64,000 nucleotides of DNA from Sipunculus nudus (lineage: Eukaryota; Annelida; Sipuncula; Golfingiida; Sipunculidae). Where the stretch lies: contig CM049314.1 of assembly GCA_026874595.1 (NCBI GenBank), positions 39,415,229 to 39,479,228 on the forward strand. Reading direction: 5' to 3'. Both the position numbers and the translations under genes were made by a program. The notes under the pieces are model-generated. The model was not told where the DNA came from. It saw nothing but the letters and a program-made list of their open reading frames with translations, and did no database searches. Position 1 is the first letter of the stretch. Every line of letters begins with the position of its first letter. Shown one piece after another: positions 1 through 64,000 of this stretch.

Positions 1-304
1 ATTATCAAATTATTAAGGTAATATTGTTAAGAGTGTTGAATTTTATAAATAAGTTTGTTTTATTAATAATTAAACTATATATAAGGATAAAATTAATTAT
101 AATTAAAATAATTATTATTACTTGTAGTAGTAGTAATGTTGTTGTTATTATAATTATTTTTATTCGCTTTAATTATTGTGTTATTAGTATGATTGTTGTT
201 GTTGTTGTTGTTGTTATTCTCATTATTGTTATTATTGTTGTTGTTGTTTATTATTATTATTATTGTTGTTGTTGTTGTTGTAATTATTACTATTATTTAT
301 ACAG
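1..304 (+). repeat. End of an amylase intron with (GTT)n/(ATT)n microsatellite
   Basis: AT-rich intron sequence. From about 120 to 295 it is a run of GTT, ATT and TTG trinucleotides that reads as false poly-Val/Ile/Leu frames. The acceptor ...tttatacag closes it at 304. Confidence 0.85.
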
Positions 305-450
305 CTCTCACCTGCTATGGAGCATCTGCTAGTTGGCGAACATCCCTGGTGGCAGCGTTATCAGCCCGTGAGTTACAAGCTGACCAGCAGAAGTGGGACA
401 GAGGCAGAACTACGTGACATGGTCACCCGCTGTAACAACGTCGGCGTAAA
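305..450 (+). CDS. Alpha-amylase exon a (first visible exon)
   Basis: Starts after the acceptor tttatacag and is read from CTC. It encodes LSPAMEHLL...[13 protein letters not shown], the conserved block before region I, then [12 protein letters not shown]. The donor is gtaagc; the last codon is split 2+1 and gives Asn with the next exon. Confidence 0.93.
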
Positions 451-3400
451 GTAAGCACACTGGTGATTTACATTTAAGATGCGATCATTTTATGTGATTT
501 TAAGGCAACCACTTCGTTTTGAGTGTACTTAAAGATGCCCATTCACCTACCTTTTAACAACAATTTATGTGATCTCTGGCTTTCTCTGTGTATATATTAA
601 TAATCTAAGGGTAATTTTGATTTGGAAGAGTTCTTATAACGCCTTCGTGAAGGATGTATGAACTTGTTTATCAACAAAATATTTGTGAACACAGCAATGT
701 TGACAAACTGGAAAAACATGTAACCTGAGGCGAGAGGTTGTTAATATGCGGAGGTAGAAAGGTCGTTTGTTGCAAAACACCATTTGTAAAGCTCTGGCTT
801 ATCTGACTTGCTCCAGATGCCCTTGTCGAAATTGTTTCGATATTATTGGCGGGCCCCCACATAATATATCCACGTTGATATAAAGAAAAATACAAGCAGC
901 CTGTGTGCGGTGATATCCACGTTTTCTGGTCTATTTTTATAAAAGCTCTGAGGGATTACCTTTATATTATAAAGGTCACATAGGTGACAGGGCCCCTTTA
1001 ATATTAATATTTAATATCTGGTAAATCCCCTCCAGGTGTCTTTTTTTAAGTTTTACACGTCTTTGTTTGGCTGGTTTGTCTGTCAACAAATTTACTCAGA
1101 AGTTAATAATAAGATGGAACGTTCAGCTAGAGGGATAAGGGTATCACCAACATCACATTCTACAAATTCTTTAGGCTATCTGAGCACTATGTTGAAAGCA
1201 TTTTTGATCACGGGTTTGTCTTCTATATTTCACGCGCTTTTGTAGCACAAGCCACAGTTTAGTCAGGTTCCTAGATCTTGTACACAGGAACACATATGCG
1301 ATCTCTTGGTGCTTTCTTTTTTTAATGTACAAAGATTCCTCTCCGGTTAATGCGGCGTAAAGTTACGATACCACGTAATACTCCCCACTAAGCTCCTCGT
1401 CAGGTTAAAGACATAACATACTGACGTACGTTTCCTGAGTATCTATACTCGCTGCTCTATCATGCAGACGCGTTAACCAGTGAATGTCCGTGACTGGTTT
1501 GGCTAAAAATATTTACAATATGTTACACGGGTAAATTATAAAAGCGTTTTGTAAATCCCAGATAATACTTTCAACTGCAAAATATCACAAACAACCATGA
1601 TCAAACGATGCTTATATAAGTTTAAATAGATCTGCTGTTTTTTTTTTTTTTTTTATTATTATGCTTGTTTTGTTGTTAAATGGGGTTTATTTCGAAATCT
1701 GGCGTCCATTAACAAAAGATAACCCATTGAATCTTTTATGAAATCAGGCCAGAAAACGCCCATTTGACCGTACATAGGTTTTTTTTTGTATCCACGTGTT
1801 TATAACATGCGAGGGGACTGCCAAAAATACAAATACATTCAATAAGAACATGTGGAGGGCAATTAAAATGATAGAAAGCTTTGCTAAGGCCGTTTTGCAA
1901 CTATTGACTATTCAATTTATGCAGCCAGCCGCCATAGATAACATGGATTTTCTATCTGTCAACATTGCAACATGTTTACTAACAACCTGTAAATAAACAA
2001 GCTTATTAATCACAGAGGCGTTATTAACATGTTACTTAACAGGAATTACCTACATTTCATTAACATGTTGGCAGAGTAAGCCAGAAATCACATAAATTAT
2101 TCTACAGAAAGTTAAGCGTATTGCTGCCTTTAAGGACAGAATATTATCTAGCCTTGGCCATGTTTATTTAAATCGCAAGCCGTACGTGTATTGGATATAA
2201 TTCTCAGGTCAAAATAGGCCCATATTTTTAATTAAACTGTGATAACAGCAGTCTTATTTGCACGAGTCGATGAATTTTTACAACTTTATTGCCGTAAATC
2301 CGCGACTTAGCAAGGCATTTATATGGGATTGGTAAGCCTGCTCGACGCCTACTCTCACTGGTCTCAGTTTCATCAATTTATCTGGGGGGGGGGGATGACA
2401 TTTGTGGGATCGTAATCAAAGTTAGAGAGCCACACACCTTTTATTGTTTGTGACACATATCAAATACATTACAATTAAGTGTAAGGTATTAAAAAATAAG
2501 GTACATGTATCATACGTTTCCAGTATATATTAATTTTAAACCATATTTAGATAGATAATATTCCATGATTAACTAGGAAATGGAAACCAAAGCCTATGAT
2601 TCTAGTTATTAGTATATTTCATTGCCAATATAAAATATTATTAACTAAATATCAGGGAGGATGGTGGTGAATCGATTAATCACTACCCTTGTTAATAAGT
2701 GTTTGGGAGGGGGGATATATACATCAATGATGAGGCCAGGCAGACCAAATAAAATATATATCTAAAATCGAAAAAGACTGATTACCTAAATGCTATGTTT
2801 AACCTTGTTCAGTTTATAAACGTGTCACTGTGTATTTTTTCAGCATCTATATTGACGCCGTCATCAACCACATGGCCGGCATGGACCGTGAGGGTTACGG
2901 GTCTGCTAACAGTTTCTTCAGCACCATGAACAACGCCATGGATTTCCCGTCAGTGCCTTTTGTCACCAAAGATTTTAACGGGTGTGACTCCTGCCCCGCG
3001 TGCTGCTGTATCAACGCCTGGCAAGACCATGCTCAGGTATACAGACTTATTATATCATGAATAATAAAATATTATATATTAATACAATAAAATATAATAT
3101 ACAGTGGAAGTTGTACAATATAATATAATATAATTATATTATAATTAACATAATTTACAATAACAAATTTAATATAATATAAGGTAAATATAATATAATA
3201 TGATACATATATAATATATTATAGTAAATATAATATAATAAATCAAATATTAATATTTTATAATATAAATACTGTGGTTGCCTTTTTGTTCGCGAGGGTT
3301 TTAATTTCGCGATATTCGCGAATGGGAAATAATCGCGAAAATGACACCCTCGGGAATAATTGACCAATTGAGTGTGTCCTTCTGATTAAGTGTAGCCAAT

Positions 3401-6400
3401 CCTTGAATGGAAACAGGTTAGAACAGTGAGAAATCTTAATATAAGTTACATCCATGCCGGTACAGGGAAAACATTCCCTTAAATTTGAACTAAAGAACCT
3501 GTGCTGTGTGTACGGGCCCATCCTTATATGAGGAGAATATCACAAGCTCATGAATTATTCTCAAATTATAATACACACAGCAATGGCTTTACCAAAGATT
3601 TGATATAGGTTCTGGTGAGATCGCAAAAATGACACCCTCGCGAAACATTAAAAATGGAGAAATCGCGAAATTTCAGCCTCGCGAATATGAAGCCAACCAC
3701 AGTATAATGTAATATGATAAATATACTATTATCTAATAAATATGATATAATATTATAAAATATAATATAAATACAATATAATATACATTTAATGTTATAT
3801 GATAAATATAATATGATAAATATAACATAATATCAATAGAAGTTTAATATACATAAATGTAATATAATAAATATGATATAATATAATAAATATAATGTAA
3901 TTTAATGTATTCTAATGTAATGTAATATCATATAAAAATAATATAACGTTATTAATGAAATATAATTTATATGCAAGGACAGAGCAAGGTTGTTTGGAGT
4001 ATGAAACCGTTCAGGCACGGTCCTTTTTAAAACGCAAGTCCACACGCTCTGGTATTGGAGAAAAGCTTGATAAGTATGAAATTTTAAAGGTAACTCTGAT
4101 ACTGAACCCAGAACTCATAACGCCATGTTATGTTGCGCAGGTACGGAGAAAATGTACATTTATCAAAATTGAGAATTAATGGTCTCTGGATTTACTAAAA
4201 CCCGGTACAGTTTTGGGAGATGTGCATACATTATTTTTTTTAATAACCTGGCGCAACTGTTATGCTGACATAAGTACGAATTATTTGGCATAATCCGATG
4301 TGGCTATTTGAATTGTTTTAATTGTCCGAATTAAATATAATCAGAAAATTTCCTCTGTGAACTGACATAATAGTTCTTATTATACTAGTCTTATGATAAC
4401 TTTAATAAGTCTTAATAGACCTAATAGCCCTATTTTCTCCCATTTAACATCATCAATTTTGATAATTTAATGTTTTATGTCGGTAGTTAAAGCTTGGAAA
4501 CACTCATTTATCGACAGTCTTGGGAACACAAAACGCGCCTACGCGTGATCTTATGTGATTTAATGCAGCACAATGTGAAAACTACCAAAAAAGTTGAATC
4601 ATTAATATTGTACTCTGAGTAAGGAGTTAACACCAAGAAAGTATAAATAAACTAACCATTACGTAAATCCTATGCACTCTTCGTTTTCAAGTTCTCTTGG
4701 TCTTTTAAGATAAAAGCTGAAGTTTACGGATTTTAATGTCCAACGAGTTCCAGGAAAATATCCCGGCGTGCTCATATGCTACTTTTTTTTTCATTCTATG
4801 TGTTATGAGAGAATATTACTGTATATTTAGAATGGGTCATCATGATCGGAATGGAATTATTGACAATAAATGAGGTGAAACGCATAGGGTTTCTTCATCC
4901 AGATTTTATCGCAATTTTCGACATTACTTAGTCTGTCACTCTGACTTTATTTATTTATTAGATACTCGATCTTACCCGTGAGAAGGGATGCTTATATGGA
5001 TTGATCAGTTTATTTCTGTATTACTACAGTGTATTTACGTAAAAACTTAATGAGGTCTCCCAGTTTCTGTCGGATCTCGAACATTGCTGATATAAAAAAA
5101 ATTAATATTTGTCCTATATCACAAATGTGCGGTTGTTATTTATATTTTTACTTTATTCCTTTATTCCTAAGGCTGTACACACCATAGCCGATCCACGATT
5201 AGCGCTCAGTTGCCCCTCCCCCCCCCCCTCGGTCCCCGAAAGCAACCAGCCTTCAAATCCCCTCACCACCCCGGTTTTCCTTGTGTGTGTGGATAGAGGG
5301 GGGGGGGGGGGATCAGTCATCGCTGGGCGATTGCATTATTCTAGTTCTGCATGCAACTGGTTTAAAATATTTATCAAAACAGAATTACAATATAGCTCTC
5401 CAGTTGAAAATTGATAACAATATAATATAATATAATATAATAAGAAGGAGCCGGTTGTTTAGTGTATGAAACCATTTGGGCACTTTTTGACCTTTACATT
5501 TGGGGACTCTTAGTAACTAATTTCACAGCCAGATTTTGTAACATGATGTATTTTAAAATATTCCAGAATGCAACTCGCGTTTTCAATATAATTATATTTA
5601 AAGGGCACAATCATCTATGAAGAATGTTGATTTAACACGAAAAATAGCCTCTTCCCTTTAAAATAATCTGTACTTGCCAAAATAATGCTTTGAAACTGTT
5701 TGCTTACTCCTCTATAAGAGTGTTGAAAATTGTGAATCGGGGGAGATCAGAGGGGTCACCATAAACACAGTGCGTAAGGCCGGGTGCTGCGCGGAGCCAC
5801 AACACGTGCCAATCAGTAGATGCCCTGACTGACTAGGCCCTTAAATGTAATATATGTTCCCGCTGGCTGAAACAACGCGTGTTGCCCCTCTTAATCGGAC
5901 CACCGGTCACGCGGCCTTGTAATGGTAAATAGACTGTGTTTACCAACACGAAGAGCTATAACAAAGGTGTTAAACAGTCGCACGCTAGGAAATGAGGCTG
6001 GGAAGGTTTTGGTGACAAACTTTTGTATAAAGCAAAACTGATAATGTGAAAGAATAGGAATAATATTACTCCTGATTATGTACCTTTAAGTGGGAGGAAA
6101 CTCCCTCCCTTAGGCTATAGCTCCAAACCCTACGCCACATCCATGATTTCATATCCTTGTGCCCGAACCCCAAGTATAGGAGGAAAGCTGAATAAGCATT
6201 AAGCCAAATGCTACACTGAATCAAGCACTGTTGATTCACTTATATAATATGTAAAGCCTGCAAGCCGTGCCACTACAGGGCAATATACGTTGATCAAAAT
6301 TGAGATTGGTCTCGGGATTCAATCAAAGCGGTATATTTTAGGAGTTGGGTGCATTATAAATTTTAAAATAAACAGGCGGAACTGTGATGCTGGAAAACGG

Positions 6401-9400
6401 CACGAACTATTTTTAACGGGAGTAACTGCGATGCTGGAGAACGGCACGAACTATTTAGCAAAGGGCAATTTGGCTATATGAAGCGTTTTAATAGTCCGAA
6501 TTAAATATAATCAGAATTATCTCTCTGTGTGCTTACTTAATAGCTGTTATTATACTAGTCTTATAATAAGTTTAATAAGTCTTAAAACACTTAATGGACT
6601 TATTTTCTCCCATTTATCTTCATTTGTTAAACCAATCAACAGTGATAATTAAGTGTTTTATGGCGCTAGTTAAAGCTTAGAGACCCTCCTTTATCGACAG
6701 TCGCCGAACACAAAACGCTTGTACCCTTGATCGTATGTGATGATATGTAGCACAATATGAAAACTACCAAAAAAGTTGATTCATTAATATTGTACTCACT
6801 CGCACTAACAATTGCGTAAACCCAATGTATTCTGCGAAAGTTTTAGAACTTCTCTTTAAAGATAAAAGTCTTTTAAAATAATTGTCTAACGAATTTCAGC
6901 GAAATTTTCCGATCTGCTCATTCTCAATGGAGTTTATTTCATTCCATGTTTTATAAGAAAGCAAAACATGTATATTTAGAAAAATCGGGTAAACATTATC
7001 TGAGTGGCATTTTTTCTGTAATGGGAAAGATTTTGTCAATGATAAGGGAGAAAGTATGGTCTCCTCATCCAGATTTTTACCGCAGTTTTCGATATTACTA
7101 TTTGCCACTCTGACCTTATCGGTAGACACTCGGTCTGGTTGTCGGAGAACACAACATGCCGTCAGCCATCTATATTCTGTATAAACATACGAATATAGGC
7201 TACGAAAATAAAGCACACGATTAATGTGAAATAACTAGGAGAAATTATGTTTTTTCAGGCATAGGCCTATATAAATAAATCGTGCCCCCCCCCCCGAGAC
7301 TTATAGGGGTTGATAAGTTAAATCTGTATTTTTTTTAAAGCTTAAAGGGGGGGGGGGGGTTCTAGTTAGGTCTTCCTACTGCAAAATCGATTTCATTTTT
7401 AGCTCAGCTGACTGTAAGTCATCTGAGCTTTAGCAATCACTCTTTGTCCGTCGTCCGTCCGGTCGTCCGGGCGTCCGCTGGGCACAAATCGTAACCGCTG
7501 AACTTGGAATCTTTTTACTTTATATCCAGAGAGATCCATGAAAGATCTCCTTGGAAACCTGAAATTAGGTCTCTGTTACCCATATTCACCCAGCTATGAG
7601 GCTCCGAAGAACCCCCCCCCCCCCCGAATAATGGAAAATTTCATACAGAAGCTCAAGTATCTGAACAACTAATGCCTTGATCACCATGATTCTTTGCATG
7701 ATTCTTGGTCATGGAGTGTTTCAACAGTTTCTGCAGACTGGTGGCGCCACATGTATTTTTTTCGATTTTTTACAATTTTTTTCTCTATTTTTGAGACCTT
7801 CAAAGATGTGGTCATCTGTTAACAAGGCACAAATCGTAACTACTGGACCAAGAATCTTCTTACTTTACATCTTGTGAGGTCCATGAAAAGTCTCCTAGGA
7901 AACCGGAAATTAAGTCTCTGTTACCCATATTCTTCCAGCTTTGGGGCTCCGAAGTAACCCCCAAAATAATGGCAAATTTCATAGAAAAGCTCAAGTATCG
8001 GAACAACTAATGCCTTGATCATCATGATTCTTAGCATGGATATTGATCATGGAGTGTTTCATCAGTTTTTGTAGACTGGTGGCGCCACATGTATTTTTTT
8101 CGATTTTTTACCTTTTTTTTCTGAGACCTTTAAAGTTGTGGTTATCTGTTAACAGGGCACAATTCGTAACCGCTGGACCAAGAATCTTCTCACTTGACAT
8201 CCAGAGAGGCCCATGAAAAATCTCCTTGGAAACCTGAAATTAGGTCTCTGTTATCTATATTCTCCCAGCTATGGGACTCCAAAGTAGCCCCCAGAATAAT
8301 GGCAAATTTCATAGAAAAGCTCAAGTATCTGAACAGCTCATGCATTGATCACCATGAATTTTGCATGGAAATTTATCATGGAGTGTTTCATCAGTTTCTG
8401 CAGACAGGTGGCGCCACCTGTATTTTTTATGTAATGATTATTTTAGTCTATTTTTGAGACCTTTAAAGATGCGGTCATCTGTTAACAGTGCACAAATCGT
8501 AGCCGCTGGACCAAGTATCTTCTGACTTAACATCCAGAGAGGTCCATGCAAAATTTCTTAGAAACCTAAAATTAGGTCTCTATCACCCAAAACCTCTGAG
8601 CTATGGGGAAATACCCCCAGAGTAATGGAAAAATAGAAACAAAAGCTCAAGAATCTGAACAACTAATGCATTGATCACCATGCATGGATATTGATCAAGG
8701 AGTGTTTCATCAGTATCTACAGACTGCCGGTGCCATCTTGATTTTTATTTTTTTTACGATTTTTTTTGTCTTTTTTTAGACGTTTAAAGATGCGGTCATC
8801 TGTTAACGGGGCCACAAATCATATGTACTGGACCTAGAATCTTTCAACTTGACATCCTTGAAGGTCCATGAAAAGTCTCCAAGGAAATCTGAATAAGGTC
8901 TCTCTTACCCTTACCATTTGAGCCATGGCGCTTTAAAGTGCCCTCAAAACAATCGTTTTAAACAAAAGCAGTGCACAAATCTAGCCATTGGACTTAGAAT
9001 CTTCTGATTTGACATCAAGGGAGGTCCATAATTAGTCTCCTTGCAAACTTGAAATTATAGGTGTCTTTACCTCACATTTTCCAAATATATGCGGCATGTT
9101 TGAGGACCCCAGAAAAAATGCAAAATACACTCAAATTGTGAGTTACACAGGAATGGATGAATGGATTGGCCTAAAATTTGGTGTTCTAATGCGTCTTAAT
9201 AAACTTAAGCTATCTTGCATGAATGATGGTGCCACCTCCAATATCCTAATAAGTTCCCTATGCAAGGATATATTGTCAACATGTCAGTCGGCTGAGCGTC
9301 ATGACCCATGGGTCACTTGTTTTTCTTCTTCTTCTTTCTTTCTTTCGCTAGTTTCTAGATTTCCTATATGGCTGATTATCAAAAGCCGAAACTGCTGCAC

Positions 9401-10816
9401 AAAATTAGCCCTAGGTCACAAGTTTGCACCTGATATTTATTTTCGACCTTGACCCTATTCCCAAGGTAGTACTCACCAGAGGCCATCCCCAATTATGGCT
9501 CAGTTGGGGGGGGGGGGGGGGGGTTGGTGGTCCTGACATCGCTTAGGGATCGCACACATCTAGTCCTTCATCAGATTGGTTTAAAGAAATTTATTTAAAT
9601 GGAATGAATTTGTAACCTCTTCGGCTAATTAATAACTGACCAACTAGATTTGGGGACCTTTTCTCGTCATAGCAGTTTACGACTTCACCTTGCAAAGGTA
9701 GGACTAAGCTAATCAGTCATTCCTAGTGTTTATAACGTCCGGTAATATGGAATAAAAAAGTCATCTTTTTCAGGTCCGCAACTGCCGCTTGGTAGGACTG
9801 AGTGATCTAAAGCTCTCCGACTCATACGTAAGACAAAAAGTATCGGACTACATGAACACGCTCATTGATATGGGTGTGGCAGGGTTCCGTGTGGACGCCG
9901 CCAAACATATGTGGCCGGCAGACCTGCAGGCGGTGTGGGAAAGCCTCCACGATCTGAACACACAGTGGTTTGCCAGCGGCTCTAAAGCGGCCATGTTTCT
10001 GGAGGTCATTGACATGAATCAGCAGGGAGAGGTCAAGGCGCAGGAATACACGCATCTAGGCCGCGTCACCGACTTCCGGTTCTGTACAAAAGTGAAGGAA
10101 GCGACGGGCGGTCTGTGGGGCGTCTTTGGGCTTTATGACCCAGGCTGGGGTATGTGTAGGCTTACTTTCTGTAATCGTATAGGCACTAACATAAGAAAAT
10201 ATGATAGAAATTTGGGTCAAAGCAAAGTTTGTTTCCCCATAAAATTATGAGTGCATTATATATAAAATTCAACATGAAGGCCAAAAATTGTTGTTTTTAG
10301 GCATTTTTTTGTGTGGGTGGGCAGTCATTTTAATTTTTGTTTAAATTTTTCGATAAAAAAATATCATATGACCTGGGCGCAAAATTATCATATTAGAACT
10401 GTATTGCTAAACAAAAGGAAATTATATCGAAATTTTATTATTTCATTTTCTTGAAAGGAAAATCTGAGTGGCTGGATATCACAATCTTTAATTTTTTTTT
10501 ACAAAAACTCTAAATTTTTTTGTTTGCAGGGGTGACTGAGAAAAAAAGTTTTTGGACTAATATAAAATTGTACCCGTATATAGGGCTACCTAATATTATA
10601 AATCTGCAGTTTAAAGCTGTGTTTCCTTTTGCGCGTATATGCGAATATGCGTGAAGAATCGCTCATATGATTTTCTAACTGAGGTGTCTCCATGTGTCCG
10701 TCAGTGTATATGCGTATGTGCGTATATGAATGAAAATCGCCACAGGAGCGATAGGGTCTGCGTGAACCATTGGCGGCGAAACCAAATTTTCATTGGGGGG
10801 GGGGCCCAATAGTAGA

Positions 10817-10876
<60 letters not shown>

Positions 10877-11057
10877 CATATTTATACATATATATATATT
10901 ATTTATATATATATTTATACATATATATATTTATATAAATATATATTTATATATATATTATATGTATTATATATATATATATAAATATATATATACATAT
11001 ACATATATATATAAAAAATATATATATATAACTCTGAAGAAAAACAACAATGGGCAC

Positions 11058-11117
<60 letters not shown>

Positions 11118-13147
11118 GGAGCCTGTTGGAGCAGATGGGCAGCCCAATAACGGATTTGATACCATGCACTTTCTGGCCCGTCTGCAGATGGGCTTTGCCC
11201 AATAACCGATTTTAGTTTTTATTAGTTTTACGTTATTTTTTATTATCTTGATGACTTTTGTACTCAGACAAACATTTCTCAGAACTTAAATGGATTTGCC
11301 TGCTCTTGGGGTGTACAACACACTTGTTATTCCCTCTAAAGCCAAGCTCAGAGAGGAGGTCAGCAAGTATTTACGGGTAGTCCCTGTTGATAGTCTGTTT
11401 TACGTCGCCAAGAACATCCACGAGAGGGAGGTGGACCATGCAGGATATCGAAAGACCTTTGCCCATGTTAGTGCTTCATTTATCACGTAAGGTGTATCCG
11501 ATATTAAGTTTGTGAACTGGTCATACCTATATGCGTTTACCCTTAAGTGTTGTTATAGTGTTAGTGACAACCAAATTAACTAGAAAGCACTCACAGAGCA
11601 CATGCCACCGCCACCGCCTGTGTACGTACCAATGAAAGTAAACTCCGTTATATGACATGAAATAGTATATGGCCTTTTAGACAAAAAAGGCACCACCCTA
11701 TCAAAATAGTGTGCCATTTAAACCACCGTATTATCATAATTTATTCAATTTACATAATATAGATTAATTTTACATATATGTTTATTGTTCCGAATCCAAA
11801 CAGGGTCTATAAAAAGTTTAGAAAGTTCCTAGTAAGCTGAGCTAATATTTTATTCGATAACAGTATCCCACACAGACCGAAATTAGTAATATGCATGTAT
11901 TAACTACGAATTTTGGTAGTTTTATAGTATAAATTTTATCTCTTCATTATTTATCTTCTGAGTATAAAGTATAATTATATTTATCCAAAATGGTTTATAA
12001 GGAGTCTTGTCACAATTTAAATTTTATATTTATAAATTATATTTTATATATTAAAACATATTTATATATTAAACATCGTGATGACTGCTTGTTTCAGAGA
12101 TCTATTTATTTATCAGTTGTATCTAATAAATTGTTATATATTAAAAATAAAAATAAACTTTACTATGTTACTGTGAAAGATGTGTAAAACATAACCCTAT
12201 CGTTTTGTTTAAATTTATTTTGTGGCGTTTTTGCCCTGGCCTTTGCAAAGACACTACTCTCCGGCAATCACCCCTGCAGCTAAAACTACATTTAACCTCG
12301 GCATCATCTCTGTGATAACCTGACAAAAGGAGTAATGTCCGACTTCCCTGCTGCTCTCATAACCAGGACGCCAACAATTCTGTACGAATATTAAGTAGAG
12401 AGCTTATCAATAAGACACTTCTCCAAAAGAAACTTTATCAAGATGTGTTATTGTGGTGAAAGTGCATGATTGTGATTGACTCTGAGTTCAAATGACTCAT
12501 GAGTTGTCTCGTGTTTGCTACATATATTACACTATTTTATTGTCAAAATGTATGTGGTAACCTTGGTATATATGAGGATATTAAAAATGAATATGAGAAA
12601 CTGATTTGTACCACATATAATTTCTCTTTAGTAAATTGAATGTACCGTGGAAGTCGCATCTATGTGGTAATGTAAATGAGATTTTTTCGCAACAGCTGTA
12701 ATTACTCTTAGGTAAAAAGTGAACCTCATTTTACTCTTAACATCAAACGAATGCAATGTAGACTAATTAAGAATTGTGTGTAAAAAGTTATTTAATAGGG
12801 TATTGTAACACTGCATGCACATCGATGTAGTTTTCTATGCACATCTATATAATTTTGATGATAAAATTATTGATGTAAGGCTGTGATAGTGATTTATGTT
12901 TCAATTAACACATTAAGTTCTGAGAAATGTTTGTCTGAGTACAAAAGTCATCAAGATAATAAAATAATAACGTATTACTAACAAAAACTAAAATCGGTTA
13001 TTGGGCCAAGCCCATCCGCAGATGGGCCAGAAAGTGCATGGTATCAAATCCGTTATTGGGCTGCCCATCTGCAGATGGGCAGCCCAATAATGGCTCCTAA
13101 TATGGGCCAAGCCCATCGGCAGATGGGCCAGATCCGAAAACGGGCTC

Positions 13148-13198
<51 letters not shown>

Positions 13199-16100
13199 TA
13201 CAAATATATCAGGGCCGTAGGCGACCCAAATGGTAGGGGGCAATAAGTGTATTTTAGGGGGAAATCCTCGACGGAGGAGGGTGTGGGAGGGGGTGTCCCC
13301 CTCCCACGGGGTGGAAAAATTGAAAAAACTATGCATACTCCTGCATTTTGGTGCATTTTTCCTGTCATTTAATGGTCAATATTTTCTGTATGGAAACACG
13401 CCGTAAAGCTGTGTTTTCATGTGCGCGTCTATCGCGTATAAATGCGTGTATTCGGGAACTGGTACAATTGATCTAACACGTCTTCTTATAAAAAAATGGG
13501 GAAGTGATGTCATTTTTCTCCGAATCCCTGGGTCCACGCTCCTGTGACAATTTTTTACGAATATACACACATATCCATATACGCCGTTCAGGTAGTTAAG
13601 GTAGTACCCCATATGTGCGTATGCAGTACGTGTGCGTTTAATATGCGTATGCAGCTAGGAATCGCACCCGTTATATTCTCTCAGAGTGATTCCATATATA
13701 TACGCATGCGGATATACGTGTGCGTATACGGTACGCATCGATCGCTCAGAGAAGGGATTGAAAACGCATATGCATGGTAACGGGCGGGGAAATTCCAAAG
13801 TTTGACCTCAGTGATGGGATATTTCCTTGGTAGATGATTTCTGTACTCTTGCAGCTCCATATTATGGCCTTATTTTGCCGCATGCGTACTGCATGCATAC
13901 ACATAGGTATTAATGGAATAACATATACGCACATATGCGCATTTGGAAACGCAGCATAAGAGATCACGACTTGTTTAACCTTATCAAACGGTACTGATTA
14001 AGATATACATTTTTCCAAGTAAGCCTAGCCGTTTATTCATCTAAACTTTTTTATCGGTGAATGCTTATTTTTTAATTCGGTCACATGGACTCTACAGATA
14101 ACTAATCGTTCAATACTGAAAAGACATCCAGATTTCACAAAAATACTATACGTTTTCCATTTGTTAGGGCGATTATATACTGATACTTATAACAATATTT
14201 TGCTCATTTTTTTACTTCTGTGTGGTGCAGGCATGGTCCCGTCAGAGGACGCGTTCGTGTTTGTTGATAACCATGACAACCAGCGTGGTCACGGTGGAGG
14301 CGGTGATCTGATCACGCACAAGAAGCCCCGTGAGTACAGGATCGCCCAGGCCATCACGCTGTCACAGACATACGGCTTCCCTCGCGTCATGAGCAGCTTC
14401 TACTTCGAAAATGGTGATCAAGGTCCACCCAACCACGGGGCGCCGGAGTACAGGACCAAGGACGTCATCAGAAATGCAGGTAGGTAACTATTGGGTTCCC
14501 CAGTCTCAAAAATGCAGCAGCGGATACCGTGGAGGAGCCCAGGTAGTCCGGGACCCCTTTTTCAGCGCTGCAACCTTTTTTAAGGGTTTCAGACAAAATT
14601 TTCGCGGCCTGGACCCCCCTTTGCGGACCTGGGGACCTTTTTCGTTTTTAAAAGTGTTTTATTAGTCCGTCTGGGTTGCCCCCTTCTTTTCCTAAATCCT
14701 GAACACTCCCCTGAAATGACATGGAATTCAAATGTTTAATCAGATGGAGATCAAATGTGCGTGATGGAGATGGCATGCAGTATCTTTACGACTTTTATTG
14801 AAAAGGGCAGAAATGTATACATCAAACATTTATCATAATCAAGAAGTAATTTTCACAGTCGCGTATCCAGGAGGGGTGGGGGGGGGGGGGGGTCAGACAA
14901 ATCTTATGCATGACGGGGGGTTTAGAGACCCCCCCTGTGCTCTTAACCAACGACCTTTTTGAGGCAATTTTTATGCATGACACCCTTTGACCCCTCCCTG
15001 CAACAAATCCTGGATCCGCGCCTGTTTCATAATTGCTTTTGACAAACTTGATAAATCACTGATTGAATTATTCCATGTTTTTTTTAAATAGAATATATGT
15101 ACAATTATCAAGGTATGTCCTTAATTTTAAACCCCCCCACCCCCACCCCCCGGCCCGAAATGGCCATCGTTTTAGATTATCCAGTCCCGTCTGCAGATGT
15201 AGAATGGGTTGGCCATTCCTTGCTGATACTCTTATGCACAAACGGATAAAATGATCCCACATCCCTGCATGGATTCCGATGAACCCTCCGTTTTGTTTTC
15301 TTCTCTAATTTGCGCTGCCCGGTGAAATAATTGATTAAAAACTTCAATATAGCCACCTCGAAGTATCAACTACATTCAAGTTAAACTCGAAAAAAGGACC
15401 AGGTAAGGTATACAGATTAACACAATGATCGACATACACGGATATATATATTTACACTGGAATATCTCTTGAATAAAATGAAACGGTAGTTGTATTAAAT
15501 GTGTTCATGTCAATTCATTTTAGATGGCACTTGTGGTAACGGCTGGGTTTGTGAACACAGGTGGCAGGCTATCGCTGGCATGGCCAGTTTTGCCAAAGCA
15601 ACATCTTCAACAAATAGTATGGACAACCGCTGGAACGAAGGAAACCAGGTCAATATATTTATTACTGTAATAAATTGGGAAAAAAAGCAATGTGCAATAT
15701 CTACCATATCTGCGATATCTACAATGAATGATGTTAAAAAAAGATTAGGATACCAAAAAAATCAGTCTCGCCTTATTAAACACTTTCCTTGAATACTTTC
15801 AATTTTCCAGCTTCATGAAAGAGCAAAGTTTTTTATTTGATTCCAACGTAATATCAGTAAAGAACAATAAAAAAATAGTATAAATAAGACAACGTAAAGC
15901 GGCACAGTACAAACCGCTGTCTCAACCATATTTTAAGTTGGTTAAAATTTCTAATACAGATATAACCAAAATTTTACATTTGAATTATTTCGGAATATTT
16001 GTTTTATTGTTTAGAGAATATAGATGACCTGTTGATGTGATAGATGTTTCATTTCCATCGACTTGAAAGACAGGTTCATTGCCTTCTCGTATAATGATCT

Positions 16101-16940
16101 AAGTCATATCTTATATATGTATAACCATTCCACCTGATTTGTTAATAATAAATGGACCGATTCAGAGTATAAATTTGAAATAATTCGACAAAAAAAAATT
16201 TTCCCTGTATTTTGAATATTTCTCTTGAAGAAAATATATAAGAATTTTAAATAAAATAGAAGTGGTTTCTTTTATTACACATCAGGTAGCTTTCAGCCGA
16301 GGCGACAAAGGATTCATCGCCATAACCAACCAGGGTTACTTGAACAGACGATTCTACACAGGTCTGCCAGAGGGCAGTTACTGTGACGTCATCACTGGTT
16401 GTCCTATATCTTCCGGGTGCGCGGGCAAAACAGTGAACGTAGATTTCTCTGGAAACGCTGATATCATGATTGACAACAGTGAAGTACCCATACTTGCTAT
16501 ACACGTCGGTAAGTAATAATGACACGCCATATATACATTCTCAAAATAGTGTTTATTTCATAAACAAATTTTTAAATATAAGGTTTGTCTAATTTTCCTT
16601 CACGCCTTTGACTGTTTTACTTATTTAACCCCTAATGTCTAGTCTTTATCTGTATTGCAAATTACCAGAATTTACTTTTTAAAGCCTCTATTTGTACAAC
16701 ACGACCCGTTTAGTCTCGACACATGTTCAAGGTGTTTATGTATATCTTTGATGTTTTTGCAGCAGTAAACGATTAACCCTAAAATGGACAAATGCCAGAA
16801 CACCTAGTTTAAGTTCTAGTAAGGTATTTGGCCAAGCGATTTCAGACTTAAATGAACTAGAATAATTAGATTTATTTATATTAATTTGATGAGAATGGTA
16901 TATTGCATGCAATTCCATTGATTGTGAGAATAATCTTCAC

Positions 16941-17017
<77 letters not shown>

Positions 17018-18809
17018 TTAAATCCGTGGCCTTTCCAATTTATGAGCAAATATCTAAATTTCACAGAGGCTCGAGCGGGATCAAATGGATGTATAGGCGC
17101 TGGCCAGCAAGGAACAGTCCCTACAGTCCAGCCTACAGCCCCACCAGCCACGAACAAGCCTCCAGAGACGCCCAGTCCAGCTACGACATACCCCCCGCAA
17201 ACCACTCGTGGCGTGTCTACTATCTTACCCACGCCACCACCGACCAACCCGCCACCTAGCGGATACAGTCGTACAGTTATTTTTCTTAGACTGCAAACCA
17301 ATGTTGGGCAAGACGTATTCATCCGCGGTGGAATCAACCATGAGAGGAGATTCGGTGAGTGAACTCAGAATCTATTTTTTTTGTTTTTTTGCTTTTTTGC
17401 CATTTTGCTTCAAAAATGAAAGTAAACTGTTTGTCGTTGTACGTACGCTATAAAACAGTGGGTTATGTTCAACAGATAAGGGCAGGTTTTGATATTATTG
17501 TAAACCTGGTCCCCCGAGGCTTATAAAACTGAAGTGAGGACGAATTATGAGGATTATATAGTATTGTATAAGCATATCTAATATAATATTAATCAAGGCA
17601 ATGCTTTTAACCTTCTTTTAAACGGTCTAGAGGTGTAAAGTATAGCTGTCCATTTTACTTTGAAAATTTAACGTCATTTACGATGGTAGGGCGTTATTAT
17701 TACCGTCAAATGTTATAGAATACACGTTCTTACTTCGCAGATTTATACACTTTATGTCTGGAACACATAAATTTTATAATTAATAACCGTGTGTTCAGGT
17801 ATTAATTAGTATATACGGTTTATACACGTATATACTTGACGGCAGGTTGTACTAATGATGCCGAGACGTCAGCCTGTGCCATATCGGTCAGTCACGAGCC
17901 ACAAGGAACGTCATCACACTACGACAAATACAACTCGTGGCGGGCCGGTGACAGTAAACTGGACTGGTATGGCGCCCAGGCCAGTCAGGGTGACCACTAC
18001 GGTCAGAGGGCTGAAGGAACGCCCATGGCCTGGACCAGCAGCAACTCTGGCTCGAGCGGCTACCAGCCTGACAACAAGTGAGATTTTCTGATTGTTACTT
18101 GACAATAAATATATAGTATCAGAAGCGGATCCGGGGGGGGGGGGGCAGGGGGTCCGCCCCCCCCCTTTTCAGCCGTCGCAAGCCTAATTTGCGCTCTGGA
18201 CCCCCCCCCCCCCTTTCCGGACCTGGGACCCTTTTTTTTAGGTTTTGTCATTAGTCCTCCTGGGTTGGACCCCTCAATTTCCTTAATCCTGTATCCGCCC
18301 CGAGTGTAAATATTAAACATTGATACAATGCGCTCACTTGGCGCTGAATGTAAATAGCTTGACGTAATGTAAATATTCTGAAGTCATTTGGTAGAACTCA
18401 TTTTGAAAATGTAGGTTGAAGTAAATGTCAAGAAAAGAAACTTGCTTGCACAATCCAAGTTAATACCTTTAAAAAATATTAAATGTTAAATAACTTAAAT
18501 TCTTAATTTGAGTTCCAATCTTTATCAAAATATATATGTTAAACATGTATATATTTTAATAGATGGGGAGACCACTACTGGCGAGTGGAGCTGAACATGA
18601 ACTGCGCAGAGACGGAGGACGGCTGGTTTGAACTGAAAGGTTTCGTCACTAACGGACCTGGCTGGGAAAACGACATCTGGCAGGACAGTTCCTGTACCGG
18701 CAACGCGGGGGGTCAGAAACCGTACATCTCCTCTAACCACATGGCGCGCTGTGGCTACCGTAACGTTTTCAGTTGGAACGAAAACTCCTGCCTCATTGAC
18801 AGCATGTAA
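305..18809 (+). CDS. Alpha-amylase (GH13, chloride-dependent animal type), 5'-partial, 9 exons visible
   Basis: Secreted endo-alpha-1,4-glucanase that cuts starch and glycogen. Exons, joined by GT-AG introns that keep frame: 305-450, 2844-3036, 9774-10149, 14231-14479, 15524-15648, 16286-16508, 17067-17354, 17846-18077, 18563-18809; 2079 nt, 692 residues plus stop. All family landmarks are in order: AVINHM (region I), [12 protein letters not shown] with the nucleophile Asp, FLEVIDMNQ with the acid/base Glu, [12 protein letters not shown] with the third catalytic Asp. The Arg of GFRVDA, the Asn of VDNHD and the Arg of GFPRVMSS are the three chloride ligands known in animal amylases. After the barrel and domain C (ending about 16508) come a Pro/Thr-rich linker and a Cys/Trp-rich C-terminal domain, so the protein is much longer than the usual ~500 residues. 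The signal peptide and roughly the first 60 residues lie outside the window. Identity is certain; exon edges are nearly so. Confidence 0.96.
451..2843 (+). other. Amylase intron after exon a
   Basis: AT-rich DNA without a credible gene. It holds one copy of a dispersed repeat (697-1015, listed separately), a T-run near 1640 and a G-run near 2386. The short frames here have no family features. Confidence 0.8.
697..1015 (+). repeat. Dispersed repeat family R1, copy A
   Basis: The stretch with agcctgtgtgcggtgatatc and ataaaggtcacataggtgac recurs, diverged, at 21852-22130 and 24170-24390, always in this orientation. The best-conserved core here is about 853-1008. No coding potential or tRNA-type head was seen; a SINE- or MITE-like origin is inferred. 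Confidence 0.6.
2844..3036 (+). CDS. Alpha-amylase exon b (region I, calcium ligand)
   Basis: Begins after tttttcag and ends before gtatac. It encodes [12 protein letters not shown], whose Asn is the calcium ligand Asn100 of pig pancreatic amylase, and then the domain-B Cys cluster [11 protein letters not shown]. 193 nt plus two carried bases keep the frame. Confidence 0.95.
3060..3265. repeat. (TAATA)n-like simple repeat
   Basis: Degenerate runs of aatataatat with little else. A similar stretch resumes at 3705-3955 and at 5411-5441, so a MITE at 3271-3703 interrupts it. Confidence 0.8.
3271..3703. mobile_element. 433-bp MITE with ~40-bp terminal inverted repeats and TA flanks
   Basis: The left end actgtggttgcctttttg and the right end, read as its complement (actgtggttggcttcata), form inverted termini. 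Both continue into TTCGCGAGG and then AATTTCGCGAT/AAATTTCGCGAT. Both ends abut TA inside a TAATA-rich tract, as expected for TA-targeting (Tc1/mariner-like) non-autonomous elements. The interior has several TCGCGA motifs and no coding frame. Confidence 0.75.
3960..5410. repeat. Direct intronic duplication, copy 1
   Basis: Aligns by eye to copy 2. Shared landmarks are tccgaattaaatataatcag, attatactagtcttat and actaccaaaaaagttga, and a closing stretch of ctggtttaaaatatttatca type. Identity looks like roughly 75-85 percent over the clear parts. Confidence 0.75.
5440..9620. repeat. Direct intronic duplication, copy 2, with insertions
   Basis: Same landmarks as copy 1: tccgaattaaatataatcag, attatactagtcttat and actaccaaaaaagttga between about 6495 and 6780, and the closing stretch at 9530-9620. 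It carries about 0.8 kb of extra sequence between 5480 and 6280 and an insertion of about 1.95 kb at 7396-9320. It is not a second amylase gene, since no exon lies inside. Confidence 0.7.
7396..9320 (-). mobile_element. Tandem-repeat-cored element 1 (pearl/HINE-like)
   Basis: One end has tagctcagctgactgtaagt; the other has gctgagcgtcatgacccat, inverted relative to the ends of elements 2 and 3. The core is about five copies of a ~330-bp unit; the word gcacaaatcgtaaccgctgg or a close variant recurs at about 7482, 7827, 8157, 8490, 8812 and 8972. Beside the first end lies a GTCC/GTCG-rich stretch like the ACRG microsatellites of bivalve pearl elements. There is no coding frame, so it is non-autonomous. 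Orientation is given so as to match elements 2 and 3. Confidence 0.7.
9774..10149 (+). CDS. Alpha-amylase exon c (catalytic Asp and Glu)
   Basis: Acceptor tttttcag, donor gtatgt. [12 protein letters not shown] leads into [15 protein letters not shown], which has the nucleophile Asp, a chloride-binding Arg and the calcium-binding His. [14 protein letters not shown] carries the acid/base Glu. The G+C content is well above that of the AT-rich introns on either side. Confidence 0.97.
10609..10770. repeat. Partial copy of the GCGTAT foldback repeat
   Basis: aaagctgtgtttccttttgc, then runs of gcgtatatgcg-type words, matches the termini of the element at 13402-13960. Its inner part (gccacaggagcgat) matches, inverted, the gctcctgtgac segment near 13541. 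Confidence 0.5.
10821..11115. repeat. (TA)n and (TG)n microsatellites
   Basis: A pure TA tract at 10821-10866, interrupted TA-rich sequence to about 11078, then (TG)n to 11115. The long poly-Tyr/Ile/Thr/His frames here are microsatellite artefacts. Confidence 0.95.
11116..13150. mobile_element. 2.0-kb element with long terminal inverted repeats, inserted in a microsatellite
   Basis: The outer ends are TTGGAGCC and GGCTCCAA. The arms 11116-11289 and 12913-13150 are inverted copies of each other: the right arm ttaagttctgagaaatgttt matches the complement of the left inner end, and both carry gtgcatggtatcaaatccg. The right arm is longer, with extra gcagatgggcca-type units and a 38-bp perfect palindrome at 13053-13090. 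It is flanked by (TG)n/(TA)n on the left and (TA)n on the right. No transposase is visible; the interior holds one exon-like 66-codon frame. Confidence 0.75.
11290..11490 (+). CDS. 66-codon exon-like frame inside the inverted-repeat element, unknown function
   Basis: The ATG directly follows the inner edge of the left inverted repeat (which ends at 11289), with an in-frame TAA just upstream. The protein starts [20 protein letters not shown] and has a balanced, charged composition. It is richer in G+C than the AT-rich DNA downstream, unlike a chance frame. Near its end, atcacgtaaggt offers a good splice donor (gtaagg), so it could be the first exon of a captured gene. I do not recognise the family. 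A chance frame cannot be excluded. Confidence 0.4.
   Translation: MDLPALGVYNTLVIPSKAKLREEVSKYLRVVPVDSLFYVAKNIHEREVDHAGYRKTFAHVSASFIT
13152..13194. repeat. (TA)n microsatellite
   Basis: Pure TA run at the right edge of the inverted-repeat element. Confidence 0.95.
13402..13960. mobile_element. ~560-bp foldback element rich in GCGTAT words
   Basis: The left end (gtaaagctgtgttttcatgt, then gcgcgtctatcgcg) and the complement of the right end (ctgcgtttccaaatgcgcat) form imperfect inverted ends. The interior is full of atacgcacatatgcg-like words. The edges are approximate. Confidence 0.5.
14231..14479 (+). CDS. Alpha-amylase exon d (third catalytic Asp, chloride site)
   Basis: Acceptor gtggtgcag, donor gtaggt. 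It encodes [19 protein letters not shown] with the transition-state-stabilising Asp and the chloride-binding Asn, a glycine-rich loop GHGGGG, and [12 protein letters not shown] with the chloride-binding Arg. Confidence 0.97.
14512..14712. repeat. GGATCCGC-type repeat, copy 1
   Basis: Starts agcggataccgtgg; the middle has ctggacccccctttgcggac; it ends near cctaaatcctgaac. It matches copy 3 in order, including tagtccgtctgggttg against tagtcctcctgggttg. Confidence 0.55.
14864..15025. repeat. GGATCCGC-type repeat, copy 2
   Basis: Begins gtcgcgtatccaggaggggt and ends atcctggatccgcgcctg, so the ends are inverted copies (TATCCAGGA / TCCTGGATC). The middle is a poly-G run with duplicated atgcatgac words. 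It shares ends with copies 1 and 3, but the core differs. Confidence 0.5.
15524..15648 (+). CDS. Alpha-amylase exon e
   Basis: Acceptor ttcattttag, donor gtcaat, a weak donor that is supported by frame. It encodes [20 protein letters not shown] and NRWNEGNQ, the family's barrel-end segment with the conserved CEHRW. Confidence 0.94.
16286..16508 (+). CDS. Alpha-amylase exon f (domain C)
   Basis: Acceptor cacatcag, donor gtaagt. [15 protein letters not shown] is the standard start of the beta-sandwich domain C, and [13 protein letters not shown] follows. Most classical animal amylases end shortly after the region encoded here. Confidence 0.96.
16945..17016. repeat. (TA)n microsatellite next to amylase exon g
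   Basis: A 36-unit TA tract ending 50 bases upstream of the exon start. Length variation here could affect splicing; this is inference. Confidence 0.95.
17067..17354 (+). CDS. Alpha-amylase exon g (Pro/Thr linker and start of C-terminal domain)
   Basis: Acceptor aatttcacag, donor gtgagt. After [11 protein letters not shown] comes a linker of about 50 residues rich in Pro and Thr (for example [10 protein letters not shown]), typical of a flexible, O-glycosylated spacer. A new domain then starts with [20 protein letters not shown]. That opening strand pattern recalls starch-binding CBM modules, but this is inference. Confidence 0.92.
17846..18077 (+). CDS. Alpha-amylase exon h (C-terminal domain)
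   Basis: Acceptor ttgacggcag, donor gtgaga. It encodes a polar, Trp-containing segment ([26 protein letters not shown]) with two Cys near its start. The last codon is split 2+1 and gives Lys. Confidence 0.92.
18119..18303. repeat. GGATCCGC-type repeat, copy 3
   Basis: Ends agaagcggatccggg and atcctgtatccgcccc are near-inverted. Poly-G and poly-C tracts fill the interior. It lies 42 bases past exon h, within its downstream intron. Confidence 0.55.
18563..18809 (+). CDS. Alpha-amylase exon i (last exon, stop)
   Basis: Acceptor ttttaatag. It encodes [20 protein letters not shown] and ends in NSCLIDSM followed by TAA at 18807. Several aromatic residues and Cys are consistent with a disulfide-stabilised carbohydrate-binding fold, which is not proven. 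Confidence 0.94.
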
Positions 18810-18832
18810 CTCTGCAGCCCGATGACTTATTC

Positions 18833-18838
18833 ATTAAA
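18833..18838 (+). terminator. Poly(A) signal ATTAAA of the amylase gene
   Basis: ATTAAA lies 24 bases after the amylase stop codon, at the usual place for a short 3' UTR. Confidence 0.6.
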
Positions 18839-19624
18839 AATTTGAAAAGAAGAATCTTAATAACGGTTTTATTAAACTTTTACGTTGTCTCCATTTATCG
18901 TATATAATTGTCCCCTCGCAGATTTAAAGACAATGGTCCATTAACCAGTGTGCCTAATAGGCGGTTGAGAGGTCGTTACTCATGCGAGGGTCAAAGCGGT
19001 TTATTATTTGTCCTTATTTATTAAAACTGGTCCGAATAGTTTTTAATGTCTTTTGGTGGCGGCAACCGCCTTCATTTTCGTAAATTCTTGACTAAGTACT
19101 ATTTACATCTGGAGATTTCAGGGACTTACACGCGATAATCCTGGTGTCATCCCAATCAATTGGTCATGACACCGAGGAACCCTGAAAGGCGCACTCGTTT
19201 GTGAGTGAAACATGACTGTCTGATAGTCTCTCCTAATTAAGCCTGCATAGCGCTCACCCTGTGTGGGGACCGACCATGAAATATCTCGCCTTCTTGGCCG
19301 AGATTCAATTTCTCAATCTCACGGTTTTGAACCCTACACCAGGGAAGCCGGTTGACCGGTCCGACTTTTGTTAACATAACCGACTTTGTTGAACTGGTGC
19401 GTGCTCAGGTTGGCCTGTCAATAACTTTTAAATTTATAATCTTTCAAATTGTCGGTGCCGAAATCAATAAGGAATTTTGGAATGTTTGTTCTTAGTGATC
19501 CGTTTTATCCTTGATGTTCATAATGTATGAACAATAAGAAATCACTTTTATTTCCAAAAAAAAAAAAGTCTTTAACACACCATTCTAACCGGGCGAGACC
19601 ACAAAGAGAAAGAGTTCTACTTAG

Positions 19625-19657
19625 TCTTATCTTATCTTATCTTATCTTATCTTATCT
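19625..19657. repeat. (CTTAT)n pentanucleotide repeat
   Basis: Six consecutive units of cttat with a partial seventh. Confidence 0.95.
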
Positions 19658-19887
19658 GTACAGTCAGCTTTTGGAAAACATAACTTCTAATGGTCCGGGA
19701 TATAAGCTATAAAAATATAATCTGAAAAAGATTGCCTAAAAATTTGCAATTAATCAAATGCTTACAAAGGTAGGCCACCAAGGCTGCTATGGGCGTCATT
19801 TGATATCGGAACATCTCCCTCACAAAAACAACTTATGGAACACGTAAAATCAACATTCCTCCACAAGTGATTGTTTATGTATCACAT

Positions 19888-19890
<3 letters not shown>

Positions 19891-19932
<42 letters not shown>
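19891..19932. repeat. (TA)n microsatellite
   Basis: Pure TA run, followed by an imperfect inverted continuation (aatatatattgatata). Confidence 0.95.
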
Positions 19933-19936
<4 letters not shown>

Positions 19937-20439
19937 TATATTGATATACATAATGCTTTACGTGAAATGAAAATGTTCAGTCATTTCATGAAGGGTTAAA
20001 ATTACACATAATGCCTCACATATATGCGGGTGGTAAGTGTTGTTATTCAAGTTAATTTAGGGCCGCACACAGACGTCATTACTCTCAACACACAGTTCTC
20101 ATCCAGCACAACACAGAATGTATTTTATATTATTTCTTTGTAAAAACACATCACATGTACAAAAGCACAACCAAAATACCAAAATACCATAAAAACACGA
20201 GTCATAACATGAAGTAGACAATAACATAACAAATATACCCCACATAGCATCCAATACATAAACAGCTAATATACTTAAATGTCAGAAATCCATTGATCTA
20301 GATACCCAACTTTCTTTATACTATTTTCCTATAATTGTTTCCATTTATTATTTTCCTCGCATTCAGCTACACATATACAATTTTGTTTTGATATTTTAGA
20401 TACTTTTTTTTATTTTTCTATAGTATATACAGATTTTTT

Positions 20440-20900
20440 GGGTTTTTTTTTTAGATATAGACCTTACCATAATTAATGATTTTATTTCACTTCTATGTAC
20501 TTTCTTCTGGTATCCCCAAAATTATACAATTTTACTGTAATTGTATCTGGTGATACATGCAATACAGACATTCTGCCAAAATCTCTTAACAATATCACAA
20601 CTAACAAATAGATTTCTCACACCTTCTTTTTCTAAACAACATATACATTTCGGATTATCTTTGATTCCAAACTTTCGATTAAGATAAAAACAAACAAAAA
20701 AAATACGATATTCGATACTGGAATTCACATATTTGGTTTTCCACAAGCCGAGGCAATTTGAGGAGAGAGTACTTCATTCTTCTCCAAAAAAGTCTTAGCT
20801 GACTAACACGTACAATATTCGTAATCCAATATTCTCCATAACAGCAGAACCCCGTGCTGTTTTACATATATACATATGTCCATATCATTACCAGTCTCCA
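20440..20900 (-). pseudogene. Non-LTR retrotransposon (LINE) ORF2 3'-end remnant
   Basis: On the - strand, 20522-20746 is open and reads WKTKYVNSSIEYRIFF, then FGIKDNPKCICCLEKEG, then NLFVSCDIVKRFWQNV. This CxxC...LFxxCxxVxxFW arrangement is the zinc-binding segment after the reverse transcriptase of many LINE ORF2 proteins; the usual His is replaced by Asn. Upstream codons continue in LINE-like style (LRLFWRRMKYSLLKLPRLVE) but contain stops. No intact reverse transcriptase core is seen, so it is a decayed 3' fragment. Its full extent is unclear. Confidence 0.6.
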
Positions 20901-22213
20901 TTATAGTATGACGGTTCATTCGCTTGACCTGTTCAATCACGGATCTATATATTAAATAGTCCCTTTGTTTTGCACCTTAAGATAGCCAGTAATTTAAGTT
21001 AATAATATTACCGCAGTCTTTAATTATCTGACTTGCACATCTCAATCCGATTACATGTAAAGATTTACAGAATATAGGTCTTCCTTCCTTCAATTGTTAA
21101 AGATTTTTTGTTCCTAATATATTCTATGGATTCATCTTGAACTAATATCTTTCCATCTTGTAAGTACATCAAGATAAAAATTAAGCATGATCTCTTATAA
21201 TAAATCTCTGGTGTAGCTGCAGTGTAAATACAAAGTCAATCATGCATATCTGGCAGAAAAATTATGCCAGTCTTTTCCCTTTATTATCTAAATATCTCTT
21301 CATTAACATGAATAATTTGTGTTCCTTTAATAAAACTATTGTTGTGAAGCATGTTCGAACCTTCACTCTTCACTCGTTTCGCTAAAAAATTCTCTCTTTA
21401 CTTTTCCTTTATGTGTCCTTTCCAAATAGATTGATAGCTTGAGAAAAAACATCGTTAATTATATACGGACTTCAGTGTAAGACTTTTTTTCAAATTTTAG
21501 AAACATTGTCAAATTATCAAACTATCATATATTTCAGGGCTGCATCCAGACTGTTCGAACTTACCGACATACCGACATGTATATTCATTTCAGTTATACT
21601 TATTATAAAATTATAAAGAAAACACCAGTAACATGTAAAATGAGTTTTTTTTCAAGCATATTTTGTTTGCCTTTCATGGACAGTCCCCAGGAGAGACCTT
21701 TCCCCTTCCGTCCTTAAAAGCTGTTTAAAGCCTTACATTTTCTGTGCTTTCTGACTGACTCTTCATACATATTTTTGAACGTGAGACAGTTCCTGGTTAG
21801 AAACATTCTTGTTTTTCTACAAGATTCTAGCAAACAGTACATCCACTAATACTGACACACGGAGAAAAATAGTTACATAAGGTGGTAAGTTGCACAGCTG
21901 CAACAGTTAGAAAGGTTTGTCTGATTCGCCGCTAGATGTCCTTGTTAATGAGTTTGGATTATTTAGCGGGCTCCCCGCAAGTTATAAACACGTAGATGTA
22001 AACAAAACGGACAGTCTGTGTGCGGTGTAATCGGCGTTTCTGACCTTTGTTTTAAAGAAGGTTTAAAGGATTTTCTTTAGTTAAAAGGCGTTGATATCTG
22101 AATAGGCTCCTTTAAGCAATTTAAGACCTCGCCTTGTATATTCACTTCTGCCTTATCCAAGAAGAGTAGGAGACGCCTTGGACGCGTTCGCTACCACGTG
22201 CATTTTAAAATCA
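20901..22213. other. Intergenic DNA, 3' flank of the receptor gene
   Basis: AT-rich and without a credible frame. Repeat family R1 copy B lies at 21852-22130. Parts nearer 20900 may be further decayed LINE sequence. Confidence 0.65.
21852..22130 (+). repeat. Dispersed repeat family R1, copy B
   Basis: cgggctccccgcaagttata, gtctgtgtgcggtg and ggctcctttaa align in order with copy A. It lies about 80 bases past the receptor stop codon. Confidence 0.6.
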
Positions 22214-23290
22214 TCAGGTCATTTCTTCCAGACCGTAACTTTCATTTTGTCCTCTCCTGTTACACCTTGCACAAAACCATGTGCAAAATGTTCGGACTTT
22301 GCTTCTGATTTCACTACGTGCTCCACTTCTTGTTAATGAAATAATATAAAAACTTATGTCGGAGAAAATTTGTAAGACAACATACAAAACGAAGTTAACT
22401 CTTAAATACGTCCCCCACCTATATACCATGTCCAAAGGTACACGTTCTTTCAGTAGATCCCTTACATTAAAAGTTTCAATTTTCTCAGGATTTGTTAGAA
22501 TTTTACGGAGAGCAACAATCCAAGGGTTCTTATCATGCTGTATGGAACTTATGAACTCAATGTATGCAATAGCAACTAATGCCCTAAGCCCAAGCGTAAA
22601 AGAAAACAGTGTTGCAAAGCCTGCAACAATTCTAGTTACTCTGGCCTTTATTGTAATACTCTCATGACTGTGAGTAGCATTCCCAACAGATAAGAGATTT
22701 CGCACGGTCAAGCATGATAGCGTTATGGTAACAATCAAGCAGAGAGCACAGAAAATTATGCATAGGATCGTAACTGTGATGTGTACAAGAGTATAATTAA
22801 GATCAATGAAGCACGGAACACCTTCCATGTATCGGGAATAAAAGCTTTGTATTGAACATGATAGTGATAATACTACACTTAAAGAGTATCCAATCATTTC
22901 ACATTTCCTTCGACCACCAGAAGAAACAGTTAGAGAATGAGAGATGGCGATGTACCGCAAGGCGATAACCAAGAATATAAGGAAATATGTTAGCCAAGAC
23001 GAAGCGTTAACAATTAATATGATAAAAATGCAACCAGTGTCTGAACGTATCAAATTCGGTATAACTGTCACCATTACAGAAATGCTTTGAATTACTCTAC
23101 TCACAACAATTAAGATCAAGACACGGCGAAGACTTCCCTGCTTTATATCCTGGAGACAGAGGCACATGATAAAGGCAAACACACTCAATAGTATGCTCAA
23201 GCCAATCGTAATAGGCACATCGTAAAAAACATAAGTCCAGAATACTTGATCTCCAGTGCACTGTTTAATAACAGTCCGACTTCTTCCCAT
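22214..23290 (-). CDS. Intronless divergent rhodopsin-like seven-transmembrane receptor (orphan GPCR)
   Basis: A 358-residue uninterrupted frame. Seven hydrophobic segments fit about residues 19-45, 55-78, 87-115, 131-150, 166-193, 217-244 and 291-319. Cys87 before helix 3 and Cys160 in the second outer loop fit the conserved receptor disulfide; NYT at 165 is a possible N-glycan site. The end of helix 3 reads IALRYIAISHSL, like the usual DRYIAI box but with Leu for Asp. The NPxxY site at the end of helix 7 reads SDISFY. The third outer loop is long (about 45 residues). The tail is Cys/Arg-rich (CTWFCARC). The start is the first ATG of the open frame and leaves a 20-residue outer N-terminus. 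The ligand is unknown. Molluscs have many such intronless orphan receptors; expression was not shown. Confidence 0.85.
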   Translation of the reverse strand: MGRSRTVIKQCTGDQVFWTYVFYDVPITIGLSILLSVFAFIMCLCLQDIKQGSLRRVLILIVVSRVIQSISVMVTVIPNLIRSDTGCIFIILIVNASSWLTYFLIFLVIALRYIAISHSLTVSSGGRRKCEMIGYSLSVVLSLSCSIQSFYSRYMEGVPCFIDLNYTLVHITVTILCIIFCALCLIVTITLSCLTVRNLLSVGNATHSHESITIKARVTRIVAGFATLFSFTLGLRALVAIAYIEFISSIQHDKNPWIVALRKILTNPEKIETFNVRDLLKERVPLDMVYRWGTYLRVNFVLYVVLQIFSDISFYIISLTRSGARSEIRSKVRTFCTWFCARCNRRGQNESYGLEEMT

Positions 23291-25209
23291 AGCCTAGTAA
23301 TGTTGGTTTTATTGTTTTGAAATTCCATTGTGTTTAAACAGCTGTCCCGCTTTGTTTAGATTTTCTAACTTCACATAAAAGTTGATCCGCTGCTGGTCAC
23401 ACTTATCCAGTGTTCTTAATGTGCAAATGATAGATAAATGATGTCACCATAAAATATCCGGAAATACTGAAAAAAGATACAGCTTTTAAATATCTAAGTT
23501 AAATAAAGGAAAAATGATTTAAATAATAGGTAATGCTGGTGTCAAAATAGTTAAAATGGCAATACCTAACGTGTTATACTGATCTGTTCAGATATAATTA
23601 GTATTAATTTGATCGTATTGACGATAAACAAACCTTACTTTGCTCTTAGTCCTGGATGGAATGCCCAGCGCTTCAATATTCAATACAGTCTTGTTGACAT
23701 ACAAAAGTGACGTTGCTTGTGAAAGGAGCTTTCTTGTATGAGAGAGCTATGAACAGTCGCTCGCTTGACAGAATGGCAAAGGCGCATGCGTTAAGCGTAT
23801 ATATATATATATCATTGGTGAAAATAGTTTTTATAACTAACATTTTATTGCCCTTTACGTTGTGCATCATGGTACCAGGGCGACACAAGGATGGCTAATG
23901 CCCATGCCGTGACGTTTATGTTGATTGATGACATTTAATTGTTTGTAACGTCCGTTAACAATCCCCTTTATAGTGTAGTCGCTCATGTAGCAAAATCACA
24001 ATTCCGTAGGAACTGAATGCCCAAATTGAGATAGCACTTGTTTTCAATTCATTTAGGTGTAAGTTGATGGAAAAAGTTAGGTAACAAATTTATCAACCCG
24101 CTGTCCCCCCAAAAATCCACGATGGCCGCCATCATAATAAAAAAACTTAGATATTGCTTTGGTATTGTAACTATCGTATCAAAATGAATAATATTGGATC
24201 GATTTATAAGATTTTAATATATACTGGTAATACTGGTCCCCGCATATTATAAACACGTTAATATAAACAATACAAGTAGCCTGAGTGCATGATATTAACG
24301 TTTATGGGCCTTTTTTTGAATAAAATCTCCAAGGAATTACATTAAGTTTATAAAGGTCAGATAGGTGATTGGACCCCTTTAAAACATGAATTTGATGTAT
24401 GTGTTACATATTTCACATATTGCTGATTCTCTGCTGATTTATTGCTTAGTATTAATCCTCAACAGTATAAATGCAAAACAACCATTTTGAAATCAATTTA
24501 TGTGGTTAGTTAAAGAAGGTGAAAACAGCCTTGTTGATCCTGATACAGGAACAATCTATGACATATTAACTATTCCAGACGCCTGGTACACTTCGAGGAG
24601 CTTTAGAAACCTTTGTCTGGATTTCTTTTGAGTTTACTTGTATATAGGCGGGAATAGGTCAGATAGTATTGTTATTGTCACAAAAAGATTGAAATAGTAA
24701 AACAGAAAAATTAGCTGCCCTAACAAAAGAAGAAAACACATCTGCACGTGCAGAGGGTCCATAAGAATTCGGTTTGTAAAAAAATGTTAAGTGTGTACAT
24801 GTATACGGCATCTGGCGAATTCAAATAGATGTACCTTTAAGAACCTTGTAGTAGGTTAATGTCGGATAATCGGGACCAAACACCTCACGATTTAGATACC
24901 ACTACCAAGGATGATAAAATGACTATCAGGTCTGCATCGACCAGAATTTGCAAAGGAAAACCAGAATGCCACAGCAGCTGGTCATTAGATACGCTTAAAA
25001 CCTATTCGAATAATATTGAGATCGGCAGTGGATTATATAATATAAGGAAAATTGTTTCAAATAACCATATATATCTATGTCGGTAAAGTCAACATGGATT
25101 TATCTTGAACATGGTTAAAATTATATATTATATGTCAATCCTAAGGCACAGCAATGCCTGAAAGACAGTCAGTGGGAACATCAGAAAAATACTTATTTTT
25201 CTGCCCAAG

Positions 25210-25210
<1 letters not shown>
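23291..25210. other. Intergenic DNA upstream of the receptor gene
   Basis: AT-rich without recognised genes. It contains R1 copy C (24170-24390). A 75-codon frame at 24859-25086 has no family features. Confidence 0.65.
24170..24390 (+). repeat. Dispersed repeat family R1, copy C
   Basis: ataaacacgttaatataaac, agtagcctgagtgcatgata, aaaggtcagataggtgat and ggacccctttaa follow copy A in order and orientation. Confidence 0.6.

Positions 25211-25211
<1 letters not shown>

Positions 25212-25274
<63 letters not shown>
25212..25274. repeat. (TA)n microsatellite
   Basis: Pure TA run directly left of a MITE. Confidence 0.95.
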
Positions 25275-25276
<2 letters not shown>

Positions 25277-25277
<1 letters not shown>

Positions 25278-25454
25278 AGTGATACCTCGTTGTGTCGAAC
25301 TCGCTTAAGTCCCCGCTTATGTCGAAGTTACAGACTCGATATAATAGACGAATCTAGTTAAATTATTACCAAATAAAACCCGCTTGTATCGAACCTCGGA
25401 TGTGTCGAAGTTTTCTTATGGCCCCTTCGACTTCGACACAACGAGGTTTCACTG
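25277..25454. mobile_element. 178-bp MITE with pogo/Tigger-like ends, inside (TA)n
   Basis: The left end is cagtgatacctcgttgtgtc, and the complement of the right end is cagtgaaacctcgttgtgtc. The CAGTG...CACTG ends, the TA-rich flanks and the inner gtcgaa words are typical of non-autonomous Tc1/mariner-pogo elements. TA continues on the right from 25455. Confidence 0.75.
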
Positions 25455-25657
25455 TATATATATATATTATTTGGTGAAACCGTCGACCCTTCAGCTACTA
25501 CTACGGAGGCCGATGATGCTGTGTAAGAGACTTCGTGTTAAATTGGGCAATCTGCGCCACTCTTCTTGAATTCCAGAAACAATGAAAGATCTCCGGTGAA
25601 GGTTTCCTCCTTAATTTGGAAACACTCTACTGCATAATCATACTCTTTATAACATAA

Positions 25658-25660
<3 letters not shown>

Positions 25661-25728
<68 letters not shown>

Positions 25729-25730
25729 AA
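25661..25730. repeat. (TA)n then (TG)n microsatellite
   Basis: TA run to about 25702, followed by TG repeats with one T interruption. Confidence 0.95.
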
Positions 25731-28170
25731 TATCGTTGGAAAAATCGGGGGATTAAAGACATTGAAATTCAAAAATATGTTGAAATCAATTGTCAGTTCA
25801 TGAATTACATGTAATAATACGGTAGTATAATCGCATGATTAAAGCTTCCAACGTTTTCTCACCAACGTGCAAACGATATGAAAACTTTGATAAAAAGATG
25901 CCTCCCCTATATAGAGAGAGAGTTTTAAATATGCAATTTAAAGAGGAATATTTTGGGGCATTATTCACATAAGAAATTTGAAGATTTTCTGCTCCACAAC
26001 TATTATTCCGTTGAATGTCTTTGGATAATATGGTTAAACTTAATTGGGGCTTAGCTTTAATATTTATATTTTAACAAGTCAAAGCTAAGGATATAAACTG
26101 CACCGTCTATACATTCAATTGTATGTTCCACGTTGATTCATGTGTTTCCAAGTTAACCACTCACAACATATCAACAAATTTATTTTCGTGGTAAAATAAT
26201 TGGTGGAAGTCTATGTTTAACTTTGCAAATTTAATGTCTTCTTCAGTCTAGGCAGAGCACATGTAAGAGTAACAGCCGACACCAACCCAGATTTGGCGCC
26301 CTGCAGACTAATGGGAAGGCTGTGCCTCACACAGACATGAGTGCAATTTGGGGATCTATACCCTGGTGTTATGACCATGCACAATGTAATTAAGGAAAGA
26401 CCCCTTTCCTGAATATACAAATATTTAGATGTTATTTTAAAGGTGTAAATCACACATACGTCAATCAATAATTTAATTGCTGGAGAATTAAAATGAAATC
26501 TGAAAAAAATCACGAATGGGAAAATAATCAAATAACATGAAAGGTGTTAGGGCTCAAAGGGTGCTGGGGATGAGGGGCAGTTTTCATTTGCATCCACTGG
26601 ACCCGCAGGTGCAGTAGTCATTTGGGCCAAGTGAACGCCAGGATATAAAATGAGAGGAAGCGTGTGATACTGCCCTATAACGTAGTCCGAAACCGGAACA
26701 GAAATCTGCAGATGTACATATATGTAGTTAAGTTTTCATTAAAAATGGAGGCGGGTACCTCCACCCAAAAGGCTGTAAAAAAATCCATCCGTGGTGTTGG
26801 CCTTTATGCACGGATCTACTTGTTCCTACTTATCCAACAAGTGTACCGTAGAGACATTTGTATTTCCGTAATGTGCAAACTTTACTTTAGGAATAATGCG
26901 TACTCATATGCCATTTTACATATGCAGATGTGCCCTCTTTTCTGCTGATCAAATATGGCTGATTAACTTGTTGTGTGCATTATTTGTCTCTTTTTAGCTT
27001 TTAGAAGTATCTGATCTATAATTTGTAACAATAAGACATGTTTCGGTTCATATTCAGATAAACTTTACAGAAATATATATATCCAGACAACGGTTTCAAC
27101 CGATCCCCATGTTCTACAAGGTACTTAGAACAGTTTAATATGACATGAATATTTCTGTATCAAGACCACCAACGAGGCTTTTGGAATCTTCAAATCTTCC
27201 ATATAACCACACAACTTGATTCTAAATGTTTGTTTTGTTGTAATATGGTAGGCACCTAGACCATGTTGAACTGCCATGAGAGAACCAGCAATATAAAAAA
27301 GAGATCACGAGGATCACCTTCATGTGGTCTATTTCCTTTTGATCACCATATCATATAACATATGGCAGTGTAATGCCCAAAATATGTTTATCCTTAAGAT
27401 GTTAGTACATAGATTTGACTTTGATCTTGCGTACCCTCTGTCAGCTTCCGACAACTCTTGGTTAGTTGCAACTAACAGAACACATTTAAAAAAGTATAAA
27501 TCGATCCGATTATTTAGTATCATTGAGTTTTATCATTACCTCTGTATTTAGATTGCCAATGCGGCCCTTTTGGATTCCCTAGGGTCACAGAGCTCATAAA
27601 AGCATTTTTTTAGTTGCAATCGACAGAACACATCCAAAGACGTATAACTTGATCAATTATCATTAAGTTTAAGCGAAAATTACAGTATAATAGCATTATC
27701 TCTACGTTAAAACTGCAGTGGTAGCCATCTTGGATTCCTTGGGGTCACAGGTTCATCAAAAATATAACCTGCATTCATTCATCAGTTTAAGTGCAAATAA
27801 AACAGGAAATTATGTCATGGTGACCTATATTTTGCGAGCTACAAATGCATCATTTCCTGTATCCGTAAAATGTATATGTACAAAGGCATGATAAGTGCAC
27901 TCTATAGGTCAGATTAGCAAAATTTGTTACAGTTGGAACGAGAGATTACTTACTTACCATCTAGGGATTCCCTGGTAAAACCTCCTTGGAAACCCTATAT
28001 TAGGTCGCTGTTACCTATTCTCTAATGACTATGGACATAAAGCATGAGTTTGAGCACTCTGGAAGTCATTCAACCCATTGTTCAATCTTCTTTAACAAAT
28101 CTTTCACCAGATACTAGATCATATCATTGATAATTAACACTAAATCTCTTGTATGTCACATATATATATT
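25731..28170. other. Intergenic AT-rich DNA with degenerate tandem repeats
   Basis: No gene recognised. 27466-27770 holds two diverged units of about 140-150 bp (tagttgcaa...cagaacacat...ttggattcc). 27965-28010 (ctccttggaaaccctatatt) matches a fragment of the 330-bp unit of element 1. These look like remains of tandem-cored elements. Confidence 0.6.
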
Positions 28171-28201
<31 letters not shown>

Positions 28202-28347
28202 ACAACGAATAAAGGTTGTTAGCCATGAATTTGCCTGTAACTTTTCTTGAGAAAATCGGAAAAACAGCGATTGTCGGAGCGGTAGATGAGAGCCCGGGGG
28301 CATAACACGGAGAGTAGCGCCGCGCGATAGGGGGGGGGGGGGGAGGG

Positions 28348-28569
28348 GGACGGAGATAATCGTTTCTCTCGAATCAGAAACATAAAGAACTCCATGGGTT
28401 CTTGTGCAGACGGATGTATGCAATTAACGCCGCGGCCCCTTGCCAATTCTAGGAGAAAAAGCGGGCGAGAGTCGTAGGCATGGTTAAGAGACCCTCTACG
28501 TGGAGCGGCGATGACGTGAGCCGCCTCTCGCGAAAAGCCTGCCTGGTACAAGTCTTCGATGATAACAGA
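28348..28569 (-). pseudogene. Tyrosine recombinase N-terminal (core-binding) fragment
   Basis: AGFSREAAHVIAAPRRGS, HAYDSR, then HPSAQEPMEFFMFLIREKRL match the SAM-like core-binding domain of DIRS/Ngaro recombinases. The catalytic domain is absent. Confidence 0.65.
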
Positions 28570-29049
28570 CAAGCGTGCAGACGGGCGAAGTTCTGCCAGC
28601 GCGGGAACCGATCCTGACGGAGGCCATTCGGCCAAATCGGTAGATTCCCTTGCCAGGCTTTCAGAAGGACAAGAAGGAGAGGCCACTACAGTGCTCCCCT
28701 TGGAATCCTGACTATCAGTATTAATCGCATTATTAAGAACGTTCGGAACTAAACTCGCAGGTGGAAATGCATACAGGTATTGGCAATCCCACTGCAGATC
28801 GAATGCATTCCTCCAAAACGCTCTGAGCGACGGGGCCATGGACATGAAATGAGCGAGTTGGTGATTGACGGCAGAAGCAAACAGACTGATCGTCGGATGA
28901 CCCCAGATCGAGCATTACTCCTGAGCTTACCGCAGATAAAGCTGCCACTCCGCCGGAATCGGACTGGAGCTTCGCGGAAGAGCGTCCGCGATCGTATTCC
29001 GAGCGCCCGCGATATGCCAAGCCTGAGAGATCTCCACAGTCGAAGCACT

Positions 29050-29276
29050 CGTAGTGACTCCCTTAAGAGCGATCGAGAGCGGGTGTCTTTCATATGTTTG
29101 ATATACGTGACCGCCGTCGTGTTGTCACAATGAATCAAGACCAGTCGACCCTGGAGGTCCTGCCATGGGATAGAAAAAATCGCTCTGGTCTCTAGTACGT
29201 TGATGTGAAGCAATGATGATGTCCCCACAATGAGCACCCTAACGCTTAGTGACGAGTCCATGTAGATCTCTACTGG
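29050..29276 (-). pseudogene. RNase H region of the DIRS-order element
   Basis: MDSSLS, INVLETRAIF and IHCDNTTAVTYIKHMKDTRS place the catalytic Asp, Glu and Asp at the usual spacing of YR-retrotransposon RNase H. The open frame (28749-29483) continues past the domain into apparently frameshifted sequence. Confidence 0.7.
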
Positions 29277-29798
29277 ACTGACATAGACAAAAGAGATACC
29301 CTGTGTCAGAAAACTTGGTACTTTCCATGGGATTTGCACTCTCCACAAGTCTCTGCGAGGAATGTAAACCTTTCGGTCCAGTTTCCACCTGTGAAGATGA
29401 AATCGGCGGGAGAGTTGTTGCACTGGGGGCATTTCCATCCTCCCGAAGGGGATGAAGATGACTGCCCTGTTCAGATTGCCCATAATCTATGCCACATTCC
29501 GCATGGAAACGTTATGTTTGCATGTGGTGTGGGACACTAGTCTCGTGATCTTGTCCACTGTGGAGCCAGGAATGGCAGCATAGCCCCATGGGATCGGACA
29601 GTACGAAGAACTTGGTCTCTCTGCTGAAGTAGAACGGACCGGCTCAGGTGATTGACGATCAAATCGTCTAGTTATGGTATCCCCGAAATCCCCTCGGATC
29701 GTAGGTGAAGAGCCATCAAATCGACAAGCTGTGAAAAAGGTAAAGGAGCCAGGTTCAGGCTGAGGGGTAGTGCCTAGAACTGGAATACGCGGTCCCGG

Positions 29799-30302
29799 TA
29801 GCCGAAACTCAGGAATGGTTGAGACGCTGGGTGGATAGGAACGTAAAAAAAAGTCTTTTAAATCGAAAGCGAAGGCCCGGTCTCCCTTTTTCACCGTACG
29901 AGGTACCAAGTTGACATTGTGCAAACTGAAACGTGCGGCTACTACGCAGCAGTTTAAGGCCTTTAGCCGCCATTGGCTATTGTATTTCTTTGTGGGGAAG
30001 AAATGCAAAAGGAATTGGTTCCAAGTGATGTTTTGCAACCCCTAAAGATATATAAACGACACAGGGCCCCTACTGGACGGGAGTCTGAGCGTATAGCAAG
30101 TTTTTTGTGCATAACCGAGATTTCTTGCGCTTGTGTCGCCCGTCTCTCCGGGTCCGTAGGGGCAGGAATAATGAGAGGCTCCGTCGTGTGCAGCGAACTT
30201 AATGAAAAGGCTGTGAAAAATAGTGTGCGAACGAAGTTGGTTACAAGTGATGTTTTGATAAAAAATATATAAACGGAACCGGGCCCCTACTGGACTGGCG
30301 TC
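29799..30302 (-). pseudogene. DIRS-type reverse transcriptase region, broken and partly duplicated
   Basis: The conserved entry block SPVGARFRLY...ITCNQL is read at 30302-30183, then occurs again at about 30083-30010 in a second diverged copy. The motif-A equivalent GDRAFAFDLKDFF with the catalytic Asp is at 29933-29799. A YxDD box was not found in frame. Confidence 0.65.
30010..30302. repeat. Tandem duplication (~223-bp period) inside the retroelement
   Basis: caagtgatgttttg, followed by atatataaacg and gggcccctactgga, occurs at 30020-30076 and again at 30243-30295. Confidence 0.75.
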
Positions 30303-31300
30303 GGTTTTGGGAATTTGGGTGCGTCTCAAGACCCCGCCAGCTGAAATGTGAACAACTGGTAACGCCTGAACGAAACTAAGGTTGGCGGCCTCGGGAGGAC
30401 GGTCTCGGTGCGCATGAGTTGTCCCCATCCAGAGCGGGAGGATCCAAACGGGAGGGGTAACTTGAACTGCTTTAGCTTCCCATTTGGCCCTGTTCATGGA
30501 CCGGCTGTACACCTATTTATGGTGGCCACGAAAAGGGTACTGCCGGTAAATGGTAGCGAGTACAACTCCTGGACCTCGGACGCATGGAGTCTCGAGATGG
30601 ATGCTTGGATGCTCAAGCTGGTGGATAGTTGGCCGACCGGCCAAAGTTTTGGGGAACTAGGTCTCTGCCCCTCACCGTTGAGATCTCCCCCAGCACAACC
30701 TTCCTATGAAATTCTAGGAAATCTTTCCAAAAAGCCTTCCTTAATTGCATGCAGGCCGAACCGGCGGGATGGAAGCCCCGAAAGAAAGGGAAAACCAATC
30801 TTGAGATCAGTGTGTCTAGGATGTATCGGACAGACGCTGGCAGACAAGAGGTTCGGTGGCGTTGGTCGGGTCATCCCTGTAGCATTTGCGGCCTGATCAA
30901 AAAGGGTGGCCTTGCACTGGGCCCAGACCGACTTATCTTTGTGGATCTTAGTCCACTGCCTCCTCCTCATCTTCGGGAATTCCAAAGATTTCCTCCGGAT
31001 GTCCTTCCTCCCGTGATGACTAGTGGCGATCGGAGATGCTCTTAGCTCTTGTGCTCGCTGAAAGCATCCGTGCGGTTGTCTCTGCTTCCGGGGCCAAGTG
31101 GTCGTTAAGATCATTACTGGGTCCTCTGTCACCGGTTGTGACATCACAGGTGTAGCCTGGAAGGGCGACAAGGCCGGCGACAGAGTCTGCATGATCAGTA
31201 TAACTGGTTCCTAGACGGGGTTTATTTCACTAACCATAGCCATGGGTACAGGGAGCTAAAAGAAGCTTATCTGTATCTTTGGAGTCAGGGGCCCGCTCAG

Positions 31301-31732
31301 TTCCCGAGGCCACCTGAGAGGAACCGGACTTACTTAAACCCTCATCAACACTGAGACAACTTGAAGTATCTTCTTTACCCTTGGATGTGCTAGGGGAAGA
31401 ACCAGATTTAGAGAAAAAAAATATTCATACCTACGCTTCATATTTCTTTCCCACATGGGGCAGACTTGGCACGGCTCATTAAGACCCCACTACCCTTAAC
31501 ATGACGGGCACCAAACTAAGCAGCGGAGCGGAACAACCGTGGCATGACAAGGAGGGGGAAGTTACAGGGGCTTTAGACATATTTGTTCCAAGGTAGATTC
31601 ACTCATGCTACGACACCCGTGTGAGGGCCCGTGGCTTGGCTGAAGGCTGAACGGAGATCAGCACCACCAACGTTTCGTGCATAGCACGACGCGGAACTTA
31701 TTCACCAGTGGTAGATACGTCCCTATTATTAA
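31301..31732. other. Flank between the DIRS-like element and element 2
   Basis: No frame or known motif; it may be the 5' untranslated or terminal part of the retroelement, which cannot be shown here. Confidence 0.4.
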
Positions 31733-33836
31733 CAAGGGACCCATGGGTCACGTCGCTCAGCTGTATTTCGGAAAATATTAGTAACTGCAACATTTTTTTA
31801 TTTCTTATGGTTTTTCATTTATATTACCATTTGGAAAGCTTAGAGAAAATGGCCCAGCTAAAATGAAACTCTGTAAATTATAGAATAATGGACATGAGCT
31901 AAAGCATATGAACTGTGTAATGAATGAAACCTTTGGCCTGAAACCATTTAGTAATGCACCAAGGGAAATAATGGGCCTACGGTAAGTGTCATATAAAAGT
32001 TCCATTTCTTAAACAAATAATGTGTGAAGGTAATTAAGTTTTCAAAAGTTAAATATATGGCCATATGAGTTAAAAATTAATCCCACAAAGTTTGACCAAT
32101 ATTCCTTATTTTAAAACTAAGTTAAAGTGTTATTCACACCTAGGCCCAGCTAACTTTAAGAGATATGAATGAAATGCTACCAAGTATTTATATCTTCTTA
32201 AATCTTGTCAGTTAGCACTTACATTAGGTCCTTATATTATATCACATTTGAATATTAGGATTAAATAATTGAACTTTTTTTTCTTTTAAAAAATCAAAAT
32301 TGTCCGTCTCAACAAAAAGAATTTATTTAACATTAAAAATTATAAGATTCGTCTTGTTTATTAGTCCTGTATATGGAAGGGGTGGGTGGGGGAGGAATTT
32401 CTATTGTTACTGCCCTACACTGAAAAAAAATTATAAGATTCATCTTGTTTATAATACAGGTCTGTCACCAGAATGGAGGGGGGGGGGGGGGGGAGAAAGG
32501 CTCCCTGTGGTATTAACTGCAGGCAGCCTGATCAAGCTCAACAAGAGAGAGAGGGCTTGCCCGAGTGATGGGATTACATAACAACCGCCTGGGGCGCATA
32601 GAGAGCTGCACTGAATGACCTACAGTGACCAATGTAGACTGCTTGACAATGCAAGGGAATACAACAAGAGCCTAAAAAAATTCAATAATTAGCCTTATTC
32701 TGCAGCTTTTATTTCCAAATTTCAGATTTTAACAGATTTAATCCTTATGTGTACATGCTGTGAAAATTTAATCCACAGTACTTACAAAAACGTGCCATGG
32801 CCAAAGTTGGGCAAAATTTAAGGTACTGATTTTATATTTATGCTAATAACTTTAAAAAAAAATTGCAAATTTCAGATCTAATTTTCGGTATACAATTGAA
32901 TCTTGATTAAATGAAGTTTTATCCCTGAAAAAAAGTCTCTAGCATCAGCAATTCTTATGTTAAGTGAGTAAATATATTTCCTGATTTTTTACAAGGTGCA
33001 TTATGTTTGGGCCTATAACTTCAACAACTTATGCAATACTGACCTAAATTTTGGTGTGTACATGGGAAATGTATGGAAAAATATGAATATTTACTTTGAC
33101 ATCTAACATTATGCCAATTTTTGGATTACCAGGCAGAGCTGTAGTAAACAAAAGTGGGGTCATTATGCTAGAAAATACAAATACATTAAGGCCTCTGAAA
33201 ATCTTCAATAGCTAGTCTATTTTTTAAGCTTATACTTTCAAATTTCAAAATTCATCAGATTTAATCCATATGTAAACTGGCTGTGAAAATTATATCAAAT
33301 GTACTTACAAGAAAAAACGTGCCATGGTCAAAGTTGGGCAAAATTTAAGGGACCATTTTTTTTATTTTTGCTAATTTTTTTTAAATTTAAAAGATTTTGA
33401 TCTAATTTTGGGTAAACAATTTAATTTTGATTATTTAAAGTTATATTACAGGAAAAAAGTCCTTAGCTTAAACAAGTTTTGTATTAAGTGATCAAATATC
33501 TTTCCTGATTTTTTACAAAATGCATTTTGTTTGAGCCCATAACTTTTAAAAATTGTATAATACAGTCCTAATTTCTGTCATTTACATAGGAACTATATAG
33601 AACAATATTTATGGTAAATATGAGGAAAAACAGATGAGTGGTTTTGAAATTAGGCAGTCCTGAAGTGTGAAAATAGGTTTTTAATAAACAAATTTTCCTT
33701 AATTTTTTCAAAGGAATGAAGTCGCAAAGACCCAGTTTTCAGCTTGGTAGGAGATCTTGGGGACATCTAACATTATGCCGATTTTGGATTTCTAGGTCTT
33801 ACGGTTTTACGGACTTATAGTCAGCTGAGCTAAAAA
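31733..33836 (+). mobile_element. Tandem-repeat-cored element 2 (pearl/HINE-like)
   Basis: The left end caagggacccatgggtcacg continues into tcgctcagctgtatttc. The right end is cttatagtcagctgagctaa. These match elements 1 (inverted) and 3. The core has two units of about 500 bp: cgtgccatggccaaagttgg near 32790 and cgtgccatggtcaaagttgg near 33319, each followed by cctgattttttacaa and later cataactt. This core is unrelated to those of elements 1 and 3. No coding frame is seen. Confidence 0.65.
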
Positions 33837-35917
33837 CGACTAAAGTATTATAAAAACAGTTTTATTTTGGTAAAAATAACTGTGACAGTGACCCTGTCTA
33901 TAGACACAAAAGGATCAACCAAAGTAAGAATATTACTAACAAATTCATCCTATTCTCATATCAACATCAAAAGATACAGTCAATAGGAATACAATTTACA
34001 TTTACATATATTAAAATTCTCTGTAGTTTTAATCATTAGGCAATATAGTTTATCATAATATTAATCACAATAAAATACTAAATACTGCAGTTGCTTGCTC
34101 TAAATACATGACAGTCAATATGTGTTAAGTACAGATAGATCTAACAGCCTCTTCTATTAATATCTATACAATCCGTCAATACATATTGGCAATGGTGGGT
34201 TTGTTAAGATGTTTGTTAAGTCTGCAAAATACATTGAGTTATGGCATTCCATTGGTTAGAAAACAGTAGAACTCTCATTGATCCAAGACACTTGAATTAT
34301 ATTATACATATATATGTTATCTACCTTGGCAAAATCCATGTAAGTCTAATATAACCAAATTTACTTTCCTATGTGTATAAATAATTCATGAATATGTATA
34401 TTGTAATTATGATGAGAAAAATTCACCACAAGAACCTGGTAATTTGGATGAGGGTGTTAAGGTAGTTAATGAATATACAGGTAGGGTTACACATTACATA
34501 ACTGGACAGCAATATATATAGTCTTACAATAAACAATTTCCTACAGAAATGCTTCCTCCTCTTCTGAATATGCAAACTTACCTATTTTAAACCAGAAAGT
34601 AGTCCCCACTATACATGTATTTTAAATGTATAATTTTCAGATACATGCAAGTGTAGTACCTAGATTATGTATATAACATGTTTTAATACTAGGAAAAAAA
34701 TCAAATATTTTTTTCTCATTTTACCTCAATTTTAAAATGAAATAGAACTGAAATATTCACCATTGATAACCGGAGTTAGCCAGTTATTTACATATTAAAT
34801 AAACACAGTTGTACCATTTCTTTCATTTCACATAATCTGTCAGGTTTACAACAAGCAAATCACAGTTTCAGATAACTTTTCCATACAGCTAGATGAAATT
34901 CTTGTGGCCTAACTTCATTAAACTAAATTTGGCACAAATCTTTATGAATAAAATCATATCAAACTATCATTCCTGACAGGAACTGTATATATTTCTTGAT
35001 TTTGCTCTTCCTCTGTATTATTTGGCACAGCTAACACATTAATGTGATAAAAATGTAAATCTTTTCTATCAACCTATGGTAAACTTTTTCACCTCTAACA
35101 CAAAATCTTCACAAATAACACACACACAAACACACACACATATTCTGTGCTCAAATTGCTCACAATGTCAACTGTAATGTTTCTCAATGTAAATCCAATA
35201 TTTTAAACATATTTATGCTTGTGTAGCCTTTTTTAAGCAACACACACACTGTTTGTATTGAAAGAATTTAAAGGCCTCTGTCAACTCTTCTCCCCTGGAA
35301 GACATTGTAACCTTATCTTTACAAAAAGAAACAAGGTCCACACCATCTTAACCATTTAATTCATCTTTAAATTACTTGCAACGGTAGTATGTCCAGAAAG
35401 AACTCCCAACGACAACCTCCTTAATGCTTCAATCAATGGTGTCCTTCTGTAGAGATACACCAATTAAACCTCACTTATAAATTGCACTTTAACATTTACA
35501 TCTTTTCAAACACTAGATTTGGATTAATCACTGATGCCCACACTAGTCCTATTGTTTTATCCTAACAATACTTCAGTATATACGATTAATGGTATTAAGA
35601 ATTTTTGTCAACTTTAAAAACATGGTTTTAACTTCAAGAGCATATCACCTCACCTACCAGAAGTTTAGATCATTGTGGTTTTCCCTTTGGAACCGATTCA
35701 TAATAGAAGCAGAAAGCTGAAGCAAGTGTCACCCTTTCTTAACATGTTTATATTTATTGGGTGATGCTAATATACAATATATTACGTATTGGCAAATCAC
35801 CATCATCATGATTTTAGAGAGTACTGCATGTGGCTGGCTTCATGATTGCAAGGCGACATATTCAATTTCTTTTATTGTTTTGAAATGATTCCATTTTATT
35901 GATTTTACCATTTAGAA

Positions 35918-35990
<73 letters not shown>

Positions 35991-36180
35991 AATTATACTT
36001 TTTTTCATGGATGGGGCAACATTAGGGACAATATGCTATGATTTTAGTACGTTGTAATTTCAACAATTTGATGAGAACACAAAGGGGACCTCAAACTAGT
36101 GGTATTCTTTTTCATTTTTGACAGAAGATTGGATAAAAAGTTGAATATAATTTATAATATCAAACTCTGATTTTCAGATG
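33837..36180. other. AT-rich intergenic DNA
   Basis: No gene, RNA or clear repeat is seen except short (CA)n near 35118 and a long (TA)n at 35918-35987. Confidence 0.7.
35918..35987. repeat. (TA)n microsatellite
   Basis: TA run with a single TG interruption near 35938. Confidence 0.95.
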
Positions 36181-36182
36181 AG

Positions 36183-36538
36183 ATGTGTTTAGGGGATGTA
36201 TACCTTAACTGAAGAGATGTATACCTGTATTTGTGGAATTTATACCTGTGTTTAGGGGATGTTTACTTGTCTTTATGTGAAATATACCTGTGTTTATGAA
36301 ATGTGTACCTGTGTTTATGGGATGTATACCAGTGTATATGGGATGTATACCTGTGTTTATGGGATGTTTACCTGTGTTTAGGGGATGTATACCTGTGTTT
36401 AGGGGATGTATACCTGTGTTAAGGAGAGGTATACCTGTGTTTATGGGATGGATACCTGTGTTTAGGGGATGTATACCTGTGTTAAGGGGATGTATACCTG
36501 TGTTTATGGGATGTATACCTGTGTTTATGGTATGCTTT
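36183..36538. repeat. 21-bp minisatellite, about 17 units
   Basis: The unit is close to gggatgtatacctgtgtttat. In one frame it reads CIPVFMG repeated, giving a 116-codon open frame at 36290-36640. The regular frame follows from a unit length divisible by three, so I do not call a gene. Confidence 0.9.
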
Positions 36539-39354
36539 ATTCATAAAGGTTTCATTTTTGCAAGCATTTCCCTATTGAGAGTATCACTAATCAAAAACCC
36601 CTGCAAACATAAAGGTTACCACAGTGATATACATTTATGACTTGTAACCATGTTTTTTTTCATGTAAAGGAGGGAGAACAAAAGTTCATGGAAATCAGTT
36701 ACCAATAAATACAATAAACATAAAACCCCATGAATAATAGTTCACAGTACATACAAGTATACATATGCATTATGGTCTATTATGTGTAAATTCCAGGGCT
36801 CCTATCAGTTTCCTGAAGAAATACAGGAATTTTATGGGTCATCAGGAGACAAAAAATTCTCTGGGAATTTATAAGAATTGTTAGCCAAATATAGGAAAAA
36901 TAGTTTTGACTGAACAGTTAACATAACCATCTGTTATCCAAACAGCTTCAAAAGGTCCATTTCATTGATTTAGATGGCTTCACTTGTATAACTGCATCAA
37001 TTACATGGACATATGTACAATAGAAGTGCATGTTCTCAATAATAATAGGTTTATATAACAATAAATATTCAGTAATAACATTTACATTGAAAATATGATT
37101 CTGGAGTGAAAAAATATTGGATATGTCAGTCTAAACTATGGAAAATATAAGAAATTATATGAGATTATTTTTTTCCTGGGAAATATAGGATTCAGTGAGA
37201 GCCTTGAACTGGTACACACAGGATGGGGAACGCTATGAGGGAGATCACTTTTCCTGAATTTTTTTTTGAACCAGCAGCTGCTTTTCCAATTCTTGTGTTC
37301 ATTTCTTCTTCTGGAAATAAAAAAAAAAATATATATTTAAGTCTGTATCTAGGCAACCATAAATTGATGATATTCAAAGAAAATGATGAGCTGTACAATC
37401 AGTAAATGCAAAACATTGTGTAACTCAAGAAAATATATACTATGTTAATAAACCGGGTCATATATATATATATACATATATACATATACTGGTATATATG
37501 TATTTATATATACATACATACATATGATGACAATAATATACTGTTAACACACAAATTTATGTTTGAGAGATTTGTTTTCAATATATATAAGAGAACTGTT
37601 TTACATTGAAACTAGAATGAGGGCTCAGGGCCTGAGAGAGAAAATGCTGGTAATACCAGCAGACATGAACCTTAATACACTCATGATGAACTGGCAGTTT
37701 ACTGTTTAAAGTGGTCTTTCTTCAATTTTGATTTTTCATTGCACTTTTTGTTCCCAATGTCATTCACATAATCCAGGTTCTGTTGAACAAAATGTTATTC
37801 CCTGAATGCAAATGCATCTGGTGAATTCACTTCCAGTGAGCCACCAGCAAGCACTGCCGATTTTAAAGGGACAAAATTAGTCAAGGTGTAACAGAGCATC
37901 AAACAGAGCATTGAATTGCAAGAGCTCAATTAAATTGTAATTGATTATTAACTTCTGAACTGATTCATTTTGGTTATTTTTTTTTGGCAGGTACCATCTC
38001 AAATTCAACTGTGAGCTCTCAAGTTTAAAGGACCAGTTTGTGATATCAGGCTTTTTTGTTTATGTGCCCTAAAATCTACCTTAAATGTTTGAAGGTGAAC
38101 CACTCCCCTCACACAGAAAACATAAGGTGGCGACAAACAGAGGGAAGAGTAAGAGCCGCATATTTCTTTTATATGCTGAAATTTACTAACATCCAAATTT
38201 GGTAAAATTTTTGTTCTTTTTTTAAAGGCTGAAATATAATACTTAAGTAAGAACTGAAATGAGAACTGAATCAAAGGTAAACAAGTGAATTCAAGGAATT
38301 AATGTCTTCCGCTTCCGCCTTCAGGTGCATACTAAGTTCAAATAATTTTGCCATGCTCAACAGATGGCAGAAACTGGCAGGTACTCCAAAAATTCAAGTA
38401 ATTTATGTACACAGCTAGAGACACCTGTTGGTGATTAGTGAAACTAAATGTGTTGATTGGTTATATATAAAATGAAATATTACATTGTATTATTATCTTT
38501 TGAAACAGACACTCCAAAACCAATCCCAACCAAGGTAAGCATGAGAGCAATCACCGACCCAAAGTTGAATGAAATTGTATAAAAATATTAGGAAAGTCAA
38601 CGCACAGAAATGAAAACCTGTCTGAGGGATAGACAGACAAACCAAAATCAATGTCCCCCGTTGCTTCCAAGGAAGAGGGGGACAATAATCAATAACTGAA
38701 TCTATTCTAATTGCCCTCACAAATTCACAGGCCTAAAAAATCAGGAGCCATATCACGCCTATTCTTTAACACTATCATTTCAGTTTACTTTATACAAAAA
38801 TTTCCCAGCAAAACCATCCTAGCACACAGTTTTAGTACCTCCCATACACCTGTTTAACACCTTGTTATAGTTCTGCATGTGAGTAAAAATTGTCCATCTG
38901 TGTGTTTTGCACATTTGTGATAGATCCCAAACAAGGAGTAGTAAAAACTAATCTATACACAAACCTTTGTGTATGCTGATATATCTCAGCTGGATGGACA
39001 TAATAGTCCATCGGCCAAATGTAAATTCATTGTAAAAATAAGAAATATAAACAGATGTATACAATAGGTCCAGGGGACTTTGCTGAAATGACACGCACAT
39101 TGTTACCCTATGTGTTGGGCCACATAGCCACCACAACACACAATATTTCAGCCAGCAAGAACATGCATTACATTTCTTTTGGGCAGAGTCAGTCATGGTG
39201 TCCCCTGATTGACAGGAATTGTTGCCCAGGCAATGCATGGAGTCCCTCATGCTATGTTTATGTTGGCACCAGTGATTGTGCCAGTCCACTTTTTTTCTAC
39301 ACTCATCTACAGAAGTAGCCAACAGGTACGTGGCAATTTTTTGGTAGGTACCAA
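36539..39354. other. Intergenic DNA downstream of the LRR gene
   Basis: AT-rich; (TA)-rich patch near 37460-37525. 38698-38732 resembles 63631-63669 (tctattctaa...cctcaca...cacaggc), hinting at a dispersed repeat. No gene is seen. Confidence 0.65.
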
Positions 39355-39360
39355 TTTATT
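39355..39360 (-). terminator. Candidate poly(A) signal AATAAA of the LRR gene
   Basis: On the - strand AATAAA lies 127 bases past the stop codon at 39487. It is the first perfect signal seen downstream. Confidence 0.5.
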
Positions 39361-39486
39361 TCAGGGAGAAGACACTATTTTTCATGTTAATTCATCGTGC
39401 TTTATATATGATTCAGAAATGTCTTCCCTATAAGAATTAGATTTTTACTTTTACCATTTGAGATAAAATAAATAGATCTTCCTTTT

Positions 39487-39686
39487 TCAAAATAATGGAC
39501 CCAAACACTTAGTGTCAGCTGTCACTGACAGATGTCTCTGCTTCAGTGATATTGGTCTAGTCCTTACTTTTCCTTTCCCTTTTCTCTTCTTCTTCTTCTT
39601 GAGACCTGCACCCAGCTTCACTAATTTGTTGAAAGTGTCTGTGGCCATACGATGAGTAGTCCTCAATTTTATGGAACCTAACCCCG
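39487..39686 (-). CDS. LRR protein exon 10 (stop)
   Basis: GLGSIKLRTTHRMATDTFNK, a KKKKKRKGKGK run, and an end at CLGPLF then TGA; acceptor aattttcag. Confidence 0.88.
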
Positions 39687-42600
39687 CTGAAAATTAGAAG
39701 AAAAAAATATTATTACAATCATTGTTTATTTTAATGTAAAATGCATGTAAGAGTGCAATGAATGTAACAGTAACTTTTGATTAGTTGAAGGCCTTTACAT
39801 TAATTCTTTATATTAAACCACTTTTCAAAATGAATCTGCATAAATATCATTCCAAAGACCACTGGTACTCAAGAGCTACACTGGACATTAACCAAAAATT
39901 TACATCTATGTAAGTATCAAAAGTTAACTTTATGCTGAAAATTTACCACAAAGTGGTAAGATGTAACCTTTTAAATAATGTTCGAGTGTAGAGTCAAAAC
40001 CGTCTTAGCTTTCAAGGGAAAAAGGTGTAATGTGAATCATATATCAGAGACTTCCTCTGATGACTGAAGTAAATTGTATGAAATCTGTTTAATTCCTTGC
40101 CTTTTACAATTGCTTATGCAGTTTGTTCTACCTTAGTTATATAAACAAAGATTTAATTACACTGTTTAATTTTAAATTGAGTTTCAAAGAGTCTGTCATA
40201 GTCAGAGAATTTGTAGTTTCATTAGAACCCATTGAAATTCTTAATTAGTATTTTTTTGTAAAATGTTCCTCTGACCTTCTTTTCTCTCCTCCAGTGCCTG
40301 GAGAAGCTCATGCCCTCCCAGGTCACCAATCAGGTTGTCCTCCAGATCTAGTTCTTCCAGGCATTTTGAGTTTACAATTAATCTGTTTTGGATGAGACAT
40401 AGGAAAATTTCATTTAACAAAATGTGTCACTGACAATTACACAAAACATGCATATGATGCATTTGGCCTAATGAGCAGCAAATCTACATGTATGGAGATG
40501 TTTCCATTCCCTGAAGAGAGCCCCCCCCCCCTGTATTAGAGGCCAACTTTGTCAAATCACTGACTTTAATTACAAATCATACTGTCTAGGCTATTGTGCA
40601 AGATACATTAGCTAAATTTCAATGGAACCTGCCTGACAGACCATCTGTCTTGTAAGACCACCTGTCTATAAAGACAACCCTTGGGTGAACCAAAAGCATT
40701 TATATTAGTAAAATCTGACCTGTATAATAAGACCACCTGTGAATTAAGACCACTTTTGGCCAGTCCTATGGGTGGTTTCATAACACAGGTTTCACTGTAT
40801 GTCAAATTTGAATTTAGCATTAGTGGTCTTCACTTATATAAGAATATTTGACTGACATGATCATTTGTGATTGTGAGAAATGGTAGCTTTAAATTGCTGT
40901 CCATGAACAGTTTTGTTTGTTTTTCACATTACCCCACCATCAAAAGGGAGGCACTTGATAGGGCAGGGGTGATTTTAAGTTACACACAGTATCCATATTT
41001 TCTATATATCCAAACATCTATCAAAATAAATGAAATCCCATTCATAAAACACTAACTGAGATAAAAAAAAAATATATGTGTTGTCATGACATATTTGACA
41101 AATTTCTTAATGATATACAGAATTATGGAAATTGGAATACATTTATAACTAATAAGATTTTTATTTTTTATTTCATGGTCATCATTTCCAAAAGTAACCA
41201 AATATAGATGAGATACAAAGCAAAGATATGTAAATTAACTCTGGTAATTGTACATCAAAATAATTTTACCTAACACCATAACATACACAGTTTATAAGCC
41301 ACAGCCAATAGGGACTATTATAAGACTACTATGAAAAAATAAACACAAAATATGACTGCTACATACTTGGAGAATGCCTGCATACAGGACAAAGGAGCCA
41401 GTTTACCCCCTTTACCAAAGCAATCAATCCCATTGTCTGCTAAGTGAAGCTTATAAATCCAAGGACCAACGGGTGGGGGCGGAGGTGGTTCCTTCTTCTT
41501 TTTCTTCTTCTTTTTACCTGCAAGTATTCAAACCTCGTTTGTCAAACATTTCATTGGTTTATTGTTTCATATGATTGCATTATTTTGGAGGCATGATGCC
41601 ACTCGAACTTGACCACTGGGCTTTTTGCCAAAACTGTTTTGGTTTATTTGTCCTGTCATAGAATCAAACTGGTTTCTGCAATCTGCATTGGCCAAAACGG
41701 TGTAGTTAGGTGCAGTTGTGGTGTGAAAGGGGTATTAGACTGATATATGATGCTGATATGCTTGAACAGTTTTTAGCTAGAAAATTGGAGTATTATAACT
41801 AGCTACGAAGTGAAAGTGAACTGTCCAAATCATCCTTTCAACAGGTATGTGCAGGCATACTGACTAGTTTAATGGAAAATAAGGAGGTGGTCAGCGCCAT
41901 CTTTCCCCGCCTAGTTGTACCAAGGGTGTTTTCCTGTGACCTGAGCAATATCTGGGCTCTTTCCTCAGAACTTAACTTCATGTAAAACATGAGTCCCTAA
42001 CCAAGGGTGGGATGTACTGATCTGCATATGGGAGAGAATTGCCAGTTCTTAGTGATATACCTGGTACTCAATATGCGATTCACTCCATTCACTGGACATG
42101 CTATTATTATGAACCACTAATATAAAGAAGTTCCAGACTCGTGTGATGTTCATCCAGGCATAAAAATTGTTTTATTACATATAATCATGTTTCAGATGTA
42201 ACATGATTTCTGTTTGGCTATGCTTTTCCTGGAAATAAATTAAATTTTAACATATTAACTGCACATAAAATATAAACTTGTTAATATATAGAAAAAACAA
42301 AGACTAAAACAGGCTGATCTTTTTCAGGATTTTGACATGTGTAAAAAAGGAATCTAGTTCTGTTTCTAAACATCTAGGTTAATCATGATGGACACATACC
42401 TTTCTTTTTCTTCTTCCCTGAGTTTGATGCTTTATCCTCATCTTTTTTCTCCCCTTCGCTGTCAGTTGCACCCCCAACATATTTGAACCTGTTCTCTTTC
42501 TCTGGACAGAAAATCAATGAGTAAGCATGCAACATAAATACCAGCAAGAAAGCACATTTCAATATGATAATTATCTGCACCAGCACTTGTTACAATGTTT

Positions 42601-45600
42601 ATTTTCAAAGAATCTTAATAATAATTCTTTATATTACAATAAACTCTAAAAGAGTACACAATGCAACAAGAGATAATGTTATTTTAAAACACAATAAAAT
42701 TCCTCTGAATGTAACAATACAAAGGATATTTCTGGATAAAATCATCTCAATATTAATAATCATATTAACTTGTTTTTGAAAAGATTAAGCAAATAATATT
42801 TACATTCACATGAGCTTGCTGGACAAAACATTACATTTAAGGATTAAGAGGCACTTAACAACTTGACTGACAGACCATGAGCCTCTTTTTCAGCTCTTTC
42901 AGCCTCCTCCTTTTCCGCCTTTATGCGAGCTTCCTCTATTCGCTGATAGGCTTCCTCCTCTGCTTGAAATGCACACTCCTCGATCAGATCCATCGCTCCT
43001 TCACATTCTAAGTTGTTACCGTCCAGGTAGACCTCTCTGGTATTGAAAATACATCATATTCACTGTCAGGGCTCTCCATAGGAAGAACACTTCTGGGATC
43101 CTGGGGTGCTCTTCTGGACAGTCATATTGGATTTTTAAGGGCACCAAGGGCAAGGGACTGGTGTCAGATTTTGAAGGATTATGTTAAAGTAAATTTTTGT
43201 TTCTTATTATGCGCCATTATTACCAACATTAAATGATTTTATATTGTACATTTAGTTATTATCTGATAATAGCGAAATGTAAGGGTGAGTTGTCAGAAAA
43301 TTTGTTGACTGGTTTATTTGACCTCAGAAAGTTGCCAATGGTTGGTGACTTCGCTTTCCCCATCTTGCAGCTAGAAAATTCTGTTTGATCCGATGCTTGG
43401 ACACCCAGAACCGAGCTTCAAAATGAGATTTTGAGCACCACATATGCTTAGTCTCATGCTCTTTAAGTCTCTTACTGTACAGTGCAGCTACTGGGCACAT
43501 AATGAGCAAGTGTCTGATTGTCTAAACAAAGTGTAACTGTATATCAATGTTGGACTGTGCATGTAAATGTACTTGATGCTTCCTGAAAATCTTCAGGTAA
43601 GACATGTGCAATTATGTTGGAATTACAGCAGTGATAAAAGCACATGGGTTCTCAGAATAGCATATAATCAGTCATTATGTTGAACTTTTGCAAAATCACA
43701 GCAAAAGTTTGCTCTTTTTGCTAAAATAATATTATTTCAAGAAAACTTTTATTCTCATTTGTGCTGGCGACTTTTGAAGTCATGCTCACATGTGTATTAC
43801 AGAAGAAGCTGTGCATGAGCCTCTTACCTGACTGCTGTCTTGCTGATGGCTTTACCCAGCATCTTGCCGCTCGGAATACCAAGGTCACAATAACACATAC
43901 TGAGAGAAATGATGGTCCTGTTCCCAAGCAAACCTCTACATACACCAGAACATCCCTCATCACCAAACCTATAAAAAATGGACGGACATAACCTATAAAA
44001 TACTTTTTCAGGAAACAACACCTACTGCCATCTATCACCTGACATATCACTTACATTTCTCAAGTTAGACATTTCAACTGAAGTAACAAAATTGTGAATC
44101 AGCATGGCAATCTATACTGAAAATAAAAGAAAATTCTTAGATGCACTATACCAATACATTTGCTATTTGCCCTAGGCAAAATTGATAGGAGTAATTAATT
44201 TGTTTCCAAAAAAATAAAATTATATACATTCAGTTTATTAAAATATAAGCCAAATAATTCCACATCTAATAATATTATTGAGCTGAAAATTCAACTTACA
44301 ATCTGAAGAAATACAGTTTTGAAAATTATCTCTTTAAACTTTGGATGGAGCACACTAGATACACAGATTTTAACAGAGATGCAAATTAAATATATGCGGT
44401 ATGAGATAAATCACTCAAACATCAAGTTTTTTTTTAAATGCACTCTAATGAAGTCCAAACACAGACATCCAGAGGCATACAAGTAATCACTACTGTTACT
44501 GCATTAGAACTAACTGGATTCATATTTTATTATGGTCTCAAGAAGGAGAAAAAGCATCAAACAAGTATGAACTCTTTTTACATATAATGCAGCAATTTTT
44601 TATATTTATCAGAATAAATAATCACTGATGAAATTAAATAAAATAGTTAATGCATTTTCTGTACTTACTCATTATAATCCAAGACTATTGTTGATAGAGT
44701 CTGACAAGCATTGAACGACCTGAAATTTCACAAGTGAAATTAAATATTTATAAATTAATTAATTTTATCATTTTCATAATCATGTTACAGTCACACTGAC
44801 AATATCAGATGACACTATCAAATAAACTGGTTAAAATTTATGGTTTTATTAAATCAAGATTGGTTGCTTCTACAGGTTAATACTGATCAATGCAAAGGAT
44901 ATGTTATATATATATATAACATACAAACATGTTTATAACTGTTTAATATAAAATGTTTTGGTCAAAATAGGGAAAGCAGAGCTGCATTTAATACAAAATG
45001 CAATACCGTGATTTGGTAACATGATAGGTGAAACCCTTGTTTTAAACTGAGACTGTGATCTTTATGTTATATTGTACAGTATACATAAAATTTTTGTCCT
45101 GGGTTCATATAACAGAAATACCTAGTCAACCTCTCAGTGGACTGAGGACCAACCAGACAGTCCATCAACTCTAAATGCTGCACCATGTATACTTGTTTCT
45201 CCAGTAGATGAGCCTGAAATAAACAAGTAACATAGTAAAAAAAACAGTGATAATGATCATGTGTGACACAGGGATGAGGCCTATTTAGTATCCTTATAAT
45301 ACAAGATGTTGTTGAAAATAAGGCCTGATAACTTAAACATCTTATCAATGCTGCTCTGTTGATAACTTAGCTAAAATACTGTTGCTTAACTTAAATTTGG
45401 GTGTATGATGACACAATACCATAATTTGCTCAAATATTCTTTGCAGGAATGTTTTTATTTTACCACAACAAAATGTCACTTGATAAACTTTTAACTTATC
45501 CATTTATGATTATTATCTTACCAGAGATGAAATGTTTTCATGCATTAGAGGGAGGTCCCATATATAGATGCCTTTACAAAAAGTGTAGCGTTCATGTCTT

Positions 45601-47539
45601 AGGGCTGTCAGCAGGGGCTCCAAAGCAACCTGTGGATCCTCTGGTTTCTCCCTGGGTAGAGCTTCCAAGATGAACTGAAAATCAAAAGAAACATATAATA
45701 TGCTAAAGGGAGTTGTGCAAAGCAAAAAAGAATTTGCTCAGTAGCCAAATCTTATTTACTACTTCCACATGGATACTGGATCAGTGCAAGACATAATAGG
45801 ATCTCTGAGGGCAGTAAATTAATGATCAATTTCATAGGAGGATTTCAGTTCATCCAAATATATACAAATCTAGTACATGAATAAAGAAAAATAAACTTCT
45901 TTAATGCAGTCAACAGCCAAAAGAGGCTGAAACTTAAAGCTGAACAACACTCAAGGAATAATTTACCTGGATTTGCATCACAGTTTACTTACTGATTCTT
46001 GACAAGTGCTAATAATTTGCCTGTTTTGATCGTCTATGATAATTAATAATAATTGCTTATCAAGATTCAGTTTAGGAGGCAGGTCCATCAAGGAAAATGA
46101 ATCAATTTTGTGAGGCCATTATGATTTGAAGCTCGAGACACTTGGACTATGAACAAAAAGGATCCTGAATTATCCTATCCATGAACTCTGTGACCTTCGT
46201 CACATATTAATACAATAAATAATCATGAGCAGAGCTGTTGTGAGCAACCAATCAAGTTACCATTTGCAAAGAAAACATTCAATCACCGGACAACCACAAA
46301 ATTTGCATAGTTTAGGTGACTCTCCCAAACAGAACCATGTAGTCTGTATGAGTACCTGTGTCAGCATGTTTTCTGGGATATTTGTTTATAAAAGGAGACA
46401 GTATAAAAAGTTCTAGCGAAAACATTGTAGGAGCCATTCCACTGACTATTGAGTGAATGATAATGTCTTTCCTGGCATGCAATTTGTATGAGACTAATAA
46501 TAAAATATATGGCAAGACACTTCACAATGACTGCGAAATATTCATCACTGGAGAACAGAGATATAGCAATTCCAGCTGATGACGTTCATCAATGCGAAAT
46601 CATACGTCATTGACCTTTGTGATGTCACTTTTGTCTTATAAACAGCTTTTGCAACCACAGGAATGGAAGGCCTTCTGTGTACAAGCGTTTTTTTGGCTCA
46701 TTATCATATTTAGGTTAAAAGGGCGGAGCATATGGGCTGTGGTGGATATGTCAATTGATGTAAACCATGTGCTTGCTGCCCGAAGACATACTGAATTCCA
46801 TACAAATACTTTATATTTTATTATGAAGTTTTTGCAGTAAGTTGGTTCTACTTACTTTTTATGATCCAATCAACTTAATCATATTTGAGATCTTGATAGC
46901 AAATCATAAACATATAAAATGCCTAAAAATAAGCCAATGCTTAAACTGCTCATCAATGTCATAAACTGCCAATCATTTTACAATACTGATAAGCTGTGAT
47001 TGCTGATTAATTTTCTCTGGCTAGGTTATTCCCTGTCAATATTTACTACATCATGTATGCCGTTCTTGGTTCTCAGGTATGAAGTGGAGATCAGAAAGGC
47101 AAGAAAATGACAGTAAAATTGAGTAAATACACCTGAAATTAATCAATTACTGCAGCTACAATTTGATCTTCAATAACTGTCTGACATTTTGAAGTCCTGG
47201 TAATCATAGAAGAGGTTACTGCAACTGGTCCATAAAAATTTAATTGTAATTAAAAAATAAATAAAATAAATACAACAAGCTAACCTGAAAAGACACAAGG
47301 CTGTGAATAAAAATATAATGCACTAGAACAGTTGCCCATACCTTTACAAGTAATTTCTCATTTTCAATATAATCCTTCATTTCTCGTTTCAGGGCAGGGT
47401 GAACAGGACTCTGTACCAGCGCACACTGGTTCTCATAGGATCGTAAAAGTCTTTTCATAACCTGTTCCGGGGTCTCATTGCCAACCATTTTTATCATCTT
47501 GGCCTTCCCTTTCTTTTTGCCTTTCTTTCCCTTCGCCAT
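39487..47539 (-). CDS. Ribonuclease-inhibitor-type leucine-rich-repeat protein with Lys-rich segments, 10 exons, 451 aa
   Basis: Exons in transcript order: 47342-47539, 45522-45674, 45122-45213, 44669-44719, 43828-43968, 42876-43036, 42400-42501, 41367-41517, 40276-40382, 39487-39686; 1356 nt. The N-terminus is MAKGKKGKKKGKAK, very basic. Residues ~118-215 hold LRRs of the RI type (IVLDYNEFGDEGC; SLSMCYCDLGIPSG; EVYLDGNNLECEGA). An acidic/basic helical stretch (EEARIKAEKEEAERAEKEA, near 247-265) and a spacer with Lys runs and PPPPPP (near 295-316) separate them from two more LRRs (KLHLADNGIDCFG; ELDLEDNLIGDLG). The C-terminus again has a Lys run. I do not recognise a named orthologue. The head-to-head position with CCDC39 suggests a ciliary role, which is inference. 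The exon 6/7 junction is the least certain; all others have good sites and keep frame. Confidence 0.88.
40276..40382 (-). CDS. LRR protein exon 9 (last LRR)
   Basis: LIVNSKCLEELDLEDNLIGD then GGHELLQALEERKE, a textbook RI-type repeat; acceptor ccaaaacag, donor gtcaga. Confidence 0.88.
40620..40797. mobile_element. 178-bp MITE with CAGTG-like ends in an LRR intron
   Basis: The left end is caatggaacctgcctg, and the complement of the right end is cagtgaaacctgtgttatg. The inside repeats the word aagaccacctgt. The end type resembles the 25277-25454 element (CAGTGAAACCTNGT), but the interior differs. Confidence 0.6.
41367..41517 (-). CDS. LRR protein exon 8 (Lys run, poly-Pro, LRR)
   Basis: Eight Lys, EPPPPPP, then VGPWIYKLHLADNGIDCFGK; acceptor atacttgcag, donor gtatgt. 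Confidence 0.88.
42400..42501 (-). CDS. LRR protein exon 7 (acidic/Lys spacer)
   Basis: KENRFKYVGGATDSEGEKKD then a Lys run; acceptor tctgtccag, donor gtatgt. Confidence 0.82.
42876..43036 (-). CDS. LRR protein exon 6 (3' edge uncertain)
   Basis: EVYLDGNNLECEGAMDLIEE, then a charged helix rich in Glu, Lys and Ala. I chose the donor gtctgt after CATG because it makes a clean split Glu codon with exon 7. An alternative donor gtcaag (exon end 42868) would also keep frame with a shifted acceptor. Without splicing, a stop follows within 30 codons. Confidence 0.75.
43828..43968 (-). CDS. LRR protein exon 5
   Basis: FGDEGCSGVCRGLLGN to GKMLGKAISKTAV; acceptor ttttttatag, donor gtaaga. It holds about one and a half RI-type repeats. 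Confidence 0.9.
44669..44719 (-). CDS. LRR protein exon 4 (51 nt micro-size exon)
   Basis: SFNACQTLSTIVLDYN plus split codons; acceptor gaaatttcag, donor gtaagt. The LxxLxLxxN spacing confirms it despite its small size. Confidence 0.88.
45122..45213 (-). CDS. LRR protein exon 3
   Basis: AHLLEKQVYMVQHLELMDC opens the LRR region. Acceptor tttatttcag, donor gtattt; it ends in a split Arg codon. Confidence 0.88.
45522..45674 (-). CDS. LRR protein exon 2
   Basis: 51 codons, FILEALPREKPEDPQ to LMHENISSL; acceptor gattttcag, donor gtaaga. Confidence 0.9.
47342..47539 (-). CDS. LRR protein exon 1 (start)
   Basis: ATG at 47539; 66 codons ending YIENEKLLVK before the donor gtatgg. A Lys/Gly-rich head is followed by a helical segment PEQVMKRLLRSYENQC. 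Confidence 0.9.
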
Positions 47540-47935
47540 AGTTTCCGTTTAAATTGAGGTACTTGTTGGATTTTTTTTAAATCAAATTTATTGCATCTGC
47601 CACTGGCCTTAGCTGACTTGTGACTCACTGGAATATCTGAAAATAAAAGCTTCATTTGATAAAAACACAGAAACATATGGTGAACAGTAACACAAGAAAT
47701 ATTCTATGGGTAAAATGCTGTCCCGTATATAAGTCCTATTCTTGGCACCTGATATAGCATATATCATCAGCTAACAGAAGAAAAATACAGCACATCAAGT
47801 TGCAAAGACATTATGAAAACTGTTTCTGAAACCTTAAACTATTCTGTGGATGATTCTGATAATTTAGCAGGAGATAATGCTTGCTGCAATTATTAGTATA
47901 TTTGCAACTATTTTCAACCATAAGTGAAACCAAAA
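47540..47935. other. 5' flank of the LRR gene
   Basis: Short AT-rich upstream region. No clear TATA box or X-box is seen; a 5' UTR exon may lie further right. Confidence 0.5.
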
Positions 47936-48095
47936 ACTAGGGACCCACGGGTCTCGACGCTCAGCTGTATTTGTCTATAAGGATATATGTTTATGAGGTT
48001 TTCAAAAATATTGGTCCTGTGATCAGTTTGAAGCCAACCTGTCTACCCAAACTGGAGTTATCATCCATAAACTAATTTGTGAATGGATGGGCCCT

Positions 48096-49850
48096 GTGAC
48101 CTTAACCTTTGACCTAGTGACCCCAAAATCAAAAGGAAACTTCCCCTATTGGCAGATGCACCACATGTCAATGATGGAAGAATTAAGATGAAAAGTTTGG
48201 CTCAAAATGCATCCACAATCTTTCTAAAGTAGTTGGTCCTGTGACCTTGACCTTTGGTCTCATGACCCCAGAATCAACAGTTCTTACTTTAGTTGTGGGC
48301 TGTATATAAGTCAAGTTTGAAACCAATATTTCGAACCAAACTGGTGTTATCATCTGGAAACTAATATTTGAACAGATGGCCTCCATGACCTTGACCTTTG
48401 ACCTTGTGACCCCAAATCTATAAGTTACTTCCACTATTGGCAGGTGAGCAACATCTGGAAGATGGAAGGTTTGGGACAGAAAGTTTGGATAAAAATACAT
48501 CAACAATCTTTTTAAAGAAGTGGGTCCTGTGCCCTTGACCTTTGACCTAATGACCCAAAAATCAAAAGGGTTCTTACATTATTGGTGGGTCATATGTAAG
48601 TGAAAATTGAAACCAATATGTCAATCCAAACTGGATTTATCATCCAGAAACAAATATGTGGACAGATGGGCCCCTGTGACCATGACCTTTGATTTTGTGA
48701 TCCCCAAATCAATCAGGTTCTTCCCCTATTGGCAGCTCAGCTAAATGTGCAAGATGGAAAGTTTGGGATGAAAAGTTTGGCTTAAAATGCATCCACAATC
48801 TTTCTAAATAACTGGGTACTGTGACCTTGACCTTTGGTCTCATGACCCCAGAATCAACAGTTCTTACTTTAGTTGTAGGCTGTATATAAGTCAAGTTTGA
48901 AACCAATATTTGAACCAAACTGGTGTTATCATCTGGAAACTAATATATGGACAGATGGCCTCCATGACCTTGACCTTTGACCTTGTGACCCCAAAATCTA
49001 TAAGTTACTTCCACTATTGGCAGGTGAGCAACACCTTGAAGATGGAAGGTTTGGGACAGAAAGTTTGGATAAAAATACATCAACAATCTTTTTAAAGAAG
49101 TGGGTCCTGTGCCCTTGACCTTTGACCTAATGACCCAAAAATCAAAAGGGTTCTTACATTATTGGTGGGTCATATGTAAGTGAAAATTGAAACCAATATG
49201 TCAATCCAAACTGGATTTATCATCCAGAAACAAATATGTGGACAGATGGGCCCCTGTGACCATGACCTTTGATTTTGTGACCCCAAAATCAATCAGGTTC
49301 TTCCCCTATTGGCAGCTCAGCTATATGTGCAAGATGGAAGGTTTGGGATGAAAAGTTTGGCTTAAAATGCATCCACAATCTTTCTAAATAATTGGGTACT
49401 GTGACCTTGACCTTTCACCTCATGACCCCAAAACTGAACAGAATCTTTCCCTATTGGCAGATAAGAAACATCTTGAAGATGTAAGGTTTGCGATGAAAAG
49501 TTTTGCTTCAAATGCATATGCATTCTTTTTAAAGAAATGAGTCCTGTGACCTTGACCTTTGGACCTCAAAATGGACACTTTTCTTACTTAAGTAGGGTGA
49601 ATGATATAAAAGTTAAGTTTGAAACCAATATGTCAAACTAAACTGGAGTTATCATCTGGAAACTAATTCATGAACAGATGGCCCCTGTGACCTTGACCTT
49701 TGACCTTGTGACCCCAAATTCATTTATGCTCTCCCCATACTGGCAAGTCAGCTAAATGCGCAAGATTGAAAGTTTGAGATGAAAAGCTTGGCTTAAAATG
49801 CAGCCATCTTTTTAAATAAGTGAGTCCTGTGACTTTGACCTTGTGACCCA
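48096..49850 (+). repeat. 145-bp tandem array with nuclear-receptor-like sites
   Basis: The word gtgaccttgacctttgacct or a close variant starts at 48096, 48241, 48385, 48530, 48676, 48821, 48964, 49109, 49256, 49401, 49546, 49687 and 49829: steps of 141-147, mostly 143-147. Units fall into a four-unit higher-order repeat of about 580 bp (48241-48820 and 48821-49400 are nearly the same). On the - strand the word contains AGGTCAAAGGTCA (DR1) followed by TCAAGGTCA. Confidence 0.9.
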
Positions 49851-49965
49851 AAATCATATATGTTCTTGCTTTAGTGGAGGGCCATGTGTAAGTTAAGTTT
49901 GAAATCCATATGTCAATCCAACCTCGAGTTATCATCTGGAAGCAAATTTGTGTGGATGGACGGAT

Positions 49966-49966
49966 G

Positions 49967-50010
<44 letters not shown>
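49966..50010. repeat. (GACA)n microsatellite
   Basis: About eleven GACA units with one A-for-G change. Confidence 0.95.
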
Positions 50011-50011
<1 letters not shown>

Positions 50012-50994
50012 GGTAATTACTAGGGGACATCCACTTGTGATCGTTCACACCAGGTTTTGGGACACTAGATGTAATCACAGCTGAGAAACTGACATGATTG
50101 TTGTCATTTTATATTAAAAAAAATAAAAAATATTTGTTAAAATATAAAAAAATACAGGTGGCGCCACCACTTTTCGGGAACTGACAAAACTAGTCATGGT
50201 CAATATTCAAGGCAAGATTCATGACAATCCATGCATTAATTATCAAATCAAGATATTGGAGGTTTTGTATCAAATTTTTTACTATTCTGGGGGGTACTTT
50301 CAAGCCCCATAGCTTGAAGAATATAGATCGCAGTGACCTTATTTCAGGTTTCCAAGGAGATTTTTTATTGACCTCCCTGGATGTTCACTTACAAGTTTCT
50401 AAGGCCAGCAGTTACTATTTGTGCCCTGCTAACGGACAGCCGGACGGTCAAAGAGCCATTCCTATACCTCAGTTGACTTACAGTCAGCTGAGCTAAAAAT
50501 GTCAAAAGGATATAATGTTTGTTCATACCTCTGGTCAACAGTGCTCATTCTCTAAAGAAGGTGAATTAATTATTTTCATGATTGTTTTCCCCTTGCAACC
50601 CGGTGAAACATAAGTTCTAATTTAAAAGAAAATGGCTTCATCTCATTGTGGATATAATTGGCATGGAATGAGATTTTTCATACAGACATTTTTCTGATAT
50701 TTTTTTTTCATTGTATGCATTTTTGGATACATTATCGATTCAAATTTAAGTTACCAGTTTTCAATTTTTGATACATGACCTCTCACTCTCAGAAAAACAA
50801 TCACTCAATAATTACAGGAAATTGATTAAATTAAGACGTGTCGGACATATGCCTGTTTATCTTATAACAGCTTGTGAAAGAGTAACTTAATAAGGTTCTG
50901 GTTAATTACCTCTTTGTAGCTGGCAGCCCTTCTGTCCTTTCAAATTTACATATTAATGAAGATAGACAGTCCAAGATGAACAAAACGGAGCCAT

Positions 50995-51009
50995 GTTGTT
51001 TATAACAAC
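50995..51009. promoter_or_regulatory. RFX X-box-like palindrome
   Basis: GTTGTT-TAT-AACAAC fits the X-box rule RYYNYY-N(1-3)-RRNRAC and is a nearly perfect inverted repeat. RFX factors drive ciliary genes through such sites. It lies 404 bp upstream of the CCDC39 ATG and 20 bp from a CGCG element. Confidence 0.6.
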
Positions 51010-51028
51010 CAGTTCTCGCCTACGGAAT

Positions 51029-51038
51029 TCTCGCGAGA
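51029..51038. promoter_or_regulatory. TCTCGCGAGA promoter element
   Basis: A perfect palindrome of the CGCG element, known to activate TATA-less promoters and to bind BANP in vertebrates. It lies about 375 bp upstream of the CCDC39 ATG, in a CpG-poor neighbourhood. Confidence 0.65.
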
Positions 51039-51412
51039 TATTTGATCATAACATTTTGTGATGGTCCTACGGAAAATGCGGTTATAAAAGGTTAATTTAT
51101 TCCTTTTCGTTGTTGTATACGAAACAGTTAACATATCATTTATCAAGAAAATAAAACATTAGAATAACAAATCAAACTAAAATGCATATCAGATAAATTG
51201 AACGAGAATGGGTTCTTTTTTTATTATGAGACACACATATATTGGTATTACATGGAAGAACCCAGCATACCGGAAGTCTCGCTTTGAGTTTGGTATCCAA
51301 AGCGATCGGACAACAACTGTTATGATCGTCCGTGTCTGAAAGAATATAGGAATTATAGAAATACTGTAACAGTGCCGGTATAGACCTCAGATTATCGTCC
51401 ATAAAAGACAAA

Positions 51413-51508
51413 ATGCCGTCCAGTAATAGCATCATGAGCGATTTTGAGTGGGATGAAGGCATGACAATGCCTGTGGCGAATGCTGAAAACAAGGCTCTTG
51501 AAACCGAG
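51413..51508 (+). CDS. CCDC39: CCDC39 exon 1
   Basis: [20 protein letters not shown] to KALETE, donor gtaaga. The WDEG...PVAN...ENK spacing matches the vertebrate N-terminus. Confidence 0.92.
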
Positions 51509-54500
51509 GTAAGACAAGCTTCATAGCAGTTGACAGCTGGACAGTCCGTGTTGTTGACAGTAATCACTCACATACTATTTTGGGTGGTGAGTCACCCGCA
51601 GCCCCTGAACGGAACCCAATCTTATTTTGATTCTGTAACTGGTTACGTTTTACTCTTTTTTTATACAACTTCAGGGGTATGCTGTTATAAGTTTCTTTTT
51701 GATAGGATAGATTAGATATTTTTATTTCAGGTAAAAAAACCATATAAAAAGGAATACAATAAAAAGATGAGGTACGAATATAGAATACCTCAGGCACCTG
51801 AACCGGCCAACATAACTGGCCCACCCTGTCTATTGCAAGAGATGTATGTATTTAGTAACACATACCGTCACTAATAACTGTCTATTTGTCCATTCCTTCT
51901 AAGTTTTCTATCATTTGTATCCTGTATTCCTCCCCCTCCATCTTTCCTAAACCAATGTTGCCATAGGCTTCCCCTACTTTCTCCATTACGTCATCAGGAA
52001 TCACGGCAGAACTATAGAAACCGGGCTTCAGCCTACCTTCTCCATTACGTCATCAGGAATCACGGCAGAACTATAGAAACCGGGCTTCAGCCTACCACCG
52101 GTAAAACGGGTGTCACATAATAAATAGTTCCCTGGAAAAGGAAGATACATATCATTTTCCTCAGAATTCCCGTATTTATTTTTTTGCTCATAGCTGGAGT
52201 TTATTATATTAGAGGAGGAGGGGTCCGGGGAACCTGGGTTCCCCGTCTGAATGGGGGTGTGGGGGCGGAGCCCCCACCTAAAATTTAATTTTCCTGTTAA
52301 AAATAGTAAATGGTTTCCCATTTTCGCGATAGATGCCTCTTCAGTCGCAGATATAAATGAACAAAACTTGCTCCTGCTGGTAACTCGTCTTCACGGCTCA
52401 CTTAGTAGCGTGTAGGGCTCCTAGTCCAGAGATCATAGGTTCGATTCCCGATTCAGGCAACTTCTGATGCTTAGTAGTTGTTTATGTTAGAAGAGTTGAG
52501 TGTAGGGACATCTACAGGAAAAAGTAGGAGTTAAAATAGGGAATGACAGGTGACAATTTTATTTATATGTTCCTCAATACAATCGAAGCCCGCATCCTAT
52601 AGTGGCTCAGGAATCACCATCTCACACAATCTCATCCATTCACTATCTCGCTACACTTCACTTCGTTCATGTGCCATTTCTCTACAATCTTTTCCTACTG
52701 ATTCATTGATCTATCATTCATCTATTCCTCCCACAAGTGGGGGTTTGGGGCGTCTCCCCCCAATTATTCCTTATTATTTATCATTCATTCTTATCATTCT
52801 ACCTATTGGGGAGGGGGGTGGGGGGTCTCCCCCCATCATTATTCCACTTTATTTATCAATCATTATTATTATTCTACCTATTACAGGGTGGTTTGGGTGG
52901 TCTCCCCCCATCATTATTCCACATTATTTATCATTCATTATTATCATTCTACCTATAAAAGGGGGGGTTTGGGGTGTCTCCCCCCATCATTATTCCACAT
53001 TATTTTTCATTCATTATTATCAGTCTACCTATTACAGGGGAGTTGGGGGGTCTACCCCCATCATTATTTCACATTATTTATCATTCATCATTTTACATCA
53101 TTGTTACCATTTTCACTTTCATATCTATTTAGTACCTCGTCTTACTAGGCCTACTACACATTTCCATGTCAAGCATATGAATTGACGATTTGGTCTAGGG
53201 ACGATTTCGCCCACTATAAATGACGTCATCACAACTGGGGTTCCCCCAGCACTTTGACAACGAGACCAACTCATGTGAGCATGCTCATTCACGCATAAAC
53301 ATCTTTTGTCTAAACTTAAATACCCCCATTTTCCAAAAACATTCAACAAGTCTTCTTAGCTCAGTGGTAGAGCTCAGGACTTCTCTGCAGACGGTTGCTG
53401 GTTCGAGTCTTGCTCATGGATATGTTCATTGAATGTCATGTATAATAATCACATATATATCTCTGTCTCTTCCAGATCAAACAGTACCGGACGTCAGATA
53501 GGTACAAGACATACCAAACAGTCAGATACTCAGATGTTACAAGTCACATCACAACTCTTCTATTATTTAAAATGAGCCCCAAAAAGACTATACCCCATTT
53601 TTCCTCTCTATCCCCATCAAATGTATTGCCCTCTTTAGGACATTCTGATAACCTGGGTGCCTGAGGTATTCTATATTCGCTCTAAAGATGAATTAACATT
53701 AAGAACCATACCTTCCTGTATGCAAACCATCACCCCTGGTTTGGTGTGTACAAGTTTGCCAGGTAGACCACAGGACGCCAGACTTGATAGTATTGTTATC
53801 ATATAATCACTTAATAATTATGTTTGAGCTATTTTCCAGTCTACAAATAAATCATAATTTTGATAATGATCGGTCCCCCTAAACACCCAAAACACCGGTG
53901 ATTTGGGTATCTGTGAGGAAACACCATGAAACACCCACATAACTTCAAACCTGAACCAAAAACGTAACACCAATCGATACATATGCATCTGATGAATATA
54001 TCTCTGCAATATGATTTCACTAATTCATGGGTGTGACTATTTACCGTCCGAAACCGTCCGGGACTCCCTGAATACCGTCCGGGACATAGCTATACCACCC
54101 GGGTCACTAAGACACTGTCCCAGACACCAGAATATAAGCTTAAAAGTATTACTTAAATGCATACAGACCTCCCGGGACCGACCGGGCCTCCAGTTTACCA
54201 TCCGGGTAAACAGACCTGGCTGTTGGGCACAAATGCACAATAACGAAATACACTACATTGCAAAACACTCAAAGATCATGTGATAATATTCCACAGCTAG
54301 TGATTATTATATTTTAATATGAATATATCAGTTAATGCCATGTTAATGATTATATTATTATTATTGATATTATTAATCTATTAATATTATTATTATTGTT
54401 GTTGTTAATCAATCTGAATATAATTCTTCTGCCCAGAATACCGTACGGGGCAACAAAAAGCAGCCCCAAACAGGCCTGAGATCAACCATGCGCAATAGCC

Positions 54501-57500
54501 AAAATAAATATACTACATATTGTAATAATAACACTCAAAAGATATTACGATTATATTTTTAAAACTACCATGTTTATGTGAACTTTCACACATCATGACT
54601 AGGAGTAGTATGATGCAATCAAAGCCCTTGCCCTGAAAATTGTTCTTGAGTCAAACTTTTTACTGAGTGATGCAGTCAGGGCCCCTGACCATGACATATA
54701 GGATTCTCAAGCCTTTAGGTTGAACATGGCCTAAAAGTGATAATGAATATTCTGTGGTTTGCAACATATTCACTGCAATATATTTTAGCATTTTTCAGTT
54801 TTATACTAATTATAGTGTTTCATGAGGGTTCATTTTCACAATCTTATCATACAGTTAACAGAGCATTTCCATCATTAGATAGACAATAAGTACGTGCACA
54901 AAATCTCAAAAATTTCACAATGGATGACCTAGCTAAGGAAATAAACAACTAGTGGAAATCTTGTTCAACATCAGATAATGTAAAAGATATTATCAAATTT
55001 TTAGTTTATGGCTAGCATAAAAGATCTGTTATTATTTATAAAATAAATCTTTTGCTTTTAGCCATTTGAAGCTACAGGCATACAAACATATATGTTATGT
55101 TAGTGAGACTACAGTATAAAGGACTATTCATCAATGTAAATGGAACAACTTTTTAAATTCTGGAAAAAACTTCTTTCGCATATATCACAAAATTCAATCC
55201 CTTGTGATAAAAAAAATCAAAGAATCTGGTTATAAGCTTACAGTATGAGCATTCATTTATAAATTGGCAGTAATAGAGGTGGGAGACCTCAGAACATGTT
55301 TTTGGGATACAAGCTAAAACTTTCTTTTGTAAACCTGAAGTAGTGTTGTATTCATTTGTTGCTTTTTTTGGATCATTGTATATTTGTTTAGTTTGAATAA
55401 AGTGTTCCTCACTTTTAATTTGTTGAGCATATTTCTGTGATGCATTTAGCTGTGTAACGATAAAACATAGTTAGACTGCAAGTCATAGGTGAGGGCAAGT
55501 AAGGTTTTAGGCAGTTAAAGGCAGTTTTAGGCAGGTAATAACCTATTTTAGGCAGTAAAAGGCAGGTTTTAGACTCTGCCCTGCCGAAAACAGGTTTTGG
55601 GCAGCCTAAAACCCAACCCTGCTAGTAGTACTGGAGTCCCGGGTGGTACAGCTGGGTCCCAGATGGTATTCAGGGAGTCCCGGACTGTACCGGGCGTCCT
55701 GCACAGTAAATAGTCACACTGCTAACTCATGTCATAAAGATAAAAACAAGTGTTCATGCCGTGGTCGGTTCATTGGCGCCCACGGCAGCAGTTTATGCCA
55801 GCTATGACCCTGCCGCTCAGTGGCGCAAGTCGCAATTAAGCAGCGCACTTGTCAGTTGCACAAAACAATATTGCTTTCTTTAATTTTACAGAATAGTGGC
55901 ACAAATTCTGCATTAACATATCCAACAGATGATGATTTATTAACTGATACAAGTGTTTCGCTTCAAATTCAAATTGTAAAGGGTGTTTCGTGGTGTTTCG
56001 TCACACATACCCAAAACACCGGTGTTTTGGGTGTTTAGGCGGACCCATAATGATGCTTTAAGTTAAGGCAGTGGCTAAACAGCCGGCAGGGAAAATTGAC
56101 CTTGCTGGCAGTCTAGCCCACAGCTGGTACAGGCTAAACTGCTGGTAAATGTATGCATGCTCTAGTTCTCAATACTTTCCATTGTTTTGACAATGAACTG
56201 ACAACATAGTGCTGACTTAACAAATTAGTGTTTGCTTTCGCACATTACCCATTGTCTTTTCTTTAGCATATATAAGCAGCTGATGTGCCTGTCAACTTCA
56301 GTTCAGTTCCTATAAATCTGTATAAAACTACCCTGTAAATGTCACAAAATGGGCACTTTTAATGCCTAATCAACATACTTATTATATATCAACCAGCAAA
56401 ATATCTAATTTGGTAAGTCAGCCCTATATGTTCTGCTCATTGTCAAACTAATAATCGAAAGTATGAAGTATCACACTGAAACACTGAAATAGAGCATGCA
56501 TTCATTTCCTGGCAGTTTAGCCTGTGGGCTAGACTGCCAGCAAGGTCAGTTTTCCCTGCTGGCTGTTTAGCCTGTGGAATAAACTGCTTAAACCCTGCAA
56601 TAAGTTGCCTTATTGAGTTTTGGTAAAGACTAAAACAAGTAAAGGTGTAGACTTTTAGTATCTATGGTGCATTATGTGGAGTTGAACATCAGGGTGCTCA
56701 AAGGAAGTGTTGGTTCAGTGCATGATAGACCTTCAACCAATGAACCCACATTTTTATTTTTTACGAAATCCCACATTTATGCCTGTGAACCCACATTTAT
56801 TTTGTGCAAAGTGAACCCACTTTTGCATTTTTGTTATTTTTTTGTTAATGACTTCACCTAAAATACCAAGAAAATAAGTTTAAGAGTAATGCTAATTTTT
56901 TACTGCATATTTCTGATATATAAAATACTATTATGCATTACTTATAGTATATATAGTAGAAGCCTTCTAGGCATTGAACCCACATATTTTGAAAAGAAAA
57001 TGTGGGTTCACTTCATGTTATAAATGGTCTATGTATGTTAATGGTGAACCAACAGTTGTTCATTTTGTCAATGATGTTACATACACATATTAATGAAAAA
57101 AAAAAATAGATCAAGAAATAATGCTTATTTTTCTTATACAATTTACACAAATGATAAGATATTGATATATTATTTATACTAGGGTATAGTAGAAGCCTAT
57201 TAGGCATTAAAGCGACATTTTTCTAAAGGAAAATGTGGGTTCAGTTACTGTTATGCCCCCTAAAGTTCAGCCCTGTTTAATACACCAATAAAAACTTTAG
57301 TTAAGAGCCATTAAATTATCAAAATATATAGTATTTAACAACAGACAGTAATCTTAATAATTGCTATATTATATACAAGCATTTATTCATTTATTAAGGC
57401 GTGACTATCATTTTCTCCAGTTTAGTAATGATAATAATTAATGCCCAATATGTCTTTTAAAATTCTTTAACAAGCAATTCATTGTAAGATTTGGGCAAGG

Positions 57501-59460
57501 AGATTTAAGCTTTAGGATTATAATCTGGTTTAAAATGTCAGCTCAAAACAGCATTTTGCAAAAATAAAAAAGCCTAAATTTACAACAAAGAGGTTTATAA
57601 CAACTATTAATGACTGGGTTGGTGGACAGGGAATGTATTATTGAATGTATGCATAAATAATTTGACACCCTCTTATTTTACTTTGAAAGTGCAAATCTAT
57701 TCAGACAACCACTGTGACATCAGTGCTATTAAAACAAGATCTTTATGATGGAACTGGCCACCTGTACTTGAAATATGCTACTGATGGTTAATTGTTATAT
57801 TGATTCTGCAGATTCTTTAATCTTTTTGTAAATATCTTCTGAACTGCATTATGTAAGCAGATTTGTTTTAAATACAGTAATGACAATTATAAAGATCATA
57901 AAAGAAAAAAATCACACTTTTTTAAAGAAATACACAGTGATGATGCTCAGTGTATGAACTCTTATAATTTTGTTTATTCTTTATAGGTTCAAAGGAAGCA
58001 AAAGGAAATAGTTGCCATCCAGAACTCACTAACAGACCATGGCGACCGTATACATGCTATGTCAGACCATCTTAAGAATGTTCGCCAGGAGCTTCTACAT
58101 ACACAGGTAGTATTTTTATCAACTGTAAGTTTTAACCATTTATGTGGCGTTGAACATGGTGTCTGTATTAACTAAAAGACACATAGGCAGTCTATATTTT
58201 GTCCTTTACTTGTAAATAGAAATTATTGAAAACTGTAGAATTAACCATTGTATTTATTATTGTTGGGATTTCTGATTGATTATAATCATTGAACGGCCGG
58301 CTGATGTAGAAAACTTGATGATTGATCTAACATTGCCATAATCAATTACAGAGATTTTCACTAATGTTAGGCTTTATAATGATGGGAGGTATACTTTTAT
58401 AAATTAATACAAATAAATTGTAGAACAATTAGTATTACTATTTGATTCCCACCTAAGTATACTATATACATATATGAAGCCGATAGAGTTATTAGATATA
58501 TTAGCCCGTGTAAGCCTATATATCAGTTGCGAGGACGTTCAGGTCTATATTTGATCAGAAATTTCATACTCCTAGAGGTCAACAACTTTTTACTTTTGAT
58601 TGATCTTGAAGTTTCAACTCAATCCCAACAATTCGCAAAAGCGACTAATAATTGATCATAGGTTGTTGTCCTGTTGACATGTTGTTGATGATTGATAATG
58701 ATCAAGGCAGTGACTCCCAAAGTCAGTATTTATTACATTCACATGCATGCTTTTAAGTATTAAATAAATATTTATTTTACTATTGTCAGGTCTCTCTGAA
58801 GTACATTCAGATCTATGCTTTCTCTTATAAGTGTACATATATTTTACTGAATCTTTCATATTTATTTTTCTGTCAGGGATTGGTCAATGCCAGAAAGAAT
58901 GAAATTGAAACAGAATCTCATCTTGTCAAAATAGCGAGCCGAGAGGAGGGGCGACTAAAACACGAAATCCACAGACTTGAAAAAGAGTTGGCTGAACTTA
59001 AAGAAAAGAGAAACATCCATGAGGTAAAAGATTGATGTATTAACTATTGAATTATTTACTGGTGCACATAGTTTTCTTTTTATGTGTGGATATTTGGTAT
59101 TTTGTTCACGTTTAACATTATAGGTTTTCTTTCCGTTCAAAATGAATGTTTGTTAAAGTTTCTTTTCACTTAAGTCATACTTAAACAGAGTTATATATTT
59201 GTTCACATCATATCTGTGGGCTTTAATCAAAGTAAAGCTTTCAGTTCTTACATAAACATGTGTGTGTGTGTGTAATTCTTCTTTCATTTATCATACTATA
59301 CCTTAAACTATGTTAGAATGTTGCAAAATATACTGATCAGTATGTAATTTGTGTATGAACTGCTTCTAGATATAGTAACTCTTATATTTGACAATGCATA
59401 TAAAAAGAACAGTGCATTACTGCTGATCTCCAAGACTTAGAATTCACATAATAAAACAGA

Positions 59461-59534
<74 letters not shown>

Positions 59535-62500
59535 TTATAAATAATAAGATACACAGGCATAAATGGGAATATTTTGTTCGAAAACTTGGAAGAAAAAAAA
59601 AATTAAAATTTCTCATAAGTGTTTTAACACTGGTTTCAGAACAACATATTCAAGCAAACCCAGAAGCTGGAGGAGATTAAATCTCAGATGAACTGGGATC
59701 AACAAGCGCTGGAGGCATGGCTGGAGGAATCTGCTCGAAAAGATGAGGATGCTATGACGCTACAGAAATACACGAGACATGATGAGGCCAAAATCAAAGT
59801 GAGTGTCTCTGGACCATCTGTAAAATCAAACAAAGCAGTCTATCACTGTAAGTGTTGTGCTGATTAATTATATTGCTGATAGGTCATTTTTGTATTCGCC
59901 CTTCTGATATTGGTCTTATTATGGTACAAGCTTCATTTGTCCATCTGTCTGTACATCCAGAAGTTAACTTTTAGTGCTGCAGTACTTGATGGATTTTCAC
60001 AAAACTCACTATAACTATTTACCAATAAATTTTCTCCCCCAAGATGGATTCTCGACAAAATCCACACATGGATAGGGTCCAAGGTCACCATGCTTCTTCA
60101 TGGTGTTGCTGTAATAATGTACCAGGACAGGGGCCAAAATAACGCCCTTCTGTCTGCCTAAAACAGGCAAACACATGCATGGAAAGACACTTTCATTTTT
60201 TACCAAACCGTTGGAAAGGTGAAGCCTAGATATTTTCCAGATTAGTACCTGATAGGTAGTAACAATTAACAAATATGACACAAAATTGGAATATTTTTCA
60301 GGTAGCCTTCCCCCGACTCCATATATTTCCTATATTTTCCTTTTAAAATGGTCTATAATTTCTTATACTTTTAGGCCCTCATGCCCTGCACAATCCTGTT
60401 TCTGTTATGACAGTGTTACTATTGAAAACATTTGGGTATTTTTGCTTGCAAGTGTGACTGGGAGTTTGATATGATGGTATGATGCATGTTTGGCAGAAAG
60501 GCAATCTTTTCTACAGAAAGGCAAACAGGTAAACAAGTTTTAATGCCTTTCCATTGGAAAGGTGAAAATTTGAAAATATAATGATCCCTGCAGGAACATG
60601 ATGGATTTTGATGATTTCAGTAGAAATTTTGATGACTGTTATATCTCACTTGAGTTTGATTCTCAGCAAATTCCACACATATTTAATGAGGTCACAGGTC
60701 ACCAGACCATGGTGGCAAAATAGGATTTACCCAAAATTTGATAGATTTTCATAAAACTCACCAAAAACTCACCTAAATTCAATTTTCTTCTAAAAGCTTC
60801 ACATATTTAATGAGTTCAGAGGTTGCAAGGCATACAGCAAACATATAAGGCACTTTTGTGTGGCTTGTCTTCAAAATCAGTTGCATTTGTTTGGTTGATT
60901 GCATTATGTATTTGCACAAGGAATATTGTTTGAAACCATTGCATCATGTACTTTTCGTATCCCCAGTGTTACATGTAGAGTGAACAGATATAGATGCCAA
61001 GGCCAAGTATGTTATGTCTTTTGTGTGACAATGTATTTCTAAATAAAACTACAAAACATTTTTGTAAAAGATGACATCTGTTACAAGGTAATGTTGAAAT
61101 ATTACAGGAACTGTCTCTAAGAATTGAGCACCTAACAGAGGAAGCACAGAAGAAAAGAAGAGTCCTCGATCATGAAGTAACATCAACGCTAACAGCCCAG
61201 GTGAGCTTAATACACATCTTATAACACATCATCTTGTATTTTGACATGGTCATTCAGTATCACTTTCTCTTCAGTTTGTATTATGTTCCAATCAGAAATT
61301 TTTTCCCAGAAAAGGGTTGTCTGTCCTGTCTGTCTGGTTTTTGTTTCTGTGCGATAACTTTCCTTAATATTATCTGATTTTTAATTCAGATTTGGGTCAG
61401 TGGTTTTGCTCATTCATACCTTGGTTGGTTTTGGAATGTTTGTCTGAAAATTAGTGATCAGCAGCTCAAAAACAAAACAAAAAATTCCCCTTTGGTTCCC
61501 AATTCACAACCAAAAATAACATGTGGAGACATCTTCAGGGGGCAATGAAAACAAAAACACTGCCACTATGACATGTGGAGACATCTGCAGGGACAATAAA
61601 AACTAAAACCTATTGATAGGGCAAGCAGGGGACAACAAGAGGTGGAAACGGGGAACTTAAATTCCACAAATTTGCTTGTACTGTATTGTATATATCTATA
61701 TCAGTATCATAGCAGTTTGATGCATTTAACAGTTTCTGTTTATTGGTCAGCTTCTCACTAGAGGTCATGCAGGTGACCTGCTGTAATGCTGCTGCATGTG
61801 TTGACTTTGTTGTTGTAAAATGATGGAAAGAAAGTCAATACACATTAGTCCTTTCTGCATCTTAAATAGTGAAATCCACCTGTTATTGTCAGGTGCATGC
61901 TATTATAACATTTCTATTGATACTGATTTTCATCTTTCAAAAAGATGAAATACTGCACATTTGATAAGATTTCCCTTTGTTATGTATTGCTTTTACCTGT
62001 TGAGCAAAAAAATTCTGTTATTTTCACGCTTTTCCCTGATCATATGACATTTTTATCAAAAATACAAAAAAGGTAAAAATAAAATATCGCCCGCCTGCAC
62101 TGATTTTTGAAAAAATTGCCTGAGAACCATACATACTTTTTTTGCTTAAGTTAGGGTGAAATGCAGGTGTACAAATCGTTACCTACATGGAATCGTATAA
62201 GAAGAATTATCAAGGGTTGTCCATCAAGTTTCCTTCATAAACATGTCTTAATGACAAAGATGCATTAGACTGATACTTTCACTGTACTTGATTATTGTAT
62301 ACCCTGATTCAGTGTTATGTTTGCTTAAAATTTAGGAGTGTATATGACTTTCACTTATTTTTAGATTGAGCTGGACAAAACAGCAGAAGATTTCCGCAAA
62401 GCCCATGCTGAGAGACAAGAGCTTATCAGCCAGTGGGAACACACCATCGAGCAAATGCAGCGTCGCGACAAAGAAATGGATCTGTTGGCAGCTGTAAGTT

Positions 62501-63949
62501 GAGTTTGACTACAGATTTTCATGGTTTATATACTTTTTGAGTGAATCATTATTATGCTCCCGTACATGTAAGACGGGTCATAAAATGGTGTCTGTCCATG
62601 ATATCTTACCATTGATTTGTTGAAGTTTCATGAGACTCACATTTAATATTAGCCAGCAGATTATCTCACCTGGGCTAGTTTCTTAATCAAATACACACAT
62701 GCATACTAAATGATGTCTAAGGTCACCAGGATTCTTTGTAAGGTCACAGCAAAATAACTCAATTACTTTGAATTTGATGGATTTTGATGAAACACATTAT
62801 AAATATTAACCAATAAGGTATCCTGCCAGAGCTTGATTCTGAGCTTAATCCACACATATTTAATGAGGTCAGAGGCCACAAGACATACCAAGGGCAATTT
62901 ATGCTTTTTTTGCAGTGCTCTTGTTTAAATATTTAGGTGAATCTTGATGCTGATCTTTAAGTTGTTTGATCTCTCTGTGTTTCCTAGTTGTACAAATTAT
63001 TGATACTTTTATTTCTGTCTACAGAGGCTGGCAAAAGTGAAAGGAGAAGTCCGCGAGAAGGAGGATATGATTAAAGAAAAACAGCAATTCTTGGAGAACG
63101 AAATCGAAAACAACACTGAGCAGGAGAAGAAAATATCCCTCGCTGAGCGCACCGCAGCCAAGATCCGTCTAGACTTCCAGGAGGCCGAGCAACAGCGAGA
63201 TCAATTCCAAAGCGAGGTTGGTGTGACACTTAAATCCCACATGAAGACACTCAGAGTGTCGTAGAAATAATAATGCATTGAATAATCGATGTAATTAATT
63301 GTAACACCTCCATTCAATTGAAATTTGTTCTTAACATCTGAATCAAGTCATGTCGATAGTTATCATTTTTCCATGTATCACACAGAAGCGTCATGTGAGT
63401 TGTCAAATTTTAAGGTTAATATAATGCCATGATGTAAGGGCTACTTCTTGTGTATGTGCCACAGATCCAGTTTCCATGGTGGTTGCCCACTCCAGTTGCA
63501 TAGAAAAAAAATAGATGGAGGATACATTGTTACTTACATGCAAAAAATAACTGACATCCATCGTGATAAAAAATTTGTTTTTATTGACTGCAAAAGTAAT
63601 AATTAAATTAAGCATTGAATGGAAGGTAAAGAATCAAATCTATTCTAACGCCCCTCACAATTCTCAGGCACAGAACTTTGTATGTGCAGGTATGGTTTTG
63701 TAATTGTGTATTGAGCCAAGAAGATATAAGCATGTTGCTATGAAAACATACAAGAAAATAGGCCCAGTAAAGTGGATGGAATGAAAATTCCTGCACTGTT
63801 ATATCATTTATGACATGTCATTGATTCTTCCCATATTACAGCTAGAAGCCTTGAAACGCACAGTTGACCGCACAGCAACAGATCTTGAATCCGCTCGCTC
63901 CATGATCACCATGTTGAAAAAAGATATCACAGACAAAGAAAACAAGTCA
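51413..63949 (+). CDS. CCDC39: CCDC39, axonemal 96-nm ruler coiled-coil protein, 3'-partial, 8 exons visible
   Basis: With CCDC40 it forms the molecular ruler that sets the 96-nm repeat and attaches inner dynein arms and the nexin-dynein complex in motile cilia (FAP59 in Chlamydomonas). Exons: 51413-51508, 57987-58106, 58877-59023, 59640-59798, 61108-61200, 62365-62493, 63025-63216, 63842-63949; each is a multiple of three, so all introns are phase 0. The 348 residues are heptad-rich throughout and carry signatures I recognise from vertebrate CCDC39: [49 protein letters not shown]. The vertebrate protein is about 940 residues, so the gene continues to the right. The start is the first ATG (context acaaaATG); a second in-frame ATG follows at 51434 and is possible. 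Confidence 0.95.
51979..52097. repeat. 59-bp direct tandem duplication
   Basis: Two copies containing ccattacgtcatcaggaatc, starting at 51983 and 52042, practically identical and thus recent. Each copy contains TTACGTCA, a CRE/PAR-bZIP-like site. Confidence 0.85.
52395..52462 (+). repeat. tRNA-like (SINE-head-like) stretch 1
   Basis: ggttcgattcc is a good internal box B, with a weak box A about 45 bases before. The T stem has two mismatches and the acceptor arm does not pair, so it is not a functional tRNA. Confidence 0.35.
52735..53090. repeat. 75-bp minisatellite, about five units
   Basis: The words tctcccccc and attatttatcattcattatt recur at steps of 73-76 (52753, 52826, 52901, 52977, 53051). 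The 211-codon frame at 52550-53185 is a by-product. Confidence 0.9.
53349..53415 (+). repeat. tRNA-like (SINE-head-like) stretch 2
   Basis: ttagctcagtggtagagc (box A) and ggttcgagtc (box B) are excellent RNA polymerase III boxes at tRNA spacing. The 5' gtcttct does not pair with the 3' tcatgga, so there is no acceptor stem. It is a tRNA relic or SINE head. Confidence 0.45.
53871..56046. mobile_element. 2.2-kb non-autonomous hAT-like element with 8-bp target duplication
   Basis: Inverted ends: ggtccccctaaacacccaaa on the left and, as complement, ggtccgcctaaacacccaaa on the right. They extend about 70 bp, including aaaacaccggtg. It is flanked on both sides by ATAATGAT (53863-53870 and 56047-56054), an 8-bp duplication typical of hAT transposons. 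No transposase frame remains. Confidence 0.8.
54031..55720. mobile_element. 1.7-kb inverted-repeat element nested in the hAT-like element
   Basis: Left gtgtgactatttaccgtccg and the complement of the right end, gtgtgactatttactgtgca, begin inverted arms of about 75 bp. The arms share cgggactccctgaatacc and taccacccggg. The interior is AT-rich, with an aggcagttttaggcag minisatellite at 55490-55610. Confidence 0.7.
56068..56587. mobile_element. ~520-bp inverted-repeat element next to the hAT-like element
   Basis: The arms ggctaaacagccggcaggga (left) and ggctaaacagccagcaggga (complement of right) continue through ttgctggcagtctagcccac. It starts 13 bases after the right target duplication of the hAT-like element. 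Confidence 0.65.
56740..57245. repeat. Tandem diverged units with gaacccacattt words
   Basis: Two units of about 235 bp, each ending aaaatgtgggttca (near 57010 and 57245) after tagtagaagcc and ggcatt. A third, partial set of gaacccacattt words precedes them. Confidence 0.6.
57987..58106 (+). CDS. CCDC39: CCDC39 exon 2
   Basis: 40 codons, [15 protein letters not shown] to [11 protein letters not shown]; acceptor tctttatag, donor gtagta. It follows exon 1 without gap or excess against the vertebrate protein although the intron is 6.5 kb. Confidence 0.94.
58877..59023 (+). CDS. CCDC39: CCDC39 exon 3
   Basis: [20 protein letters not shown] to KEKRNIHE; acceptor ttctgtcag, donor gtaaaa. Confidence 0.94.
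59461..59530. repeat. (TA)n microsatellite in CCDC39 intron 3
   Basis: TA run with one TG near its start, 109 bases upstream of exon 4. Confidence 0.95.
59640..59798 (+). CDS. CCDC39: CCDC39 exon 4 (most conserved block)
   Basis: [20 protein letters not shown] then [19 protein letters not shown]; acceptor ctggtttcag, donor gtgagt. Confidence 0.96.
61108..61200 (+). CDS. CCDC39: CCDC39 exon 5
   Basis: [20 protein letters not shown] to TLTAQ; acceptor aatattacag, donor gtgagc. Confidence 0.94.
62365..62493 (+). CDS. CCDC39: CCDC39 exon 6
   Basis: [20 protein letters not shown] to KEMDLLAA; acceptor ttatttttag, donor gtaagt. Confidence 0.95.
63025..63216 (+). CDS. CCDC39: CCDC39 exon 7
   Basis: [20 protein letters not shown] to RDQFQSE; acceptor ctgtctacag, donor gttggt. 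Confidence 0.94.
63842..63949 (+). CDS. CCDC39: CCDC39 exon 8 (last visible)
   Basis: [20 protein letters not shown] to [10 protein letters not shown]; acceptor catattacag. Donor gtaata at 63950 keeps phase 0; a competing gtcagt at 63946 would end the exon four bases earlier out of phase 0. Confidence 0.85.
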
Positions 63950-64000
63950 GTAATACACAATATTTGCACTACACAGATATCAAACAGTTTTTTTGTGGTT
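63950..64000 (+). other. Start of CCDC39 intron 8
   Basis: Intron sequence after the donor gtaata, to the window end. Confidence 0.7.

Follow-up and report, generated by a model that had tools for sequence, protein, structure and literature searches.

Three probable Helentron-type elements with common ends and partly related cores within 64 kb

Three elements with the same ends and mostly different cores lie within the 64-kb stretch of DNA analyzed here, which is referred to below as the window. Such an arrangement raises two questions, namely what class of mobile element the ends belong to and where the sequence between them comes from. The three elements, E1, E2, and E3, are very probably non-autonomous Helentron-type elements (HINEs) of a single family, for which a Rep/helicase encoded elsewhere in the genome would act in trans. 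Their parts and coordinates are listed in Table 1.

The 18-base sequence AGTCAGCTGAGCTAAAAA is present in the window in three exact copies, at 7396-7413 on the minus strand and at 33819-33836 and 50482-50499 on the plus strand. A fourth match, at 11831, contains three mismatches, and the shuffle expectation is 0.06 at up to three mismatches. The palindrome GACCCATGGGTC is found exactly at 9303 and 31738 and with one mismatch at 47942, where the shuffle expectation is 0.05 at up to one mismatch. The two ends are paired in the same relative orientation in all three elements; their sequence, order, and orientation are direct observations. The identity at the 5' end covers 18 bp in E1, E2, and E3 together and 26 bp when E1 is compared with E3. 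The shared ends proposed in the initial annotation are real: one is identical over 18 bp, the other is palindromic, and both stand far above shuffles. The short inverted match GCTCAGCTG/CAGCTGAGC that had been noted between the ends was recovered as well, exactly in E2 and E3 and with one mismatch in E1.

When up to five mismatches were allowed, the window contained 28 matches resembling the 5' end, a mild excess over the 15, 21, and 18 found in three base-shuffled controls. These 28 take in the three true ends, the inverted repeats adjoining two of them, and sites within the E3 core. Using the 3' end, only the three known copies were found in the window at up to eight mismatches (shuffled controls 1, 1, and 1). 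The presence of a fourth complete element was rejected for the window, since at this threshold there is no further 3' end and hence no further pair. Viral contigs searched with both ends and with a generic 5' pattern gave 0 matches, and prokaryote genome contigs searched with the 5' end also gave 0. Because these collections hold viruses and prokaryotes, this is the expected outcome and is uninformative for an animal element. Among the papers listed by a literature search with the sequences of the ends and cores, none concerned transposable elements, as judged by title and the start of the abstract.

Table 1. Features of the three elements, with strands given in the corrected orientation, in which the TTTTTAGCTCAGCTGAC side is 5'
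Feature	Position	Strand	Remarks
E1, HINE-like element	7396..9319	+	1924 bp; 5' end at 7396
E1 5' end: TTTTT, subTIR GCTCAGCTGAC, complementary IR	7396..7429	+	predicted DNA hairpin, -9.9 kcal/mol
E1 GTCC-like microsatellite	7446..7477	+	clear; sequence reading
E1 core	7482..9135	+	~330-bp unit, 4 full and 2 partial copies
E1 3' end: 3' subTIR, palindrome GACCCATGGGTC, CTTG	9289..9319	+	subTIR 12/13 versus 5' subTIR
E2, HINE-like element	31733..33836	-	2104 bp; 5' end at 33836
E2 5' end	33812..33836	-	first 18 bp as in E1 and E3; complementary IR and microsatellite absent
E2 core repeat	32658..33796	-	~1.8 diverged copies (75%, offset 524), starting ~40 bp from 5' end
E2 3' end: subTIR, palindrome GACCCATGGGTC, CTTG	31733..31763	-	palindrome exact
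E3, HINE-like element	47937..50499	-	2563 bp; 5' end at 50499
E3 5' end: TTTTT, subTIR, complementary IR, then decayed GTCC-like stretch	50465..50499	-	predicted hairpin, -8.3 kcal/mol
E3 single copy of the E1 330-bp unit	50117..50436	-	between 5' module and array; 67-77% to full E1 units
E3 second, internal microsatellite	49967..50011	-	GACA on + strand
E3 core: ~145-bp monomers, types A and B	48030..49951	-	mostly alternating
E3 3' end: subTIR CAGCTGAGC, palindrome with one mismatch (GACCCGTGGGTC), CTAG	47937..47967	-	

The TTTTTAGCTCAGCTGAC side is the 5' end of the elements and GACCCATGGGTC is the 3' palindrome, which reverses the left and right orientation first assigned. The TTTTTAGCTCAGCTGAC end consists of a subterminal inverted repeat (subTIR), followed by a complementary inverted repeat (IR) and then by a GTCC-like microsatellite. 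Read from the 5' side, the complete order is TTTTT, subTIR GCTCAGCTGAC, complementary IR, microsatellite, core, 3' subTIR, palindrome, and CTTG or CTAG. Of the 13 subTIR positions, 12 agree between the 5' and 3' copies in E1 and 10 in both E2 and E3. In predicted folds, made without a shuffled control, the subTIR and IR form a hairpin in E1 and E3, and the 5' end of E2 reaches only -1.9 kcal/mol because its inverted repeat is missing. A palindrome follows the 3' subTIR in all three elements, with one mismatch in E3. The 3' palindromes alone are predicted to be weak hairpins, of -1.8 to -3.2 kcal/mol.

At all three insertion sites, the right flank starts with TT, and inspection by eye reveals no target duplication in the flanks of E1, E2, or E3. 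The bases that precede TTTTT are A, G, and A, which leaves a TT target without a visible left half unless it includes some of the Ts. In Culex Helentrons, the 2 to 5 Ts found at the boundary are counted as belonging to the element and vary in number (PMC4067079).

The order of parts published for HINEs is present in full in E1 and in a more eroded form in E3, and to this extent the anatomy bears out the initial assignment to HINEs; E2, which is without the IR and the microsatellite, counts against it. Also against it are the subTIRs of E2 and E3, with only 10 of 13 matching positions, the weak 3' hairpins, with a mismatch in E3, and the bases preceding TTTTT. Elements are placed in one family when their subTIRs are identical over 11 bp or more (PMC4067079). 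With 18 identical bp at their 5' ends, E1, E2, and E3 form one family by this rule. Subfamilies are delimited at 80% over the last 60 bp (PMC4067079). Over the last ~60 bp, the three pairs agree at 41/64, 36/60, and 42/61 aligned columns, which makes E1, E2, and E3 three subfamilies by the 80% rule.

Two other classes of mobile element were considered for these ends. A canonical Helitron would have a 5' TC, a hairpin ~11 bp before a 3' CTRR, and an insertion site between A and T. In favor of this, E3 terminates in CTAG past its palindrome, but CTRR is present in E3 only, and E1 and E2 end in CTTG, so that the end sequences contradict a canonical Helitron in two of three elements. Moreover, the 5' end is TTTTTAGC in all three rather than TC, and the combination of subTIRs at both ends with a 5' IR is the plan of Helentrons and HINEs (PMC4067079). 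We consider a canonical Helitron very improbable and rejected it on its 5' TC and CTRR requirements. A DNA-transposon MITE or foldback element, which carries terminal inverted repeats and is flanked by a target duplication, would account for the short inverted match between the ends, and pearl elements were initially termed MITEs (PMC7492417). However, this match is limited to a short subterminal stretch, and the ends are otherwise unlike one another. With no long TIR and no visible target duplication, this explanation was rejected too and is likewise very improbable.

The core of E1 is built from a ~330-bp unit, the copies of which are 73-84% identical over aligned pieces. The repeated unit begins ~85 bp from the 5' end. 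A stretch of 385 bases in E3, at 50117-50501, is collinear with the 5' end and the first 330-bp unit of E1 (404 columns, 72.3%, 1.1e-58). The cores had been described as completely different, which fails for E1 and E3, as one 330-bp unit is common to both. The common unit is observed directly, as is the structure of the arrays. In a separate part of the window, a partial E1-type unit without ends is situated at ~27917-28034 (102 columns, 73.5%), and a second piece, of 42 bp, occupies 27800-27841. No 3' element end was detected near 27800-28034.

The remainder of the E3 core is a different satellite, with no similarity detected between the 145-bp array and the E1 unit. The 145-bp array of the initial annotation does exist, but it really contains two monomer types, A and B, which are ~50% alike and largely alternate. 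Among 12 monomers, strict alternation is broken once, where two A monomers lie side by side. A portion of the array, 836 columns in the alignment, also repeats at an offset of 581 and is 92% identical.

The E2 core showed no detectable similarity to the cores of E1 and E3. Its repeat pair aligns over 433 columns with 75% identity at an offset of 524, and there is an additional 36-column piece at an offset of 663. The repeat is followed by ~890 bp with little repeat structure, in which a 27-bp direct repeat is the sole repeat found. Of the ~500-bp tandem units first described for E2, there remains one diverged pair, amounting to only ~1.8 copies ahead of a barely repetitive stretch. The description of three unrelated tandem cores is overstated, since one unit is common to E1 and E3 and the E2 core is barely tandem; what stands is that E2 has no detected similarity to the other two. 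In the same way, the proposal of an end module that transports any tandem array enclosed by it is upheld in part only, given the unit shared by E1 and E3 and the scarcely tandem core of E2.

How the cores came to lie between the ends can be approached from their position. The initial annotation favored wholesale capture, in which the end module takes up ready-made satellite arrays from elsewhere without any amplification in place. The dissimilarity of the E2 core to E1 and E3, and that of the E3 145-bp array to the E1 unit, would be explained by such capture, which has also been discussed, as "filler DNA", for oyster HINEs (PMC7492417). Against it, the 5' module of E3 is continued collinearly by a single E1-type unit, and the repeats of E1 and E2 begin beside the 5' end, which suggests duplication in place, at least for E1. 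Wholesale capture of this kind is doubtful, although not negligible. Duplication in place is favored as one source of the cores, because the units of E1 and E2 start near the 5' end and E3 keeps a single E1 unit there. This single unit could alternatively be a contracted array.

For the Helentron-type elements as a whole, we infer a rolling-circle mechanism, a trans-acting enzyme, and a route by which the cores change. The conserved ends would represent the requirement of the enzyme, with the sequence between the ends free to change. Transfer would start at the hairpin of the 5' subTIR and IR and would stop at the 3' subTIR and palindrome. Tandem cores may arise and lengthen between the ends through duplication of internal sequence. 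They may also be gained by recombination or capture, which is a probable origin of the A/B satellite of E3, an unrelated second array that follows the E1-type unit on its downstream side.

The coding content of the elements, which we read as non-coding, was analyzed with Pfam. At the curated cut-off, there was no match in the 138-aa ORF that is the only one of at least 110 aa overlapping E1 (it extends beyond the E1 end), or in the 130-aa ORF that is the only one of at least 110 aa in E3. The scan gave four matches below the cut-off, to Vanin_C, DUF6170, MGDG_synth, and Cas3_HD (E 0.034-0.094), and those to DUF6170 (0.076) and MGDG_synth (0.094) fall in the E3 130-aa ORF. No Pfam match to a Rep or helicase was found in the 18 scanned ORFs out of the 28 of at least 110 aa in the window. 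The other 10, mostly antisense or simple-repeat frames, lay outside the scan, together with the shorter ORFs of E1 and E3 and the six ORFs of at least 55 aa that overlap E2. The possibility that the core is a structured RNA or a tRNA was rejected, as over the whole window Rfam gave 0 matches at the gathering threshold and ARAGORN (bacterial setting) gave 0 tRNAs.

The window contains several further features. An exon-like ORF at 9756-10250 on the plus strand resembles animal α-amylase (Protein Data Bank code 1ppi, 8e-37, the best among solved structures; Pfam PF00128, 6.6e-05), and this match is the ground for taking the host to be an animal. The ORF at 14029-14487 on the plus strand has, by eye, the appearance of a further amylase exon, without a Pfam match at 0.01. 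Adjacent ORFs at 28219-30512 on the minus strand, ~1.2 kb from E2, resemble the remains of a DIRS-like retroelement; the four that were scanned gave no Pfam match at 0.01. At 53350-53410 on the plus strand, the sequence resembles a tRNA A-box and B-box (TTAGCTCAGTGGTAGAGC...GGTTCGAGTC) and may be the head of a tRNA-derived SINE; ARAGORN calls no tRNA there. Other tandem arrays include those at 36184-36534 (21-bp unit, 16.7 copies) and 52735-53092 (75-bp unit, 4.8 copies), and no HINE 3' end is present near either at up to eight mismatches.

The A and B monomers of the E3 array have one block in common. Their consensus sequences are 58% identical overall, and the block AGG(T/C)CAAAGGTCAAGGTCACAG agrees at 19 of 20 columns (12 monomers). 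Both monomers also close with an identical stretch, TTGATTTTGGGG, which lies a few bases ahead of the next block (12 monomers). When conservation was calculated over 13 of the 15 monomer matches, leaving out the two shortest, the AGG(T/C)CAAAGGTCAAGGTCACAG block was the best conserved 18-column window, at 0.87 versus a mean of 0.72 for all columns. AGGTCA occurs in the E3 core 26 times on one strand and 0 times on the other, with a mean of 1.25 and a maximum of 6 in 300 shuffles. There are also seven copies of TCAAGGTCA (shuffle mean 0.06) and five of AGGTCAAAGGTCA (shuffle mean 0.003), and within the window both are confined to the E3 core. Because the repeats of one array are not independent, these counts indicate a conserved block and not selection.

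Directly repeated AGGTCA resembles nuclear-receptor half-sites, of the DR1 and extended types, with AGGTCAAAGGTCAAGGTCACAGG presumably made up of a DR1 site plus TCAAGGTCA. It is conceivable, if improbable, that the E3 core spreads nuclear-receptor-like sites in clusters that are ready-made and all point one way, and that the block, centered on AGGTCAAAGGTCAAGGTCACAGG, is maintained through binding of a host nuclear receptor or of the transposition machinery. If true, the element would carry regulatory modules around the genome. The 18-base core block matched 14 stretches in viral contigs, once each, presumably by chance. By title, none of the literature found on Helitrons, nuclear receptors, and response elements dealt with mollusc Helitron cores. 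The BIV160/Cg170 family is described as having two conserved motifs (PMC5139131), and the oyster clusters of the Cg170 group as having two conserved segments (PMC7492417).

The closest published counterparts, compared here by description, are the Cg_HINE elements of Crassostrea gigas. Their plan is that of E1 and, in eroded form, of E3, with subTIR, IR, and microsatellite, then a tandem core, then subTIR and palindrome (PMC7492417). Within Cg_HINE group 2, related flanks enclose unrelated tandem repeats; two Cg_HINE elements carry two arrays in tandem succession, and several have GTCC-type microsatellites (PMC7492417). Cg_HINE elements prefer T-rich sites, without target duplication, and the oyster subTIRs are usually 11-12 bp with 0 or 1 mismatch (PMC7492417). 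The core units differ in length, being ~330, ~525, and 2 x 145 bp here as against oyster cluster averages of 140-180 bp (PMC7492417). Eight elements of the same oyster genome, Helitron-N3, -N4, -N28, -N29, -N31, -N32, -N35, and -N40_Cgi, have end boxes 4 and 5 in common (PMC8268682). This is one conserved pair of ends across several elements, which by description is what is seen in E1, E2, and E3. Another oyster pair shares a 156-bp segment, box 3, located between the microsatellite and the core (PMC8268682), which is comparable to the E1-type unit in E3. Published accounts of the oyster treat double-array elements, and single monomers flanked by end boxes, along lines comparable to the duplication and capture considered here (PMC7492417, PMC8268682).

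Further counterparts are found in arthropods and other bivalves. DINE-1 of Drosophila and the HINEs of mites possess subTIRs, a 5' IR (in DINE-1), a 3' stem-loop, and a microsatellite, as is the case in E1; central repeats occur in some, and insertion is at TT or T-rich sites (PMC4067079). They differ in their hosts and in the autonomous partners that are described for them (PMC4067079). The pearl elements (CvA, CvE, and CvG), DTC84, and MgE are bivalve elements with short tandem cores, and pearl has been re-categorized as a non-autonomous Helentron (PMC7492417, PMC11136912, PMC5139131). In CvA, the repeats show a relationship to BIV160/Cg170, a family with two conserved motifs; compared by description, pearl differs in having ~160-bp repeats (PMC7492417, PMC11136912, PMC5139131).

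Related ends with unrelated cores, as well as double arrays, have thus been published for Crassostrea gigas, and E1, E2, and E3 are therefore a further example of a described kind and not a new system. The principle is already known, and the window offers a compact case of it, with one end module and several cores within 64 kb. In E3, a second satellite is stacked onto the unit that forms the array of E1. The elements bear on the origin of rolling-circle tandem cores, by duplication in place versus capture, and on the seeding of satellites.
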